DNA from: Virgibacillus senegalensis
GTDB taxonomy: Bacteria > Bacillota > Bacilli > Bacillales > Amphibacillaceae
Reading direction: 5' to 3'
NCBI RefSeq assembly: GCF_000821245.2
Contig: NZ_LN611425.1
Location: 1,629,234 to 1,693,233 of the forward strand
Length of the DNA stretch: 64,000 nucleotides
Part shown: positions 1 to 64,000 of the stretch, in pieces
Position numbering within the stretch: the stretch's first letter is position 1
Layout of the letters: every line of letters starts with the position of its first letter
Position numbers and translations under genes: made by a program
The notes under the pieces: model-generated
Database searches by the model: none
What the model was told of the DNA's origin: nothing
What the model saw: only the letters and a program-made list of their open reading frames with translations

Positions 1-676
1 TCGTAATCCCGCGAATCATTTTGTCATGTATCGCCTTTTGCAGCTCTTCAGCTTTTCGAGTGACGATCATCGCTGTCACTTTTTCGTGACGGGTATGGAG
101 AGCATCGATTACCCTTGTCGTAACATATAATGTCAGCAGCGTATATAAAGCATTCTCCGCTTCATATAATAGGCCCGCAATAATAATGATGCCACTGTTG
201 ATAATCATAAAGAAGTTGCCGATTGGTTTGTCTTTCATCCGTGACAAAACCATTGCCACGATATCGAGGCCCCCAGTGGAAGCACCCCATTTCAACGTCA
301 TTCCAACCCCGATACCTCCGATGACACCTCCAAAAACAGCATTTAAAATAATGTCTTCGGATAACGAACGGATTGGTAGCAGTTCAAGAAAAACCGTGGT
401 GAATATGACCGAGATTACACTGTAAATCGTAAAACCTTTCCCAACTTTGTACCATCCTAAAATGGCAACCGGTATATTTAAAATAAATAATATGATACCA
501 GTACTAACTCCTGTTATATTGAAAAAATCGTGAAAAATACTTGATATAAGCTGGGCGATTCCTGTAAAGCCGCTGGCGTACACATTCGCAGCAATCAGGA
601 AAAAATTTAGTGCTATCGCATTCAACAATGCCCCCACCATTACAATAAAAATTCTTCTCGCTTCAATGAAAAACAT
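1..676 (-). CDS. yitT: YitT family membrane protein, 3' end cut by the window edge
   Basis: The reading frame opens at an ATG at 676 preceded by a strong AGAAGGAGG ribosome site and stays open to the window edge, giving 225 residues with the C-terminus missing. Several hydrophobic helices fill the first 150 residues (for example FIVMVGALLNAIALNFFL), with a Gly-rich stretch VFGGVIGGIGVGMTLKWG followed by STGGLDI, typical of the YitT membrane family. After about residue 195 a soluble part begins (HTRHEKVTAMIVTRK), the start of the C-terminal DUF2179 domain. The molecular function of the family is unknown. The gene is divergent from the DegV-family gene at 1083, the same pairing as yitT-yitS in B. 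subtilis, which supports orthology. Family assignment is firm; function is not. Confidence 0.85.
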   Translation of the reverse strand, partial: MFFIEARRIFIVMVGALLNAIALNFFLIAANVYASGFTGIAQLISSIFHDFFNITGVSTGIILFILNIPVAILGWYKVGKGFTIYSVISVIFTTVFLELLPIRSLSEDIILNAVFGGVIGGIGVGMTLKWGASTGGLDIVAMVLSRMKDKPIGNFFMIINSGIIIIAGLLYEAENALYTLLTLYVTTRVIDALHTRHEKVTAMIVTRKAEELQKAIHDKMIRGIT

Positions 677-1082
677 AACTGCCTCCTTCTTGTATCCCGG
701 TCAATGCCTCCCTGCCTTCCTGCAGGAGTGGCAGCTCCCATAATAAATCAACTTTTTTATTGTTTCTCCTTATCACCATAATCCGGCTCTTTTTTCCTAC
801 AAGTGTTCTTATCGTTTCCATATGTAGCAAAAATAAGCTTCTCTTTTCCATACCCAGCTAAACGTGCGGATAATCGGCAGTATGGTATTTACCACCGCGA
901 AATCCTGTTGAAGCACAAAAAAGTTTTGACTATCCATATTGGGAAGCTTACACTATATGTAAACTGCACTTATTTATTTCATTGCAAAATGGATGCTGCT
1001 TCACAGGCACATTCAACCGATGGTTTCTTCGCTGAAACCTTTTTATCCGCAATAAAATTGATCTGAATCGAGGGTGGAAAAC
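677..1082. other. Divergent intergenic region between yitT and the degV gene
   Basis: This 406-base stretch holds the promoter listed at 926-954 and a leader of about 125 bases for the downstream gene. A 62-codon frame on the minus strand (663-851) runs into yitT without a good ribosome site and looks accidental. I see no RNA gene here. Confidence 0.5.
926..954 (+). promoter_or_regulatory. Candidate SigA promoter of the DegV-family gene
   Basis: TTGACT at 926-931 and TACACT at 949-954 are separated by 17 bases. This is a good SigA match and is placed to transcribe the gene starting at 1083. Confidence 0.55.
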
Positions 1083-1943
1083 ATGAATGTAAAAATTATC
1101 ACCGACTCTGCGTGCGACCTTTCGCAAAGCCATTATGAAAAATACAACATTGATATGGTATCACTGACTGTCGAACTCGACAATAAAAACTTTGAAGACG
1201 CTAGGACAATTTCTGCAAAAGCTGTGTATGATGCGATGCGCGGCGGGAAAGCACCTAAAACATCCCAGGTTAGTCCCCATAAGTTCCGCGAAGCATTCGA
1301 AAACTACGCAAAACAAAACCAACCATGCCTTTATCTTGCTTTTTCCTCAGAACTTTCCGGTACATATAATGCAGGAAGAATGGCTATGCAGGAAGTCAAA
1401 GAAGATTATCCTGATTGGGAAGTAGAGGCAATCGATACCCATTGTGCGTCGCTCGGCCACGGATTGGTTGTCCTGCGTGCCGCACAGCTCGCACAGGAGG
1501 GGGCAAACCTTTCTGAGGTTATAGAAGTAGCCACGTATCACGCCAATCACATGGAGCACATCTTTACAGTAGATGATCTGGAGTATTTATATCGTGGCGG
1601 CCGGGTTAGTAAAACGGCAGCATTTGTCGGTTCACTATTAAAAATCAAACCACTTTTGCATGTCGAAGACGGCAAACTAATACCATTGGAGAAAATCCGT
1701 GGTTCTAAACGGGTATTGAAACGAATGGTCGACGTAATGGAAGAACGCGGCACGAATTTGCAAAACCAACCAATTGGCATTAGCCATGGTGATGACCTCG
1801 CAAGTGCCGAGCAGCTGGCTGAAATGATAAAAGATCGTTTCCATACAGAAGAAATCCATATTGAAATGGTCGGTTCGGCAATCGGAGCCCATTCCGGTCC
1901 GGGAACCCTTGCCTTGTTTTTCCTAAACGATGACTATCAATAA
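1083..1943 (+). CDS. yitS: DegV family fatty-acid-binding protein
   Basis: The 286-residue product has the DegV hallmarks: the N-terminal KIITDSACDLS, a TSQVSP segment near residue 60, AFSSELSGTYN near residue 90 and GRVSKTAAFVGSLLKIKPLL near residue 175. DegV (FakB-type) proteins bind one fatty acid molecule and present it to the FakA kinase; no fakA lies in the window. The ATG at 1083 is preferred over a GTG at 1074 because the GAGGGTGG ribosome site lies just before it and would be inside the longer frame. Next to yitT, the position is that of B. subtilis yitS. Family certain, exact lipid specificity unknown. Confidence 0.88.
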   Translation: MNVKIITDSACDLSQSHYEKYNIDMVSLTVELDNKNFEDARTISAKAVYDAMRGGKAPKTSQVSPHKFREAFENYAKQNQPCLYLAFSSELSGTYNAGRMAMQEVKEDYPDWEVEAIDTHCASLGHGLVVLRAAQLAQEGANLSEVIEVATYHANHMEHIFTVDDLEYLYRGGRVSKTAAFVGSLLKIKPLLHVEDGKLIPLEKIRGSKRVLKRMVDVMEERGTNLQNQPIGISHGDDLASAEQLAEMIKDRFHTEEIHIEMVGSAIGAHSGPGTLALFFLNDDYQ

Positions 1944-1958
1944 TTGTTCTATCAAAGG

Positions 1959-1995
1959 GCGGCACGCTTCCTTCTCGAAGCGTGTCGTTTTTTGG
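1959..1995 (+). terminator. Terminator of the DegV-family gene
   Basis: CACGCTTC (1963-1970) pairs with GAAGCGTG (1977-1984), followed by a run of T. Confidence 0.8.
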
Positions 1996-2048
1996 ATACC
2001 TTTTTTTAAAGCGGGGTCAGTCCCCTCCAAGAACTTCGCGGTTAATAG

Positions 2049-2090
2049 GAAGGAAGCTGCTCCGTCATAAGACCGTAGCAGCTTCCTTAT
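2049..2090 (-). terminator. Terminator of the GH13-like gene
   Basis: AAGGAAGCTGCT (2050-2061) pairs with AGCAGCTTCCTT (2077-2088) immediately after the stop codon of the minus-strand gene at 2096. Confidence 0.75.
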
Positions 2091-2095
2091 TTCAA

Positions 2096-3601
2096 CTATT
2101 CTGCCTTTGTCTTTTGTTTCTTTTTAAGCAAAATAACCATTAATACAAATCCGCCAAGCACTACCAAGATAAAGGAAACAAACAACCAATTGATCCCCTT
2201 GTCATCCTCGATGATATAAACTTCAGCTGTTTCTCGGTCGAGTCCGATTTTGTACTTGCTATCAGCATCTGCACGCACTGTCTCATCATGAAGCAGGCCA
2301 CGCAGTTGTTTACCTTGTTCCACCTCATCTATTGTCACTGCTTTTGTGCTCGTATCATTGTTTATGGCAAAGTAGACCGTTTCTCCTTCGTAACTGCGTT
2401 TAAACAAACTCATTGCCCCGTTGCTTCCGACCAATTCCATGTCCCCTTTGGTAAATGGAACAAACTGTTGACGAAGTGCTGACAAACGCTCAATATATTG
2501 GCTCAATTCCTCATCACCGCTGTTTAATTGGGCCGTTCGGTGGTCAGGTCTATTCACTCCGTTGTCCATGGCTACTTCTGACCCTTGATACACAATAGGA
2601 GTTCCCGGTCCCAAGTATAGATAAGTCAATCCCAATTTCCACCTGGTTACCGGATTTTGATCTTGATTCACTGCCATTCTGGTAAAGCGGGCCGTCAGTT
2701 GACTGTCAAGCACCATGCCATTTGCTGCAGTGTCTTCCACGTCCGACAGGGCTGTCAGGTCATTCCCCGGGGCTTGGAAAATTTGACCAAGTTTCTGAGC
2801 TTGCTGATAATCGATTAATAAATCCACTCCTGCTTGCCGATATTGCTCTATCCCTTCATCATCGGCATTCTTCCAATCTGCCAAAAGCGAAAATCCCTCT
2901 CGTTCCGCCCGCATCGCTTCCGAAAATTCTGCGACAAATGCAGCAGGAGTATCCGGTTCAATCCCAATTCGAAACCCGTCCATCCCTGTTTCATTCAACC
3001 AAAATCTTCCTGCCTCCGTCAAAGCCTGGATAACTGCTTCATTCTGCAAATTCAGCTGTGGCAAACCATCAATCCAGGGGGTTTGAAGCTCCTCTGCTTG
3101 TTCCGTCTGCCCATCCACTCTCTCTATGTACCACTCTTGCTTTTCCTTCTGATCAAGCCAAGGATGGGAGGAAGCGGTATGATTTACCGGGAAATCCATA
3201 AACACTTTCATTTCACGCCGATGTGCTTCCTCCACCAGTTCAACAGCAGTTTCCAAGTTACCCGCGTGCTGTTCCATCGCTTGAAAATCTGTTACCCAAT
3301 AACCATGATACCCCTCATCTTGGTTCTCCATCAGCGGACTGATATTAATGGCAGTAAATCCTTTCTCTTTTAAATCATCCAGCTTGGAAATAATTCCTTG
3401 CACATCGCCTCCATGTAGGGCGTTCGGGTCGTCAATGTTGATGTTATCATCATTATCAAAATCCACATTCACAAAGCGGTCTACCATAATGTAATAAATC
3501 GATTCTTCTGCCAGTGCATCTTCTTGTTCTACAGCGGTTACTGATTGTGAGTAGAAAAGAAGAAACGGCAATACAGCTACAGCTGCCATTAACTTCTTCA
3601 C
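2096..3601 (-). CDS. Membrane-anchored GH13 alpha-amylase-like protein with degenerate catalytic site
   Basis: The 501-residue product begins at a GTG with a GGAGGAACGG ribosome site. A signal peptide (about residues 1-23), a GH13 barrel and a C-terminal membrane helix (about 466-492) followed by a Lys-rich tail predict an extracellular enzyme-like domain tethered at its C-terminus. GH13 features kept are GYHGYWVTDF, region I DFPVNHT, and the end of the barrel PGTPIVYQGSE. The catalytic positions are not: region II reads DGFRIGIEPD where active enzymes have GFRxD plus KH, so the Asp nucleophile is Gly; region III reads LLADWKN where LLGEVW is expected; region IV is NQD instead of NHD. Codons there are clean, so this is not a reading error. 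Probably a glycan-binding or scaffold protein rather than a working amylase. No sugar transporter is adjacent. Confidence 0.8.
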   Translation of the reverse strand: MKKLMAAVAVLPFLLFYSQSVTAVEQEDALAEESIYYIMVDRFVNVDFDNDDNINIDDPNALHGGDVQGIISKLDDLKEKGFTAINISPLMENQDEGYHGYWVTDFQAMEQHAGNLETAVELVEEAHRREMKVFMDFPVNHTASSHPWLDQKEKQEWYIERVDGQTEQAEELQTPWIDGLPQLNLQNEAVIQALTEAGRFWLNETGMDGFRIGIEPDTPAAFVAEFSEAMRAEREGFSLLADWKNADDEGIEQYRQAGVDLLIDYQQAQKLGQIFQAPGNDLTALSDVEDTAANGMVLDSQLTARFTRMAVNQDQNPVTRWKLGLTYLYLGPGTPIVYQGSEVAMDNGVNRPDHRTAQLNSGDEELSQYIERLSALRQQFVPFTKGDMELVGSNGAMSLFKRSYEGETVYFAINNDTSTKAVTIDEVEQGKQLRGLLHDETVRADADSKYKIGLDRETAEVYIIEDDKGINWLFVSFILVVLGGFVLMVILLKKKQKTKAE

Positions 3602-3774
3602 GGTTCCGTTCCTCCAATATCTTATTGTTTTAACGGGCTCTTCCTGGATGCCCCTGCTAATTTCGATGATAATAAAGCTGCCTGGCGCAAACTGTCTTAG
3701 AAAACAAATTCATTGGCGCCAGTACTGTTTAGTGTAAACGTGACAGCTTATAGAGACAACCGACATTTTTGTGA

Positions 3775-4237
3775 CTATTCCCGGATTCTGCTTACCACAT
3801 CAGCGTCTATACTGCGAACAAGCAAATCTCTTTGTGGAAAGGGTATTTCAATCTCCTGTTCTTTCAATTGATCATAAATGCGAAAGTTCAAGTCACTTTT
3901 CGTTTCAGGGTTCGATATCCAAACATATAATTCGAAATCAAGGGAAGAATCACTGAAACCGATAAAATTAACGAACGGCTCTGGTTCGTTTAAAACAAAC
4001 TCCGAATCAATTTCCACTTCTTTTGCCACTTCTTCCAGGATTCTCTTTACTAAATGAACATCCGTCCCATAGACCACCCAATGGAATCGACAAACGAAGA
4101 CGGGGATCGGTAAAGGAGCGGTTTATAAGGAGTTGGGCATGATTATATGTTCGTTCTCGATCGTTCTCATGATGGTGCGCCCAACGTATCATTAGTATGA
4201 CAAATAAAATCAATAAAGCGGCCATATATTTTGCCAA
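3775..4237 (-). pseudogene. Broken MscS-family mechanosensitive channel
   Basis: Two overlapping minus-strand frames together encode the end of an MscS channel. The upstream frame has a membrane helix and then INRSFTDPRLRLSIPLG; the second frame continues with VYGTDVHLVKRILEEVAKE and ends with the MscS C-terminal segment, including EIPFPQRD. The break lies near 4066-4072 and fits a two-base deletion in an original LGVVYG sequence. Only one helix precedes the beta domain, with the pore helix and much of the middle domain missing, so the gene is both shortened and frameshifted. The sequence identity of the C-terminal part is clear; the exact 5' limit of the remnant is not. Confidence 0.75.
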
Positions 4238-4448
4238 AACAAACGTAATCCTTGAAAATCTATAATGGTCTTCTCCTTCGATGAAGTAAAGTAAGCTTAA
4301 GGATCTCTTCTAATATTAAAAACATATTGAGGAATATTTTTCAATGAAGAGAGCGATATAAAAGGTGATGGTAACTGCGTTAACCCTCTTACATGACTTC
4401 TCCGCATTTGCCATCGCAGCTCAAGCAGTTACATCGCGATTTGCATCA

Positions 4449-4476
4449 AAAAAGCGCCCCCTTTAGGCGCTCTTTG
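4449..4476 (-). terminator. Terminator of asnO
   Basis: On the minus strand GAGCGCC and GGCGCTTTTTT form a stem with a T-run just after the asnO stop codon. Confidence 0.8.
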
Positions 4477-4479
4477 TGT

Positions 4480-6327
4480 TTAGGATTCTATTGTTATTTG
4501 ATAAGTACGCAGCCAGTGATCGATTTGTCCAAGATGAGCCAGTAGCTGCGGACCGGTCATTAGCTGACCAAACCACGGCGCCTCTATTTGCTTTCCTTCT
4601 GTTTGAATCAATTTTTCAATTGCTTTGCGATCAAACAGTTCGAACAACCTTGCATCCGAATCCCTGCTTATTTCCTCAAGCCAGGAAACCACTGCTTTCG
4701 TGTAGACGGGATGATGGGTTTTAGGATAAGGACTCTTTTTCCGATAGAGGATTTCCTCCGGCAACAATCCCTCTAATGCTTTTCTTAAAATCCCTTTCTC
4801 CCTTCCGTTATATGTCTTGATATCCCATGGGATATTCCAAACATATTCTACTAAACGATGATCACTGAACGGTACTCTTGCTTCGAAGCTTGCCCCCATA
4901 CTCATCCGATCTTTTCTATCCAGCAGCGTCGGCATGAACCAATGCATGTTCAGATAAAACATTTGCCTGCGCTGTTTTTCCAGGGGACTGTCCCCATCAA
5001 ACTGCGGAGTGCCATCTATCGTTTCCTGGTACCGTTTCAACATGTAATCCTGTAAGTCCAGTTTTTGTTTCCATTCCGTTGTAAGTAAAGAGCGGCGCAC
5101 TTCAGATGAACGAATCCACGGAAACCCTTCACGCGCTAAATCATCTTCACGGTAAAACCATGGATACCCACCGAAAATTTCGTCCGCACATTCTCCGGAC
5201 AATGCAACCGTCACTTCCTGCTTTGTCTGCCGGCAAAACCACAAAAGCGATGAATCGACATCAGCCATGCCGGGTAAATCACGCAGTTCCACCGCTTCCT
5301 TTAGCATAGCAGCCAATATCTCGTTATCCATCACAAATGTATGATGATTCGTAGAACTAAACGTGCTCATCTTTCCGATAAAGTTCTTATCGCTATTCGG
5401 CTGGAAAGAGCTTTGTTTAAAATATTTATCATTGTCCTGATAATCAATCGAAAAGGTCGAGAGAGGCCCTTTCCCATTAGACTTCAAATAGTTGGCAGCA
5501 ATAGCTGTTATCGCACTCGAATCTACTCCGCCTGACAAAAACGTACCAAGCGATACATCCGATACCAGCTGTCGTTCGACCGCATCAATCAACAAGGATC
5601 TGATTTTCTCTGCCGTTGTTTCCACATCGTCTTCATGCTGCCTGCTGACAACGTTCCAATAACGATGTGTTTGAAAACCATCCTGGTTAAAAACACCGAT
5701 ATGGGCAGCGGGGATTTCGTTGATTCCCTTGAACACCCCGTGTCCAGGAGTCCGGGAAGGACCAAGGGCAAGCACTTCGCTCAATCCTTCCTGATCCAGC
5801 ACCGGTTCTACTTCCTGATGGGCAAGTAATGCTTTAATCTCGGAAGCGAACAAAAGCCCTTCTCCGTGCTGTTTAAAAAATAAAGGCTTTACTCCAAGGC
5901 GGTCTCTTGCCATAAACAACTGCTGCTTTTCCGAATCCCAAATGGCAAAAGCAAAAATCCCGTTTAATTTTTCGACGCAAGCTTCTCTCCACTGCATGTA
6001 ACTCTTCAATAACACCTCTGTATCAGAATGAGAAGCAAAGCTCCAGCCTTTTTCAAGCAGTTCCAAACGCAAATCTTCCGTATTATAAAGTTCCCCATTG
6101 TAAACCATGATGAAGTTTGTTTCTCCAAGCCGGCACTCCATCGGCTGCTTTCCCCCTTCAGGGTCGACAACGATCAATCGTTGGTGGCCAAACGCAGCAT
6201 GCTTGGAAAACCATTCATTGTACTCATCGGGTCCCCGGTGCTGGATGGAACCAGCCATTTTGCGAATGGTGGTGATTTCTCCAGATAGGTCACGCTTAAA
6301 ATCTACCCAGCCTGTGATTCCACACAT
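4480..6327 (-). CDS. asnO: Asparagine synthase (glutamine-hydrolysing), AsnO type
   Basis: A 615-residue class II amidotransferase that makes asparagine from aspartate, ATP and glutamine. The start is fixed at 6327 because the N-terminal Cys of MCGITGWVDF must be the catalytic nucleophile after Met removal; a GTG four codons upstream would bury it. The glutaminase domain covers roughly residues 1-215 (GHQRLIVVDP, YNGELYN), and the synthetase domain has the pyrophosphate loop LSGGVDSSAI near residue 270 and ALSGECADEIFGGYPW near residue 370. Length and the neighbouring yisL match B. subtilis asnO, the sporulation-linked paralog of the three asparagine synthetases. Single gene with its own terminator. 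Enzyme class firm; the asnO rather than asnB label rests on length and context. Confidence 0.88.
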   Translation of the reverse strand: MCGITGWVDFKRDLSGEITTIRKMAGSIQHRGPDEYNEWFSKHAAFGHQRLIVVDPEGGKQPMECRLGETNFIMVYNGELYNTEDLRLELLEKGWSFASHSDTEVLLKSYMQWREACVEKLNGIFAFAIWDSEKQQLFMARDRLGVKPLFFKQHGEGLLFASEIKALLAHQEVEPVLDQEGLSEVLALGPSRTPGHGVFKGINEIPAAHIGVFNQDGFQTHRYWNVVSRQHEDDVETTAEKIRSLLIDAVERQLVSDVSLGTFLSGGVDSSAITAIAANYLKSNGKGPLSTFSIDYQDNDKYFKQSSFQPNSDKNFIGKMSTFSSTNHHTFVMDNEILAAMLKEAVELRDLPGMADVDSSLLWFCRQTKQEVTVALSGECADEIFGGYPWFYREDDLAREGFPWIRSSEVRRSLLTTEWKQKLDLQDYMLKRYQETIDGTPQFDGDSPLEKQRRQMFYLNMHWFMPTLLDRKDRMSMGASFEARVPFSDHRLVEYVWNIPWDIKTYNGREKGILRKALEGLLPEEILYRKKSPYPKTHHPVYTKAVVSWLEEISRDSDARLFELFDRKAIEKLIQTEGKQIEAPWFGQLMTGPQLLAHLGQIDHWLRTYQITIES

Positions 6328-6470
6328 ATACAAAAACACACCCTTTCTTTTAGCCCTCCTACATGCTTATGATAAAAACGCCCAGAGTGTGTCTAAAGGT
6401 ATGGCTCTACTATTCAGTCAGCCATTCCCTATTTTTTCAGTTGGAAATTACTATGGAAACAAATCCACCA

Positions 6471-6513
6471 AAAAACACCGCCCCCCGGAATATCCGAGGA
6501 GACGGTGTTTTAC
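6471..6513 (-). terminator. Terminator of yisL
   Basis: AAACACCG (6473-6480) pairs with CGGTGTTT (6503-6510); on the minus strand the stem ends in a T-run. Confidence 0.75.
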
Positions 6514-6517
6514 GGAC

Positions 6518-6892
6518 TTAAGACATGAAGTGAAGGCCGAATGGAAGTCTGCCGAAACCTAAAACCAAAACAATCAGTACGGCAATAGCAAACTGAACCC
6601 ATAACCCCATTACCGGCTTTCCTTTACTGTATTTTACAGCAATCATTTCCATCGCTGCAATCACCCAAATTCCTGCCAATCCTTTGACGATGACCTCTCC
6701 GAGCATATAGCTTTGCTGGAAATAGTACATAATCAAATCTCCGCCAGAATACAAAATCAACAGATAATCGAGTCTCAAAATCATTTGTAGGATTTTTGCC
6801 GGCTTGTTTTTCCCTTGCTTATAAAACATCATAGCAAGTCCAAACAAAATAAACGCTAATACCCAAGACGTAATATGTAGATGCGTCGTCAT
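6518..6892 (-). CDS. yisL: YisL family (UPF0344, DUF1516) membrane protein
   Basis: A 124-residue protein with four predicted membrane helices and almost no soluble part. THLHITSWVLAFILF at the N-terminus and the QMILRLDYLLILYSGG and GLAGIWVIAAMEMI segments are characteristic of YisL proteins. The ATG at 6892 has an AAAAAGGAGGT ribosome site eight bases away. Function is unknown for the whole family. It follows asnO closely in position, as yisL lies near asnO in B. subtilis, but its own terminator and promoter space suggest a monocistronic unit. Confidence 0.85.
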   Translation of the reverse strand: MTTHLHITSWVLAFILFGLAMMFYKQGKNKPAKILQMILRLDYLLILYSGGDLIMYYFQQSYMLGEVIVKGLAGIWVIAAMEMIAVKYSKGKPVMGLWVQFAIAVLIVLVLGFGRLPFGLHFMS

Positions 6893-7106
6893 GACGTACC
6901 TCCTTTTTATTCAATCAAGGCTATCATATCATTTTTTCCTGAACTTTTCATTTGAAAAAATTGTGACTTCTTTCTGCCTTTCTATAACGCACTGGCAAGC
7001 TAACGAGGAATATCGAAATCATTTTACCGAATTTTTTGAACTTCCTATATAAGAAAAAACTGTTATAATTGAAAGCGTATGCTTAACTTTGAAACGGAGG
7101 GATACC

Positions 7107-8303
7107 ATGGTACGATCTAGTCAGGAAATCATTGATCAAACACAGGAATATGGAGCTAAGAACTATCATCCGCTGCCCATAGTGGTTGCCAAGGCTGAAG
7201 GGGTTTGGGTAGAGGATCCCGAAGGTAACCGCTATATGGATATGCTTAGTGCATATTCTGCAGTCAATCAAGGACACCGGCATCCCCGCATCATTGATGC
7301 GTTAAAGCAGCAGGCAGACCGTGTAACCCTGACATCACGAGCGTTTCATAACGACCAATTAGGTCCATGGTACGAAAAAGTTTGCAAACTTACCAATAAA
7401 GAGATGGCACTGCCGATGAATACCGGAGCCGAGGCAGTGGAAACGGCGATAAAAGCAGTCCGGCGCTGGGGCTATGACGTAAAAGGCATCAACGATGGCC
7501 AGGCAGAAATCATCGCCTGCACCGGGAACTTCCACGGCAGAACGATGACGGCCGTTTCCTTGTCCTCAGAGGATGAATACAAGCGCGGATTCGGTCCTAT
7601 GCTTCCGGGAATTAAGTTGATTCCATACGGTGATATCGAAGCGCTTAAAGAGGCTGTCAACGAAAACACAGCGGGCTTCCTGGTCGAACCAATACAAGGC
7701 GAAGCAGGCATTATCATCCCGCCGGAGGGGTATTTAAAACAAGCTTACGACTTGTGCAAGCAAAACGATGTACTGTTCGTCGCCGATGAAATCCAGGCTG
7801 GTCTAGGAAGAAGCGGAAAAATGTTCGCCTCTGACTGGGAACAAGTATCCCCAGACGTATTGATACTGGGTAAAGCGCTTGGTGGGGGCGTATTCCCGAT
7901 TTCCTGTGTGGTGGCCAATAAAGATATACTGGGTGTATTCAACCCTGGTTCACACGGTTCGACATTTGGAGGAAATCCACTTGCTTGTGCTGTATCGCTC
8001 GCCGCACTTGACGTCATCGAAGAGGAAAAGCTGGCAGATCGCTCGCTAGAACTCGGAAATTACATGATGGGAGAACTGGTTAAAATCAAAAACCCCGTCA
8101 TAAAAGAGGTCCGCGGAAAAGGACTGTTTATCGGCGTCGAACTAACGGAATCCGCCCGGCCTTATTGTGAAAAACTGAAAGAAAAAGGATTGCTTTGCAA
8201 AGAAACACACGAAAATGTCATTCGCTTTGCTCCTCCGCTAACCGTCAAGAAATCAGATTTGGAGTGGGCAATCGACCAAATCAAGCAAGTACTAGAATCA
8301 TAA
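7107..8303 (+). CDS. rocD: Ornithine aminotransferase
   Basis: A 398-residue class III pyridoxal-phosphate aminotransferase converting ornithine and 2-oxoglutarate to glutamate semialdehyde and glutamate. The start is the ATG at 7107 behind GGAGG at 7096; an upstream ATG at 7089 would include the ribosome site. Motifs include [13 protein letters not shown] for phosphate binding, [15 protein letters not shown] with the Asp that contacts the cofactor, and the Schiff-base lysine in [13 protein letters not shown] near residue 255. Length matches B. subtilis RocD (401). It stands alone, without rocE or rocF next to it, and is divergent from yisL. A TATAAT lies at 7062-7067, but no convincing -35 is at proper spacing, so regulation (for example by a RocR/SigL-type system) cannot be read from the sequence. 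Confidence 0.92.
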
Positions 8304-8348
8304 TTAACGAATAATAGATACAGGACATAACCAAATAGGAAGAACAAG

Positions 8349-8427
8349 AATCCGAACAGTCTGATTCGTGCAATGAAAAGCTGCTGAAACGCGGTATGTG
8401 TACGCAGACTACTGTTCGGATTTTTCC
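8349..8427 (+). terminator. Long-loop terminator-like hairpin after rocD
   Basis: AATCCGAACAGT (8349-8360) pairs with ACTGTTCGGATT (8411-8422), with a 50-base loop and a following T-run. It lies between the convergent rocD and DUF418 genes. Confidence 0.6.
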
Positions 8428-8457
8428 TGTCCCATTGCCCTAAAAGATAATTCAACG

Positions 8458-9654
8458 CTAACCAACAGACTTGGAACGTTTCTTTAACGGCTGTTTTTCC
8501 TCATACGTTAAACTGCGCCATACCCACTCGGCAGGTCCAAAACGAAACCGCTTGAACCACCAGTTGCTGAACAATATCTGGAGAATGAAGATCACGAGAA
8601 CGAATACAACCGAATAGATTGGGCGCACTGATCCATACAATCCTATCCCCGTATTGTAAAACAGAAAGAAACAAATCAGCGACTGTGTCAAATAATTCGT
8701 GAGCGACATCCTCCCTACCAAGGTAAGCGGGGAAAACAACTTTCGGCCAGATTTATAGCGGAATGCCAGTGTGACCGACAATACATAAAACAATGCGGAG
8801 GCACTCCCGCCGATTGTTCGTTTCGCCTCGCTAAGCCATAGTGGATTGCCGAACACATAGGGACCTGCTTTCAGGAGGACAAAAACAACACCGGTGAGTA
8901 TCCAAAGCCGTACCAGCACCGGTCGATATCGTTCGATGTCATGAAGCCATCGTTTACGGGCAATATACATGCCTAGTAAAAACATTGGCAGCAAGCTGCA
9001 TGTCAAAAACAAATAGGCTATCCCTCCATTTGTATACAGCCAGTCCACTGCATTTTGCCGCCAAATGTCCATGAGAGAGCCTTCCCCGTAATTGGCCATG
9101 GCCGCTGTAATACGCTGGCCATCCCCCGTCGAAACCTCAGATAAAAATTTTCTCGCCATAAATGAAATCATCGTTAGGAACCCAGTCGGAATGAAAAGAA
9201 GACCCAAGCTCCACCTCAACAACGTTTGGTTCTTTCGTCGGTAAAAAGCAAACAGCAAAAATCCAATAATTCCGTACGACAATAGAATATCGCCATGCCA
9301 AATTAGGAAGGCATGAACCAAGCCGAAACAGATCAGTACCACCAACCGGCGAACCAATACATGGACGGGATTAAATTTTTTTGCCTGCAAGCGTTCGTAC
9401 ATTGTTTGCATACCGAATCCGAACAGGAATGAAAATAGCGTATAGAAGCTAGCTTGGAAAAGGATCTCGATTCCGGTTTGCACGATGTGATCCACTTCAT
9501 TGTCCCAGTATTCTTCCGCACCGCCATACAGAAAAAACGGCGCATTGAAAGCCGGCACATTGACCATGAAAATGCCGAGAATAGCGAAGCCCCTCGCAGC
9601 ATCTATCCACGCAAGTCGGTCTTTATCATGGAGTGGAAATCCTGATTGATTCAT
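8458..9654 (-). CDS. DUF418 family membrane protein (YeiB-like)
   Basis: A 398-residue polytopic membrane protein. The N-terminal RLAWIDAARGFAILGIFMVN is the diagnostic opening of the DUF418/heparan-alpha-glucosaminide acetyltransferase-like group, and the C-terminal half carries GRMSLTNYLTQSL and a final FGPAEWVWRSLTY, both typical of DUF418. About nine to ten hydrophobic segments are visible. The start at 9654 is chosen for its AGGGGGA ribosome site; the frame extends 22 codons further upstream without one. The family is presumed to be involved in transport or in acyl transfer at the membrane, but no member here gives a substrate. Convergent with rocD, divergent from gerP. Confidence 0.8.
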   Translation of the reverse strand: MNQSGFPLHDKDRLAWIDAARGFAILGIFMVNVPAFNAPFFLYGGAEEYWDNEVDHIVQTGIEILFQASFYTLFSFLFGFGMQTMYERLQAKKFNPVHVLVRRLVVLICFGLVHAFLIWHGDILLSYGIIGFLLFAFYRRKNQTLLRWSLGLLFIPTGFLTMISFMARKFLSEVSTGDGQRITAAMANYGEGSLMDIWRQNAVDWLYTNGGIAYLFLTCSLLPMFLLGMYIARKRWLHDIERYRPVLVRLWILTGVVFVLLKAGPYVFGNPLWLSEAKRTIGGSASALFYVLSVTLAFRYKSGRKLFSPLTLVGRMSLTNYLTQSLICFFLFYNTGIGLYGSVRPIYSVVFVLVIFILQILFSNWWFKRFRFGPAEWVWRSLTYEEKQPLKKRSKSVG

Positions 9655-9748
9655 TCTAGTCCCCCTGTTTCTTCCAGATAGTTTTCTGTCTACTGCCATT
9701 TTATCTAATTCCTTTGTCACATACCAAGAAATTTTTCCGGGCAGTTGA

Positions 9749-9775
9749 ACAGTTTTGTCATGGCATCATAAAGTG
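9749..9775 (+). promoter_or_regulatory. Candidate SigK promoter of the gerP operon
   Basis: An AC dinucleotide at 9749-9750 lies 16 bases before CATAAAGTG (9767-9775). SigK promoters have AC, a 16-17 base spacer and CATAnnnTA, so there is one mismatch. In B. subtilis gerP is transcribed in the mother cell by SigK. Confidence 0.5.
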
Positions 9776-9796
9776 ATACAAAGGAGGAATCGTGCT

Positions 9797-10015
9797 ATGC
9801 CTGCTGTAGTCGGAGCGGTAAAAGTCAATTCGATCTCTGAATCCAGCATATTCAATATCGGAGATGTCTACGCAATCAACCCTTATACGAATTCGAAAAC
9901 CTTTGCCGGCGGAGGCTCATTCAATACGGGGAATGGCATTCACATTCAACTCCAGAATCCTGTTACGAACTTTCAGGATGATGACGTAATCGACCAGCCG
10001 AATATCGGAAGCTAA
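9797..10015 (+). CDS. gerPA: Spore germination protein GerPA
   Basis: First gene of a complete gerPABCDEF operon, whose products act in the spore coat and let nutrient germinants reach the receptors in the inner membrane. The 72-residue product starts at 9797 behind AAGGAGGAAT. It has the GerPA/GerPF pattern: MPAVVGAVKVNSI, then SSIFNIGDVYAINP, then KTFAGGGSFNTGNG. Like other members it is short, lacks a signal peptide and is rich in Gly, Ser and Asn. Gene order and the KTFAGxGSFNTG motif make it GerPA rather than the paralogous GerPF at the end of the operon. Confidence 0.88.
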   Translation: MPAVVGAVKVNSISESSIFNIGDVYAINPYTNSKTFAGGGSFNTGNGIHIQLQNPVTNFQDDDVIDQPNIGS

Positions 10016-10027
10016 GGGGGGATGGTT

Positions 10028-10231
10028 GTGCATTTGACCGTTCATCAATCGATATGCATTCATATGTTGAAAGTAAACAGTGTTTCCAACGCGTCTATTT
10101 TACAAATAGGCAGCGCTGGTGCGATACGTTCCAATGCGGAACTTTACAATACCGGGGGATTTACCCAGCCTGCAGAAGAAGCCGAGTCGATTTCTGTACA
10201 GCAAACACTCGTCCCGCTGTCACCGCAGTGA
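10028..10231 (+). CDS. gerPB: Spore germination protein GerPB
   Basis: A 67-residue GerP protein with NSVSNASILQIGSAGAIRS and YNTGGFTQPAEE, the GerPB pattern, and a short Pro-ending tail. I choose the GTG at 10028: the ribosome site AAGGGGGGATGG then lies at proper distance and the N-terminus (HLTVHQSICI) has the family length. An ATG at 10022 would sit directly on the ribosome site. Twelve bases separate it from gerPA, so the two are co-transcribed. Confidence 0.85.
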   Translation: MHLTVHQSICIHMLKVNSVSNASILQIGSAGAIRSNAELYNTGGFTQPAEEAESISVQQTLVPLSPQ

Positions 10232-10302
10232 TTTGCACCAATTCTCTTTTTCCGGCATACCTTATTTTATAGGTCTTAGCCCAGAAAGGAGTTTATCCGG
10301 CG

Positions 10303-10869
10303 ATGCATCCACCACCATACTGGCAAACATATTTTCAACAGCTGCAGCAATACATTCAAAACCAGGATCAACGGCTGCAGGACCTGGAAGCAAGGGTGGC
10401 TGACCTGGAAAAAAGCCAAAAGACCAACCATACGAATGTCGAAAGAATTGATTACCATTTTGACCAGTTGAAAATCGAACGTCTCGATGGAACCTTGCAT
10501 ATCGGTGTCAGTCCGGAAGGCTTGGATTCCATCGAAGATTTTGCAGTCAATCAACAGCAAAAAAATGGACTGCAGCCCTATTCAAGTGCACCAGGACAGC
10601 AAATCATTTCGGGTCTGGATCGTTTCATTACCTCGGAAGCACCAAAGCTTTTGAATGAGCTGTCCAGACAGTACCAGCGCCCACTGTCCCCCAAGCAGAA
10701 GGATATGCTCATAAAGGATATTAAACAGCAGTTGCCAGAGCGGGCTGCATACTATTTAGAGAACAGGGATGGAGATTCTCCGGATGCTGAGCACATACAT
10801 GATCGCATTTGGCAGGAAATCAACCATTCCCTCCATGAATTTTTTCAAAAAGGAGAATTCCCGGAATGA
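10303..10869 (+). CDS. gerPC: Spore germination protein GerPC
   Basis: The 188-residue product is the only long GerP protein and the only one without the short Ile-Gly-Ser/Asp fold repeats. Residues about 5-50 form a coiled coil (YFQQLQQYIQNQDQRLQDLE, VADLEKSQK), followed by YHFDQLKIERLDGTLHIGVSP and a C-terminal helical part ending in FFQKGEFPE. The ribosome site AAAGGAG lies about 11 bases before the ATG. The last four bases (ATGA) overlap the start of gerPD, which indicates translational coupling. Other GerPC proteins are about 200 residues. Confidence 0.88.
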   Translation: MHPPPYWQTYFQQLQQYIQNQDQRLQDLEARVADLEKSQKTNHTNVERIDYHFDQLKIERLDGTLHIGVSPEGLDSIEDFAVNQQQKNGLQPYSSAPGQQIISGLDRFITSEAPKLLNELSRQYQRPLSPKQKDMLIKDIKQQLPERAAYYLENRDGDSPDAEHIHDRIWQEINHSLHEFFQKGEFPE

Positions 10870-11057
10870 ATTTCACCGTGCATAATTGGGATTTAAATGT
10901 AGGCGATATAGAAATGACAGCTGTCTCTAGCTCATCCACCTTATTGGTCGGGGATTGTGAACAGATTAATTTGCGTTCGTTTTTTGATACGCCACCAGAG
11001 TCTTATATAGTCGGATCGCTCGTTCCATTGGGGCGTCAAGCAGAGGAAGGTCCTTAA
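10866..11057 (+). CDS. gerPD: Spore germination protein GerPD
   Basis: A 63-residue GerP protein: NFTVHNWDLNVGDIEMTAVS then SSTLLVGDCEQINL and a Pro-rich end. Its start overlaps the gerPC stop (ATGA) and its stop codon shares one base with the gerPE start. Length and place in the operon match B. subtilis gerPD (58 residues). Confidence 0.85.
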   Translation: MNFTVHNWDLNVGDIEMTAVSSSSTLLVGDCEQINLRSFFDTPPESYIVGSLVPLGRQAEEGP

Positions 11058-11455
11058 TGATGAAACGCACTTCCTATGTCGATACTGTTTACGTCAATGC
11101 AGTATCCCGAAGTTCGATATTGGAAGTTGGCGATGTTAACAGCCTTCGTCCAGAATCAATGGTACTCGCCGTACAACAAGAAGGCATCGCCGAAACGGGA
11201 GAAGTGCAGGTAGAATTTTCTGATTTTCCTGTGTTCAGCAAACCGCCTGCCTCATTGCCTTCCGCTCCGCCGGTGAGCCAAACAACGATTCATCACTGCC
11301 CGGGAATTGGTGTCGGAAATATCCGTGTCCTTGGGGTAGCAGCTTCTTCAACTGTTCAGGTTGGAAGCTTAAACGTTTTGGATTCTGAGGCACGATTAAA
11401 GCATATCCGGATTATCAGAGAGGAACAGAATGACAGTTCCTCCAATACAATGTAA
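11057..11455 (+). CDS. gerPE: Spore germination protein GerPE
   Basis: A 132-residue protein with two copies of the GerP signature: NAVSRSSILEVGDVNSLRP near residue 15 and GVAASSTVQVGSLNVLDSEA near residue 95, joined by a Pro-rich linker. Between them GIGVGNIRVLG is also typical of GerPE. The ATG overlaps the TAA of gerPD by one base; a second ATG follows at once at 11060. Size matches B. subtilis GerPE (131). Confidence 0.88.
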   Translation: MMKRTSYVDTVYVNAVSRSSILEVGDVNSLRPESMVLAVQQEGIAETGEVQVEFSDFPVFSKPPASLPSAPPVSQTTIHHCPGIGVGNIRVLGVAASSTVQVGSLNVLDSEARLKHIRIIREEQNDSSSNTM

Positions 11456-11483
11456 TAAATGCAAATAAAGAAGGTGTCCTTTA

Positions 11484-11702
11484 ATGCCGTCGATAGTCGG
11501 ACCAATAAAAATCAACTCTATAGATGGCGGAGTTATCAACTTTGGCGACAGCTTTTATCTCTCCCCAAAAAGCACCTCCAAGGTAAGTTCAGGCTCTGGC
11601 TCTTTTAATACCGGCGACTTCATCAATACGAACAGCGGCCTGAGTGCCACAAATACGGCTGACCCTGATGTTGCAGATCAAAACGTTACCGCCAACACAT
11701 AA
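11484..11702 (+). CDS. gerPF: Spore germination protein GerPF
   Basis: Last gene of the operon, 72 residues: MPSIVGPIKINSIDGGVINF, GDSFYLSPKSTSK and GSGSFNTGDF mark it as GerPF. It is a paralog of GerPA at the other end of the operon. The ribosome site AAGAAGGTG lies eight bases before the ATG. Twenty-eight bases separate it from gerPE. Confidence 0.87.
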   Translation: MPSIVGPIKINSIDGGVINFGDSFYLSPKSTSKVSSGSGSFNTGDFINTNSGLSATNTADPDVADQNVTANT

Positions 11703-11716
11703 GGAGAGACGCCTCT

Positions 11717-11770
11717 ATTACAACGGGCAGCGGACATTTTGGAGATATTGGTTCGTTACAGCTAAAATGA
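11717..11770 (+). CDS. Possible 17-codon peptide after gerPF, ATT start (speculative)
   Basis: Directly after the gerPF stop there is a strong ribosome site, AAGGAGAG at 11701-11708, and eight bases later a short frame that begins with ATT and reads TTGSGHFGDIGSLQLK before a TGA. The Gly/Ser/Ile-rich composition resembles GerP segments. ATT is a very rare start codon, so this may equally be the decayed remnant of a further gerP-like gene. Nothing but spacing and composition supports translation. Confidence 0.25.
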   Translation: MTTGSGHFGDIGSLQLK

Positions 11771-11784
11771 AGTAATGCCGCAAA

Positions 11785-11820
11785 GAAACCGGTGCGCCTA
11801 TTTTGGGCGCACCGGTTTTG
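11785..11820. terminator. Bidirectional terminator between gerPF and addA
   Basis: A 12-base perfect stem, AACCGGTGCGCC (11787-11798) with GGCGCACCGGTT (11806-11817), lies between the convergent gerP and addBA operons with T-rich ends on both strands. Confidence 0.9.
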
Positions 11821-14800
11821 CTAAACTTCTATCAATAATGGACCATCAAAGAAATACAAGTATTTATTCGAGATCGGTTGCTTCCAAATTTGCTCAAGCG
11901 CCCGGGCATATAAATCGAGCTGTACCTGATAGCGTGACTTCAATCTTTGCTGCATCTCTGCCGTAACCTCTCCGTCGATACTATCTGTTTTATAATCCAG
12001 GATGATCCATCCATCTCCATCCGGGATGATACAATCAATCACCCCTTGGACAAGTACTTGCTCATCTGTCTCTTCCTGCCAATCAGCATATACTTCTTTC
12101 GCATTGATCGAGATGCTAAACGGAACTTCCCGAGTTACTTCACTTGCTTCGATCGCCCGTCTGCCAATTTCTGTGGTAAAGAACCGTTCTATCGCATCAA
12201 TGTCTATCACATCTGCTTCTTCCTGGGTCAGTATCTCTTTGGTTACCAAGCCCTGGACAAATTCAGCCAGTGCGTTTTTTTGCCACGTTCGATTGAATGG
12301 GAGGTGCTGCATTACTGCATGCATGGCACTTCCTCTTTCGGCGGCAGTCAACTGTTTTTCCTGCTGCATGAAACGTGGACGTCGGATAATAGGAGCTCGA
12401 TAACGCTGGACAAGCTGATCACTGCTGTATTCATCTTTTATTTCCCGCTGCCGCTTCAATTCCGTTACGGTTTGCTTTGCACGGTAGAAGGAAGCATTCT
12501 TGTAAGGGTAAACATAGGATAAACGGCTGGCTACCTTATTATCCAGTTCCGGCCTTGTACCTTGCAGCAGCTTCCATTCTTGAACAGCTGTTTTTATTTT
12601 TTCCTGTTCTTCTGCTTCCATAACGGCCAAATTGGCGAGTTCACTGCCATGGAGCAGTTGAACCTGCCAAGCAGAGGCGTCACGTCGGATAGCCTCCGGA
12701 ACTTCAAGGCTCACTTCTACATTGCGGAGCGGTTGATTGGATTCATGTCTCATCAGAGCAGGACCGACCCAATCAAGATAGCTTTGTGTTTCCAGCCGGA
12801 AATGAGATGGGAGTACCCAGTCTTTATGCTCAATAATTTGCTGCCACTTCTCCTGCTTCTTTTCAAAGGAAGCAACATTGCCGACCATGACCAGCTTCTC
12901 TTTAGCCCGTGTCAAAGCCACATACAACACGCGCATTTCTTCCGCCAGCATTTCCCGCTGCTTCTCTTTTTTCAAGGCATGATAAGCAAGTGTCGGATAC
13001 ATGATCCGTTTTTCCGGATCGATATATTTACTGCCGAAGCCCAAGTCCTTGTGAAGCAAGTATTTTTGTCTTAAATCCTGCTGGTTGAACTGTTTATCCA
13101 TAGCACCGAGGATAACAACCGGAAACTCCAATCCCTTACTTTTATGGATGGTCATTAGGCGGACAACATCTTCCTGCTCACCGAGCGCTCTCGCTGCACC
13201 TAGATCGTCACCGCGTTCTTCCATTCTCTCAATAAACCGTAAAAAGCGGAACAATCCCCGGAATGACGTATTTTCATAAGTACGGGCCCGGTCATATAAT
13301 GCGCGCAAATTAGCCTGGCGCTGTCTGCCACCTGGTATCCCGCCGACAAAATCGTAATACCCTGATTCCCGATAAATCTGCCAAATCAATTCAGACAGCG
13401 CCCCTTGCCTGGCCCGAAGTCTCCAGTCCTTCAATTTATTGATAAACGATTGGACTTTCGCCGTTTTCCGGTTATCAGATGAAGAAACGATAAATGACTG
13501 CAAAGCATCATAATAGGCAGCCTGTTTTTGAGCCAATCGGATTTCCGCCAAATCTTCCTCATCCAGCCCGACAATCGGGGAACGGAGTACTGAAGCAAGC
13601 GGAATATCCTGCCTTGGGTTATCAATGACTTTCAGCAAGCTAATCATGATTTTAATTTCGATCGCTTCCAGGTAACCTGTTGATAGTTCGGCATAGACAG
13701 GGATACCCTGCTGTTTTAACTCCTCGGTAATAGTCGGCGCCCATGTCATCGAACGCATCAGAATTACGATGTCCCGGTATTGAATGTCACGCTGGCTGCC
13801 CGTTGCTTTATCGACTACCTGCATCGGAGGATTTTGCTCATCACCGATCCATTTTTTAATCATTCCTGCATAAGCGCGTGCTTCCAGCTGCGCTTTTTCT
13901 AAATCCTGAAAATCTTCTTCCCCTGTATCGTCCTGCTGGCGCTCTTCCTGGTTTTCCCGGTCAATAATATGCAATTCGGTGTCCGTGTCACCCAGCTGCA
14001 ACTCGTCATAAATACGATTGGCATAAATCAGCTCTGCTTCTTGTTCGTACTCCATCTCGCCGACATCCTCGCTTAGAAGCTGCCGGAATATATAGTTTGC
14101 AGCGGATAATACCTGTTCCCGGCTGCGGAAATTTCGAGCCAAATCAATTCGTTTCCCCGGGTTTGCTTCTTGGGCATATCGCTTGTATTTATTCAGAAAC
14201 AAAGAAGGTTCAGCATGCCGGAAACGATAGATGCTTTGCTTGACGTCCCCAACCATGAACATATTCCCCGCACCTTCTTGATCGGTTATCAGGGAAAGCA
14301 ACGTCTCCTGCACCAGGTTAGTATCTTGGTATTCATCGACCATTATCTCCGTGAAATGATTACGGAGATTGCCGGCGACGCTGGAAGGGACAGGTTGTTC
14401 CGGAGTCGAGCTTTCATCGAGTAATATCTGCAGGCAGTAATGTTCCAAGTCGGAAAAATCGACAATTGCCTTTTCCTTTTTCAACTGCGTGTAACGCTGT
14501 TTGAATTCCTTTACGAGCAAAGTCAGCTGGACAATAGTCGGATGAAGACTTTTCATGTCTGCCAAATAAGCTTCCATACTGCGGGAAAACCAATCTTCTG
14601 CAAGATCATTCCAACGTTTTTTATAGCTGGTGCGCAGATCCTTAACCTTATCCTTTTTATCCTCTGAACAATCTGCTTTCTTCCTGGATAACGTCTGGAA
14701 TTTGCTTTGTTGGAAAAACTGCTGTGCCTTCTCCCATGATAGCTGTAATAATGCCTTTGCTTTTTGGAACATTTCCAAATCAGCCTCTATTGCTTCTGCA

Positions 14801-15543
14801 TAATGATAGGGCCCATCATTCTCTCTCGTCACCTCAAGCGCGGACTGAGCCTCATGCAGCATCGCGTCAAGCTGGCTGTTGACTTCACGTTTCAGGATAG
14901 AAAGCCAGGGCAAAGATTCTTCCTCAGCCTCCTCCACATCGTACATTGCTGCCATTTGATCCAGCCACGTATCAGGCCACGGATTTTGCGTTGCAAAATC
15001 ATATAGTTTAAGGATCAGTTCTTCCACTTCCAAATCACTGCGGTCATTGGAAAAGCGGTCGACGACATCAAAAAACGCTGCCTGTTCCTCTCCTTGTTTT
15101 CCGTACCATTCCTCAAACATTTCCTCCAGTACTTCCTGTCTGATCATATCTCCTTCAATATCATCGGCGATACGAAAGCCGGGATCGATATCCAGCATAT
15201 AGGCGTGCTGCCTGACTACTTCCATACAGAAAGAATGAAGGGTGGATATGGATGCCCGTTGCAGCAAGGACAGCTGCTTTTTCAAATGGAGGGACCCCGG
15301 ATTTTCCTGTAAAGCGGCTTCCAGCGCAGCTCCAACCCGGTTTCGCATCTCCTGGGCAGCTGCATTGGTAAAGGTTACGACCAGAAGGGAATCGATATCT
15401 ACCGGGTTTTCCTTATTTAAAAGCTTTTGAATGATTCTTTCCACAAGCACTGCCGTTTTACCAGAGCCGGCTGCAGCTGCGACCAGAATATCGCTTCCCG
15501 CTGCGTAAATTGCTTCTTCCTGTTCTTTTGTCCATTGCGGCAT
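11821..15543 (-). CDS. addA: ATP-dependent helicase/nuclease subunit A (AddA)
   Basis: The 1240-residue AddA subunit of the AddAB complex, which resects double-strand breaks up to Chi and starts RecA-dependent recombination. It is a UvrD-type 3'-5' helicase fused to a RecB-family nuclease. Visible motifs are the Walker A loop AAAGSGKTAVLVERI near residue 25, VDEYQDTN near 420, VGDVKQSIYRFR just after, LMTIHKSKGLEFPVV near 795 and YVALTRAKEKL near 870. The C-terminal nuclease has GVIDCIIPDGDG and ILDYKTDSI near 1180, with the Asp and Lys of the active site intact. Its ATG shares one base with the addB stop codon (TGATG), so translation is coupled. Length matches B. subtilis AddA (1232). Confidence 0.97.
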   Translation of the reverse strand: MPQWTKEQEEAIYAAGSDILVAAAAGSGKTAVLVERIIQKLLNKENPVDIDSLLVVTFTNAAAQEMRNRVGAALEAALQENPGSLHLKKQLSLLQRASISTLHSFCMEVVRQHAYMLDIDPGFRIADDIEGDMIRQEVLEEMFEEWYGKQGEEQAAFFDVVDRFSNDRSDLEVEELILKLYDFATQNPWPDTWLDQMAAMYDVEEAEEESLPWLSILKREVNSQLDAMLHEAQSALEVTRENDGPYHYAEAIEADLEMFQKAKALLQLSWEKAQQFFQQSKFQTLSRKKADCSEDKKDKVKDLRTSYKKRWNDLAEDWFSRSMEAYLADMKSLHPTIVQLTLLVKEFKQRYTQLKKEKAIVDFSDLEHYCLQILLDESSTPEQPVPSSVAGNLRNHFTEIMVDEYQDTNLVQETLLSLITDQEGAGNMFMVGDVKQSIYRFRHAEPSLFLNKYKRYAQEANPGKRIDLARNFRSREQVLSAANYIFRQLLSEDVGEMEYEQEAELIYANRIYDELQLGDTDTELHIIDRENQEERQQDDTGEEDFQDLEKAQLEARAYAGMIKKWIGDEQNPPMQVVDKATGSQRDIQYRDIVILMRSMTWAPTITEELKQQGIPVYAELSTGYLEAIEIKIMISLLKVIDNPRQDIPLASVLRSPIVGLDEEDLAEIRLAQKQAAYYDALQSFIVSSSDNRKTAKVQSFINKLKDWRLRARQGALSELIWQIYRESGYYDFVGGIPGGRQRQANLRALYDRARTYENTSFRGLFRFLRFIERMEERGDDLGAARALGEQEDVVRLMTIHKSKGLEFPVVILGAMDKQFNQQDLRQKYLLHKDLGFGSKYIDPEKRIMYPTLAYHALKKEKQREMLAEEMRVLYVALTRAKEKLVMVGNVASFEKKQEKWQQIIEHKDWVLPSHFRLETQSYLDWVGPALMRHESNQPLRNVEVSLEVPEAIRRDASAWQVQLLHGSELANLAVMEAEEQEKIKTAVQEWKLLQGTRPELDNKVASRLSYVYPYKNASFYRAKQTVTELKRQREIKDEYSSDQLVQRYRAPIIRRPRFMQQEKQLTAAERGSAMHAVMQHLPFNRTWQKNALAEFVQGLVTKEILTQEEADVIDIDAIERFFTTEIGRRAIEASEVTREVPFSISINAKEVYADWQEETDEQVLVQGVIDCIIPDGDGWIILDYKTDSIDGEVTAEMQQRLKSRYQVQLDLYARALEQIWKQPISNKYLYFFDGPLLIEV

Positions 15544-18500
15544 CAGTCTTCCTCCTTCCGGGCAATCAAATCAAGTACTTCCTCGTCCTTCATATCCTTA
15601 AGCCGCCGGTAATTATTTTCATGAAGCGTCGGGTCAAATTGGCAGACTGATTTAAACGGACAATAAGTACAAGCCACCTGCTGCTTTTGCTGATACGGGT
15701 TGAGGTGGACGCCACCGTTGGTAATGTCCGTGCCAGCCTGTACCATCAACTCCCGGATATAATGGCGCAACTGGTCAAAAGCTTCCTGTCCGGCAGTGTA
15801 GGAACCTTTGCGGAATCCGCCGCTTTTCTTCAACCCAGCCGGGACAATTCGACTCATCCCGCTGTCCAGTCCGGTATCCATCATTTTCACGATATGCTCA
15901 TCTTCCAGCAGCAGACCTTGCATTTTAAACTTCTTGAAAATTTCCTGTTCAATATCCAGGTCGTCGAGCTGTTTATTTCCTGAAATCATCGGGTTGTGAA
16001 CATGAAAGTACAGTACTCCGGCAGGGCTCGCTTTCTCGCCGAGCCACTGTTCTGAATGGGACAAAATCACATCGAGATAAGACAGCATTTGCAAGGCAAG
16101 ACCGTAATAAACTTCGACAAGATTCAGCCCTTTGGAGCTCGATTTATAATCGATAATTCGCAAAAGCAAATTGTCCTGTCCCAGCGCTTTGTCGACTCTG
16201 TCGATCCGTCCTCTTAACATCAACTCAAAACCGTTTGGCAGGTCGATTGTTATAGGCGGCAGCTCTTGATTAGGGCCGAAACCAAGTTCTAGTCCAACCG
16301 GAGAAAACTGACTCTGCCTTGCTTGTTCACTTAATACGAAAGCTGCTCTTGCTATAATCTCCTGAAGCTTTTGCTGGATGTACTGATACCTGTTCGAACT
16401 GTGCAGGATTTGATGCTGCAGGACAGGCGCCAGACTTTTTACTGCCCTGCTGGCATAATGGCTGGTTTCTTCCCGTTGTATGTCGGAAAAATCCCGCCCT
16501 TCCTGTTGAATCCACTCGGTAATCTGCTTCAAAGCTTCATGAAACAGCTGTCCGATATCCGGAGCATCCAATTTATAAGTACGACGTTCTTCCAAGCCAA
16601 GACTGTACTTAGCGAAATGCTGATAAGAACAGCGATAGTACATTTCAAGCCGGGAAACACTTGCTTTCACTTCTCGCGGATACAACTGTTTAGCCGTTTC
16701 CTCTTTTATGTTTGCCGGTGTATTTTTATAAAACAGACTTTGCAAAATGGTATAAGCCGTGCCATCCTTCGGCTCATGCTCGATGTACCAGTTTAGTACA
16801 TTCCACCAGATATCATGAATCGGATAACCGCGTAAATTCCGGGCCAGCTGTGCTGTCAATGCCGATCTCGTCTTTATGGGGGTCGAGATGAATCTGTCTG
16901 CTTCCATTAGTTCTTCCGGGTCCTGAAGCAGCAGTTGATCACAGCAGGACGGGAACAAATCCTCGATACGATTAATCAATTGGGACGGCACCTTGGATTT
17001 CCCTTCCTCGTCGCTGAGTGGATAGCTTATCCAAAGTTTATCCTTGGCACAGGTAAAGGCAAGGTACACATAAAACCAATCGTCAAGCAGCTGGCGCTTG
17101 CTTCCATCAGCCAGCCTAATGCCTTGTTCAGCAAGCAATTCCCGTTCCTCTTCCGATATCATCCCGTCTGGTGCAGGCTTCATTGGCCAAACGCCTTCAT
17201 TGACCCCAAGCAAAAAGGCACACTTGATACCGCTGATTCTCGACCGGTCGATTGTCCCGGTGACGACATGGTCCATACTTGGAGGCACATGGGCAAACTT
17301 AAGGGATTCCAAGCCGGAATCCAGGGTCGTACGGAATAGCTGTAAAGACATGCGTTCGTCACCGATTATTTCCACCATCTCATCCAGAAGCTGTATTACT
17401 CCATCCCACACCTGTTCCTGTTCGCGTCCCTGCTCATTTCTCCCCTGTTCGTCCAACTCGGTACGGAAGGCTTCCAGCCGACGTGGCACCTGGAGCTTTT
17501 CCAGCCATTCAAAAATGATACGGGCCCTGTCCATGACAGTTGCCTCTTTTCGGATTTGCTCATCAAATGGCTGAAGAGCCCGGACGACCTGGTGACGATA
17601 GCGGTTGATTCTCGTCTGGATTGCCCGTTCTTTATCCGTTTGCGACGCCTGATCAAAGCCTCTGAAACGCTGAAACTTCCATTCCTGATCACCGTACCAG
17701 CGATCTCTGCCGCGGATTCCATATTCCAAAACGTAATTCTCCAATTCATCGATTGCATCTTCGGTTAACGGATACTCGCTGTCGGAGACAGGGATAAATC
17801 CCGTTTTCAGCAGACGGAACACTGCATCATAGCGCCAGTTCCCTTCTACGACGTCCAACGCCGAACGAATCAGCTCGAGCAGCGGATGATTCATCATGGT
17901 GCGCTTTTCATCAATGAATACCGGAATCCCGTAATCTTCAAAAACGGTATCAATCAAATCATGATAGACATCGGTCTGCCGGATTAAAACGGCGACATCT
18001 TTATAACGGTAGCCCTCTTCACGAACGAGACGCAGAATTTCCTGGGCAGCTCCCTCCACTTCCGCGCGTGGATGGACTGCCTGGGCAACCTGGATCGGCA
18101 CATATCCCGGATATGCAGGCGCAGGTCGCTGATCAAAATATTTCTCCAAATGGGAAAAATACGGCCGGTTGGCAAACCGTCCTTCTTTCTGATTAAGACG
18201 CTTGGTTTCATCAATCGACACACCGTTCTCCTGTGCTACAGCTTGGACAGCATGATAGGTTTCGGTAGGCAGACAGAACAAATCAAGCTCAGATGCCTCG
18301 TTACCTGCCGGGCCCTCAGTGGCCAGGGTGATGGTTACCTGTTCCGTCTTTTTCATCAATGCTTCGACTACCTGAAGTTCCTGTGGGGTGAAATGATGAA
18401 ACCCGTCGATATATACTTCCGCGCCCTCGAGGAAGGACGCTTCCTCTATTTTTTCCGCCAGCAGCTGCAGCTGGTCTTCGCTATCAATATATTGATCTTT

Positions 18501-19034
18501 CAACGCATCGACCAGCCTGTCATAAATATAACTCAGGTCTTCCAGCTTATTGCGTAACGCTGTTTCCCCGGGATATTTATGGGTGAAGCGGTCCATATTG
18601 ATGATTTGCTCGGCGAGGGCTTCCGGGGAAATCCGGTAACGTTTGAACTCGGTAATCATTTGTTCCAATTGTTCCATAAAGCCTTGCTTTTCGATTGCCT
18701 TTTGGAATACGTTCCAGTCCGATTTCCTTTCCTCGGTTATTTTTCGAAGCATCATTTGGACACCCGTAGAACTAATAAACTTTCTGGTACCTCCTCCGGT
18801 CTCCTGAAAAACCCGCCAGGCTAACCGGGAAAAGCTGAAAACCTGTCCACGGATACTGCCATCGATCGACTCTCTCTTCAGCAGGGCATACTCCTGTTGA
18901 AATGTCATCTGGTCCGGCACAATATATAAAAGCGGCGGCCCTTTTGGTTCCTCATTCAGTTTTTCTTCTATTTCCTGCAGGCACTGATTGCTTTTTCCAG
19001 AACCCGCTTTCCCTAATAAAAACCGGACACCCAT
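15543..19034 (-). CDS. addB: ATP-dependent nuclease subunit B (AddB)
   Basis: The 1163-residue partner of AddA, containing the second nuclease and the Chi-reading helicase-like domain. The Walker A loop GKAGSGKSNQC is at residue 8. The C-terminal nuclease shows GRIDRVDK and LLRIIDYKSSSKGL, and the four cysteines of the iron-sulfur staple are present: one in MYYRCSYQHFAKY near residue 800 and three in ACTYCPFKSVCQF near 1125. The start at 19034 follows a GGGAGAG ribosome site; a GTG two codons upstream is possible but less likely. First gene of a two-gene operon. Unlike B. subtilis, no sbcDC genes follow. Confidence 0.96.
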   Translation of the reverse strand: MGVRFLLGKAGSGKSNQCLQEIEEKLNEEPKGPPLLYIVPDQMTFQQEYALLKRESIDGSIRGQVFSFSRLAWRVFQETGGGTRKFISSTGVQMMLRKITEERKSDWNVFQKAIEKQGFMEQLEQMITEFKRYRISPEALAEQIINMDRFTHKYPGETALRNKLEDLSYIYDRLVDALKDQYIDSEDQLQLLAEKIEEASFLEGAEVYIDGFHHFTPQELQVVEALMKKTEQVTITLATEGPAGNEASELDLFCLPTETYHAVQAVAQENGVSIDETKRLNQKEGRFANRPYFSHLEKYFDQRPAPAYPGYVPIQVAQAVHPRAEVEGAAQEILRLVREEGYRYKDVAVLIRQTDVYHDLIDTVFEDYGIPVFIDEKRTMMNHPLLELIRSALDVVEGNWRYDAVFRLLKTGFIPVSDSEYPLTEDAIDELENYVLEYGIRGRDRWYGDQEWKFQRFRGFDQASQTDKERAIQTRINRYRHQVVRALQPFDEQIRKEATVMDRARIIFEWLEKLQVPRRLEAFRTELDEQGRNEQGREQEQVWDGVIQLLDEMVEIIGDERMSLQLFRTTLDSGLESLKFAHVPPSMDHVVTGTIDRSRISGIKCAFLLGVNEGVWPMKPAPDGMISEEERELLAEQGIRLADGSKRQLLDDWFYVYLAFTCAKDKLWISYPLSDEEGKSKVPSQLINRIEDLFPSCCDQLLLQDPEELMEADRFISTPIKTRSALTAQLARNLRGYPIHDIWWNVLNWYIEHEPKDGTAYTILQSLFYKNTPANIKEETAKQLYPREVKASVSRLEMYYRCSYQHFAKYSLGLEERRTYKLDAPDIGQLFHEALKQITEWIQQEGRDFSDIQREETSHYASRAVKSLAPVLQHQILHSSNRYQYIQQKLQEIIARAAFVLSEQARQSQFSPVGLELGFGPNQELPPITIDLPNGFELMLRGRIDRVDKALGQDNLLLRIIDYKSSSKGLNLVEVYYGLALQMLSYLDVILSHSEQWLGEKASPAGVLYFHVHNPMISGNKQLDDLDIEQEIFKKFKMQGLLLEDEHIVKMMDTGLDSGMSRIVPAGLKKSGGFRKGSYTAGQEAFDQLRHYIRELMVQAGTDITNGGVHLNPYQQKQQVACTYCPFKSVCQFDPTLHENNYRRLKDMKDEEVLDLIARKEED

Positions 19035-19110
19035 CGTCACTCTCTCCCTTTATCACAAAATTTCCCCTGCAACATATAGTACACTAGTCTAATGAAAAGG
19101 AGGCGGCAGA

Positions 19111-20241
19111 ATGGCCAAGCAAAACATCAGCGCGGCCGCCCTGATTTATTGTGCTGTTTTTGTCGCAAGCAGCTTATATGTAATGATTCCTTTGCATACG
19201 CTGCTGTCGGAAACCTACCATGTATCGATCGGCAACGCCTCTCTAACCAGCTCTTTCTTTATCCTGGCCTACGCCATCGGACTTTTATTTTTTGGTTTTT
19301 TAGCCGATCAACTTCCTTTAAGCCGGATCATGTTGACCGGTATGGCTCTATTAACAATCGTAACCGTGGTTCTTGCGCTGATTGATTCCATCAAGTCTAT
19401 TTTGTTTTTGCGTGTGATACAGGGGCTGCTTGCTGCCAGTTTCGCACCATTGGCGTTCGGATATTGTTTTCGCAGCTTCGGGCCTCGTCTGCAAGGATTG
19501 GCCATCGCTCTCATCAATACCGGATTCCTTTTTGCCGGTGTTTTCGGTCAAATAATATCCGCGGCATTCGCGAATGCTTTCTCTATTTCCAGTGTGTTCA
19601 TCTCATTCAGTGTGTTTTATTTTTCCTGTTTTATATTTTTATTGTTTACCTTACAGCCGTCAGCAAAAGCAAACGGTATTGCATTAAAAAAACTCACTGG
19701 TTCTATTTTATCATGTCTGCGCAACCGAATCGTACGCAGCCTTTACCTAATTGCCTTTTTCCTTCTATTTCCGATCATGCTGTTCTATGGAGCCTTTGAA
19801 ATCTATCTTTATACCAGCTGGCCCGAATTTCCGATTCCGCTGCAGCTGTTTCGTGCCATCAGCTTGATTGGGATCATCCCTTCCTTTTTCACAAGCGTGG
19901 TGTTGGAAAAATTCGGAGCAAAACGTGTATTACGGTTGCATTTGGCAGTAATGGCAGCTGGGTTTCTTCCAGCAGCCATTCATTTGAATGTGGCGACCAT
20001 TGCTATGGCTTCTTTTTTTCTCATCGTCTCGACATCGTTGACCATTCCGATGGTCGTTCTCCTGGTGGGAAGACATGCGTCCGCCGGAACAAGCGCTATT
20101 GCAATTTATTCGTTTACGCTTCTTTCAGGTGCCACAACCGGATCGGCTTTAGCCCCATCCGTCGAGTTCTCGTTCGTATTGATGTTAATCCCGCTGCTCT
20201 TCGTCGCACTTACACTGTTCGCAAGGGTGCTGCCTGATTAA
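19111..20241 (+). CDS. Major facilitator superfamily transporter
   Basis: A 376-residue membrane protein with eleven to twelve predicted helices. The N-terminal half has the MFS loop 2-3 signature in the form FGFLADQLPLSRIMLTG and RVIQGLLAASFAP in helix 4, resembling the drug-efflux branch of the family. No substrate can be assigned. The ATG has an AAAAGGAGGCGG ribosome site. It is divergent from addB across only 76 bases, so the two promoters must be close or overlapping. It is not clearly linked to any pathway in the neighbourhood. Confidence 0.82.
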   Translation: MAKQNISAAALIYCAVFVASSLYVMIPLHTLLSETYHVSIGNASLTSSFFILAYAIGLLFFGFLADQLPLSRIMLTGMALLTIVTVVLALIDSIKSILFLRVIQGLLAASFAPLAFGYCFRSFGPRLQGLAIALINTGFLFAGVFGQIISAAFANAFSISSVFISFSVFYFSCFIFLLFTLQPSAKANGIALKKLTGSILSCLRNRIVRSLYLIAFFLLFPIMLFYGAFEIYLYTSWPEFPIPLQLFRAISLIGIIPSFFTSVVLEKFGAKRVLRLHLAVMAAGFLPAAIHLNVATIAMASFFLIVSTSLTIPMVVLLVGRHASAGTSAIAIYSFTLLSGATTGSALAPSVEFSFVLMLIPLLFVALTLFARVLPD

Positions 20242-20268
20242 ATGCAGCTCCCTTCCTAATTATACAAT

Positions 20269-20287
20269 TATTATAGAACATGTGTTC
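20269..20287 (+). promoter_or_regulatory. LexA (SOS) box downstream of a candidate -10, upstream of the ZIP-like gene
   Basis: GAACATGTGTTC at 20276-20287 matches the Bacillus LexA core GAACnnnnGTTC (consensus CGAACATATGTTCG). A TATTAT at 20269-20274 lies one base before it, the same layout as the boxes at 23195 and 24256. The start codon of the next gene is about 110 bases downstream, and no good -35 was found, so this is the weakest of the three. Confidence 0.5.
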
Positions 20288-20394
20288 TCTTCTTTCAATC
20301 CTATTGCCTGACAGCCAGACAAGCCTTGCTAACTGAATAGTTCCCTCTCAATCAGGGTATAACGAAGGGAGTCTGGAAAGGAGGCAGTTTTTAC

Positions 20395-21117
20395 ATGTTT
20401 TGGCTAAGTTTTTTGTTTGCTGTGTGCTTTGTTCTGATCCACCTGTTCTCTAAAAAATTGCTATTTTTAAATAATGTGCCGAGGAGCCGGTTTCTGTCTA
20501 TTGCAGGCGGCATTGCTGTTGCATATGTATTCATTCATTTATTGCCTGATTTAAATGAACACCAGGAGGCGGTCGAAGAAGCATTGTCCAAGGAGAGTCT
20601 CTCTTTTCTTGAATCTCATATTTACCTGATTGCCTTGGCGGGACTGACACTGTTTTATGGTCTGGAACGAATGGTGAAAGTGTCAAAACGGAAAAACAAT
20701 ACAAGGAAGGCCACTGCGGGGATATTTTGGATTCATATCGGTTCCTTCTTTTTTTATAATGCGATTATTGGCTATCTATTGATTACAGAGGAGTTTGCCA
20801 ATGTTACGGGAATGATTTTTTACTTTTTGGCGCTGGCCGTCCATTTTATCATTAACGATTTCAGTCTTCGTGAACGGCACGAAACGATTTATGACAAATA
20901 CGGCCGTTGGCTGTTGAGCGTGGCGGTTCTTATCGGCTGGGCCATAGGAAGTTTATATGAAGTCAAGCCGTTCATCGTTTCCTTTTTAACGGCTTTTCTT
21001 GCTGGCGGAGTGATTTTGAATATCTTGAAGGAAGAACTTCCGGAAGAAAGGCAAAGCAGCTTTGGCGCTTTTCTGGTCGGCGTTGCCGGCTACACGCTGC
21101 TGCTGCTAATCATTTGA
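20395..21117 (+). CDS. Polytopic membrane protein, weakly ZIP-transporter-like
   Basis: A 240-residue protein with seven or so predicted membrane helices. IAGGIAVAYVFIHLLPDLNE in helix 2 resembles the metal-binding helix of ZIP family transporters (pattern HLLPD), and the later AVHFIINDF and NILKEELPEER segments add conserved-looking polar residues in or near the membrane. I do not recognise an exact family. The start at 20395 has an AAAGGAGGCAG ribosome site. It is preceded by a LexA box (20276) and followed by its own terminator, so it may belong to the damage response. A role in divalent metal transport would be inference only. Confidence 0.6.
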   Translation: MFWLSFLFAVCFVLIHLFSKKLLFLNNVPRSRFLSIAGGIAVAYVFIHLLPDLNEHQEAVEEALSKESLSFLESHIYLIALAGLTLFYGLERMVKVSKRKNNTRKATAGIFWIHIGSFFFYNAIIGYLLITEEFANVTGMIFYFLALAVHFIINDFSLRERHETIYDKYGRWLLSVAVLIGWAIGSLYEVKPFIVSFLTAFLAGGVILNILKEELPEERQSSFGAFLVGVAGYTLLLLII

Positions 21118-21125
21118 TCTCATAC

Positions 21126-21170
21126 AAACAGGGACAAATCCTCTGCTGAAAGGACTGTCCCTGTTTTTTG
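21126..21170 (+). terminator. Terminator of the ZIP-like gene
   Basis: AACAGGGACA and TGTCCCTGTT form the stem, followed by six T. Confidence 0.75.
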
Positions 21171-21279
21171 TTACTTTTTATCGATTTATACGATGGCCTG
21201 CATTTTCATATCCTCTGATGAGAAGAACCAAGCAGTCGTTTCCAATCTAATCAGAGGCAAAGGAAGCGAGAAGTTCTTT

Positions 21280-21822
21280 TTAAAAGCTTACACCTAATTG
21301 GGAAAGCGGCCAGTATCGCACATCAACTTTCCCGACGACTTCTTCTTGGGAAACAAATCCGAAATACCTGCTGTCCAGGCTTTCGCGTCGGTTATCTCCC
21401 ATGACAAACAGTTTCCCCTCCGGCACTACCGTCCGGCCGGTTACTTCATTCAATGAAAAGTCTTCTGTCAATGGTTTCCCGTCATCCGTTTTAAACGGCT
21501 CTAAATACTCTTCCTCAACCGGCTCTCCATTCAGATATAGACGATCGTTCTTATATTCAATCGTGTCTCCCGGAGTGCCGATAACACGTTTCACGTAATC
21601 TTCTTTCTCATTCGCATGGAACACGATGACATCGAATCGATTGATACCATGCAAGTCATAGGCCATTTTGTTCACCATGATCAGATTTTCATCAAATAAC
21701 GTGGGCTCCATCGATTTTCCATCCACAACATAACTAGCAAATAAATACGAACGGAAAAGTACTGCCAGGATTCCTGCAATCACTACCGTCCGTAATACTT
21801 TCCAATAATTTATTTTTTTCAT
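21280..21822 (-). CDS. lepB: Type I signal peptidase
   Basis: A 180-residue single-span signal peptidase that removes signal peptides from secreted proteins on the outer face of the membrane. One helix covers residues about 10-29. The catalytic Ser lies at residue 38 in VDGKSMEPTL and the general-base Lys at 79 in EDYVKRVIGTPGD; box E is present as FVMGDNRRESLDSR. Size and architecture are those of B. subtilis SipS/SipT/SipV. Its place beside yhjE matches sipV specifically. The ATG at 21822 has a CCTGGAGGAA ribosome site. Catalytic dyad intact; which Sip paralog it is rests on context. Confidence 0.93.
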   Translation of the reverse strand: MKKINYWKVLRTVVIAGILAVLFRSYLFASYVVDGKSMEPTLFDENLIMVNKMAYDLHGINRFDVIVFHANEKEDYVKRVIGTPGDTIEYKNDRLYLNGEPVEEEYLEPFKTDDGKPLTEDFSLNEVTGRTVVPEGKLFVMGDNRRESLDSRYFGFVSQEEVVGKVDVRYWPLSQLGVSF

Positions 21823-21894
21823 TGACTTTTCCTCCAGGTGCTGTTCTATCCATATTTTACCCTTCAGAAAAAATATTAATCCCCTATTTGGAGG

Positions 21895-22530
21895 CTACCC
21901 CCGTTCTCGGGTCTTTCTATGCAGACGCTGCTCCATGAATTTGCCGAATATCCAAAACAACAGGATACAAATTCCAACCACGATTGTCTTTATCGGATTT
22001 TGAGCGAAAGAAACGATACTGTCTCCCACATAGGCAATTGTAAATATCATCACTGTCTTCCCGAGCAGCACAGCAAGGACAAATTGCTGCAAGCTTATTT
22101 TGGACAGCCCTGCGACAATATTGATGACAGAAGACGGAGAAAACGGAAAGCACATCAGCAAAAACAATGGGCCGAACCCGTGCCGCTCCAGCCATCCCGT
22201 TACCCTTTCAACTTGCTTGTTTTTACGCAGCCAAATAAATAAGCGCTTATTCCCAAGCTTGCGGACTAGCATAAATACACATATTGCCCCCGCGCTGGCA
22301 CCAATCCACGAAAACAAAAAGCCTTCGAGCAACCCGTATGCCGCAGCATTGGCAAGCACGAAGACAACCAACGGCAAAAACGGCAAAAATGCCTCAATGA
22401 AAGGCAGTAAAATGCCAGGAAGCGGTCCGAGGGCCTCATAGCTTTTCAATAGCTGCAGCAGTAAGTCATCGAATCTATTACTTTCTATCAGTTCTCTTAA
22501 TTCATTGAGATCTATGTTAAATATGTACAA
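21895..22530 (-). CDS. yhjE: TVP38/TMEM64 family membrane protein YhjE
   Basis: A 211-residue membrane protein of the VTT/SNARE-associated (DedA-like) superfamily. The N-terminus is soluble (IDLNELRELIESNRFDDLL), then come about five hydrophobic segments with the family pattern FIEAFLPFLPL and GFGPLFLLMCFPFSPSSVIN. The best start is a TTG at 22530 preceded by CGAGGAGAATGG; a GTG eight codons upstream has no ribosome site. Members are thought to act as lipid scramblases or in phospholipid recycling, but the exact role of YhjE is not known. Transcribed upstream of the signal peptidase gene, as yhjE-sipV in B. subtilis. Confidence 0.85.
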   Translation of the reverse strand: MYIFNIDLNELRELIESNRFDDLLLQLLKSYEALGPLPGILLPFIEAFLPFLPLVVFVLANAAAYGLLEGFLFSWIGASAGAICVFMLVRKLGNKRLFIWLRKNKQVERVTGWLERHGFGPLFLLMCFPFSPSSVINIVAGLSKISLQQFVLAVLLGKTVMIFTIAYVGDSIVSFAQNPIKTIVVGICILLFWIFGKFMEQRLHRKTRERG

Positions 22531-22733
22531 GTCCCATTCTCCTCGCACCCACACTTGCAGTATATCTACTGCTTATTAACCAGTTTCCCTATTTTAATTG
22601 TAATGTAAACAAGGAAAATTGCCCAGTGCGCTGTCTTTTTTTCTCCTCCGTTGTTCTGTTGTTCACTTTCTTGTTGTTTTTCTTATAAAATAATCAGATA
22701 ATAGAAACAGACATTTTACCTGGAGGAAAAACA

Positions 22734-22994
22734 ATGTATGTCTTTTTAATAATTTCAGCCTTTATCGTATGTATTGTTGCCTTGATTATAACATTGCTAT
22801 TAGGAAAATCGGAATCAGACAAAGCCAAGGCCTACGAAAAAGCCGAAAATCGGCATGAGCAAGAGCTCCATCGTTCCATTGACTATGAAAAAAGCTCGAT
22901 GAAGGAAAATGTGCCTTTGCTGATTGTTATTTATGGAGCAACCTTTCTCATCGCTATTGCCTTGTTTCTAATATTTATCTATTTTCCGTTTTAA
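22734..22994 (+). CDS. Small two-helix membrane protein of unknown function
   Basis: The 86-residue product has an N-terminal helix (VFLIISAFIVCIVALIITLL), a charged central part rich in Lys, Glu and Arg, and a second helix near the C-terminus (IYGATFLIAIALFLIFIYF). The ribosome site CTGGAGGAA lies seven bases before the ATG, and a terminator follows, so the gene is very likely real. I do not recognise a family. It is divergent from yhjE. Confidence 0.65.
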   Translation: MYVFLIISAFIVCIVALIITLLLGKSESDKAKAYEKAENRHEQELHRSIDYEKSSMKENVPLLIVIYGATFLIAIALFLIFIYFPF

Positions 22995-22998
22995 TCAA

Positions 22999-23056
22999 AT
23001 CCAAAAACCGGACGATGATTCGAAATCCTAACCTTCGAACTCGTTCGGTTTTTTTG
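22999..23056 (+). terminator. Terminator of the small membrane protein gene
   Basis: AAACCG with CGGTTT plus an inner TTCGAA/TTCGAA pairing form the hairpin, followed by seven T. Confidence 0.65.
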
Positions 23057-23163
23057 ATCTTCACCTTTTGAATGAGCCGTTCATGATGGAATCTAAGCAG
23101 CATGAATGAATGAACTGTTGTCATTGGCAAGAGACTAGGTATTAATTACCAGACTTTATTTGG

Positions 23164-23192
23164 TTGTAAAATTTCCGCGTTTTGCATATAAT
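23164..23192 (+). promoter_or_regulatory. SigA promoter of the WYL-like/YolD operon
   Basis: TTGTAA (23164-23169) and a perfect TATAAT (23187-23192) are separated by 17 bases. The LexA box at 23195 begins two bases after the -10. Confidence 0.75.
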
Positions 23193-23194
23193 AA

Positions 23195-23206
23195 GAACAA
23201 ACGTTC
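23195..23206 (+). promoter_or_regulatory. LexA (SOS) box of the WYL-like/YolD operon
   Basis: GAACAAACGTTC matches the LexA core GAACnnnnGTTC exactly. It covers the expected transcription start, so bound LexA would block initiation, as at other Bacillus SOS promoters. Confidence 0.78.
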
Positions 23207-23226
23207 CCTTTCGAGGAGTGAAACCA

Positions 23227-23448
23227 ATGGAAACAACCCTTCAACGAGCAATGGAGAACAAAAAAATGGTGGAAATGATTTATATGGCAAAAAACGGACG
23301 GCTATCACAGCGCATAGTCCGAATTCTTCAGATCAAGGAAGAACAAATCGTTGCTTATTGCTATTCCCGCAGGCAAGTCAGGACTTTTCGCCTGGAAAAT
23401 ATTTTAGCCATTCACCCGGTTAAAAAATTTCAACGCAAGGGGGCTTAA
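23227..23448 (+). CDS. Small WYL-like protein in a LexA-controlled operon
   Basis: A 73-residue protein starting at an ATG behind GAGGAGTG. IVRILQIKEEQIVAYCY, followed by RRQVRTFRLENILAI, matches the core of WYL domains (beta strand, aromatic-Cys-Tyr, Arg-x-Phe-Arg) but nothing else of the regulators that usually carry it is present. Stand-alone WYL-like proteins of this size are often found beside YolD genes in Bacillaceae, and the yolD gene follows here after two bases. WYL domains sense ligands, often nucleic acid or nucleotide related. The role here is not known. Confidence 0.65.
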   Translation: METTLQRAMENKKMVEMIYMAKNGRLSQRIVRILQIKEEQIVAYCYSRRQVRTFRLENILAIHPVKKFQRKGA

Positions 23449-23450
23449 CC

Positions 23451-23783
23451 GTGCATGACAAACATCAAGATCGGGGAACCATCAAATGGACTTCCCTCAT
23501 GCTGCCCGAGCATGTGGAAATGCTCAACCAGTGGTATGAAGCAGAAAAAGATGTAGAAAAGCCGCTTCTCAGTAGTGACAAATTAGAGGAAATGCAGCGG
23601 ACGATCACGCAAGCAATTGAATACAAACAAAAGGTCTCGCTCTTCTTCTATGAAGCACAACGGATAGAGAGGATGGAAGGTTTCATAAAAGGAGCAGGAA
23701 TGGGAAAACTTGAGGTTGAAAACCGTGATGGGATTGAATTTCTTCCTTTTGAAGCCATCACCGATGTGGAATTGATCGAATGA
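23451..23783 (+). CDS. YolD-like protein
   Basis: The 110-residue product matches the YolD family: RDRGTIKWTSLMLPEHVEML in family form (here DRGTIKWTSLMLPEH), followed by LSSDKLEEMQ and a C-terminal beta-rich half ending in FLPFEAITDVELIE. It starts with GTG or ATG type codon two bases after the previous stop and shares its LexA-controlled promoter. In B. subtilis YolD and YqjX are encoded just upstream of or next to Y-family DNA polymerases (UvrX, YqjW) and are SOS induced. No polymerase gene is nearby here, so this copy is orphaned or works with a distant partner. Confidence 0.82.
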   Translation: MHDKHQDRGTIKWTSLMLPEHVEMLNQWYEAEKDVEKPLLSSDKLEEMQRTITQAIEYKQKVSLFFYEAQRIERMEGFIKGAGMGKLEVENRDGIEFLPFEAITDVELIE

Positions 23784-23825
23784 ACCCAGTCGGAGGAAAG
23801 AAGCAAATCAGGAGCATTTCGTCTA

Positions 23826-24092
23826 TCAGGATCCCTCCTGATCACTCTCCTCTTCCTCCGGATCAAGCTGCACATCATCCAGGTCGAGCCAGGACAACAT
23901 TTCTCTTACCACTGTATTTATTTTTTCGTCTACCATTTTATCTCCATACTTCTTTTTGGCTCGTGCAATATTATCGAGGACATCCTGCCCAAAATCGATG
24001 ATCGGTGCATCACTTTCCAGGTTGTTGAATAGGTCGAGAATTTCATCAAGCGCTTTGTCAAAACGCTTGCTTTCCAATTCGGTTGCTTTCAT
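23826..24092 (-). CDS. mstX: Mistic-like membrane-associated protein
   Basis: The 88-residue product resembles B. subtilis Mistic (MstX), in particular its shorter homologs. The central stretch, LESDAPIIDFGQDVLDNIAR then AKKKYGDKMVDEKINTVVRE, can be laid over the Mistic segment with helices 3 and 4 residue by residue in pattern. Like Mistic it is acidic, lacks a signal sequence and has only moderately hydrophobic helices; the C-terminus is DPEEEESD. In B. subtilis mstX precedes the potassium channel gene yugO. No channel gene is here, and the gene is opposed to the two flanking SOS genes. The start at 24092 follows GGGTGATG; longer starts to 24143 lack a ribosome site. Assignment from recalled sequence, so moderate. 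Confidence 0.6.
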   Translation of the reverse strand: MKATELESKRFDKALDEILDLFNNLESDAPIIDFGQDVLDNIARAKKKYGDKMVDEKINTVVREMLSWLDLDDVQLDPEEEESDQEGS

Positions 24093-24248
24093 TTTCATCA
24101 CCCAGTCATAGGGTATCCGAAATACCGGAAAATAACAGCCCATGCCTACAAACGTTCACCTGTGGATTTTTTCCGGCCTTTCACCGCCTCATTTTTGCTA
24201 CCAGTATTTACTTTCACAAGTTCGGTTTTAGAATCGATCGGTTTAGGG

Positions 24249-24267
24249 TATAATAGAACATACGTTC
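24249..24267 (+). promoter_or_regulatory. -10 element and LexA (SOS) box before the gene at 24284
   Basis: TATAAT at 24249-24254 is followed after one base by GAACATACGTTC (24256-24267), an exact match to the core GAACnnnnGTTC, with a further G (CG half of the consensus) on the right. The -35 is poor. The start codon is only 16 bases downstream of the box. Confidence 0.75.
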
Positions 24268-24283
24268 GTAAGGAGGAGTAATT

Positions 24284-24673
24284 GTGCGTTATCTCAGCGA
24301 AGAACAACTTTCTGTTGCTTCCCGTTTTCTATTTCTTTCAATGGCCATTGTAGTCATTCAAAAAGACCTGCAAAACATTCAAACAGGCAGCTTCAAAATC
24401 AAAGAACCCTTCACCGACCTGCTCGAAAAAATGGAGCAGGAAGCTGTAGCAGAACGCAGACAGCTTCGAAGCCGTATGGCGAAGGAAAAGCTACAGGTCG
24501 TTTCTTTAAACAAAAACGATTCCTTTTCCTCCTTTTTATTTATCTGCCAAGGGCGAGAAGAGAAAAGAAACTATTTTAATCCAGCCATTCGAAAAAAGGT
24601 GGAAAACATTCTGCGGGAGCTTATACAAAAGGCTCAGCAACAATATCAGCACTATTCTTCCACAAATACTTAA
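24284..24673 (+). CDS. SOS-controlled protein of unknown function, in the position of yhjD
   Basis: The 129-residue product starts at a GTG behind AAGGAGGA. It is mostly helical and basic, with no membrane segment: LSVASRFLFLSMAIVVIQKD near the N-terminus, a Lys/Glu/Arg-rich middle (EAVAERRQLRSRMAKEKLQ) and SFLFICQGREEKRNYF before a final helix. I do not recognise a domain. It lies between comK and yhjE, the position of B. subtilis yhjD, and has a LexA box at its promoter. Its last 53 bases overlap the 3' end of comK on the opposite strand and no terminator separates them. Confidence 0.65.
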   Translation: MRYLSEEQLSVASRFLFLSMAIVVIQKDLQNIQTGSFKIKEPFTDLLEKMEQEAVAERRQLRSRMAKEKLQVVSLNKNDSFSSFLFICQGREEKRNYFNPAIRKKVENILRELIQKAQQQYQHYSSTNT

Positions 24674-25130
24674 TCCGGTGATCCAGTAAGTAGCGAAATT
24701 GTGCAGTCCGTTGGATTTGATTCAATATAATACCGTGGGAAACTTGGAGTGTAATGGAAGCGCCATTCTTGAAGGCAATTTCAGTGGAATGATTGGCAGC
24801 CTTGCTGATTCTGTCGACATGTGAGTGGGCAATCCATGAGCAATGAGGGCTATTTGGGGAAGCTGTGGGGAAAAAATACATACCGCTCGAAGGGTCAATG
24901 GAAACAGGAACTTTGTGTGTAATATTGCAGATATCCTTGGTCCCTTCCTGCCTGCCTCGCAGGCTGCTCCCAAAGAACTTACAGGCAAGATCGATGATTT
25001 TGCTTGCCGGCTGTTTCACATGGATAATTTCCTCTTCTTCTAAAACTCTCGAAGAAAACCTGTTGCCTGTGTCCCCTCCAATGACAGCTAGTGTAAGTGG
25101 GGTAACTTCATAATCCGTTTGATATATCAT
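24621..25130 (-). CDS. comK: Competence transcription factor ComK, short C-terminus
   Basis: ComK is the master activator of DNA-uptake genes. The 169-residue product contains the family core: KIIDLACKFFGSSLRGRQEG, THKVPVSIDPSSGMYFFPT, CSWIAHSHV and FKNGASITLQVSHGIILNQ. It ends at HRIKYLWKNSADIVAEPFV, about 20 residues shorter than B. subtilis ComK (192), and lacks the FMLYPK tail that MecA binds for ClpCP degradation. The start at 25130 follows AAGGGATGG; an ATG three codons upstream overlaps it. A near-perfect inverted repeat at 25218-25237, upstream of the gene, may be an AT-box type site for ComK. The 3' end overlaps the convergent SOS gene by 53 bases. Confidence 0.9.
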   Translation of the reverse strand: MIYQTDYEVTPLTLAVIGGDTGNRFSSRVLEEEEIIHVKQPASKIIDLACKFFGSSLRGRQEGTKDICNITHKVPVSIDPSSGMYFFPTASPNSPHCSWIAHSHVDRISKAANHSTEIAFKNGASITLQVSHGIILNQIQRTAQFRYLLDHRIKYLWKNSADIVAEPFV

Positions 25131-25217
25131 AGAGTCCATCCCTTCATTGAATAGTTAGGCAGGTGAAAGGCCTACTCCTAATTTACCAGAAAATTGCATA
25201 AATTGGTAGAAATAATT

Positions 25218-25237
25218 GAATTTTTTGTAAAAAATTC
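25218..25237. promoter_or_regulatory. AT-rich inverted repeat upstream of comK
   Basis: GAATTTTTTG and TAAAAAATTC form a 20-base near-perfect palindrome (9 of 10 positions) about 90 bases upstream of comK. ComK boxes are AAAA-N5-TTTT, and AAAA-TTCAA-TTAT on the minus strand here is one mismatch away. Candidate operator only. Confidence 0.3.
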
Positions 25238-25242
25238 CTGCT

Positions 25243-25310
25243 ATTTGTCATGCATGTCATCTGTAAATTAAAGCGTTTCCAATCAAGCCGTCAGGTTTGC
25301 TATACTCTAC
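25243..25310 (+). promoter_or_regulatory. Promoter module copy 1 with cre-like site
   Basis: This module has an extended -10 (TTTGCTATACT, -10 hexamer 25301-25306) and a cre-like element TTAAAGCGTTTCCA, one mismatch from the CcpA consensus, about 26 bases upstream. It is a diverged copy of 25532-25599, with identical internal spacing. It reads toward a terminator only about 25 bases after the -10. Confidence 0.55.
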
Positions 25311-25326
25311 CTAGAAGCAAGAAGTA

Positions 25327-25392
25327 ATGGCGGGCACAGAACACCCTGCCAGGTTTTTTACTACGTGTAAAAAAGGAGCAATTGCCATGTAG
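25327..25392 (+). CDS. Possible 21-codon leader peptide (speculative)
   Basis: A small frame reads MAGTEHPARFFTTCKKGAIAM and stops with TAG. It lies just after promoter copy 1 and runs through the terminator stem at 25328-25361, an arrangement seen in attenuators. The ribosome site is weak (AAGAAG), and the frame may be accidental. Confidence 0.2.
   Translation: MAGTEHPARFFTTCKKGAIAM
25328..25361 (+). terminator. Terminator closely following promoter copy 1
   Basis: TGGC-GGG pairs with CCC-T-GCCA around the loop CACAGAACA, followed by GGTTTTTT. A transcript from 25301 would end here after roughly 50 bases. Confidence 0.6.
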
Positions 25393-25531
25393 AAAACCTT
25401 TATACATCTTTATTGTCAGTTTCTTTAAAGAAATATTCTCAAGGAAATTGGGTGATAAAATAACATTTCTAACCAGGTATTAAAAAGACTTTTCGGAATC
25501 ACGGAAATCTGCTTAGCAAAATAATACTGAA

Positions 25532-25599
25532 ATTTGTCACGCCCACTTCTTCAAAACGAAAACGCTTTAACACAGGAGTGCAGGTTTGCTATAATCTTT
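25532..25599 (+). promoter_or_regulatory. Promoter module copy 2 of the gene at 25643, with cre-like site
   Basis: TTAACA and a perfect TATAAT (25590-25595) are 17 bases apart, with an extended -10 TG. The cre-like CGAAAACGCTTTAACA is one mismatch from the CcpA consensus and overlaps the -35. The gene starts 48 bases after the -10, so this is its likely promoter. Confidence 0.65.
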
Positions 25600-25642
25600 A
25601 TATCAATAAGATACCATTCCTTTCTATAAAGGAGGAAACGCG

Positions 25643-26104
25643 ATGTGGAAAAAGAACAAAAAACCAAAAATTGATTCTCAGCAGAAACAACTCCCCGTTA
25701 GGCCGGTGAGCATTTCAGAGGTAAAAGATGCCATCCGGCGATACAGCGCCGAGCTCGCATCGGAAATACCGCTCCAAGTCATTATAAAGGAAGACCGGAC
25801 AATTGATTACCAGCTACTCGCTCCCTATTTAGAAGCAGAACCGGAACAGACTTACTACATGTCCCGTGAAACCTATGAAATTTTTGAAGAAAAAGATAAA
25901 CAGCTCGCCGAAGACCTGGATAAGGTTCAGCAAGCTGTTGACCATTACCGTGACCAAACAGGTAACCTTCCGATCATAGAAGGAGATCCTTACAGGAAGG
26001 TCAGTTACTTAAAATTAGAAAAGCTCGGATTATTATCCCGGCGTCCGGAACGTCCTTTCTTCATCACCGACGATGAAGATATGATCACCCACCGCCAGTC
26101 TTAA
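25643..26104 (+). CDS. Conserved Bacillaceae protein, possibly DUF3939
   Basis: A 153-residue soluble protein starting behind AAAGGAGGAAA. The first 25 residues are Lys/Gln-rich and probably disordered; the rest contains VSISEVKDAIRRYSAELASE, a Tyr/Glu-rich middle with a probable helix (EEKDKQLAEDLDKVQQAVDH) and NLPIIEGDPYRKVSYLKLEK, ending in a Asp/Glu-rich FFITDDEDMI segment. The layout recalls DUF3939 proteins, but I cannot confirm that. It is transcribed from the duplicated promoter module and its stop overlaps the convergent coiled-coil gene by four bases. Function unknown. Confidence 0.6.
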   Translation: MWKKNKKPKIDSQQKQLPVRPVSISEVKDAIRRYSAELASEIPLQVIIKEDRTIDYQLLAPYLEAEPEQTYYMSRETYEIFEEKDKQLAEDLDKVQQAVDHYRDQTGNLPIIEGDPYRKVSYLKLEKLGLLSRRPERPFFITDDEDMITHRQS

Positions 26105-27039
26105 AGCGGGGTTTCAAGCAGCCGTTGCTTATCCGTCTCCAGTTCGTTTATTTTCCGTTCCACGTCAAAAAATAGTTCCTCAAGCCTGGCTAGCGTCCGG
26201 TCTGTCTCCCTTTTAACGGTTTCCACCTGTTCAAGTGAATCCTTAATTTGTCCCTGGACAAACCAGTCTGTTATCAGGCCATCAAAAAAATAGTCAGCTA
26301 CGGTCCAGCCGCCGGATATGGACACGCCGAATGAAAACGAATTTCCGATATCATCCAGTTCGCGTGAAAATTTGCGCAACAGACGCTGTGCTTCGTGTAC
26401 TTCTTTGCTTGCATCATCGATACGACCATGTTTGATCGCTGTCGTAATCATTCCTCCGCCGAACATATCGAGCGTTCCCCAATTTTCGGCACTGTGAAGC
26501 GATTTTTTTGCATCAGCAAGAGCATCGGAAGCCTCTCGGCCGGCAGCGAGCGCTTCCTTAATTTCCCGGGCATCTGCCCGCAACTCGCCGATAGCTTCTG
26601 ACAAATCAAGCAGTTGCCCTCCAGCTTGATGGTTTTGATTTAGCAAATACTGCTCTTTCCGCTCCAACAGCTGTTGGTATTGTTCTTCCGGATAGCCTAG
26701 CGACTGGATTCTATCTGCGAGGATGCTGTGTTCCTTTTCCAGCTCTTCCCTGGCGGAACTTGCTTCCTTCCATTTCAGCTGAGCTTCAAGTACCTCCTGT
26801 CGCTCCTTATCCAGCACCTCTTCTTTTTTTCCTGCTAGGGACATGAATATCCCTTTCAGGCTGACACCCTCCAGTTTTTCCACATCGACCTTTTCCTTTT
26901 CCAGCCTTTGCTTCATCCTTGTCTCTATTTCCTGTAACTTTTCCAATTCGGCAGTCATAGCGGAAAGCTGGTTATTCAAGTTTTGCTTCTCCCGGAATTT
27001 TTCCTTTTCTATCATCAGTTGATTTTGAAAATTCTCCAT
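26101..27039 (-). CDS. Coiled-coil protein of unknown function
   Basis: A 312-residue soluble protein. Residues about 5-60 and 75-115 are long coiled coils (LSAMTAELEKLQEIETRMKQ), interrupted by LKGIFMSLAGKKEE. A central helical part follows, then a Gly-rich conserved-looking core DMFGGGMITTAIKHGRID near residue 195, an aromatic-rich section (GGWTVADYFFDGLITDWF) near 255, and a last coiled coil. No membrane helix or catalytic motif is seen. It begins 30 bases after the M48 protease gene on the same strand and is probably co-transcribed. Related proteins occur in other Firmicutes but I know of no assigned function. Confidence 0.6.
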   Translation of the reverse strand: MENFQNQLMIEKEKFREKQNLNNQLSAMTAELEKLQEIETRMKQRLEKEKVDVEKLEGVSLKGIFMSLAGKKEEVLDKERQEVLEAQLKWKEASSAREELEKEHSILADRIQSLGYPEEQYQQLLERKEQYLLNQNHQAGGQLLDLSEAIGELRADAREIKEALAAGREASDALADAKKSLHSAENWGTLDMFGGGMITTAIKHGRIDDASKEVHEAQRLLRKFSRELDDIGNSFSFGVSISGGWTVADYFFDGLITDWFVQGQIKDSLEQVETVKRETDRTLARLEELFFDVERKINELETDKQRLLETPL

Positions 27040-27068
27040 TGGCTTTCATCCCATCCCTTCTCTTATTG

Positions 27069-28283
27069 TTACGAAGAAGTACCGGGATTAGTTTCACGTT
27101 CGGACAGCTCTTTTTCAATTCGGTCGATCCGCTCCTGGATTGGAGGATGGCCGAACCGCAGCCACTTGACCCAAAAAACAGGGGACACATCACTCTTCGA
27201 CTGCTCAGCCATCCGCCGAAAACTGGACATACCTGCCCGAAGCTGATCATTATCACTTTGTTCGACTGCATAGCGATCTGCAGAGGACTCAATCTGGCGC
27301 GAAACTACCAAAGATACCGGTTGGGCAGCAGTTAACAGCAAAGAAAAAATCAACAACAATAACGGCACTGCACGCAAGTCATTCTTTTTTAGATAGGACT
27401 GGTTATCTAAAACATTTCTGCAAACAATGCGGTAAAGTAAAGCGCCGGCAACAAGCAGGAACAAACTCAACAACAGGTAACCAGCCACTCCGAAAAACAC
27501 ATGGTGCTTCACATAATGACCAATTTCATGGCTGAGAATAAACAGCACTTCATCCTGCGGCATGCCGTTCAACGCAGTATCCCAAAGGACAATCCGGGCA
27601 TTACCCATAATCCCGGTAACATAAGCATTGAAGGTAGTCGTCTTCTCACTCATATAGACCTGAAGAATGGTCGCATCTTCTAAGCCTGATTTTTCCGTCA
27701 AATCCTCGATAGCTGTACGGAGCGATCCCGGCTCCATGACAGCGAAATCCTCATACAGCGGATCAATCCAGACTGGCTGAATATATACCACAAACAGCGC
27801 TGCTGGAAGAGCGATCAGCCATAAACCAAACCACCAGTTTTTAAATCTGGCCATCAGCACCAGGGACAGATAAATACCAGCTGCTAAAACGAACCAGAAA
27901 AACAGACTGTCCAGCCCAAGCTCATAAAACCAGTTACCGACCGTTTGATTGCTCGTCCCTTCCTTCCGGCTTATAACTAGCCAAAGGAGGTTAAACGGGA
28001 GACGGATAACCTGATAAGCGATGGTCAACAACAAGGAAAAGAGCAGCGTTTTCAGCCAAAGCTTGCCAGTAAATCGCTCCATCCAATCGACCCAGACGAT
28101 GGACCAGCCTTTTTTGAAAATGGTATACAACAGCAGCCATTCCAGCGGTAATTTGGAGAAGTACATGGCATGTGCCATAGCTGCATAACGAGAATCACCA
28201 TACGTTTCCAATGGATAAAAGAATAGGAAATATCCCCAAATCATGATAAGAAAACCCAAATAAGCTGCCAGTAACTTTTTCAT
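27069..28283 (-). CDS. yhfN: M48 family (Ste24-type) membrane metalloprotease
   Basis: A 404-residue integral membrane zinc protease. Four or so N-terminal helices precede the HEXXH motif in LFILSHEIGHYVKHH near residue 265, and the third zinc ligand is offered by the glutamate in IESSADRYAVEQS near residue 345. Two helices lie between. This is the arrangement of CAAX-type Ste24 proteases. The ATG at 28283 is chosen for its CAGGAGG ribosome site; the frame extends 14 codons upstream. In B. subtilis yhfN lies close to yhfL (lcfB), as here. Physiological substrate unknown. Confidence 0.88.
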   Translation of the reverse strand: MKKLLAAYLGFLIMIWGYFLFFYPLETYGDSRYAAMAHAMYFSKLPLEWLLLYTIFKKGWSIVWVDWMERFTGKLWLKTLLFSLLLTIAYQVIRLPFNLLWLVISRKEGTSNQTVGNWFYELGLDSLFFWFVLAAGIYLSLVLMARFKNWWFGLWLIALPAALFVVYIQPVWIDPLYEDFAVMEPGSLRTAIEDLTEKSGLEDATILQVYMSEKTTTFNAYVTGIMGNARIVLWDTALNGMPQDEVLFILSHEIGHYVKHHVFFGVAGYLLLSLFLLVAGALLYRIVCRNVLDNQSYLKKNDLRAVPLLLLIFSLLLTAAQPVSLVVSRQIESSADRYAVEQSDNDQLRAGMSSFRRMAEQSKSDVSPVFWVKWLRFGHPPIQERIDRIEKELSERETNPGTSS

Positions 28284-28388
28284 TTTGATTTCCTCCTGCC
28301 CGAAAGTAGCAATTTCAGAAAACAAATCCCCCGCCGCCCGACAGGAGATTCTTAAATTTTACCATATTCTTTTATCCATACTAAAAGC

Positions 28389-29930
28389 TCAAAACTGTGC
28401 TACTTTCTCACGCAGCTGCTTGCGCAGAATTTTTCCGGTCGTATTTTTCGGCAGTTCGTCCAAAAACTCTACAACCGAAGGCACCTTATATTTGGCAAGC
28501 TGCTCCCTGCAGAAACCGATGACATCGGATGTACGTAATCCCTCATTTTCCGTGACGACAAAGCAGACAACAGCCTCTCCTTGCTCAGGATCGGGCATGC
28601 CGACAACTGCTACTTCCTCGATATCGGGATGCTCATATAATACCTCTTCGACTTCCCGTGGATATACATTATAGCCACCGACAAGTATCATATCTTTGCG
28701 CCTGTCGACAATATAGAAATACCCTTCTTCATCCATCCTTGCCATATCTCCAGTGTACAGCCAGCCATCCCGTAATACTGCCTCTGTCTCTTCAGGCAGC
28801 TTATAGTATCCAGCCATGACATTAGGACCGCGGACAACCAACTCTCCTACTTCGCCTGGAGGAAGCTCGTTCCCCATTTCGTCGACTATCTTATTTTCGA
28901 CGTTTTTGATATTGGTGCCAATAGATCCAGGTTTCCGTTCCCGATCGAGCGGATTAAAGCAAGTAACCGGTGATGCTTCCGACAACCCATAACCTTCAGA
29001 CACCATCACACCGAATTTCCGTTCAAAATTTTTCAACAAGGCGACTGGCATCGCAGCCCCTCCGGAAATACAAAGACGGATGCTCTGAAAATCCTCCTCA
29101 TGACCGCCAGCTGTTTGCAGTAAATAATTATACATGGTCGGCACCCCTGCAAAGACGGTCGCCTGCTGCTCTTTGGCAAGCTTAAAAACCGCTTCAGGAG
29201 AAAACTTGGGTACAATCAGTACGGTTCCACCGTTCATTAACGGGGCATTTAGCGCAACTGTCAAACAAAAAACGTGGAACATTGGAAGTGCTGCGATTAC
29301 TTTTTCCCTTCCATCCATCTGGAGGTAATCTGCCGTATCCTTGGCATTGGAATAAAGATTGCGATGCGTCAACATCGCGCCCTTCGGTTTCCCCGTTGTA
29401 CCGGAAGTATAGAGTACAAGGGCAACGTCTTCTTCCTGCAGTTCCGGACGGTCAAAACGGGCATTTCCTTCCCCCACCATTTTTGAAAACGATTTCATTT
29501 TTGCTGACAGAACGGTATCGGCGATCTCGGTACCCGCCCCGGTCTCAGCGATGATGATATGCTCTACCTCCTCCAGGACATCCGCGATTTGCACGAACTT
29601 TCCGGATAGCATATCCAGTGTCACAATTCCTTTCACATCTCCATTTTGCAAAATATAAGAGATTTCATCCGACGTATAAATCGGATTGATCGGGATGACA
29701 ATGACTCCTGCACGCAAGGCCCCATACAAACCAATAATAAAATGCGGACTGTTTCCAACTACCAGAGCGAGATGGTCACCCTTTTGGTAACCGAGACTCA
29801 CCAGGCTGTCGGCAAATTTGTTGATAATGCCTTCCAATTCCAAATAAGTCGTTTCTTTGCCATCAAATATGTATGCCGGTTTCTCGGGATGTTGTTTGGC
29901 AGTGATAGATATCTGCTCACTTATATTCAT
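28389..29930 (-). CDS. lcfB: Long-chain fatty acid-CoA ligase
   Basis: A 513-residue AMP-forming ligase, exactly the length of B. subtilis LcfB (YhfL). It activates long-chain fatty acids to acyl-CoA for beta-oxidation. Motif A1 is [19 protein letters not shown] near residue 160, motif A5 [12 protein letters not shown] near 305, motif A8 [19 protein letters not shown] near 385 with RRKDMI, and the catalytic Lys of A10 in [13 protein letters not shown] near the end. The ATG at 29930 follows GGAGGGATACG. A TGAATGA-type palindrome at 29943-29960 between promoter and start is an exact FadR-like operator, so expression should rise with long-chain acyl-CoA. Confidence 0.95.
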
Positions 29931-29942
29931 CGTATCCCTCCC

Positions 29943-29960
29943 TGAATGAATAGTCATTCA
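29943..29960. promoter_or_regulatory. FadR-type operator of lcfB
   Basis: TGAATGAATAGTCATTCA is an exact match to the Bacillus FadR consensus TGAATGAMTANTCATTCA, a palindrome bound by the TetR-family fatty acid regulator. It lies 13 bases upstream of the lcfB start, overlapping the leader. Confidence 0.88.
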
Positions 29961-30023
29961 TTATGCCCTTATCTTTCATTATAAGCCAAAGCTTATCCCC
30001 TAGCAAGATAGTATTAGAAAAAA

Positions 30024-30150
30024 CTGGAGGCACATAGAAAAGCGCAGGCGCCTTGCTTACCCCCGACAAGCTTAAGAAAAGACTCGGAGTGGCGTTCTTC
30101 TGCCACACCGAGGATTGACTTAAGACCTCGAGGGGGTAGGCGCCGGAGCT
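30024..30150. repeat. Dispersed hairpin repeat, copy 1
   Basis: The unit starts at about 30031 with a segment shared with copy 2 (ACATAGAAAAGCGCAGGCG). Its arms GGCGCC, TACCCCCGA and CTTAAG recur in reverse complement at 30120-30145 (CTTAAG, TCGAGGGGGTA, GGCGCC), so the unit can fold into one long interrupted stem with an inner hairpin. Short minus-strand reading frames here are by-products. Confidence 0.75.
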
Positions 30151-30310
30151 GGACATAGAAAAGCGCAGGCGTCCGTGTTTAAAGGAGTACAGGCTAAATC
30201 CGCCACGTCCTGTGGCAACGACTGCATGACCCGCATCGTGCGGGCCTCCGACAAGCTTAAGAAAAGACTCGGAGTGGCGTTCTTCTGGTACGCCAGACCA
30301 AAGGATACTT
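30151..30310. repeat. Dispersed hairpin repeat, copy 2
   Basis: It shares ACATAGAAAAGCGCAGGCG at its start with copy 1, and 40 consecutive bases at 30248-30287 are identical to 30063-30102. The middle differs and holds its own small stems (GCCAC/GTGGC near 30210, CCCGC/GCGGG near 30232), so this is a related but not identical unit. Confidence 0.72.
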
Positions 30311-30331
30311 GTTTAGCCCATTGAAAAGAAA

Positions 30332-30364
30332 GAAATCCCATTCAATTGTAATAAATGGGATTTC
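30332..30364 (-). terminator. Terminator of lplJ
   Basis: AAATCCCATT and AATGGGATTT form the stem, with a T-rich stretch on the minus strand after the lplJ stop codon. Confidence 0.75.
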
Positions 30365-30373
30365 CTCTTATCC

Positions 30374-31369
30374 TTAATAGATTAAATCAACAAACTCTTC
30401 CCTAGAAATTTTACCGAGATAGTGGCTGATATCAAGGTCACTCAAGGCTTCTTCGATTGCCTGCCTGTTATAACGAATTCCCGTGAGTCTATTCTCTACA
30501 TCTTCTATATCCCCAACGCCAAAGAAATCGCCATAAATTTTTATATTTTCAATCGTGCCTTTTTTGACATCAAGCCGGGCATCGACAGAACCTGCCGGGA
30601 ATTTGTGTGACTGTTGAATATTAAAAGCCGGAGAGCGACCATAATTCCAGTCCCAACGCTGATAACGTTCTTCTGAAAGCTGATGGATGTTCTTCCAATC
30701 TTCCTCTGTCAACTTGTATTGCGGTACGTCTTTTACATCCTCCACATCGAAAATGTAGCGGAGGATCAATGCTTTAAATTCTTCCATCGTAATTTTCTCG
30801 TCGAGAAATTCAGAAATATTGGCTACGCGACTGCGGATGGATTTGATACCCTTGGATTTGATTTTCTCCATCTTAACATTTAAAGCGGAGACCACGTTTT
30901 CAATTTCGGAGTCAAACATAAGGGTACCGTGACTAAACATCCGGCCTCTCGTGGAAAACTGGGCATTACCCGAAATTTTTCTTCCGTCAACCAGTATATC
31001 ATTTCGTCCCTGAAGTTCGGCATTGACCCCTAATTTTTTCAGTGCATCGGTTACCGGCTCAGTAAATTTTGCGAAGTCATGAAAACTGTTGCCATCATCT
31101 TTGGTAATGAAACTGAAGTTCAGGTTCCCTTCATCATGGTAGACCGCTCCCCCGCCAGAAAGCCTGCGGACAACATGAATACCGTTGGAATCCACATAAT
31201 TGGTATTGATTTCTTCGATAGTATTTTGGTTTTTTCCAATTATGATCGAAGGCTCATTGATGTAGAATAGCAAATATGTATCATCCGCACCGAAGTTTTT
31301 CAGAATATATTCTTCGATTGCCAGGTTAATATGGGGATCTGTGATTCCCTCATTATCGATAAATAACAT
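30374..31369 (-). CDS. lplJ: Lipoate-protein ligase
   Basis: A 331-residue LplA-type ligase that activates free lipoate with ATP and attaches it to lipoyl domains of 2-oxoacid dehydrogenases and GcvH. Key motifs are VVRRLSGGGAVYHDEGNLN near residue 68 (lipoyl-AMP binding), GRNDILVDGRKISGNAQF with the catalytic Lys near 130, and the C-terminal accessory domain from about residue 240. Length matches B. subtilis LplJ (YhfJ, 331). It lies next to yhfI and lcfB as in B. subtilis. No frame or motif defects. Confidence 0.94.
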   Translation of the reverse strand: MLFIDNEGITDPHINLAIEEYILKNFGADDTYLLFYINEPSIIIGKNQNTIEEINTNYVDSNGIHVVRRLSGGGAVYHDEGNLNFSFITKDDGNSFHDFAKFTEPVTDALKKLGVNAELQGRNDILVDGRKISGNAQFSTRGRMFSHGTLMFDSEIENVVSALNVKMEKIKSKGIKSIRSRVANISEFLDEKITMEEFKALILRYIFDVEDVKDVPQYKLTEEDWKNIHQLSEERYQRWDWNYGRSPAFNIQQSHKFPAGSVDARLDVKKGTIENIKIYGDFFGVGDIEDVENRLTGIRYNRQAIEEALSDLDISHYLGKISREEFVDLIY

Positions 31370-31441
31370 GGATACCCCTCCTTAGAGCTTGTATTTTCAT
31401 TTTACCTAAAGTCTCAGTTTAGGGCAATTCATGGGACTTTT

Positions 31442-32182
31442 CTACCCTTGCCAAGTCCATCCTTCATGGGCCAGCTGAATGATTCCGGAAAATTTTCTGC
31501 CAGCCTCCTCTTGCAGAACCGCTCGATTTCCAAAGTGCGGTAAGTGAGTGAGCAGCAGCTGTTTCACCCCTGCTTTTGCCGCAAGCTCACCGCATTGGCT
31601 GCTTGTCAGATGTCCCGCTTTAGCAGCTTCCTGTCCATGATAGAAGCTGCATTCACTCACCAATAAGTCTGCTTCTCTGCTGAAAGGAATCAGGTCCTGC
31701 TTGAAACTGGTGTCCGCCGTATAAACGATAACCTGGTCACCATTCGTAATCCGCATCGCATAGCAAGGAACAGGATGGTTTGTCTGTATAAAGGTGAACT
31801 GGAAAGGACCAACCTGCAATGCTTCATCCGGGTGATAGGCAATTCCCTCTGTGAATTGATGCGTGAGAGCCAGAAAACCTGTTTTGTCTTCGACATGTCC
31901 GTAAACCGGCAGCTTGCGATTTCTGTTGTGCAAACTATTCTGAACGAGCCAGCTGTACTGTAACACACCAATATCAGCAATATGGTCCTGATGGTAATGG
32001 GATAACACAACGGCATCCAGCTCGGTTACATCTATAAACGTCTGCAGGCGGGAAAGAACACCGCTTCCACAATCAATCAAACACCGGAACCCATCTTGTT
32101 CAAGAAGGTAAGCAGAGGTCGCTTCTCCTTTCTCTGGGTAGGCTCCCCAATAACCAACTACTGTCCATTTCAAAATACTCAC
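31442..32182 (-). CDS. yhfI: Metallo-beta-lactamase-fold hydrolase YhfI
   Basis: A 246-residue member of the RNase Z/phosphodiesterase-like branch of the MBL fold. The zinc motif HYHQDHIADIG (HxHxDH) lies near residue 60, TNHPVPCYAMRI near 133, VYTADTSF with the bridging Asp near 155, and LLTHLPHFG near 210. A sulfur- or cyclic-nucleotide-related phosphodiester substrate is often proposed for such small forms, but there is no direct evidence. Divergent from the tiny yhfH gene, as in B. subtilis. Confidence 0.88.
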   Translation of the reverse strand: MSILKWTVVGYWGAYPEKGEATSAYLLEQDGFRCLIDCGSGVLSRLQTFIDVTELDAVVLSHYHQDHIADIGVLQYSWLVQNSLHNRNRKLPVYGHVEDKTGFLALTHQFTEGIAYHPDEALQVGPFQFTFIQTNHPVPCYAMRITNGDQVIVYTADTSFKQDLIPFSREADLLVSECSFYHGQEAAKAGHLTSSQCGELAAKAGVKQLLLTHLPHFGNRAVLQEEAGRKFSGIIQLAHEGWTWQG

Positions 32183-32210
32183 CTCTTTAAAATTGTTATG
32201 AAACAGATGG

Positions 32211-32239
32211 TTGAATTTTAACCTCTGTTGTAATACAAT
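32211..32239 (+). promoter_or_regulatory. SigA promoter of yhfH
   Basis: TTGAAT (32211-32216) and TACAAT (32234-32239) are separated by 17 bases. The start codon of yhfH lies 34 bases downstream. Confidence 0.65.
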
Positions 32240-32272
32240 AAAATTACACTAACATCTGGAGGGGATTTTCTT

Positions 32273-32401
32273 TTGCTAAGCATTGTAGAGTTTTTTAAAA
32301 ACCTGCCACGAAAAAAATGTCACAGTTGCGGGAAAGAAATACTCGAAAAAGCTGATTGTTATGGTAATTTATGTGACCAATGTGATCATCCTGCAAGATA
32401 A
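32273..32401 (+). CDS. yhfH: Small zinc-ribbon protein YhfH
   Basis: A 42-residue protein starting at a TTG that follows CTGGAGGGG by eight bases. It reads SIVEFFKNLPRKKCHSCGKE, then a second pair of cysteines in GNLCDQCDHPAR, so the four cysteines form two CxxC knuckles of a zinc ribbon. Both the sequence and the place beside yhfI match B. subtilis YhfH. It has its own promoter and terminator. The function is unknown; a regulatory or RNA-binding role would be guesswork. Easily missed because of its size and start codon. Confidence 0.82.
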   Translation: MLSIVEFFKNLPRKKCHSCGKEILEKADCYGNLCDQCDHPAR

Positions 32402-32490
32402 AATCATTCTCTACTATCATTGTTTTATAAGCCGCTATTCGTTTTCTTTCTTCTCGAAGTAATATTAGTTCTTAAAAAAACAACCCTATA

Positions 32491-32528
32491 AAACAAGCAA
32501 AGGATGTACATCCTTTGCTTGTTTTTTT
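32491..32528. terminator. Bidirectional terminator between yhfH and hemY
   Basis: A perfect 34-base palindrome (AAACAAGCAAAGGATGT and its complement) with A-run and T-run on its sides lies between the convergent genes. Confidence 0.9.
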
Positions 32529-32529
32529 G

Positions 32530-33939
32530 CTATATTTGCGAATTTAAATAAGACAGCACCTGATCAACTGCCGCTTCTCCCTGATCGATGCAATCAGGAA
32601 TTCCGATTCCTTCATAGGAACTTCCAGCCAAAAATACACCTGGAAGCTCTGCTTGCATCTTATCCCGGACAAATTTCAAGCGTTCTTTATGCCCGACAGA
32701 ATATTGCGGCATGGCGTTTTTCCAACGGCTAACCATTGAAAATTCAGGTTCCTTGTCGATTTTCATGATTCTCTTTAAATCATGCAGGACAATATCGACA
32801 ATTTCCTGATCGGTTAAATCAACCACTTGTTCATCACCAGGACGTCCTACGTAGCAACGGAGCAACACTTTTCCGTCCGGAGTCGATTGCGGCCATTTTT
32901 TGTGTGTCCATGTGCACGCAGTGATGCGATAGTCACTATTCCGTGACACGACAAATCCGGTTCCGTCTATATCCTTTTTGATGGCGGATTGATCAAAAGC
33001 CAGGACTACGTTTGCCACAGAAGTCGCCGGCATCTCTTTGAATGCATCCATGAACTCATATTGGCTGAGCATCCGTCTTGCAGCAAAATGCGGGGCTGCC
33101 AGAACAACGGAGTCTGCCTCGATTGCTTGCCCGTCGCTGAGCAGCAGATGATAGTGATCATTCTTCCGCTCAATATGATCGACTCCCGTTCCTTTTAGGA
33201 CTGTCCCGGGATCAAGATTGGCTTCAACCCCTTCTACAAGGGATTCCAGACCATTTTGGAGCGAATAAAACATACTCGGTTTCTTACCTTTGTTGTTCTT
33301 CTTCTTTGGTACGGTTTTTCGCAGCCCTTTAACAAGGCTGCGATGTTCCTGCTCCAACTCATAAAAATTAGGGAACGTTGCCATCAGGCTAAGTTCATCA
33401 ATATCCCCGGCATATATGCCGGAAAGCAACGGCTCGACAAGATTTTCGACCAATTCATCGCCAAAGCGTCGGCGAAAAAACAACCCGAGAGACTGATCGG
33501 CCGCCTGCTTTCCTTTAGGCTTGATAAAATCAAGCCCTGCCCGTAGTTTTCCCTTTGCGGAAAAGATGCTGGAAAACAGAAACGGGCGCACTTGAGTAGG
33601 AATGCCCATAAATGAACCGCTCGGCATTTTATGCAGCTTTTTGTCTACCAAAATATACGATTGGCCTGTACCGTTTTTTATCAATTCGTCCTCTAATCCA
33701 ACTTCTTTGACTAAACGTGTTGCCGAAGGCTTTCTGATCAAAAAAGAATCAGGACCGCGTTCGAATGTATAGCCATCGCGTTTGACCGACATGATTTTCC
33801 CGCCCAGGCGACTGCTTGCTTCCAACAGTTTCACCTTATAGGGCAGCTGCTCTTCTTTTATTTTTTTCTGCAAGTAATAAGCAGCTGTCAACCCAGTAAT
33901 TCCTCCGCCAATGACTACGATTTCTTTCTGATCACTCAT
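32530..33939 (-). CDS. hemY: Coproporphyrinogen III / protoporphyrinogen oxidase HemY
   Basis: A 469-residue FAD-dependent oxidase that in Firmicutes oxidises coproporphyrinogen III to coproporphyrin III. The FAD loop [16 protein letters not shown] lies at residue 8, [12 protein letters not shown] follows near 38, and the C-terminal FAD segment is [18 protein letters not shown] near 435. The start at 33939 (MSDQKE) is preferred because it overlaps the hemH stop in the form ATGAGTGA, and gives the family N-terminus; an ATG three codons upstream is possible. Last gene of hemE-hemH-hemY. Membrane-associated in other species, no helix here. Confidence 0.94.
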
Positions 33940-34882
33940 TGGAATCATTACTTTGGCGATACTTACGGAGCACTACTTCTGCCAAAGTATGGAGAAATTC
34001 CGGCTTAGCGTTCGGCATTTCCGGGCGATAGTAGTTGGCACCCAATTCGTCACACACAACTTTACATTCATAGTCATTATCATAAAGCACTTCTAAATGA
34101 TTGACGACAAATCCAACCGGTGCATACACAAAAGAACGATATCCTTTTTCATGGTAAAGGTCCCTGGTCAAGTCCTGTACGTCGGGTCCCAGCCAAGGGT
34201 CAGGCGTATTTCCTTCACTTTGCCATCCAAGTTCATACTGCGTAATACCAGTAGCTTCCGAAATCAATTCGGCTGTACGCTTCAGTTGATCTGGATATGG
34301 ATCGCCGTGTTCCAAAATCTTCTCTGGGAGACTATGCGCGGAAACAACCAAAACCGCTTTTTCTTTTTCCTGTTCACTCATTTGACCGTATACTTTCGAT
34401 ATCGCTTTTACCCAGTAATCAATAAAACCAGGCTCGTCATACCAACTCTCGACAGATGTAATCTGCGGTCTGCCATGTTTATCTGCTTCTTTTTGGGCAC
34501 GGTCATTATATGACTTCACACTGAAGGTGGAATAATGAGGAGCTAGCACCAACGAGACCGCTTCTTCAATACCGTCTTCTGCCATTTGCGCAACAGCATC
34601 CTCAATAAACGGTTCAATATGCTTCAATCCAAGATAATGGACAAATTCTACCTCATCCTGCATCTCATTAAGACGATCCTCAATGCCCTGTGCCTGCTGC
34701 TTGGTAATTTCCGCTAGCGGAGAAATACCCCCAATTGCACGATATCTTTCTGTTAAATCCTCAAGCATTTCCGGAGTTGGCTTTCTGCCGTGCCGGATAT
34801 CCGTGTAATAGCGTTCAATATCTTCTTCCTTGTATGGCGTACCGTATGCCATAACGAGTAAACCGATTTTTTTCTTCGCCAC
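33932..34882 (-). CDS. hemH: Coproporphyrin ferrochelatase HemH
   Basis: A 316-residue soluble ferrochelatase that inserts iron into coproporphyrin III. The catalytic His lies in [19 protein letters not shown] near residue 182 and the catalytic Glu in [17 protein letters not shown] near 263, both intact. [19 protein letters not shown] at the N-terminus and [20 protein letters not shown] near the end are close to the B. subtilis enzyme (310 residues). The start is a GTG with AGAGGTGTTGG upstream. It lies 50 bases after hemE and overlaps hemY. Confidence 0.95.
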
Positions 34883-34932
34883 TTTCCAACACCTCTTTGC
34901 TTTTATCTCTTATTTCTTCCTCTTATCTGACG

Positions 34933-35970
34933 TCACTTGCGGCGCGAATAGTCGTGGATGAAATCTGTCAATCTTTTCAAAGTAGCCGGTTCGATTTCTG
35001 GTGTTACACCATGACCTAGATTAAACACAAAGCCTGGCTGTCCTTCTGCTTCATCCAAAATCGCCTGGGCTCTCAATTCCGTAGCCTTCCAACCCGAAAC
35101 AAGCAAGGCAGGATCAAGGTTTCCTTGCAACGTTTTGGTGATTCCCATTTCACGTGCTTCCGTTATCGATGTCCGCCAATCCAGACCAAGAACATCAACA
35201 GGCAGGTCATTCCATTCCAAAATCAAATGGCGTGCGCCGACTCCAAACAGAATCAGTGGTACACCTTCTCCGCGCAACTCGGAAAAAATCCGCTGCATCA
35301 CAGGCTTGATGTACTCCCGATAATCAGCCGCATGCAAGGCACCCACCCATGAGTCAAAAATCTGAAACGCTTTTGCTCCTGCCTGGATTTGCGCCTTAGC
35401 ATACGTGATTGTCATGTCCGCCAGCTTATCCATCAACGCAAACCAGGCTGCCGGATCACTGTACATCATTGCTTTCGTTTTATGATAATTCTTGGATGGT
35501 CCGCCTTCAATCATGTAACTTGCCAGCGTAAATGGTGCACCGCTGAATCCGATCAAAGGTACGTCCAGCTGTTCTTCTGCAAGAAGACGAATCGTTTCCA
35601 GTACATAGGGAACATCTGAAACAGGGTCAATCGTACCCAGTTTTTCGACATCACTCTTAGATCGGATCGGCTTGTCGATGACCGGCCCGATTCCGGATTT
35701 GATTTCCACATCCACCCCAATAGCCGGCAGCGGCGACATAATATCTTTGTATAGAATCGCAGCGTCGACTCCATAATGCTCAACAGGAAGCCTTGTCACA
35801 TAAGCACAGAGCTCCGGCTGGTGTGTAATCTCGAACAAGGAGTATTTTTCCTTTAGCTTCCTGTATTCTTTTTGAGACCGACCCGCCTGACGCATGTACC
35901 ATACAGGTGTATAATTGGTCGGTTCCCCCCTGAATGCTTTCAGTATTGTATCGTTGATTTTTCTTGCCAT
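34933..35970 (-). CDS. hemE: Uroporphyrinogen decarboxylase
   Basis: A 345-residue enzyme that removes four carboxyl groups from uroporphyrinogen III to give coproporphyrinogen III. The family signature [16 protein letters not shown] lies near residue 20, [16 protein letters not shown] with the catalytic Asp near 75, and [13 protein letters not shown] near 320. The start at 35970 follows AAAGGGTG; the frame continues three codons to a GTG. First gene of the hemEHY operon, which delivers coproporphyrin-dependent heme. Confidence 0.95.
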
Positions 35971-36029
35971 CCGTTTCACCCTTTATCTCTAATCCATTCC
36001 ATAATCACTATACCGATTAATAAAATTGA

Positions 36030-36059
36030 TGTATAGCAATTGGCCTTATTTGTCACCAA
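36030..36059 (-). promoter_or_regulatory. Candidate promoter of hemEHY
   Basis: On the minus strand TTGGTG and TATACA are 18 bases apart with an extended TG before the -10. The hemE start lies about 60 bases downstream. Confidence 0.5.
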
Positions 36060-36083
36060 TTTGTGCGTTGTTGCACAATTGGT
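36055..36083. promoter_or_regulatory. Inverted repeat overlapping the hemE -35
   Basis: ACCAATTTGTGC and GCACAATTGGT form an 11-pair repeat with one extra base and a six-base spacer. It overlaps the -35 of the hemE promoter, a typical place for a repressor. The binding protein is not known. Confidence 0.45.
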
Positions 36084-36321
36084 CGATTGAGCTCGGTTCT
36101 ATTACTCAAAAGATAGGAAAGACGACTATCCTTTTCGTGCACTTTCCTACCCTTTCTATGCAAATTGGCGATGCTAACAGGTTACTGGAATACCTCCGTT
36201 TTGTGCGGGGAGTTAGGGAGTTTTCTAATGAGCTCCACCTCCGCCAGGTCTCCCCCCCAATGATGCGGAATTGTTACATCAAACCAAGGAAAATAGTAAC
36301 AAAATACCAACAGATTCTCCA

Positions 36322-38484
36322 TTAAAAATCAAGTTTAAATTGCGCCTTGTTGGACGGTTTTCCTTTCTGTCCCGTTAACGGGTCAACAGGTCTGACGTAA
36401 TAAGAAGCACTATCAAATAAACTAATACGGTTAATTTGATAGGAGCCATTTCCTTCCACTTCCCCAATTTTTTGTTCCTTGCCTTCTTTGACTCGATAGA
36501 TATAATAGATGACTCGATTATCATCAGCAGCCGTCCAAGTCAGTTTGCCGCGTATCAAAGACAAGCCGCCAAGCTTGTAGTTAGCCGATAAATCTGCAAC
36601 CTCCGGCAATTTGACGGGTTCCTCAACATCTTTGACATTCTCTGGTTTTTCAAACGCCTCTGCCAATTTATACTGCTTATCGAGGTCAGTCAGAATAGCT
36701 TTTGTTAACCTTGTCGGGACTTCACTTCCGGTCGTCAAATAATGATCTTTATCCGCTTGATCGTAACCAATCCATAGTGCACTGGTATATTCAGGCGTGA
36801 AGCCGGCAAACCAAGTATCCTTGTTTTTTCCTTCAACAGATGGATGCTGGGTGGAACCGGTTTTTCCCGCCAAAGCGCCCTTATAAGCGCCGGCTTTTCC
36901 CGTTCCACCCTCTACGACAGCTTCTAGCATCCGCACCATGCTCCATGCTGTTTGACGCGAAAACACTTCTATGTTTTCCGCTTCCGGTCGTTCCAGTTGC
37001 TTCCCATTGCGATCATATATCTGGCTGATTGCCGACGCTGTAGCCATTTTTCCGCCATTTGGAAAGCTGCCATACGCTTGGGCTAGCTGCAATGGCGTAA
37101 CGCCTTGCTCAAGTCCTCCAAGTGCAATGGCCAGGCCATTATCAGGTAAAGAAATCTTCATCTTATTTAAATATTCTTTTGCATAGGATACACCGATCTC
37201 GTTCAGTAACCAGACTGCGGGCGCATTTTTCGACTGCTGTAATGCTTCATACATGGTTACTTCACCCTGATAATTCCCGTCATAATTTCGGGCAGTATAC
37301 TCCCCATAACTCCGTTCTTCGTCATTCAGCAGGGAATAAGGATCATAGTCGTCCTGCATCATGGCTGGGCCATATACAGCGAGAGGTTTCATCGTAGATC
37401 CTGGTTGTTTATTCACCATCGCACGATTCAGACCGCCAATTTGATAATCACGTCCTCCGATTGCCGCAGCAATTTCCCCGGATTGATGATCTAATAATAC
37501 AAAGGAACCGTCTACACCGGATGCTGATCCGGAAAAATACTGATCATCTTGAAAATGCTCGTAAGCAGTGCGCTGGGCATACTCGTCAATATTGACGACA
37601 AGACGGTATCCACCACGCTTCAATTCCGGCAGTGTAAGCTGGTACTTTTCTGCCGCCTCTTTGATTGCCAAATCCATGTAGGAGTCATTCCAAGGGGTAT
37701 CCTCCTCTTGCTTCTGGTTTATCCCCAATGTTTTTCCCTGCAACTGAAGCATTTCTTCGGTTTCCAGCATATCCAGCTGATTCATTTGCTGTAACACCAA
37801 ATCGCGGCGTTCCTTTGCTTTTTCTTCATCTACAAGGGGGGAATAGGTATTAGGTGCCTTCGACAGTGCCGCAAGCATCGCACCTTCCGTCACCGTCAGT
37901 TCACCCACCTGTTTACTGAAATAAAATTCCGCTGCCGTCTCTATCCCATATATTCCATGGGCAAAATAGATTTCATTCAAATAATATTCAAGTATTTTCT
38001 TTTTGCTGAAATTGCGTTCCAAATAAATGGCAGCCATGACCTCTTTGGTTTTTCGCATCCATGTCTTCTCATTATGCAAGAACAAGTTCTTCGCCAGCTG
38101 CTGTGTAATGGTACTGCCGCCTTCTGCTTTTTCCATGGTAATGATATCGCGAAAGACCGCTCGGGTCACAGACTTGAAATCTACTCCGGCATGGTCATAA
38201 AACCGGTTGTCTTCTATAGCAAGAAACGCGTTCTCCACATGGTCGGGAATTTGTTTAATCGTGACCGGACGGCGATACTCCTCATAAATTTCACCGATTC
38301 TTTCTCCTTCTTTTGTTTCCACAATCGTTGCTGCCGGCAGAACCAAATCTTCATCATCGACAACAAACCTGCCACCGAACAAAATGGTCAAATAACCGAT
38401 CAGGCCCAGTAAAAAGACCGCCCCCACAATAAGCAGCGGCCATTTCAACCGTTTAATCCATTGCAAAATAGTATCTATATTCAT
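36322..38484 (-). CDS. pbpF: Class A penicillin-binding protein, PbpF type
   Basis: A 720-residue bifunctional peptidoglycan synthase. The ATG at 38484 has an AAAGGTGG ribosome site; the open frame runs 57 codons further but without support. One membrane helix (about residues 15-37) precedes the transglycosylase domain with AIEDNRFYDHAGVD near 90 and EGGSTITQQLAKNL near 120. The transpeptidase has the active Ser in QPGSTMKP near 370, SKNAPAV near 430 and KTGST near 545. The last 70 residues resemble a fibronectin type III module. In B. subtilis pbpF (PBP2C, 714) is next to hemEHY and is expressed during sporulation and germination. Confidence 0.9.
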   Translation of the reverse strand: MNIDTILQWIKRLKWPLLIVGAVFLLGLIGYLTILFGGRFVVDDEDLVLPAATIVETKEGERIGEIYEEYRRPVTIKQIPDHVENAFLAIEDNRFYDHAGVDFKSVTRAVFRDIITMEKAEGGSTITQQLAKNLFLHNEKTWMRKTKEVMAAIYLERNFSKKKILEYYLNEIYFAHGIYGIETAAEFYFSKQVGELTVTEGAMLAALSKAPNTYSPLVDEEKAKERRDLVLQQMNQLDMLETEEMLQLQGKTLGINQKQEEDTPWNDSYMDLAIKEAAEKYQLTLPELKRGGYRLVVNIDEYAQRTAYEHFQDDQYFSGSASGVDGSFVLLDHQSGEIAAAIGGRDYQIGGLNRAMVNKQPGSTMKPLAVYGPAMMQDDYDPYSLLNDEERSYGEYTARNYDGNYQGEVTMYEALQQSKNAPAVWLLNEIGVSYAKEYLNKMKISLPDNGLAIALGGLEQGVTPLQLAQAYGSFPNGGKMATASAISQIYDRNGKQLERPEAENIEVFSRQTAWSMVRMLEAVVEGGTGKAGAYKGALAGKTGSTQHPSVEGKNKDTWFAGFTPEYTSALWIGYDQADKDHYLTTGSEVPTRLTKAILTDLDKQYKLAEAFEKPENVKDVEEPVKLPEVADLSANYKLGGLSLIRGKLTWTAADDNRVIYYIYRVKEGKEQKIGEVEGNGSYQINRISLFDSASYYVRPVDPLTGQKGKPSNKAQFKLDF

Positions 38485-38836
38485 CTTTGCCACCTTTATC
38501 TTTTGTCCCTGTATCTTTTGGGTATTTCTAAGAAAAGCCATTCCTCTCATTATACGACAGAAGGATGCCTCAATAAATAGGAATGTTTGTACAGCCAGTT
38601 TCATAGACTCCGGCAAGGTGTCCAAAAGCCATGTGAGAGCTTTAATTGTTCTCAAGGGCGAATCATCCGATTCAACCGTTCTAAAAACATAAGGCTTTCA
38701 TTTGGCGGGATTATTGATAGAAAGTTGCACGGATTGAAGCTCCTTTGCTAAGCTGGAAGTGTATAATAGGCATGTGACAAACCTTAAATGGGTATATAAA
38801 AGAATACCAATCATTTGCAAAAGGCAGGCGAGGAAA
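38485..38836. other. Divergent intergenic region between pbpF and hmoB
   Basis: A TATAAT at 38761-38766 lies 70 bases before hmoB but without a clear -35. I see no other structure in this stretch. Confidence 0.35.
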
Positions 38837-39334
38837 ATGAAAGCGTATATTACGAACGGAACCTATGATTTTCTTAAAAAAATCCAAGCAGATCATCCTG
38901 ACATTTCCATATACCTCATGCAGGCTGACGATACGACCCTGGCTTATTACGAAGGCAAAAAAACTGATGTGTTCGAACAAGCAAGAAACTATGAAAGTTT
39001 TGTTGCTGATGGAGAACTACAGCAACACGGTTTTGTCGTTATGAACAATATTCCCGTCACTTATGAAGGAAAACCGATCTTCGAAGACCAGTTTAAAAGA
39101 CGCGCAGGGTCTATGAATGAAATTCCGGGATTTCAGGCGTTACGTGTCTTGCGGCCGCTACAGGGAAACAAATATGTAGTGTTGGTTCAATGGGATTCCA
39201 TGCAAAGCTATCGAAACTGGAAAGATTCTGATGCCTTCAAGGCTGCGCATTCCTCCTCCAAGACGAAAAAGCGACCGCCTTATCATGCCGGTCCCTCCTA
39301 TACGACAGAAGCAAACATAATTGAACCTGAATAA
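38837..39334 (+). CDS. hmoB: Heme-degrading monooxygenase HmoB
   Basis: A 165-residue protein in which the C-terminal part (from about 65) is an antibiotic-biosynthesis-monooxygenase (ABM) fold: RVLRPLQGNKYVVLVQWDSM followed by YRNWKDSDAFKAAH, where the His near residue 136 is the proximal heme ligand in IsdG/HmoB proteins. The N-terminal part is the extra domain seen in HmoB (YhgC), with the start TNGTYDFLKKIQADHP. The ATG at 38837 follows GCGAGGAAA; an upstream ATG adds 26 unlikely residues. It opens the heme ring and frees iron. Placed beside hemEHY-pbpF as in B. subtilis. Confidence 0.88.
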   Translation: MKAYITNGTYDFLKKIQADHPDISIYLMQADDTTLAYYEGKKTDVFEQARNYESFVADGELQQHGFVVMNNIPVTYEGKPIFEDQFKRRAGSMNEIPGFQALRVLRPLQGNKYVVLVQWDSMQSYRNWKDSDAFKAAHSSSKTKKRPPYHAGPSYTTEANIIEPE

Positions 39335-39358
39335 TTAGCGGGGAGTTATAGAAGACTT

Positions 39359-39398
39359 GCCAAAAGGGAAATCGCTCGAGGATTCCCCTTTTCTTTTT
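39359..39398 (+). terminator. Terminator of hmoB
   Basis: AAAAGGG-AATC pairs with GATT-CCCTTTT, followed by CTTTTTT. Confidence 0.7.
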
Positions 39399-39410
39399 TG
39401 ATGACATAAA

Positions 39411-39447
39411 AAAAACAGGCTGTCGATTGAATCGACAGCCTGTTTTT
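39411..39447 (-). terminator. Terminator of the bdbC/thioredoxin-like operon
   Basis: A 15-base stem, AACAGGCTGTCGATT with its complement, with runs of A and T on the sides, placed at the convergent 3' ends. Confidence 0.85.
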
Positions 39448-39938
39448 CATTGTTCCTGTTCTTCCCCATCTAAAACGTTATCCTGAAAAAAGGAATCCCA
39501 TGTTGTCACAGATTGCTCCCCGCTGATTCGTGCTGTTTCTTCTCCGTTTTCAAAGTGAATTACCGTCGGAGTTCCTTCAATATTATAAGTTTTCCATGGT
39601 TGCTGAAACTCTAAAATATTCAACTTTTTCAAATCGATTCCATATTCCTTTGTCATCGGAACAATCACCGGGGTGGTATTCTGACAGTGGACACATTCCG
39701 GACTGTAAAAATAAACAGTGACGTCTTCCTCGTTATCCAGCTTTTCTTCCAGTTCATCAGGAAGGATCTGATTCTGGTATAAATCATCATCCAGCTGGTC
39801 TATGGTCGACTGGCGAAGATCCTTTTTTCCATAAGGATTGTCTGCCATTTTTTGGTTGTTTTGATAGCTGACAATAAAAATCAATGCACCGATGAGTATT
39901 ACAATAACCCCTAGGATAATCCACATTTTTTTATTCAA
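39447..39938 (-). CDS. Membrane-anchored thioredoxin-like thiol-disulfide oxidoreductase
   Basis: A 163-residue protein with one N-terminal membrane helix (about 4-24) and an extracytoplasmic thioredoxin fold. The redox motif is CVHC in YFYSPECVHCQNTTP near residue 80, and the cis-Pro is in YNIEGTPTVIHF. It starts at a TTG (39938) that overlaps the bdbC stop (TTGA) and has AAAGGAGAGG as ribosome site. As the partner of a DsbB-type protein it should make or isomerise disulfides outside the membrane, like BdbD or BdbA. A C-terminal Glu-rich tail (DGEEQEQ) is present. Confidence 0.85.
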   Translation of the reverse strand: MNKKMWIILGVIVILIGALIFIVSYQNNQKMADNPYGKKDLRQSTIDQLDDDLYQNQILPDELEEKLDNEEDVTVYFYSPECVHCQNTTPVIVPMTKEYGIDLKKLNILEFQQPWKTYNIEGTPTVIHFENGEETARISGEQSVTTWDSFFQDNVLDGEEQEQ

Positions 39939-40372
39939 TCGTTACCTCTCCTTTGTTGCAAAAGCAAAGTAATATGTAAAACAAAAATGACGATGAAGGC
40001 CGTCAAGGCTAAAAACGGAATGGTAATAAAACCAAAGTAATTTACATACTGGCCATTACATGGAACTAATCCGCAAGCTTCTCCTGCTTCATGAAGTGAC
40101 GGGAGTTTTTGGATTAAGTAATGGTAAGTCGAAACACAAATGCCGATTCCACTCAAAATCAAGCCCGGCAAGCCAAGTCGAATGTCTTTTTTTACAGCTG
40201 CATAGCCATAAATAACGACAAGTGGATACATTAAAATTCGTTGATACCAACATAACTCACAGGGTTCGTATCCCATGAATTCGGAAAAAAACAGACTTCC
40301 AAGCATTGCAGCTAAAGCTTGTCCCCATATGATCAACAGAATGTTTTCCTTTGTTTGTTGATTGACTGCCAT
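39935..40372 (-). CDS. bdbC: DsbB-type disulfide bond formation protein BdbC
   Basis: A 145-residue four-helix membrane protein that passes electrons from the thiol oxidoreductase to quinone. The first cysteine pair is CELC in YEPCELCWYQRILMYPL near residue 40, and the second pair lies in EACGLVPCNGQYVNYFG near 105, the pattern of BdbC/BdbB. The ATG at 40372 follows GAGGTG; eight more codons are open upstream. It shares four bases with the thioredoxin-like gene, so the two make a redox pair. In B. subtilis BdbC/D is needed for ComGC and other secreted proteins, which may tie it to comK-driven competence here. Confidence 0.88.
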   Translation of the reverse strand: MAVNQQTKENILLIIWGQALAAMLGSLFFSEFMGYEPCELCWYQRILMYPLVVIYGYAAVKKDIRLGLPGLILSGIGICVSTYHYLIQKLPSLHEAGEACGLVPCNGQYVNYFGFITIPFLALTAFIVIFVLHITLLLQQRRGND

Positions 40373-40500
40373 TAAAAACACCTCTTCCAAACGCATACAA
40401 AAACATTATACTAGCGAAATACATAAAAACAAAGGGGAAACATTTAGAAAACGCTGAGACCTACCCCTCTCTGATTTCATCTGGATACTATCATCCAACC

Positions 40501-40533
40501 AAAAGTCCCTTTCCGACATGGAAGGGACTTTTC
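40501..40533 (-). terminator. Terminator of liaFSR
   Basis: AAAAGTCCCTT and AAGGGACTTTT form a stem just after the liaR stop codon. Confidence 0.8.
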
Positions 40534-40535
40534 GA

Positions 40536-41168
40536 TTACTTTTGGAAAAGACCGTTTTTATGTGCATAGACAGCAGCCTGAGTCCGATCGTGGACTTCAA
40601 GCTTACTTAAAATATTGCTGACATGTGTTTTCACCGTCTTAATTCCAATATAGAGTTGTTCGCTTATTTCCTGATTGGTCAGACCGTCGCCAATACACAT
40701 TAAAACTTCCAGTTCCCGCTCGGTCAATTGCTCATGGGGCTTTGCTTCGGAAGGGCGGAAGCTGGTCATCATTTTGCTGGCTACCTTCGGCTCTATCACA
40801 GGTTCCCCATCTGCAGCTTTCTTGATGGCAGCTGCTATCTCATCTGCACTGGACGTTTTGAGCATATAGCTGTATGCCCCTGCCTCCAATGCCGGAAATA
40901 CTTGTTCATCGTCATAATAGCTTGTAAGGATGATCACTTTACAACTTGGATTGGAACCCATGATTTCCCGGGTTGCTTCGATTCCGGTGCCGTTCTCCAT
41001 AATCAGGTCCATAAGCACCACATCCGGATCCGTTTCCCGCACAACTTTTGCACCCTGCATGCCATTAGATGCTTCCCCGACTATTTCAAGTCCCGGCTCT
41101 GTTTTTAAATAGGCGATTACGCCTTTTCGGACAATTTCATGGTCATCTACCACAACAACTTTAATCAT
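40536..41168 (-). CDS. liaR: Response regulator LiaR
   Basis: A 210-residue NarL/FixJ-type regulator. The receiver domain has VVVDDHE at residue 5, the phosphorylated Asp in VVLMDLIMENGTG near 54, a conserved Thr/Ser in VIILTSYYDD and Lys in YMLKTSSADE. The C-terminal LuxR helix-turn-helix is LTERELEVLMCIGDGLTNQE and KTVKTHVSNILSKL. The start at 41168 follows GGGAGCGG; a frame to 41201 overlaps liaS without a ribosome site. Third gene of liaF-liaS-liaR, a cell-envelope stress system that answers lipid II-binding antibiotics. Confidence 0.92.
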   Translation of the reverse strand: MIKVVVVDDHEIVRKGVIAYLKTEPGLEIVGEASNGMQGAKVVRETDPDVVLMDLIMENGTGIEATREIMGSNPSCKVIILTSYYDDEQVFPALEAGAYSYMLKTSSADEIAAAIKKAADGEPVIEPKVASKMMTSFRPSEAKPHEQLTERELEVLMCIGDGLTNQEISEQLYIGIKTVKTHVSNILSKLEVHDRTQAAVYAHKNGLFQK

Positions 41169-41197
41169 GCTTGCCGCTCCCTTTCCCTCTGTTTCAC

Positions 41198-42235
41198 TCA
41201 TAACGGTATTCTAATATCAATATGTGTTCCCGTACCGACTTGCGAACGGATCGAAAACGTTCCGCCAATTTCCTCACAGCGTTCTTTCATTGTTTTCAAT
41301 CCGTACGAAGTTTTTTTACGCTTATCCGTTGTGACGTCAAACCCGTTCCCATTGTCAGCTATATGTAAAAATAACTCGTTATGTCTCTCGACGATTTCGA
41401 GCGTTACTTCTGTTGCATCGGCATGCCGTAATGTGTTTGACAACGATTCCTGTACAATACGGAACAAATGCTCTTCAGCAGTAGCCGACAGGGCTTCGAC
41501 TTCCTCCACTTTAAGCTGAAAGTTGATTTGGCATTTTTGCCTTAATTCTGCTACCAGCTCCTGAACCCCTTTTTTCAATGGCTGACCAGACAAATCCACC
41601 GGCCTTAAATGGAGCAATAAAGCCCGCATTTCTGTTTGGGCTTTCAGCGCTGTCTCCGATATTTCTTCCAATTGTACCTTCGCCTGTGCCGGATCACGGT
41701 CGAACAGCCGTAAAGAAGCCTGGGACATCATGGTCAAAGCGAACAGCTGTTGGCTGACGGCATCATGCAAATCACGTGCCAAGCGCTGACGTTCTTCAAT
41801 AGTGGCAGCCTTATGAGCGGATTTGGCATACTCTGACCGTTCATCGGCCATCCTTTTCAGCGATTTCACTTGATTTTGCAGTTTTTCACCGAGTTCATTC
41901 AATTCCTCTCCGATGCGTGCAATCTCGTCCTCTTCACTGAAATAGACACGAGAAGTATAGTTGCCGCGTGATAATTGGGCGATCAAAACCGACAAATAAT
42001 CCATCCGATCCTTCATATCGCCGCTTGACCTAAACCCGACATAAATAGAGATGAACACACCCAATGTTATGTATAGCAAAATAGTAATGAAAATGCTGGT
42101 GACATGAAGCCATTCCGGCTGGAATAGTACCAATATCGATAACAGGATGGCCAGCAGGGTGATCGTCGTTAAAAACAGACCATATAACAGTGAACGGATA
42201 TACGTGTAACGGATGGTATTCAAGTGCTTTAACAT
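41198..42235 (-). CDS. liaS: Sensor histidine kinase LiaS
   Basis: A 345-residue intramembrane-sensing kinase. Two helices (about 14-34 and 43-68) enclose only a short loop, so it has no real extracellular sensor domain. HAMP (about 70-120) precedes the HisKA_3 region RLARDLHDAVSQQLFALTMM with the phosphorylated His near 155, and the ATPase has LSNTLRHADAT and DNGNGFD near 285. The shape is that of LiaS/VraS. LiaS starts 12 bases after liaF and liaR follows, so the three are one operon. Confidence 0.93.
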   Translation of the reverse strand: MLKHLNTIRYTYIRSLLYGLFLTTITLLAILLSILVLFQPEWLHVTSIFITILLYITLGVFISIYVGFRSSGDMKDRMDYLSVLIAQLSRGNYTSRVYFSEEDEIARIGEELNELGEKLQNQVKSLKRMADERSEYAKSAHKAATIEERQRLARDLHDAVSQQLFALTMMSQASLRLFDRDPAQAKVQLEEISETALKAQTEMRALLLHLRPVDLSGQPLKKGVQELVAELRQKCQINFQLKVEEVEALSATAEEHLFRIVQESLSNTLRHADATEVTLEIVERHNELFLHIADNGNGFDVTTDKRKKTSYGLKTMKERCEEIGGTFSIRSQVGTGTHIDIRIPL

Positions 42236-42247
42236 ATCCTGTCCCCC

Positions 42248-43021
42248 CTAAACCCTGTCAACCCGGATAGATCCTGCCTTCATGCTCAAAAATATATCAA
42301 GCTTTCTCGTTGCCTGTTTATAATTAGGCGTTTCATAGAAAATCTCCCGATTCATTCCTTCCGCATTCATGCCGAACACATTGATTTCACCTGCTTTTAC
42401 CTGAGCTTCAATCGACAACTCGACATTTTCCGGCATTAACACACGGATGTCGCCTGCCCATCCCTGGATACTGATGGGAATTTCCTCGTCCGGGATGAAC
42501 GCTTTCGTAAAGTCAATATGGTAATCCCCGACTGCATTCCACAAATCCATCGGTTCCACCCGCCAGTTCGGTTCGCTGAAGTTATGCTCTCCAACGGCAA
42601 GCCGCTGTTTTTTGGGAAATTTCCTATTTCCCCTAAGATCATCGGTGTCAAAGATAAACTGAAATTTGCGCCTTCGTTTTCTTTTGGTCGAATTTCCAAA
42701 AATACTGAACCCTAAGTACACAAGAAGCAGCGGCCACAATTTATAAACGTCTGTGAAGGAAAAAAATAGTACCCCAAAACGGTCAAGCAGAAGCAGTCCG
42801 CCAAATATCACCAGGAAGGAGCCTAAAGTAATACCGCTCTTATATTTGATACCGTCCCATGTCCATTTTATTCCAAGTACGACAAAAAAAGCAGGATAAA
42901 AATATAACCAAGCTTCCTTTATATCCCAGGAGATGATGCCAATATTCGCTAACACGAGTGCGGTCCCGAAAAATATGATGCCAATCGCTGCAACACTTCG
43001 CATAATTTGGTTGTTTTTCAT
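42248..43021 (-). CDS. liaF: LiaF membrane inhibitor of LiaS
   Basis: A 257-residue protein with four N-terminal helices (residues about 8-105) in hairpin pairs and a C-terminal soluble beta-helix (DUF2154/LiaF C-terminal domain), including HNFSEPNWRVEPMDLWNAVG and IQGWAGDIRVLMPENVELSI. It is the negative regulator of LiaSR and keeps the kinase silent without stress. The ATG at 43021 follows GAGGAGAG. First gene of the operon; the effector genes liaI and liaH are not next to it, unlike B. subtilis. Confidence 0.9.
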   Translation of the reverse strand: MKNNQIMRSVAAIGIIFFGTALVLANIGIISWDIKEAWLYFYPAFFVVLGIKWTWDGIKYKSGITLGSFLVIFGGLLLLDRFGVLFFSFTDVYKLWPLLLVYLGFSIFGNSTKRKRRRKFQFIFDTDDLRGNRKFPKKQRLAVGEHNFSEPNWRVEPMDLWNAVGDYHIDFTKAFIPDEEIPISIQGWAGDIRVLMPENVELSIEAQVKAGEINVFGMNAEGMNREIFYETPNYKQATRKLDIFLSMKAGSIRVDRV

Positions 43022-43139
43022 GTCAATTCTCTCCTCATCCACATTATATTCGGGCCGAACAGTCAAATCCCTGCTTCATCTTTTATAATCGAAACAAAAC
43101 TTACTGCCGTCTTGTTGCCTTTTCTACATTATAAAAAAA

Positions 43140-43172
43140 ATCCCGCCGGGCTTGAACGACCGGCGGAAGGGG
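43140..43172 (-). terminator. Terminator-like hairpin after the PAP2 gene
   Basis: CCGCCGG and CCGGCGG are separated by GCTTGAACGA, with a T-run on the minus strand after the stem. Confidence 0.7.
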
Positions 43173-43183
43173 ATTGTCTCCGT

Positions 43184-43840
43184 CTAGAGACGGAGACGTC
43201 GGTATTTAGGTTTGACAAAGTGCTGTAAAGCGTGATAAAAACCAATCCAAATGGAGATAAAAATAAAACCGAACGCATATCCCCCAAGGACATCGGTTAA
43301 ATAATGGACACGGATTACATATCGGCTCAAACCAATCAACAAGATAAGACAAATACCAAAAACATTGATAAACAACGCTGCCTTTTGCGATTTAACATAT
43401 TTTAAAAGAAAATAGATAAGCAAGCCGTAGGCTATTAAAGAAACCATCGCGTGACCCGAAGGAAAACTGTAGCCCACTCCTTCAGCTGCTGAAAACAAGC
43501 GCGGACGGTCTCTTTCCACCGCTAGCTTGATCCAATGATTGACCCTGTAGCCTATCAGGGTGCCTGATGCGAGCATAAGTGCCGCTAGCCAATCACGCGT
43601 ATAAAGCAGCAAAAACAAGGCTGCAACAATAGTAAAAGGCGTGAGAAACGTTCCTGAACCTAATTCGGTCAACCAACGGAATACAAAGAACAAAAAGGTT
43701 TGGTCAAGCCCTTGAACAGCAGGTCCCGTCCATCGATCCAAAATCGGTTCCTCGTTGAATGTAACTTCCAAGGTGATAAAAACACCAGACAAAATCGCCA
43801 ACAATAAAAAAGAAACAAAAAAATAAGTTCGTTTTTTCAT
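43184..43840 (-). CDS. PAP2 family membrane phosphatase
   Basis: A 218-residue protein with about six helices and all three phosphatase signatures: KLAVERDRPR near residue 105, YSFPSGHAM near 127 and SRYVIRVHYLTDVLGG near 175. It removes phosphate from a membrane lipid such as undecaprenyl pyrophosphate or phosphatidic acid; the exact substrate cannot be told from the sequence. It resembles the YodM/YwoA/YkoX-like set of B. subtilis. Catalytic residues intact. Ends in an inverted-repeat stretch at 43178-43197 that spans its stop codon. Confidence 0.86.
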   Translation of the reverse strand: MKKRTYFFVSFLLLAILSGVFITLEVTFNEEPILDRWTGPAVQGLDQTFLFFVFRWLTELGSGTFLTPFTIVAALFLLLYTRDWLAALMLASGTLIGYRVNHWIKLAVERDRPRLFSAAEGVGYSFPSGHAMVSLIAYGLLIYFLLKYVKSQKAALFINVFGICLILLIGLSRYVIRVHYLTDVLGGYAFGFIFISIWIGFYHALQHFVKPKYRRLRL

Positions 43841-43974
43841 AAGCTTCTCCTTTTAGACATGCTACTACTATTGTTATTATCTGTCTGATAATACATTCCC
43901 TAAATGTTTATAAAAAAACTGCCAGGGAATTGTACTTGTAGCAAACGAATTAACTGTGTGAAAGGATGATTAAG

Positions 43975-44415
43975 ATGGCTGACAATGCTCAATTACAAGA
44001 ACTAATCGATGGATTGAATGAGGATCTCGCTAATGAATATGCAGCAACGATTATGTACACATACAATGCGGCTGTCGTTTCCGGACTATACCGTTCCGCA
44101 CTAAAACCTTTCTTCGAAGATGAAATCAACGATGAAATCGGACATGCCTTATATTTATCCGATAAAATAGCTATCTTGGGTGGAACACCGACGACAAAAC
44201 CAGCTGAAGTAAAGCAGCTGACCGAAGTGAAGGCGATGCTGGAAGAAGCACGACAGGCTGAACAGGATACAATCGAACGTTATGAACAACGCAAAAAACA
44301 AGCAGAAGCATTAGGCTTTACCGAGTTAGTCGTCAAGCTGGAAGATATGATAGCAGATGAAACCGGCCATAAGGAAGAAATCGACCGCCTGCTGTCCGAC
44401 TCGCGACTAGCCTAA
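43975..44415 (+). CDS. Ferritin-like diiron protein
   Basis: A 146-residue four-helix bundle protein of the ferritin/bacterioferritin superfamily. Metal ligands are seen as Glu in NEDLANEYAATIMYTYN (residue about 18), the ExxH in EDEINDEIGHALYL near 50, Glu in AEQDTIERYEQR near 93 and ExxH in MIADETGHKEEID near 128, the ferritin pattern. The start at 43975 follows AAAGGATG; an ATG nine bases upstream overlaps that site. Small proteins of this type store or detoxify iron, or oxidise a substrate. It is flanked by its own terminator. Confidence 0.83.
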   Translation: MADNAQLQELIDGLNEDLANEYAATIMYTYNAAVVSGLYRSALKPFFEDEINDEIGHALYLSDKIAILGGTPTTKPAEVKQLTEVKAMLEEARQAEQDTIERYEQRKKQAEALGFTELVVKLEDMIADETGHKEEIDRLLSDSRLA

Positions 44416-44446
44416 AAACAATACACAATCCCACACTTTTACACAT

Positions 44447-44490
44447 AGAAGACTGCCTCCATCGCTTTGTTAAGCAGGCAGTCTTTTTTA
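44447..44490 (+). terminator. Terminator of the ferritin-like gene
   Basis: AGACTGCCT and AGGCAGTCT with a T-run, loop of about 20 bases. Confidence 0.75.
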
Positions 44491-44563
44491 GTTGTGTCTG
44501 AATCGATCTCAATGAAACGGAGGATGAACTATCCATCTCGTGTCATGGTTACCTAAAATAATT

Positions 44564-44850
44564 TTATTTCAAAAAGCGACGAACCAGTTTCAAATTTTTC
44601 TCATTGTAAGGCGGAAACAAAAGCCGCACATTAATGTTAGTACCTGTCTTTAGAATGCTCTTTTCGTGTGAAAAAGTAGTAAAGCTATAATGACCGTGGT
44701 AGGCTTCTATCCGGAGTCACCCACCCCGCCAAAAGGCAGTTCAGGATTTGCCAAATGCGTCACCGTATTATTGATACTTACCCCTCCAGAAGAGACTTCC
44801 GTCAACACTTTTTCTTGCACTGACATCCCATTAGTAAGAGCCATTTTTCG
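44564..44850 (-). pseudogene. Aldehyde dehydrogenase remnant, 3' fragment with frameshift
   Basis: Two minus-strand frames together spell the last 95 or so residues of a class 3-type aldehyde dehydrogenase: [36 protein letters not shown], then after a one-base loss AYHGHYSFTTFSHEKSIL and FPPYNEKNLKLVRRFLK. The catalytic half of the gene is gone. The frameshift is near 44717 and creates an immediate TAG. Nothing upstream resembles the missing part, so it is a decayed end. Confidence 0.82.
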
Positions 44851-44931
44851 GCAGACTGTCCGCCGGTTGCTTTCACTTTTCTTCCATCATTGCTGTGGTA
44901 TACTGGTGAGAAAGGTAAAGGGGGAATTGTT

Positions 44932-46101
44932 TTGTGGAATGAAATCATGACTCGGTTGGATGATTACTATCAGGAAATGGTGGATATCCGCCGGTATTTG
45001 CACCAATATCCAGAGTTGTCTTTCCAAGAAGAAAAAACGTCCCAGTATATTGCCGATACATATGAAAAACTAGGGATTCCTTATCAGACAAAAGTCGGCG
45101 GTAACGGAGTAGTCGCAACCTTGGAAGGCGGCAAGCCGGGGAAAAAAGTTGCATTGCGCGCTGATTTTGATGCGCTTCCGATTCAGGATGAAAAAGATGT
45201 ACCTTATAAATCAAAAGTGGATGGTGTCATGCATGCATGTGGTCATGATGGCCACACGGCAACATTGCTTGTCCTTGCCAAAGTTCTGCATGAATTCAAG
45301 GAAGAACTTCCGGGCACCGTAGTATTTGTCCACCAGCATGCAGAGGAGCTGGCTCCAGGCGGTGCAAAACCGATTGTTGAATCGGGAATACTCGATGACG
45401 TGGACGCCGTATTCGGCACCCATCTGTGGTCCAATACTCCAGTCGGTACGGTGGAGACATCATTGAAGGAGTTTATGGCAGGAGCAGATCGCTTTGAAAT
45501 CAACATCAAAGGCAAAGGCGGACATGGAGCCCAGCCACATCAGACAAAAGATGCGATTGTGATCGGTTCTCAATTGGTCACGACGTTACAGAATATCGTG
45601 AGCCGCAGGATCGACCCGCTCGGCACGGCCGTCTTGACAATTGGCACCTTCCAATCGGGCAGTACCTTCAATATCATCGCTGATACTGCGAAAATAACCG
45701 GCACTGTCCGGACATTTGACCCGGAGATTCAAAACTTGATCATCGAAGAGATGGAAAAAATAATTAAAGGTGTCTGCACCGGTAATGATGCCAATTATGA
45801 ATTTCATTATGAAAAAGGGTATCCGCCAGTTATCAACCATCCGGAAGAAGCAGCTCTCGTTTTAAAGGCTGCAGAGCAAGTACCGGGCGTGGAACATTCC
45901 CAGGAGGTTGTTCCAGGGATGGTAGGAGAAGATTTCTCTTATTACATTTTGGAAAAACCGGGCGCATTCTTTTTTACTGGAGCAAAAAAAGAAGACCATT
46001 ATTATCCGCACCATCATCCGATGTTTGATATTGATGAACGTGCGCTTCCCATCGCAGCGAAAACGCTGGCCCAAACGTACAAGGCTTATCAAGAAAAATA
46101 A
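44932..46101 (+). CDS. yhaA: M20 family amidohydrolase
   Basis: A 389-residue zinc amidohydrolase of the IAA-amino acid/hippurate hydrolase group (M20D). Motifs are IRRYLHQYPELSFQE near residue 20, ADFDALPIQDEK near 78, MHACGHDGHTATLL near 95, VFVHQHAEELAPGGAKP near 130 and the dimerisation domain beginning with EINIKGKGGHGAQPHQ near 190. The metal-ligating residues are intact. The start is a TTG at 44932 behind AAAGGGGG; the frame is open further upstream without support. The B. subtilis yhaA gene likewise lies next to ecsC. Substrate unknown, likely an N-acyl amino acid or peptide. Confidence 0.86.
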   Translation: MWNEIMTRLDDYYQEMVDIRRYLHQYPELSFQEEKTSQYIADTYEKLGIPYQTKVGGNGVVATLEGGKPGKKVALRADFDALPIQDEKDVPYKSKVDGVMHACGHDGHTATLLVLAKVLHEFKEELPGTVVFVHQHAEELAPGGAKPIVESGILDDVDAVFGTHLWSNTPVGTVETSLKEFMAGADRFEINIKGKGGHGAQPHQTKDAIVIGSQLVTTLQNIVSRRIDPLGTAVLTIGTFQSGSTFNIIADTAKITGTVRTFDPEIQNLIIEEMEKIIKGVCTGNDANYEFHYEKGYPPVINHPEEAALVLKAAEQVPGVEHSQEVVPGMVGEDFSYYILEKPGAFFFTGAKKEDHYYPHHHPMFDIDERALPIAAKTLAQTYKAYQEK

Positions 46102-46103
46102 AA

Positions 46104-46820
46104 TCAAGTTAACAAACGGAGACGGTACATATTCATGGCTGTCTCCCCTAATTTATCCAAAAATCGGCCGTTTGCGACGGCTCCCACCAGTGCGCCAAAG
46201 CCGGGGACCAATTGCAGCATTTTCGCTAGATCGATGGTATCCCGATACTCCTGCTGCAAGGTTCGCCAATCGACTTGACGCACCCATTCTTTCGCTTCCT
46301 GCCAATTCACAAGTATATCCAAGACCTCCTGTCTTTTCTTTTCACTCGAAAAAGCAAGCAGGAACACGTGGAGCAAAAACACTCTTTCCTCATGCTTCCT
46401 AACATCAAAACCATACAGTTGGCCAACATCGAACAAAAATTTCATTTTGATACCGAGCAGCATCGGAAAATCAGCCATTCCGAGCAAGATCCCACCGGCA
46501 CCCGTTCCTGCTCCTTCAATCATTGCTGTCCGTTTATACTGTTTAAGCCGGCGTTCGACAGCTTTTTCTTTTGCCTCCAGCGTAACAATACCCGCATCTT
46601 CTACAGGAAGTATATAACGCGAAGAGGTCAGTGTCAGCTCAATCATGGACCGGATGCTTTCAGTTACCAGCTGATGAGCCTGATCGGGAATCTTTTGGTT
46701 TATCTTATTTTGGATATGCTTGGAACTGCGTTGAATCATCGATGATTTTCTTCCGGCCGATTGAACAAACCGGCGCGCTTCAGAAAGCGCCTTTTGTTCA
46801 TATTTCCCTACATCCGCCAT
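46104..46820 (-). CDS. ecsC: EcsC protein
   Basis: A 238-residue EcsC-family protein, last of ecsABC. EGAGTGAGGILLGMADFPML near residue 110 and LVPGFGALVGAVANGRFLDK near 205 are the conserved hydrophobic hairpins; the rest is helical. The start at 46820 follows TAAGGAGTGC. The ecs operon affects protein secretion, intramembrane proteolysis and competence in B. subtilis, but the job of EcsC itself is not known. It ends two bases from the convergent M20 gene. Confidence 0.9.
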   Translation of the reverse strand: MADVGKYEQKALSEARRFVQSAGRKSSMIQRSSKHIQNKINQKIPDQAHQLVTESIRSMIELTLTSSRYILPVEDAGIVTLEAKEKAVERRLKQYKRTAMIEGAGTGAGGILLGMADFPMLLGIKMKFLFDVGQLYGFDVRKHEERVFLLHVFLLAFSSEKKRQEVLDILVNWQEAKEWVRQVDWRTLQQEYRDTIDLAKMLQLVPGFGALVGAVANGRFLDKLGETAMNMYRLRLLT

Positions 46821-46832
46821 GAGAAGCACTCC

Positions 46833-48047
46833 TTACACAAGTCGTTTTCTTACATAGCCGTTAACGAACCAATAACTGAAAACAGCTCCGGCCGCCCATA
46901 CGATCAAAAGCCCCATGAAAAGCTGCATAAACAGGAACAACAAGCCAAAAAGGAAAGTCTGGATAAGCATCAACTGCAGCAGCCAACGGAGCAGGGCACT
47001 GCTTCGCCACTCCTTCTTCACAGGATATAAATCCAGCCAGACAACTGTGCGGTGATGCTTCCACAAGCTCGTCATTTGAAAGCCGCTTAAATAAAGGAAT
47101 AGCAGACAAAAGATTATTTTCATCCATATGTTCGGAACAAAAAACGCTGCCAGACCGCCGATAACGAGTAATCGAACGTACATCCCCAAGTAATCACTGC
47201 TTCTAGCAGCTGTGATCCGGTACAGATAAGCGAAAGCTTGATCTTGGCGGAATGGGATGCGCTTCACCAGAAGTGCTACAAGCCAATGTCGCTTTTTCAC
47301 CTGGTTTTTCAGGTGCGGTACATCGGTAAACATATTGGCAAGCCGGTAAAAAGAACGCATTCTGGCACGATCCTTCTCGACAAGTACGTCCCAAACAAGT
47401 CCTCCGTTTTTTCGAGCCAAAAAATAGTCGTAAGCAAAAATGCCTGCCAATAGCAAAGTCGTAATTCCTGCAAGCAGATTTTCCCCGCTTACAAATAAAT
47501 AAAAGACCGTAACATTAAGGATGCTCCTGACGATGAAATCAACCATCCGGATATTGGCATCACGCACTCTCAATATCCACCAGGAAGCAGCTAGATTCCA
47601 TGCCTTGAACAAAACAAATAAAAGCAGGATCAAGGAATACGCAGGGCCTTCCATCCCCGCATATGCGGCATGATATAAAGGGGCCAATGCCGCTGCAGTA
47701 AGGGCAAGCAAATATATCTGGATCACAAAACTATAAATAATCGCATTCCGGAAATAAGGCTTCATTTTCATCTCTGCAGGCAGCAAAAACACAAGGTCTG
47801 CTTCCTTTAGTAACGTCCGTACCGGGCTGTAGGCAGCAATGGCACCAAACACGATACCGATCACAAGAGCTGCCGGGAAGTTCTCTGGTATATTCGCAAG
47901 CCAGCGCTGATAATAATAGGCGAGCGCTGAAACGATAAACAGCATAGCGATCACCAGGTGTCCTGTGAAAATGTACCTTAAATAACGACTGATTTCTTTC
48001 ATATGGGAAGTGAACCTGTCCTTGAAAAATTGATTGGCCTCAAACAT
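46833..48047 (-). CDS. ecsB: ABC transporter permease EcsB
   Basis: A 404-residue integral membrane subunit with eight or so helices in the EcsB layout: FFKDRFTSHMKEISRYLRYI at the start, the YYQRWLANIPENFPAALVIG segment near residue 45, and two long groups of helices. It pairs with EcsA to form an exporter, whose substrate is still unknown. The start overlaps the ecsA end by eight bases, so production is coupled. Upstream of ecsC by 12 bases. Confidence 0.93.
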   Translation of the reverse strand: MFEANQFFKDRFTSHMKEISRYLRYIFTGHLVIAMLFIVSALAYYYQRWLANIPENFPAALVIGIVFGAIAAYSPVRTLLKEADLVFLLPAEMKMKPYFRNAIIYSFVIQIYLLALTAAALAPLYHAAYAGMEGPAYSLILLLFVLFKAWNLAASWWILRVRDANIRMVDFIVRSILNVTVFYLFVSGENLLAGITTLLLAGIFAYDYFLARKNGGLVWDVLVEKDRARMRSFYRLANMFTDVPHLKNQVKKRHWLVALLVKRIPFRQDQAFAYLYRITAARSSDYLGMYVRLLVIGGLAAFFVPNIWMKIIFCLLFLYLSGFQMTSLWKHHRTVVWLDLYPVKKEWRSSALLRWLLQLMLIQTFLFGLLFLFMQLFMGLLIVWAAGAVFSYWFVNGYVRKRLV

Positions 48048-48783
48048 GGCTATCTTCCTTTGTCAATTCCACATACAAGTCATCAAGCGTGGCTTGTTCC
48101 ATGCCAAATTGATTCCTCAAATCCCGCAAAGTCCCTTGGGCGCGTATTTTCCCATCATGAAGAATGACAAACCGGTCGCAGTAACGTTCGGCCGTGGCGA
48201 GGATATGAGTAGACATCAGCACACCGCCGCCCTTTTCCTTAACTTCATTCATCAGTTGTAAGTAAGACTGGATTCCTAAAGGATCGAGGCCGACAAACGG
48301 CTCGTCCACGACATACAATGGTGGGTCTACTAGAAAGGAGCACATGATCATTACCTTTTGCCGCATTCCCTTGGAAAAATGGACAGGGAACCACTTCATT
48401 TTCTTCTCAAGCCGAAACTCTTTTAGAAGGGGTGTCAAACGCTGCTGAAAGGTTTGCTCATCAATACCGTATGCCATAGCTGTCAAACGCAAATGCTCCT
48501 CCAGCGTCAATTCATCGTACAAAACAGGCATTTCGGGTATATAGGTGAATTTACTGCGATATGCTTCAGGTGCCTCTTGAAAAGTTTTCCCTTCAATGGC
48601 AACTTTCCCTTGCTTCGGCTGCATCAGCCCAATAATGTGCTTGATTGTGGTACTTTTACCAGCACCGTTTAAGCCGATCAATCCTACAATTTCATTAGGA
48701 AATACATCGAACGATACATCTTGCAAAACATTTTTATGTGTGTATCCGCCGGACATGTTTTCAATATGTAATAAAGGTTCCAA
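48040..48783 (-). CDS. ecsA: ABC transporter ATP-binding protein EcsA
   Basis: A 247-residue ATPase, exactly the length of B. subtilis EcsA. The Walker A is GLIGLNGAGKSTT near residue 35, the signature FSKGMRQKVMIM near 135, and Walker B PLYVVDEPFVGLDP near 155. The start is a TTG at 48783 behind GACGGAGGTAGGG; an ATG at 48837 has no ribosome site. First gene of ecsABC, whose loss in B. subtilis disturbs secretion, sporulation and competence. Confidence 0.94.
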   Translation of the reverse strand: MEPLLHIENMSGGYTHKNVLQDVSFDVFPNEIVGLIGLNGAGKSTTIKHIIGLMQPKQGKVAIEGKTFQEAPEAYRSKFTYIPEMPVLYDELTLEEHLRLTAMAYGIDEQTFQQRLTPLLKEFRLEKKMKWFPVHFSKGMRQKVMIMCSFLVDPPLYVVDEPFVGLDPLGIQSYLQLMNEVKEKGGGVLMSTHILATAERYCDRFVILHDGKIRAQGTLRDLRNQFGMEQATLDDLYVELTKEDSHV

Positions 48784-49277
48784 TTCCCTACCTCCGTTTC
48801 CATCAGCATTATTTACTGATCGTACGTCCTTAATCAATCAAATTTTATCACTTCATGACGGGATTTACCAAAAAAAGAATGAATACGAAGGCAACCTGTA
48901 ACACAAACTGTAAAGGAAGAAGACAGGATACATCTCCACTACCCGGAATGAGGTGTTGGTGATCGACCATCTAGTGAAAACTTATTAAACCTTTTCCTTC
49001 AGGAAACAACTACTTCAGTCAAATGGGGTGTTGACAAAAGGTTTTCAACGGTAATGAACTGAATCACATGATTCTCATTAATTACTACAAGTTATTCTAC
49101 AGATGCTGAAAATATCCTTCTTCTTCGGCAGCGGGCCGTTCCAGCGCAGGTAAGTCCAACCGGATGACTTTTCCTGCCAGGACGGCCCGTTTGTTTCTTT
49201 ACAGACAAAGTTGCTTTACATCCACCTCTGATCCTTTATACAATGAAATATAATAAGTACATAAAAGGAGCGATTGT
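48784..49277. other. Divergent intergenic region between ecsA and hit
   Basis: Apart from the hairpin at 49128-49198 I see no gene in these 494 bases. The hit promoter is probably one of the -10-like elements at 49237-49254 (TACAAT, TATAAT) with TTTACA at 49213 18 bases before the first. Confidence 0.4.
49128..49198 (+). terminator. Strong long-loop hairpin upstream of hit
   Basis: CGGGCCGT-CC-GCAGG pairs with CCTGCC-GG-CGGCCCG in an interrupted stem of about 15 pairs and is followed by a T-rich tail. It may end a short upstream transcript or be part of an undescribed leader. Confidence 0.4.
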
Positions 49278-49706
49278 ATGAGCCACACGGAGGATTGTAT
49301 TTTCTGTAAAATAGCAGCAGGAGAAATTCCTTCTGCCAAAGTGTATGAAGATGAGCATGTGTATGCCTTTCTGGACTTAAGCCAAGTGACAAAGGGACAT
49401 ACTTTGATCATTCCGAAAACACACGCAAAGAACATTTATGAAACGCCGCCGGAGGTTGCCCAGGAACTGTTCAAGAAAGTTCCAAAGGTGGCAAATGCCA
49501 TCAAGGAAGCTTTTCAGCCGGTCGGCCTTAATCTACTTAACAATAATGAGGAACCTGCAGGACAATCCGTTTTTCACCTACATATCCATTTGATTCCCCG
49601 TTACGGAAAAGGGGACGGCTTTGATGCCATTTGGAAAACGAATGCCAACGCCTATTCCCAGGATGATTTGCAGCAAATCGCAGGTACGATCGGCAATTAT
49701 CTATAA
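49278..49706 (+). CDS. hit: HIT family nucleotide hydrolase
   Basis: A 142-residue histidine-triad protein. The active motif is HLHIHLIPR near residue 96, with the zinc-binding CIFCKIAAGEIP at the start. HIT proteins of this group hydrolyse AMP-lysine or dinucleotide-type substrates. The ATG at 49278 follows AAAGGAGCG. Its divergent place beside ecsA is that of B. subtilis hit. Motif complete. Confidence 0.94.
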   Translation: MSHTEDCIFCKIAAGEIPSAKVYEDEHVYAFLDLSQVTKGHTLIIPKTHAKNIYETPPEVAQELFKKVPKVANAIKEAFQPVGLNLLNNNEEPAGQSVFHLHIHLIPRYGKGDGFDAIWKTNANAYSQDDLQQIAGTIGNYL

Positions 49707-49813
49707 AAACAGACCTTTTAGGTATAAGGAAAAGTCAAATATCACAAATAGGTAGTTTCAACTCGGATTTTTACGAGAAAATAAGTATAATAAGAAGGAA
49801 AGGGGTGTATGTC

Positions 49814-50188
49814 ATGGCTGACAGCAAATCGGTTTTATTAGGCTTTGTAATTGGCGGGGCAATAAGCGCCGCTGCTGCCTTGCTTAGCACACCGTCTTCA
49901 GGCAAGGAGCTCCGTGGACAAATGAATGCACGAAGAGACGATTTAATGGACACATTTAAAAAATTGAAACAGGAAGGCTTCCAATTGAAGGAGCAGATTT
50001 CCCAGACATCGAAAGAAGGAGCGACGATGATCAAGGACTTATCTGCCGATATGAAAACTTCCATCGAATCCTGGAAAAATACCATTGAACCGCACCAAAA
50101 AAACATTCAGACGTATTTGGCTCAAATCGAAGAAAGTTTAAAAGAGCTTGAAGAAAAAACGCAAAAACAAAAGTCAAACCAAGCTTAA
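49814..50188 (+). CDS. yhaH: YtxH-domain protein YhaH
   Basis: A 124-residue protein with one N-terminal helix, VLLGFVIGGAISAAAALLST, followed at once by PSSGKELRGQMNARRDD, the YtxH signature. The remainder is a long amphipathic helix or coiled coil. The start at 49814 lies behind AAAGGGGTG; an ATG nine bases upstream crowds that site. YtxH proteins are general-stress proteins of unknown mechanism; yhaH lies near hit in B. subtilis too. Confidence 0.85.
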   Translation: MADSKSVLLGFVIGGAISAAAALLSTPSSGKELRGQMNARRDDLMDTFKKLKQEGFQLKEQISQTSKEGATMIKDLSADMKTSIESWKNTIEPHQKNIQTYLAQIEESLKELEEKTQKQKSNQA

Positions 50189-50192
50189 AAGA

Positions 50193-50240
50193 GGCTGCCG
50201 CCAACATCACAAACAATGATGTTGGGGGGCAGCTTTTTTA
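50193..50240 (+). terminator. Terminator of yhaH
   Basis: GCTGCC-CCAACATCA pairs with TGATGTTGG-GGCAGC, followed by six T. Confidence 0.85.
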
Positions 50241-50300
50241 TTTTAATCAGGAAAAACAAGCATGCTTCTACTTGTCTTAATCATTTTCTTAGGTTAATAA

Positions 50301-50337
50301 AAACGGTCTGCCGATATGTTGTCGGCAGACCGTTTAC
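50301..50337 (-). terminator. Terminator of opuAC
   Basis: AAACGGTCTGCCGA and TCGGCAGACCGTTT form a 14-base stem after the opuAC stop codon, with a T-run on the minus strand. Confidence 0.88.
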
Positions 50338-50347
50338 CTAGCATTTA

Positions 50348-51277
50348 TTATTCAGCTGGCTGAAGATCTTCAATAGAGTCAACGTCCATGTATTCTGGTA
50401 CAACCAGGCCGATTTTGGCGCCTTCCAGGTTAGCTCCCAGATCCTCTACTTGGTCGCCATACTCTTCAAACTGTGCACCATGAGTAGCTGGCAGCCATGC
50501 AGCAACCATTCCGTCCGCATCGCCATTTGCTACTGCTTGCCACATGACAGCATTATCAAGCGGTGTAATAGTTACATCGAATCCTTGGTCTTCCAATACT
50601 TTCTTCATCACATTCGTGGAAGCAACTTCAGAATCCCATTCCACGTATGCAAGTTCGATTGACTCTCCGTCAACTTCTTCCGTTCCTTCTGTCCACTCTG
50701 CTACTTTTTCAGCGTTGTCTTCCACCCACGTAGCAGCAGCGTCTTCTGGAGTGGTTCCATTACTGATTTCCAACATTACTTCTTCCATATCAGCAGGTTC
50801 CCAGTTGAACTGGTCAAGGATTTTGTATGCGTTTGGCTTTTCATTTTCCAAGCCTTGGCGAACCATTGTTTTGATTTCTTCTGCTTCCCCAAAGACACCC
50901 TCAGGATCTTCTAAATATTTAAGATCATATTTTGCGAACTTCCAGTGTGGTGTCCAACCAGTAACAACAATTGGCTCTTCATTGTCATAGGCTTCTCCCA
51001 ATGCTGTTGCCATCGCACCACTTGAAGAAGTTTCCACTTCCCATCCCGCTAGGCTTTCGTAAGATTCTGTTGCATTTTCGGCTGCTTGGACAACACCTGC
51101 ACCTGGTTCAATACCAGTGATTGTGTAATCCACCTCTTCACTATAATTTGCTTCGCCGCCATTGTCGCTGCCCGCATTGTCTGAATCAGAACCGTCATCA
51201 GATCCACAGCCGGCAGCTACAAGTGTAAACGATAGTCCGGCTGCAAGGCCGAGATGCTTTAGATTAAGTTTAAACAT
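50348..51277 (-). CDS. opuAC: Glycine betaine ABC transporter substrate-binding lipoprotein
   Basis: A 309-residue lipoprotein. The lipobox LVAAGC at residue about 24 is followed by an unusually acidic Asp/Ser/Gly linker. The mature domain has the OpuAC fold, with VVTGWTPHWKFAKYDLKYLE near 115 and VMWQAVANGDADGMVAAWLP near 250, which contribute the Trp cage for the trimethylammonium group. It catches glycine betaine or proline betaine outside the membrane. Third gene of opuAA-AB-AC. Acid-rich surface suits a halotolerant host. Confidence 0.93.
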   Translation of the reverse strand: MFKLNLKHLGLAAGLSFTLVAAGCGSDDGSDSDNAGSDNGGEANYSEEVDYTITGIEPGAGVVQAAENATESYESLAGWEVETSSSGAMATALGEAYDNEEPIVVTGWTPHWKFAKYDLKYLEDPEGVFGEAEEIKTMVRQGLENEKPNAYKILDQFNWEPADMEEVMLEISNGTTPEDAAATWVEDNAEKVAEWTEGTEEVDGESIELAYVEWDSEVASTNVMKKVLEDQGFDVTITPLDNAVMWQAVANGDADGMVAAWLPATHGAQFEEYGDQVEDLGANLEGAKIGLVVPEYMDVDSIEDLQPAE

Positions 51278-51353
51278 AACTAATAAATCTCCCCTTATTT
51301 TTATTTATATGGTTAACTTTTCAAAAAGAAAAGTTGCCAACAGTTCACGTGTT

Positions 51354-52211
51354 TTACGCATCCCCTTTTTGGGAATTCAAACTTTGAGTGAAACGATCAA
51401 TGATGATAGCCAGGATAACTATTCCCAAGCCTGCTACAAATCCTGTTCCTACCTGAGCACGCTGCAAGGATGACAGCACTTCACGGCCTAACCCTGGCGC
51501 ACCAATCATTGAGGCGATAACGACCATTGACAAGGCCAGCATAACGGTTTGGTTGATACCTGCCATAATCGTCTTTTTCGCCATCGGTAGTTCAACTTTG
51601 AAAAGTTTTTGGGAACCGGTGCTTCCGAAAGCCTCCGATGCCTCCACCAATTCACTGGAAACCTGCCTGATTCCAAGGTTAGTGAATCGAACGGTCGGTG
51701 GTGTTGCAAAAATCAATGAAGCAAAAATACCTGGGACCATCCCGATACTGAAGAAGGCTACCGCCGGAATCAAATAAACAAATGCCGGCATCGTCTGCAT
51801 AAAGTCGAGAATTGGGGTAATAATCGCCTCTGCCGTTTTACTTTTCGACATCAGGATTCCAAACGGGACACCGATAATGATCGATAGAATACTGGCGACT
51901 AAGACGAGTGTAAAAGTGAACATTAATTCTTCCCATAATCCCTGATTCCAAATTAGCAGCAGACCGATTAAGGAAAAGGCAGCCAGTCCGAAGCGCTTGC
52001 CGCTGGCAAAAAACGCCAGAACCACTACGACCAATATAACGATAACTGGTGGAATCGCAGCCAGTAAGTCAGCCAGCCATTCCATGAATGTGCCAAAGTC
52101 ATTCTTTATTGGGTTGAATAAAAAGGAAAAAGTATCTGTCAGCCAATCAGTAAAGTTGGATACCCATTCAGCAACTGGTACTTGATTGACATTCTCCATA
52201 AAATTAAGCAT
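51354..52211 (-). CDS. opuAB: Glycine betaine ABC transporter permease
   Basis: A 285-residue membrane subunit of the OpuA transporter with about seven helices and the inner-membrane permease loop [20 protein letters not shown] near residue 195 (EAA motif), followed by [20 protein letters not shown], typical for ProW/OpuAB. The start at 52211 lies behind GAGGTGATC; a GTG six bases upstream is less likely. Overlaps the opuAA end by eight bases. Confidence 0.93.
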
Positions 52212-53403
52212 CTTCACTGATCACCTCTGTTTCCCCGGCCAAAGCGGATATCACTGCACCTCTGACGATAATGCCCTTTAGTTTGCCGTCTTCGACAACA
52301 GCAACAGGTACAGGAGAATCATGAATGATCTCAAAGATATCGTGCATGGACGTCTCCATTCCCACTTGTGGAACATCCGTCCTTAAAATTTCATTCAAAT
52401 CAGTGATTTCTCGCTTTCTTGCATCCGAAGCATCATCAGCTGTTACATAGCCTTTAATATTCCGCTTTCTATCGGTTACATATATACTGGAAAGTCCTTC
52501 TTCTCTCATACGTTCCAGCGCCACCCTAGGACCGTGCTTTTCGATATTGATTGTTTCCGGTCGTTTCATAATGTGTTGTGCTGTCAACACCTTCGAGCGG
52601 TCAACGTCCTCTACAAATTTCTCTACATAGTCATTGGCAGGATGGACCAGAATTTCTTCCGGCGTACCGATTTGGACAATCGATCCGTCTTTCATCAAAG
52701 CAATTCTATCTCCTATCCGCAATGCTTCGTCCAAATCATGAGTAATGAATAAGATGGTTTTTTTCATTGTTTCCTGTAAATCAAGCAATTCATCCTGCAT
52801 CTCTTTTCGGATCAGAGGATCCAATGCAGAGAATGCTTCGTCCATCAACAGGACTTCCGGATCGTTCGCAAGCGCCCGTGCCAGTCCGACACGCTGCTGC
52901 ATACCGCCGGAAAGCTGAGCCGGATACTGGTGGATATAGCCAGCCAAGCCGACCATTTCCAATGCTTCCTTTGCTCTTTTACTGCGTTCTTCTTTCTCTA
53001 CACCTTGAATCTCCAAACCGTATTCAGCGTTTTCCAAAATTGTACGGTGTGGAAACAACGCAAATTTCTGGAATACCATGCTCAGTTTTTCACGGCGCAC
53101 ACGGCGAAGGTTCTTTTTATCCATTTTCGCCAAATCTTCTCCGTCGATATAAACACTGCCTTCAGTCGGTTCGATCAGTCGATTGATTAGACGGACAAGT
53201 GTCGACTTACCACTACCCGACAAGCCCATGATTACAAAAATCTCTCCGGCTTCCACCTCAAAGGATGCCCGGTTTACGCCAACTGTATTGCCAGTTTCTT
53301 TAAGTATTTCATCTTTGGGTTTTCCTTGATCCAACAGTTTCAGCGCTTGTTTGTTATTCTTGCCGAACACTTTGGATAAACCCTGAACTTCAATTACCGG
53401 CAT
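52204..53403 (-). CDS. opuAA: Glycine betaine ABC transporter ATP-binding protein
   Basis: A 399-residue ATPase of the OpuA importer. The Walker A is [15 protein letters not shown] near residue 60, signature [16 protein letters not shown] near 165 and Walker [14 protein letters not shown] near 185. Two CBS domains fill the C-terminus from about residue 275; in OpuA these sense ionic strength or c-di-AMP. The start at 53403 follows GAGAGGTGAATG; the frame is open 43 codons further. First gene of the operon; a divergent GbsR-type regulator lies upstream. Confidence 0.94.
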
Positions 53404-53832
53404 GTCATTCACCTCTCTCACCTGTTGTTTTTCACTCTGCGCACACGCGGTACGCTCTTTTGTTGAATTTGGGTTATCTGTTTCGCCTATTACTTTTCTA
53501 CTAGAAAAGAAAAAATCCGAACACCAAATCAATCACTCTTAATACTATATCCCTATTCATGCATAAAATTCAAACGCAACAAACCGCTAATTTTGTATAT
53601 ATTTTTTATACAGTTTAAACTGAACAAACTTTTTCGGGTATTTCCTTTAAATTACTAGGGATTGCTCCGGATATCTGCCTAATCACATCATTTAAAAAAG
53701 ATCACCAATAGTGTAACCTATGATGCAGCATCTTATTTTACTATTTCCTGCAATAAAGGATGGAAATAAACATAGTTGCGGACGCTTGTATGTATGGTGG
53801 ATTACTCTGGGAAAGCTTTGAGGGAGGATTAT
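53404..53832. other. Divergent control region between opuA and the GbsR-type regulator
   Basis: An AT-rich stretch of 429 bases. It contains the palindrome at 53611-53622 and nearby TATA-rich elements (53596-53612) that could be -10 sites. No gene is seen. Two osmotically regulated promoters are to be expected, but exact -35/-10 pairs are not clear. Confidence 0.45.
53611..53622. promoter_or_regulatory. 12-base palindrome in the opuA control region
   Basis: CAGTTTAAACTG is a perfect palindrome located centrally between opuAA and the divergent regulator. It is a candidate operator for that regulator. Confidence 0.4.
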
Positions 53833-54357
53833 ATGTCGAATCACAGTCTAAAGGATATCAACGAATGGATCACCAACGAGTTTGCCAAAACCGTAGAAAT
53901 GTTCGGCCTTACCCCTTCAGAGGCACGGTTGTTTGCGATTTTATATCTGGAAGGTGTTCCAATGACATTGGATGAAATGAGTGAAGCATTGGGGAAAAGT
54001 AAAACATCCATGAGTACCGGTATCCGGACCCTGTTAGAATTAAATTTAGTCGAGCGTGTATGGAAAAAAGGAGAGCGAAAAGATTTTTACCGAGCGGATG
54101 AAAACCTATACAAGAAATTCATGTCTGCTTTCATTTATAAATGGGTTGATGCCGCCAACCGACAAAGGCAATCGTTGGAGCAAATCGGATTCAAACTTGC
54201 CCAAGGGAACTACTCGTTCTCAGCAGAACCCGAAGAAATCGATGAATTGAACAACCGACTGGATGATATGATAGCGTTTCACCAGCTGCTGGAGAATGCA
54301 TTTTTGAAAATAAAGCCGGCCGCTTCAACTCCGATTGATCAGAAACGTAACCATTAA
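53833..54357 (+). CDS. GbsR/MarR-type regulator, probably of opuA
   Basis: A 174-residue winged-helix regulator of the GbsR group (like B. subtilis OpcR/YvaV). LTPSEARLFAILYLEGVPMT lies near residue 25, MSEALGKSKTSMSTGIRTLL (recognition helix) near 50 and RVWKKGERKDFYRADE (wing) near 75, with a long C-terminal helical dimer part. GbsR-type proteins repress osmoprotectant genes and sense choline. The start at 53833 follows GAGGGAGGAT; the frame upstream is open. Divergent from opuA, which makes it the likely regulator. It overlaps yhaI by four bases on the other strand. Confidence 0.85.
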   Translation: MSNHSLKDINEWITNEFAKTVEMFGLTPSEARLFAILYLEGVPMTLDEMSEALGKSKTSMSTGIRTLLELNLVERVWKKGERKDFYRADENLYKKFMSAFIYKWVDAANRQRQSLEQIGFKLAQGNYSFSAEPEEIDELNNRLDDMIAFHQLLENAFLKIKPAASTPIDQKRNH

Positions 54358-54692
54358 GTATCTCTCAAGACAGGTAGTTTCAAGAATGCATCCATCAGGG
54401 AAGGATAATATCCTTCCTTTCTTAATGCTTCTATCGTCTGTTTCGGCTCCAGCTTAAAGTGGAGCATCCCGACAAACTTTATCAATAAGGGAGTTACATC
54501 AAGAAAGCCTTCTTCTGTCTGGGTCAGAAATTCTTGATAGAGGCAATCAATCCACTCCATAAGCCTGCTGTATTCTTCCTGAGTCAGTTCTTTTTCTATA
54601 ATTAGTTTTGTAAAAGGATATTGATCAATTTCCTTGATTTTCAAAAGCAAGTGAAGATGAAAGTTGATTGTTTCATTTCTATCGATGCCCAT
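54354..54692 (-). CDS. yhaI: DUF1878 family protein YhaI
   Basis: A 112-residue soluble helical protein. INFHLHLLLKIKEIDQYPFT at the start, EYSRLMEWIDCLYQEFLTQ near 45 and FVGMLHFKLEPKQTIEALRK near 68 match the YhaI family (B. subtilis YhaI, 113 residues). Function unknown. In B. subtilis it lies near hpr, prsA and the ecs genes; hpr (scoC) itself is missing from this window. Confidence 0.83.
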   Translation of the reverse strand: MGIDRNETINFHLHLLLKIKEIDQYPFTKLIIEKELTQEEYSRLMEWIDCLYQEFLTQTEEGFLDVTPLLIKFVGMLHFKLEPKQTIEALRKEGYYPSLMDAFLKLPVLRDT

Positions 54693-54963
54693 ACATTTCC
54701 CCCTCCTGCCCCATATTGTTATTATATACTATTCAGCCTTGAGCAAAAATCAAAATAAACAGAAGCTGACAAGATTCACAACTTGCTAAAAACCCTATCA
54801 TGACGGGCCTTATGTTACCATAAAGATTTCTGATTATAAAATAATATTTTTTTTCACGAAAAGCTATTGATTTTTCCCAGGAAACATACTATTATTCCTT
54901 GAGGGCAAGGCGGCAATACCGTCTCACACAACCGTGTAACAGCCTTGTAAAGGGGGATGCAAA

Positions 54964-55497
54964 ATGAATTGCTGGAAAACTATCAATCTATACAAAGAAT
55001 TCGGCATCAATCGCATTTATATATTATCCATGCTTTCAGGTATGATGGCATTCATTTTCTTTTATTTAATTTTTTCCATGATCCATGAAACTGGAACTGT
55101 AAAGGATCAAGGAATAATCCCTTTGATAGTCGGATTGATTTTTCTACCGACTATTCATAAACTTACACATATTTTACCATTAATCATGACAAACAAACGA
55201 GTGAAAATTAAATGGAAAATGAAAATGGGGCTGTTTCCGACATTTTCATTCCGCACAAGGTCAAAAATGTCAAAAACGACTTCGCTAATCATTTTACTTG
55301 CACCAGCATTATTGGTAACCGTAGCTGGTCTGGTTTCAAGCTATGTATTTATGAGCTATTATGTCTATTTTTTATTATTCTTGTCTGTGAATATCGGCCT
55401 TTGTTTTACTGATTTCTTGTATGCCAGTTACGTTGTCAAAGCGCCGAGAAAATGTATCATTGAAAACGCGAAAGATGGTTATGACATCTTAATATAA
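54964..55497 (+). CDS. DUF3267 family membrane protein
   Basis: A 177-residue membrane protein with four helices. CWKTINLYKEFGINRIYILS at the start and APALLVTVAGLVSSYVF near 115 and CFTDFLYASYVVKAPRKC near 150 follow the DUF3267 (putative zincin) plan. At the metal-site position it reads IHKLTHILPL near residue 62, so HKxxH replaces the HExxH of active members. It starts behind AAAGGGGGATGC and has its own terminator. Function unknown; as an enzyme it is doubtful. Confidence 0.75.
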   Translation: MNCWKTINLYKEFGINRIYILSMLSGMMAFIFFYLIFSMIHETGTVKDQGIIPLIVGLIFLPTIHKLTHILPLIMTNKRVKIKWKMKMGLFPTFSFRTRSKMSKTTSLIILLAPALLVTVAGLVSSYVFMSYYVYFLLFLSVNIGLCFTDFLYASYVVKAPRKCIIENAKDGYDILI

Positions 55498-55498
55498 A

Positions 55499-55537
55499 GC
55501 AAACAGCATTCTGATAAAAGGATGCTGTTTTTTGTGC
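55499..55537 (+). terminator. Terminator of the DUF3267 gene
   Basis: AACAGCAT and ATGCTGTT with a run of six T. Confidence 0.8.
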
Positions 55538-55574
55538 TCTATACTGTAGTGATGTGAGTGTGTACAGCGTGGAA

Positions 55575-55700
55575 AAATATACCAATTAACGGGCGATCGA
55601 GACCCCATCTCGGCTTTGCGAAGAGGCTCGGGCATTCATCCGCTGGCAAAGAGTTTATTTCCTCTCCGTCCTGAGTAAAATCACTATTTATCGGGTAAAG
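55575..55700. repeat. Dispersed repeat, family 2, copy A
   Basis: In reverse complement this stretch matches 57488-57600: both share GAGGAAATAAACTC, GCCCGAGCCTC, GGGGTCTCG and TCGCC in the same order and with similar spacing. The minus-strand reading frame here (55539-55760) encodes a similar nonsense peptide to that at 57414-57638, a consequence of the repeat. Confidence 0.7.
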
Positions 55701-55895
55701 TCTTTCCGCAATTTGCGGGCTAACACTTTTTACAGAGAACCTCGTTTTCTTAATGAGCAAGCCAAGCCTCTTGTTTCCATTTGTTTTTCATCCAAAAACA
55801 GGAACTTGCTAGTTTATCAATTTCTGTAGGGTATAGCTGTTCAACCAGGATAAATTTTGATAAAGTATGTATAGGTGTAAAGGAGGTCATAAGGT

Positions 55896-56075
55896 ATGCC
55901 AGTCTTTTTTGCTATTTTCGCTTTGTTCGTGCTATTTTTATTTAATTCTTTAACCCATAAACTTGTAGTAAGAACAGAAATGTCCCAAGAACGACAGCCA
56001 AATGTATTCAGAACCATCAATATATTGATAACCATCTTGTTGATCTCTTCTTATGTAGAGGTATTGTTCACGTAA
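55896..56075 (+). CDS. Small membrane protein of unknown function
   Basis: A 59-residue protein with two helices: VFFAIFALFVLFLFNSL at the N-terminus and INILITILLISSYVEVLF at the end, joined by a basic, polar loop (HKLVVRTEMSQERQPN). The ribosome site AAAGGAGGTCAT is excellent, nine bases before the ATG, and a terminator follows. I do not recognise a family. Confidence 0.6.
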   Translation: MPVFFAIFALFVLFLFNSLTHKLVVRTEMSQERQPNVFRTINILITILLISSYVEVLFT

Positions 56076-56106
56076 CGAGAAAATAACGCAATGAACGAGT
56101 GGTAAT

Positions 56107-56155
56107 CAAAAAGGGATGACCATTTGCCAAAGCAGATGGTCATCCCTTTTTACGA
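56107..56155. terminator. Bidirectional terminator between the small gene and yjcZ
   Basis: AAAAGGGATGACCAT and ATGGTCATCCCTTTT form a 15-base stem with T-runs at both ends. Confidence 0.88.
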
Positions 56156-56184
56156 TCGGAAAAACGAGTTTTATTCTGTTTTGC

Positions 56185-56268
56185 TTACAGCCACGCTGCT
56201 CCGACAATAATCAACAAAATGAACAATACAACAATCAACGCAAAACCGCTTCCGTACCCTGCGCCCAT
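56185..56268 (-). CDS. YjcZ family sporulation protein
   Basis: A 27-residue peptide, MGAGYGSGFALIVVLFILL followed by IIVGAAWL. The Gly/Tyr-rich N-terminus and single Ile/Val-rich helix are the YjcZ signature. It starts behind AAGGGGGTG and has a shared terminator. YjcZ-type peptides accumulate in sporulating cells and the spore membrane or coat; the exact role is unknown. Confidence 0.82.
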   Translation of the reverse strand: MGAGYGSGFALIVVLFILLIIVGAAWL

Positions 56269-56466
56269 CTATAACACCCCCTTTATGCCTTTTGCTTCAT
56301 CCTATGCAGCAGGGGCGCCAAATGGATAGGCTTGTGCCCGAAATTTAGGAAAAAGTGTGTAATTATCGGAATAGACTATTTTTTTCACTGCTAAATGTGT
56401 TATATTATTTCAAGAGCTTGTCAAAGCTTGTACGAAAAGTTTTTGGAGAGTAGGAGTGTTTATATA

Positions 56467-57414
56467 ATGAAAAAAATCGCACTATCGGCATCCTTGGCAG
56501 TCGGAATCCTGGCTCTGTCCGCTTGTTCTTCGGATGACCCGGAAACAGTCGTCGAGACTGACTCAGGAAACGTCAGCAAAGAAGAATTTTACCAGGAGTT
56601 AAAGGATCAGAATGGTGAAACCGTCCTACAACAGCTGGTAATGAAGAAAGTCCTTGAAGGTAACTACGAGGTAGATGATGACCAAGTACAAGAGGAATTG
56701 GATTCATTAAAAGAACAATACGGAGACCAATTTGATATGGTTCTTCAACAAAGTGGATTCTCTGATGAGGACGAATTCAAAGAGGTACTTCGTTTAAATA
56801 TGCTGCAAGAACAAGCAGTTACCGAAGATATTGAGGTTTCTGACGAAGAAATTGAACAACGATACGAAAACATGAAAACAGATTTAGAGGCAAGACACAT
56901 TCTTGTCGGAGATGAAGAAACAGCTAATGAAGTAAAACAAAAACTGGATGACGGCGGGGATTTTGCCGAACTGGCGAAAGAATACTCTACAGATCCTGGT
57001 TCTAAGGAAAATGGTGGAGAACTTGGTACGTTTGGTGTAGGTGACATGGTACCAGAATTTGAAGAAGCTGCCTACAACTTGGAAGTGGATGAAATCAGCG
57101 AGCCTGTTCAAACCTCCAATGGCTGGCACATTATTCAAGTAACCGATCGTAAAGATGCTGAGGAAGAAGTCGAGCCGCTTGAAGATATCCGTGATCAAAT
57201 CCGCCGAGACATCGCTTCAACTAAAGTAGAGGATGCAGCTGCACAAGAAAAAATACAGCAATTAATGGAAGATGCGAACATCGATGTGAAAATTGATGAT
57301 TTCGAAGATCTATTTGAAACACCAGAACCAGCTGATCCCGGTAATGCAGAGGATGGAGTCACGGAAGAAAATCCAGGTGCAGAACAGGATAATTCCAACG
57401 ATTCAGAAGAATAA
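56467..57414 (+). CDS. prsA: PrsA foldase lipoprotein (parvulin-type PPIase)
   Basis: A 315-residue lipoprotein that helps secreted proteins fold on the outer face of the membrane. The lipobox is LSAC at residue about 18. A SurA-like N-terminal part precedes the parvulin domain (about 140-235): ARHILVGDEETANEVKQKL, GGDFAELAKEYSTDPGS, GGELGTFGVGDMVPEFEEAA and NGWHIIQVTDRKD. The start at 56467 lies behind GAGTAGGAG; upstream codons are unsupported. The C-terminus is a long Glu/Asp-rich tail (PADPGNAEDGVTEENPGAEQ), probably disordered. Single gene with a terminator. Confidence 0.93.
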   Translation: MKKIALSASLAVGILALSACSSDDPETVVETDSGNVSKEEFYQELKDQNGETVLQQLVMKKVLEGNYEVDDDQVQEELDSLKEQYGDQFDMVLQQSGFSDEDEFKEVLRLNMLQEQAVTEDIEVSDEEIEQRYENMKTDLEARHILVGDEETANEVKQKLDDGGDFAELAKEYSTDPGSKENGGELGTFGVGDMVPEFEEAAYNLEVDEISEPVQTSNGWHIIQVTDRKDAEEEVEPLEDIRDQIRRDIASTKVEDAAAQEKIQQLMEDANIDVKIDDFEDLFETPEPADPGNAEDGVTEENPGAEQDNSNDSEE

Positions 57415-57417
57415 TGG

Positions 57418-57450
57418 CCAAAAAGCCCGGATGTTATCCGGGCTTTTTCT
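57418..57450 (+). terminator. Terminator of prsA
   Basis: AAAAAGCCCGGAT and ATCCGGGCTTTTT form the stem, directly after the stop codon. Confidence 0.9.
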
Positions 57451-57487
57451 ATTTGGTAAAAGGCTGTAAGACTCAACCAGAAAAAAG

Positions 57488-57620
57488 CGATTTCACTCTA
57501 GCCGAAGAGGAAATAAACTCTCTTTCCGCAGACGAACGCCCGAGCCTCCACGCAAAATCCGCTGTGGGGTCTCGGTCGCCAGTTTATCCGCAGGGGTCTC
57601 GCTTATTTCCTCTGCTACGC
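57488..57620. repeat. Dispersed repeat, family 2, copy B
   Basis: This copy lies in the opposite orientation to 55575-55700. Similarity extends over about 95 bases. The rightmost part (57595-57640) includes further repeat-like sequence (GGGGTCTCGCTTATTTCCTCT) that is a second inverted echo of GAGGAAATAA, so the unit is itself partly palindromic. Confidence 0.7.
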
Positions 57621-57678
57621 TATTTTACTCCAAGATAACGGTTAGTGGATTGTAAAATCACACCCTTGGTTTACAAAT

Positions 57679-57713
57679 AAAAGGCGCCAATCGAAATCGG
57701 TTGGCGCCTTTTT
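57679..57713 (-). terminator. Terminator of yhaL (minus strand)
   Basis: AAAAGGCGCCAA and TTGGCGCCTTTT form a perfect 12-base stem between the repeat and yhaL. Confidence 0.85.
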
Positions 57714-57740
57714 CTGCACATTTGCCTGCTCTTTTTCATC

Positions 57741-57956
57741 TTACACAGAAGTCATTTGTTTTTGCTCTGTTTCTGACTCATTCCCTTGTCGCTGGCTGCG
57801 TTCATCTTGTATCCGGTCCATGTATACTTTCCCTTCCCGCTCAATAAATTGCATTTCCAGCCTTTTTTCTGCTCTGACAGCTCTGAAAGCCATATATCCA
57901 CTGAAAAAAATAAATAAAATAAACATGTAAACCCACCAAGGAATCCCTAGTATCAT
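57741..57956 (-). CDS. yhaL: Sporulation protein YhaL
   Basis: A 71-residue SporYhaL-family protein. IPWWVYMFILFIFFSGYMAF is the membrane helix and EMQFIEREGKVYMDRIQDER the following helical segment, both typical. The start at 57956 lies behind AAGGAGGGC. It belongs to the SigE-dependent set of genes in sporulation in B. subtilis, but the mechanism is unknown. prsA and yhaM flank it as in B. subtilis. Confidence 0.85.
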   Translation of the reverse strand: MILGIPWWVYMFILFIFFSGYMAFRAVRAEKRLEMQFIEREGKVYMDRIQDERSQRQGNESETEQKQMTSV

Positions 57957-58029
57957 TGCACAGCCCTCCTTGTCCCTATTTGCTACTTAAAATATATGCA
58001 GGGACATTGTAAATATGACAGGCTGTTCG

Positions 58030-59301
58030 TTAATTCTTGGCTAATCCTGATTTGCCTTCCAGTTTCTTGAACATATACCCATAGACAAAAGCACTCATGA
58101 CAGCAAACAGCCCCAAGATGGCAAAGACAATAGGATAAGCGAGATAATTTGTCAATACTAAGCTTAATGGCGCTATTAATTTGCCTACTGTAAACCGAAG
58201 ACTTGCCGCCGAAAAGTATTGCCCGCGCATATTCTCGGGAGCAAGCTTGGCAACGAAGCTTTCCTGTATTCCGACTACCATCAATTCTGCCAACGTAAAC
58301 ATAGCCATTGCAAAAATGAACATCCATATACTTTCGGTTAATCCGTATAGGACGATACCCCCAGCATAAAGTAGACTTGACGCTACAAAGACCCGCTTTT
58401 CCTTAAAGCGATTCATAATCCGGGTGATAAATACCGTAAACAAGGCGACAAGCAGCCCATTTTCAGCAAGAACCAAGGCAAATGCTTTTTCACCGGTGAT
58501 GGTTAGTTGGAAATCACCCAGTTGAAACAAAGTCTGGTTGTCGATTACTTCACTAGTATAAACGGCTATTAAAATATCAAGCTGCATAAACGTCTGGGCC
58601 ACGAGAACGCCTGCAATGATAAACAGTAAAAAATTCCTGTCCTTGGCAATGATACGGTAATCGCTCAATTCATCCCAAACTGCCCTGTACCAACTGACCT
58701 TCGCTTCCTTCCGTCGTACCTTCAGGGCCACTGTTTCTCCGAGGAAACGTTGCAGAATCACTGTCAAACTACCTGTCAGAACTGCTCCGGCCAGCAGCAT
58801 TTCAAAGCGGTAGCTGTAAAATAAGAAGCTGCCGATAATCGGACCGACAACGACGGCGATATTGATGGATGTATAAAATACAGCAAAAACGGAGGCACGA
58901 TGTTTTTCCGATACGACATCCGCTACCATCGCGTGAGATGCCGGCCAATACAACGCTCCCCATATCCCCAAGAGACTAAACGATACAAATGTCCATATGG
59001 GAGACTGGTACCAGGGGGAGTTGGCATAAGCGAATAAGAGGAACGTCATAAATTGACCAAATGAGGAGATGACCATCATCCGCTTTCTGCCGAACCGATC
59101 GGCACAGTAGCCTCCTACCAAACTGGCTACCACAGAAAACGCCTGCGATAACACCAGTAGCCAACCCGCTTTGTCTTTACCAAATGAACTTTCAAATAAA
59201 ATCGTCATGAACGGGAAATACGACCAAAAAAGAAAATTAGTCGTCCCCTCGCCAAATAGACGTATTCTTAAATTGCGATCCCAATCCTTCCACTTCATCA
59301 T
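58030..59301 (-). CDS. Major facilitator superfamily transporter
   Basis: A 423-residue, 12-helix transporter related to the MdtG/Bcr-type group. RIRLFGEGTTNFLFWSYFPF at the start, GGYCADRFGRKRMMVISSFG (loop 2-3 signature) near residue 62, YWPASHAMVADVVSEKHRAS in helix 4-5 loop and NMRGQYFSAASLRFTVGKLI near 355 are typical. The start could be either of two adjacent ATG codons. Substrate unknown; drug efflux or sugar-related export are both possible. It lies between the sporulation gene yhaL and yhaM, where B. subtilis has no such gene. Confidence 0.85.
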   Translation of the reverse strand: MMKWKDWDRNLRIRLFGEGTTNFLFWSYFPFMTILFESSFGKDKAGWLLVLSQAFSVVASLVGGYCADRFGRKRMMVISSFGQFMTFLLFAYANSPWYQSPIWTFVSFSLLGIWGALYWPASHAMVADVVSEKHRASVFAVFYTSINIAVVVGPIIGSFLFYSYRFEMLLAGAVLTGSLTVILQRFLGETVALKVRRKEAKVSWYRAVWDELSDYRIIAKDRNFLLFIIAGVLVAQTFMQLDILIAVYTSEVIDNQTLFQLGDFQLTITGEKAFALVLAENGLLVALFTVFITRIMNRFKEKRVFVASSLLYAGGIVLYGLTESIWMFIFAMAMFTLAELMVVGIQESFVAKLAPENMRGQYFSAASLRFTVGKLIAPLSLVLTNYLAYPIVFAILGLFAVMSAFVYGYMFKKLEGKSGLAKN

Positions 59302-59542
59302 CTTCGCCTCTGTTTCTATGTCAATTTCGTCAACAGCATTGCCAGTCTGTAATGGCTGGTTCCCTATCCGGCACTGATTTTTACATTATATCAGAAACGC
59401 CACGCCAAAAAGCATGAAAAAACCAATTAATGGGGTGATATCAAAAATTATTATCCAGCTATGATACATTGCGTTACAATGGAATAGAGTGATTTCCTTA
59501 ATTAGTAGATACGAAAGTTTATAGATAAATGGAGTGATAGAT

Positions 59543-60772
59543 ATGTCCGAGCAAGCCAGCTACTTTTATGATTTTATTCCCATTGAATATGCAGTGGACC
59601 AATCAAAGCGGGAGCAAATCCTTGCTGAATTCCCTCCACCTGCTCTTCCGGACAGTAGTGAATACTTTGTACTGGACGACCAAGCACCAGGAAGCATCGT
59701 CAAAACCCGGCTTCTGCTGAACGACTACCAGATTCAGCTGACCAAAACGAATAAACAGTTTTTAAAAATCCGTTTCAGTAATAATGCAGGGGCTATCAAT
59801 GCCAAAATGTGGGACAATCAAGGCTCAGTCGAACTAAACCTGCCGCTCTTGGAGAAATTTGCTGTATTCGATGTGGAAGCGATGGTAGATGAATTCCGGG
59901 GCTTTAAATCGCTAACTATCCAGCGGCTTACTCCATGCGAAGCAGAGATTAACCCGTTTTCGCTCCTTCCATTTACCCAACAAAACATCGAGGAACTTTC
60001 GGTTGAGTTGTTTTGTTACATGGATGAATTGGAAGAACCCTATCGTAAGATCGCCCGTTCCGTCATGACCCGTTTTTGGGATCAGTTCCGGATCCGGCCT
60101 GCAGCTAAAGGATACCATCATAACTATTTGGGTGGATTACTGAAACATACGGTCGGATTGATGCGGTTCGCCCGATTTCTGCTAAAAAAAGAAGAGAATC
60201 ACTACCAGGCAGCAATGAAGCTGATTAATGTAGTGGAAAAGGCGTACAAAAATGAGCTATGGTCGCAATTCAAATCGGACAATAGTCAGGCGCAGCTCGT
60301 TTGGAAGGATACAATCGACCATTTGTACCGCCAGCTTCAAGGAATGATGGAACATAAAGAAAAACAACCGGATTATGATATCATCATGACTAGTATTCTG
60401 TTTCATGATATCGGCAAACTGCTTGAATACGATCATGCCGGCAAAACATTCGATACCTTTCAATTTCTTTTCCCTTCAGCGGAACGGCCGGATCAGACCG
60501 AGCGGAAACAAGCCGGAATTACCATGGATCCTTTAGGAGTAATGGTCGGACATATTCCGTATGGGGTCCTGTTATTAAACAAAATCATGGAAACCGAAAA
60601 TATTTCCTTATCCATGGAAGCCGTCCATCAAATGGCCCACTGTATCTTGTGCCATCACGGTCTTCCAGAGTGGGGGGCTTGTATTCAAAAACCACAAACA
60701 ATAGAGGGGTATATCATCCATTTTGTCGATTATCTGGACAGCCGTTACGAAAATAGTGAAACCGTAAAATAG
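59543..60772 (+). CDS. yhaM: YhaM-like HD-domain 3'-5' exoribonuclease, enlarged form
   Basis: A 409-residue protein, about 95 longer than B. subtilis YhaM (314). Residues about 60-135 are an OB-fold (KTNKQFLKIRFSNNAGAINA). The HD domain has HHNYLGGLLKHTVGLMRFA near 195, the HD pair in TSILFHDIGKLLEY near 290, GHIPYG near 340 and HCILCHHGLPEWG near 370, so metal ligands are intact. The extra residues lie mainly between the first His motif and the HD pair (about 215-285, with a Trp/Lys-rich helical section). The start at 59543 follows GGAGTGATAG. It may degrade RNA or single-stranded DNA 3'-5' as YhaM does. Confidence 0.78.
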   Translation: MSEQASYFYDFIPIEYAVDQSKREQILAEFPPPALPDSSEYFVLDDQAPGSIVKTRLLLNDYQIQLTKTNKQFLKIRFSNNAGAINAKMWDNQGSVELNLPLLEKFAVFDVEAMVDEFRGFKSLTIQRLTPCEAEINPFSLLPFTQQNIEELSVELFCYMDELEEPYRKIARSVMTRFWDQFRIRPAAKGYHHNYLGGLLKHTVGLMRFARFLLKKEENHYQAAMKLINVVEKAYKNELWSQFKSDNSQAQLVWKDTIDHLYRQLQGMMEHKEKQPDYDIIMTSILFHDIGKLLEYDHAGKTFDTFQFLFPSAERPDQTERKQAGITMDPLGVMVGHIPYGVLLLNKIMETENISLSMEAVHQMAHCILCHHGLPEWGACIQKPQTIEGYIIHFVDYLDSRYENSETVK

Positions 60773-60802
60773 TAACTTTACGTAAAACCAACATCGTCCC
60801 AA

Positions 60803-60843
60803 TCAAAAAGTCCTTGCCGGATAACCGGCAAGGACTTTTTGTA
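60803..60843. terminator. Bidirectional terminator between yhaM and gbsR
   Basis: AAAAAGTCCTTGCCGG and CCGGCAAGGACTTTTT form a 16-base stem. Confidence 0.9.
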
Positions 60844-60847
60844 AACA

Positions 60848-61417
60848 TCACGGTTCCAGATGCTTCGGGACATATTTAAATATCTCTCCCGACTCGACAA
60901 CCTGGATAAATTTCATCAGCCAGCGATAATAGTTTTGGGCATATTTCAACCTGTCTATATCGCCAGCAATTTTCTCTTTAAGCTGAACGTCTTCTGTCTG
61001 GTCATGAAGCTGCATCAACTCATGGATTGCTTCTTCTGCTTCCTCTATGTTTGTTTCTGTATGATGACGCCATCTGTTACCGAACAAGGAAGTGAAGGAT
61101 TTATACCAATCCTCCTCTGATTTATACAAATCCTTCCTTACCCCTTTTTTATAAGCAGGTTCTACCATTTTCATCTCAGCTAAAGCTCGGACTCCTGTCG
61201 ACATGCTTGTCTTACTCATTTCCAGCGCGTCACGCATATCATCAAGTGTCATCGGCTCTTCCGCAAAATACAATGCACCATATAGACGTCCTACAGATGA
61301 AGTAATCCCATAAAGATTCATATTTTTTGCGATCACTTGGATAAACTTTTCAATGGTTTCTTCATACTCAGACCATTCGCTTGAGTTATCACTATTTGGC
61401 AATGGAATACCCTCCAA
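60848..61417 (-). CDS. gbsR: GbsR-type choline-responsive regulator
   Basis: A 189-residue winged-helix protein close to B. subtilis GbsR (180). MNLYGITSSVGRLYGALYF near residue 35, MTLDDMRDALEMSKTSMSTG near 55 and the wing KKGVRKDLYKSEEDWY near 90 are followed by helices that end with ESGEIFKYVPKHLEP, the GbsR tail. It represses betaine synthesis or uptake genes until choline is present. Target genes gbsAB are not in this window. The second GbsR-type protein in the window (53833) is only distantly related. Confidence 0.82.
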   Translation of the reverse strand: MEGIPLPNSDNSSEWSEYEETIEKFIQVIAKNMNLYGITSSVGRLYGALYFAEEPMTLDDMRDALEMSKTSMSTGVRALAEMKMVEPAYKKGVRKDLYKSEEDWYKSFTSLFGNRWRHHTETNIEEAEEAIHELMQLHDQTEDVQLKEKIAGDIDRLKYAQNYYRWLMKFIQVVESGEIFKYVPKHLEP

Positions 61418-61455
61418 CCATTTTATCTTCAGTTATTTTATCATTCCTTTACCGA

Positions 61456-64000
61456 TTATGCTAATTCAATTACTTCCCTATTTTCTAAATCGATAACCGG
61501 AATTTCATCCAGGCTTTTTGAAATGGATTGGCTGCTGGAAAATAACATTACCTGCTGTCGATCGGCGAGGTCAAGGAGAATGCTGCCGAATTTCCCTTTC
61601 CGCTTCGGATCAAAATGAACAAAGGCATCATCAATAAACAACGGCATCTTTTCTGCTTGATACATGCTGCTCAGAGCCAGCCTGATGGAAATGTAAAGCT
61701 GATCTGCTGTACCTTTGGACAGTTCTCCAGCAGCATAACGAAACCCTTCCCGATCAGCCACAGAGAATGGACGAGTCCCTTCCGGCGGGAAAATGTCTAC
61801 ATACCTTCCATCTGTCAGTTCTCGGAAATACTCCGATGCAGCCTTGAGTGTCTGAGGTAAATAGTTTTGTTGATAGCTTTGTTTCGTTTCTGCCAGCATT
61901 TCTTTAGCTGTTTGATAAACGGCCCATTGCTTCACTTGCTTTTTCAGCTGTTCGATCTCCCCGTAATATTCATGCTTGACTTGGGAATACTGTTCTGACT
62001 TTTCCATGCTGTTAATCATAGAACGGATGTCCGCCAGCTCCTGTCGTGCTGCTTCCAACCGCGATTCCAAATCCTCTAGTTTGGTGTCGAACTGGGCTAA
62101 AATTTGTTCTGCTTCTGCCTGGTCAGGCAGGTCTGCAAGGTAATGGCTGGTTTCTTCTTCTGTCAACAGCGGAGCAAGCTGGCTACGATAGCTGTCTATT
62201 TTGCTCTGAATGGAACGTGCCTCTTGCTGCTGTCTTCCAAGACGCAGGAATTCCTCTTCATTTTTCACATCCGCTGTCTGGAACAGTGTTTCTATATCCT
62301 GTTCATAAGGCTGCATTTCCTCTAACAAACGTTGTTTTTCCCCGATGGTTTTTTCCAGCCATTCCTGGTACTGTAAAAGTGATTGCCTGATTTGTTTTTG
62401 TTCTTCCATAATTTCATTCAATTGCTGCATATAATCTTTTGTTTTATTTGGCGCAAGCAGTTCATTTTCCTTTAAAAATGCTGTTATCGCGCTTTTATAA
62501 CCATTCAACTCTTGAGCAAGTTCTTCCTTCTCCTCGTGTAATCGCATAAGAGAATGATACTTTTCCATGCAAGCGAGTAGTTTGTGGTATAGTTTTGGCC
62601 AATAAGCGATATCAACATCAGCAAGAAAAGGATATTCGCTTTCTTGTTCCTTGATTTGCCGTTCCGTTTGCTGTTGTTTCTCCTCGATAAACCTTTTTCG
62701 TTCGGAAAGCTTTAACAACTCTAACGAACATTGCTTCATTTGTCTAGTGATGGATTGCTGTTCGTCCAATAATTGATAGTGCCGGCGAAGCTGCTGTTCT
62801 GCCTCCTGAAAATCGGCCACCGTCCAATGTGCAGCCAGTGTTTCCTGTTCCTGATCAGGACTGACCAACTGTTCAGACGATTTGTTCGTCCGCAAAATTT
62901 GCATCAACCCAGTTATCAACAAAAGAATGCCAACCGAGTAAAAACTTTTTATATCGGATAGGAATGCAACTATTCCAAACATAGCAGCAACAGCCGCTAA
63001 TCCCCCAAAAAGCGTCCATTTTTGCCGTTTCCGCCATTTTACTGACTGTGTTTTTAACTCCTGGGCGCTTTTTTCTGTTTTTGCATGGTTCTGCGTTCGC
63101 TTTTCGTCGACGATTTTCTGTAGTTCAGCTGCTTTTGATTCCTCAAGTATCCCGGCTGCTGCACGAGCTTGTTCTTCCTGTAAAGCACGCAGCTGCTCCT
63201 GCGTACTTCGTTCTTCACGTTCAACTCCATCCCATTCCGCTTTCACTTGTTGCTCCGCTTCTTTTATTTGATGCCAGCTGTCTTCCAGATGAAATGGCAA
63301 GGACAAAGAACCCAGCTGTTCCCAGTTGAAAGGAAGATGAAGATCCTTTACCTGCTGATCCAGCTCTGCCGCAGCTTCCTTCCGCCTCTTATCCAGATAA
63401 TCAATCTGATTGGACTTTTGTTGGTATGCTTCGGAAGCGACAGCTAATGACTCAGCCTTTCGCCATTTCTCTTCCGGCCATAATTGCCGCTCTCGTGCTG
63501 ATATCTCTTGGCGATAATCTTTTTCATCGCTTTCTAACAACCCTAACCTGCTGCGCAAGGGCAACAACTTCTCATTCAGGGATGCATAACGTTCCAGACC
63601 ATTTTCCGGAAAATGGCTGGTTGGAGGCAACTGCCTCCACTTCCCCTTTTCTCCAGCAAGCATGTAGAGTATCGGTAAAGCCTGCACCAATTTCCCCTGT
63701 TTCGCTTTAGCTGTTTTCACATTCTCCAGGTCCTCCTGGATAGCTTCTATCTTGTTCCCCAGCTCAGCTTCCGCCTTTTTTTGCTGCTGATAGGTTTCTT
63801 CCTGCTCTTGCAGTTGATTCCATTGCTGCTGTAAGTTGGTCAGTTTATTCAACTGACCATTAATTTCCGGATTTTTACCCTGGGGTTTAAAACGTTTATC
63901 CAGCTCACTATCCAGCATTTTTTCCATGCTGTATATTTTATCCGTTCCGGTCATACCCGTGCCAAGAAGCAGTTCCCCAAGCTCATCCGATTTGATTGCA
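61456..64000 (-). CDS. yhaN: YhaN-type AAA/SMC-like ATPase, 5' end missing
   Basis: The last 848 residues of a large coiled-coil ATPase. The frame is open to the window edge, so the N-terminal ATP loop is not seen. Long coiled coils fill most of the visible part, with a hydrophobic double helix near its middle (FGGLAAVAAMFGIVAF, FYSVGILLLITGLMQIL). The C-terminal head has GELSKGTADQLYISIRLAL and PLFIDDAFVHFDPKR (signature and Walker B) and ends with VMLFSSS. B. subtilis yhaN is part of the LexA-controlled yhaONM group, whose promoter would lie outside the window. Confidence 0.9.
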   Translation of the reverse strand, partial: AIKSDELGELLLGTGMTGTDKIYSMEKMLDSELDKRFKPQGKNPEINGQLNKLTNLQQQWNQLQEQEETYQQQKKAEAELGNKIEAIQEDLENVKTAKAKQGKLVQALPILYMLAGEKGKWRQLPPTSHFPENGLERYASLNEKLLPLRSRLGLLESDEKDYRQEISARERQLWPEEKWRKAESLAVASEAYQQKSNQIDYLDKRRKEAAAELDQQVKDLHLPFNWEQLGSLSLPFHLEDSWHQIKEAEQQVKAEWDGVEREERSTQEQLRALQEEQARAAAGILEESKAAELQKIVDEKRTQNHAKTEKSAQELKTQSVKWRKRQKWTLFGGLAAVAAMFGIVAFLSDIKSFYSVGILLLITGLMQILRTNKSSEQLVSPDQEQETLAAHWTVADFQEAEQQLRRHYQLLDEQQSITRQMKQCSLELLKLSERKRFIEEKQQQTERQIKEQESEYPFLADVDIAYWPKLYHKLLACMEKYHSLMRLHEEKEELAQELNGYKSAITAFLKENELLAPNKTKDYMQQLNEIMEEQKQIRQSLLQYQEWLEKTIGEKQRLLEEMQPYEQDIETLFQTADVKNEEEFLRLGRQQQEARSIQSKIDSYRSQLAPLLTEEETSHYLADLPDQAEAEQILAQFDTKLEDLESRLEAARQELADIRSMINSMEKSEQYSQVKHEYYGEIEQLKKQVKQWAVYQTAKEMLAETKQSYQQNYLPQTLKAASEYFRELTDGRYVDIFPPEGTRPFSVADREGFRYAAGELSKGTADQLYISIRLALSSMYQAEKMPLFIDDAFVHFDPKRKGKFGSILLDLADRQQVMLFSSSQSISKSLDEIPVIDLENREVIELA

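Follow-up and report, generated by a model that had tools for sequence, protein, structure and literature searches.

In Virgibacillus senegalensis, a yhjD-type gene preceded by a LexA-type box ends inside the coding sequence of comK on the opposite strand, and under SOS conditions its transcript is likely to cover much of comK in antisense. The window, by which we mean the whole stretch of 64,000 nucleotides that was analyzed, had already been the subject of a first-pass annotation proposing that these two genes overlap by 53 bases, and we confirmed that overlap at positions 24621 to 24673. The features of the locus, in window coordinates, are as follows:

23187 to 23207, plus strand: second SOS-type promoter, TATAAT followed by box AGAACAAACGTTCC (box at 23194 to 23207)
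23451 to 23783, plus strand: yolD, behind a small WYL-domain gene (Pfam YolD, E = 2.1e-18)
24249 to 24254, plus strand: TATAAT, the -10 element of the yhjD promoter, read from the sequence and kept in relatives
24255 to 24268, plus strand: LexA-type box AGAACATACGTTCG, directly after TATAAT, its core kept in relatives
24270 to 24276, plus strand: yhjD ribosome binding site AAGGAGG, from sequence inspection
24284 to 24673, plus strand: yhjD-type gene, a reading frame of 129 amino acids with a GTG start
24621 to 24673, both strands: tail-to-tail overlap of the yhjD and comK coding sequences, 53 bases
24621 to 25139, minus strand: comK, 172 amino acids (Pfam ComK, E = 3.9e-51)
24674 to 25352, plus strand: predicted yhjD read-through, antisense to comK and to the comK upstream region, given that no terminator candidate comes earlier
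25326 to 25359, plus strand: weak terminator candidate, the first that read-through from yhjD would meet (-9.3 kcal/mol, T tract from about 25352)

The annotation had bounded the gene pair at 24284 and 25130. The plus-strand start at 24284 is right, whereas the comK ATG on the minus strand lies at 25139, beyond that end. We named the plus-strand gene yhjD because its neighbors are sip (signal peptidase), a VTT-domain (yhjE-like) gene and comK. We take the B. subtilis genes of these names (yhjD, yhjE, sip) to be adjacent to one another, with yhjD, yhjE and sipV presumably located beyond yhjA. The closest protein relatives of YhjD are those of Sediminibacillus terrae and S. halophilus, at 93% identity. 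Between positions 22500 and 27000 there was no Rfam match at E 0.1, RNA folds of the overlap on either strand were no better than those of shuffled sequences, and no repeats were found within 24600 to 25660. The best ComK box found before comK was a half-box with one mismatch. A gene for a Mistic-family protein (PF11458; 23826 to 24143, minus strand) adjoins yhjD, and tblastn located this gene in 3 of the 80 loci of the main set described below, all of them from Sediminibacillus. To our knowledge, Mistic has been known from few bacilli.

A yhjD match was present in 52 of the 61 genomes searched, the strain's own included, and the locus was compared across two sets of relatives. The main set consists of the 80 best of 132 loci found, with some species represented by several strains. 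For the second set 50 loci were taken and one without a yhjD match was dropped, which left 37 loci from the same family and 12 from other families, genome G007 appearing twice. The proposal of a LexA box ahead of the gene at 24284 was borne out in this comparison: AGAACATACGTTCG abuts TATAAT, and the core GAACN4GTTC stands 15 to 30 bases before the yhjD start in 78 of the 80 main-set loci. The remaining two, both from Oceanobacillus, have one core mismatch each. In 77/78 loci the box is accompanied by a hexamer that matches TATAAT in five or six positions, and in the second set the core was found at 34/37 same-family and 9/12 other-family loci. Assuming equal base frequencies, chance alone would yield the core in about one of 470 stretches of 150 bases. 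Control upstream regions carried it at 0/59 sip, 0/78 comK, 0/33 DUF3939 and 3/80 VTT loci, and we infer that these three VTT boxes sit in the intergenic stretch common to VTT and yhjD. Boxes upstream of lcfA (7/38 loci) proved to be an artefact of hits running off the locus ends, and lcfA was dropped as a box control.

A genome-wide search with the pattern CGAACN4GTTCB returned 14 rows at 13 places, against 23 rows for the reversed control pattern. Because the control was the more frequent, the pattern alone is undecisive, and the LexA identity of the yhjD box is decided by its conservation across loci rather than by genome-wide occurrence. The 13 places include two boxes before lexA, and several others stand before no obvious gene. 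Another of the 13 is box CGAACATACGTTCT, which lies 20 bases before the start of a Y-family polymerase gene. The yhjD promoter resembles the LexA regulon of Bacillaceae in placing GAACN4GTTC beside the -10 element, as at lexA and at the Y-family polymerase gene; its box is of the same type as the lexA box of this genome and is conserved among yhjD orthologues. It differs in that yhjD is a predicted member, assigned by sequence and conservation; B. subtilis yhjD may itself figure on published LexA lists. Overall, yhjD is almost certainly under SOS control. This control would be independent of comK and serve yhjD itself, because the box core is kept in all 17 of the 17 main-set loci without a demonstrated comK overlap (comK distant, co-directional or not found).

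The second SOS-type promoter of the window drives the WYL-yolD pair on the same strand, 1 kb upstream of yhjD, and yolD forms a separate SOS-type unit 0.5 kb upstream of yhjD. A third exact GAACN4GTTC site, AGAACATGTGTTCT (20275 to 20288), stands 106 bases before the gene of a 240-residue protein (20395 to 21117) and marks either another SOS gene or a chance occurrence. The SOS-type Y-family polymerase gene (contig C6:1310630-1311797) contains an exact repeat at a spacing of 1154 that includes the LexA box, and one copy of the repeated gene opens only a 90-residue frame. Like the repeat in comEC, described below, it is either a duplication or a fault of the assembly.

The YhjD protein itself is unlike classified families. 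It matched no Pfam family at E 0.01 and no NCBIfam family at E 0.1, its best Pfam line (E 0.097) being taken as chance, and it matched PHROG 34234, a phage family of unknown function, at E 2.7e-4. Among PDB sequences the best match reached E 0.26. The structural model, built from 31 sequences, is confident (mean pLDDT 89.4) and comprises two helices, three strands and one helix, for which Foldseek returned no match in the PDB at E 0.001. No YolD domain was matched in the window protein at E 0.1, and YolD was absent from the eight Pfam families matched at E 0.01 by 50 YhjD alignment members, each of these families being matched by one or two members and taken as chance.

The genes that accompany yhjD are telling. 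Four plasmids were inspected (five records matched), and in three of them, all from Cytobacillus, a yhjD relative follows yolD with the box placed before yolD; the fourth, from Sporosarcina, has neither an adjacent yolD nor an exact box. Genome G007 carries two yhjD copies, one in a yolD-yhjD pair with a box and one behind lexA, and tblastn found a comK match in neither locus. A Paenibacillus phage encodes a distant yhjD relative with its own box (25% identical to a relative belonging to a different family). With a box shared by lexA and the Y-family polymerase gene, and a position behind yolD or lexA in some relatives, yhjD probably encodes, by association only, a helper of YolD/UvrX-type SOS lesion-bypass synthesis. 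The link to the YolD/YqjX subunits of UvrX/YqjW polymerases lies in the yolD-yhjD pairs of some relatives and in the SOS-type boxes common to both genes; in contrast to those subunits, no YolD match occurs in the window protein or in the other 49 alignment members. A Cohnella abietis protein named YhjD is described as the small subunit of a polymerase, its arm resembling that of YolD (PMC12926913); this protein is a possible homologue of the window YhjD, in which no arm of that kind was found.

Read across relatives, the yhjD/comK arrangement is old. In the main set 63 of 80 loci overlap comK, a gap separates the convergent genes in 14, and 1 is co-directional; comK was not found in the other 2, in one case owing to a contig end. 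The commonest overlap length is again 53 bases (29 of the 63). All the lengths are congruent modulo 3, so that the reading-frame relation is the same in all 63, as expected from descent from one origin. On a tree of 81 rows, made by a quick method with no bootstrap from columns that include yhjD and comK themselves, the overlap state changes three times: in a gapped Aquibacillus/Gracilibacillus/Paraliobacillus/Natronobacillus group, in Pontibacillus and in Thalassobacillus pellis. Second-set loci overlap in 23/37 same-family and 7/12 other-family cases, and four of these seven other-family overlaps span only 4 to 23 bases, with a frame relation that is not uniform. One genome from another family has a further minus-strand gene between yhjD and comK (locus 4998-6084); this gene, membrane-like and present in two similar copies, shares 14 bases with yhjD.

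Conservation of this kind has to be read with care. In the 30 loci with an exact 53-base overlap (the window locus and 29 from the main set), the yhjD stop faces codons for the conserved Arg-Ile-Lys/Arg of ComK, and the comK stop lies opposite codons for the conserved Glu-Leu-Ile/Met of YhjD. Point mutation could hardly part genes joined in this way without harming one of the two proteins. We read this as a coding lock, which would be sufficient to preserve the overlap even if it regulated nothing, and conservation of the overlap is weak evidence of regulation.

Transcript ends offer a separate line of evidence. We scanned the interval between 60 bases ahead of each stop and 120 bases behind it for hairpins of -9 kcal/mol or below with a T tract, an approach that detects intrinsic terminators and has Rho-dependent or RNase-made 3′ ends outside its reach. 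Neither of two scans, one of them for a hairpin plus U-tract, turned up an intrinsic plus-strand terminator close to 24673. The claimed lack of a terminator between yhjD and comK therefore held, the first candidate lying 679 bases past the yhjD stop, at about 25352 and some 210 bases past the comK start; for the 41-base stretch around it, 25 of 200 shuffles fold as well. Across the main set, a terminator at the yhjD end was present in 3/63 overlapping versus 8/14 gapped loci (Fisher p ~2e-5, and 4e-21 for the comparison with sip, related loci being treated as independent), and the contrast holds at thresholds of -8, -10 and -12. Positive controls gave a terminator at 50/59 sip and 35/39 lcfA ends. 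Same-family loci of the second set had one at 1/23 overlapping and 5/9 gapped yhjD ends; the other families gave 0/7 and 0/5, and thus no contrast between overlap and gap. At comK ends, terminators were present in 11/63 overlapping and 4/14 gapped loci. Terminators can be scarce where nothing overlaps, since DUF3939 ends (9/31), VTT ends (25/80, with sip next) and the gapped comK ends have few as well.

How far the antisense RNA would extend varies among loci. Among the 63 loci with an overlap, 3 have their first candidate on the yhjD strand close to the yhjD stop, 11 have it within comK, and 22 have it at or beyond the comK start (counted from 30 bases inside); the other 27 have none as far as 500 bases beyond that start. 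Some candidates beyond comK may belong to lcfA on the other strand. Because 14 of the 63 have a candidate before the comK start, the antisense may be partial in some loci. In the window, where no terminator comes earlier, the SOS transcript would span comK end to end, barring a 3′ end made by Rho or an RNase. For the comK transcript of the window, no candidate terminator was found over 700 bases, and this transcript would cross yhjD. The suggestion in the first-pass annotation that the yhjD transcript would extend antisense into comK is, as a prediction, well supported by the conserved box and by the absence of a terminator in 60 of 63 loci.

We propose that LexA represses yhjD and that LexA cleavage would free its transcription. 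With no intrinsic terminator at the end of the unit, RNA polymerase would continue through the overlap to make comK antisense RNA; this RNA, or polymerase collision, would leave less comK mRNA and less ComK, and SOS would hold competence down. LexA binding, transcript length and the effect on ComK are the parts that we infer. By analogy with B. subtilis, a lowering of competence by SOS is plausible. The whole explanation, from SOS through yhjD read-through and comK antisense RNA to lowered competence, stands at about an even chance, and a real fall of ComK under SOS is just as evenly poised; that selection has acted on an effect on ComK, rather than the overlap being an incidental lock, is doubtful. 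Elsewhere in the genome, comEC (contig C7:299995-302177) contains an exact direct repeat (300 bases reported) at a spacing of 1409 and presents two ComEC-domain reading frames, through either tandem duplication or an assembly fault. The duplication counts against the proposal in that it bears on the strain's ability to take up DNA, a presumed trait in this genus.

An alternative is that SOS serves YhjD only, that the overlap arose once and was locked in place, and that Rho or an RNase ends the RNA early, leaving comK unaffected. Stop codons facing conserved codons of the other gene in 30 loci, and the one frame relation of all 63 overlaps, are what such a history predicts, and the box is kept where the overlap is lacking and also occurs away from comK altogether (the plasmid yolD-yhjD pairs, the phage copy, the genome with yhjD behind lexA). 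The marked scarcity of terminators at the yhjD end (3/63 versus 8/14 gapped) argues against it, as does the finding that read-through antisense to comK matters in B. subtilis (PMC11633097), and we regard it as a tenable possibility rather than a probable one. The overlap might also act in reverse, comK mRNA running antisense through yhjD and holding the SOS gene down in competent cells, perhaps limiting error-prone synthesis during foreign DNA uptake. Terminators at just 11/63 overlapping comK ends, their absence within 700 bases in the window, and the comK read-through S367 antisense to yhxD in B. subtilis (PMC11633097) are consistent with this direction; however, strong comK expression occurs only during competence, and both directions may act together, so that we consider it improbable as the explanation. 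That the box is not a LexA site, with yhjD outside SOS control, is extremely improbable: a genome-wide pattern no commoner than its reversed control (14 versus 23 rows) would fit, but the fixed position beside the -10 element in 78/80 loci, the same box type at lexA and the same box at the yolD partners speak against it.

The proposed action of SOS on comK has a measured parallel. In B. subtilis, according to PMC11633097, the gene order is yhjA-yhxD-comK-yhzC. There yhxD is driven by SigB and converges on comK, and its read-through yields the comK antisense RNA S365. Induction of this antisense RNA alone brought transformation down to 4% and lowered ComK activity, with action in cis and less so in trans. 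The comK read-through S367 is in turn antisense to the stress gene yhxD, giving read-through both ways. The noncontiguous operon yhxD-S365(as-comK)-yhzC thus shares with the window a stress-controlled gene placed tail to tail with comK. It differs in its input (SigB there, LexA/SOS here) and in its gene (yhxD versus yhjD), and also at the junction, where a leaky bidirectional terminator separates the genes of B. subtilis and the window has a coding overlap with no terminator-like site near either stop. In addition, the antisense RNA and its effect were measured in B. subtilis (PMC11633097), whereas the window locus is described at the level of sequence, through its box, promoter, overlap, missing terminator and conservation. 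The main text of PMC11633097 makes no mention of SOS, yhjD, LexA, RecA or 'conserved'. In S. aureus, read-through from sbrB is reported to be antisense to lexA (PMC8745188); read-through antisense there too touches a stress regulator, but lexA is the target, while here a LexA-controlled gene is the source. We found no published description of an SOS-driven comK antisense RNA in the open-licence literature, outside which most subscription journals lie.

A broader history is conceivable, if rather unlikely: the yhjD/comK overlap would be an ancient switch, shared by Bacillaceae with related families and acting both ways, in which SOS (lesion-bypass mutagenesis) and ComK (DNA uptake) shut each other off by means of overlapping transcripts, and the place opposite comK would be a socket for lineage-specific stress controllers, the B. 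subtilis SigB gene yhxD being a later insertion after SOS.

The action of DNA damage on competence in bacilli that possess both LexA and ComK seems little explored. On the proposed reading, in which SOS drives yhjD read-through into comK antisense RNA, the locus would be a direct wire from SOS to competence that dozens of species have retained. Relatives from Aquibacillus, Gracilibacillus, Paraliobacillus and Pontibacillus in which comK is free of a yhjD overlap would serve as natural controls. YhjD, unclassified and with no similar solved fold, is a likely component of SOS lesion tolerance. If the proposal is true, the locus would be the SOS-driven counterpart of the SigB-driven comK antisense RNA, a known mechanism with another input.
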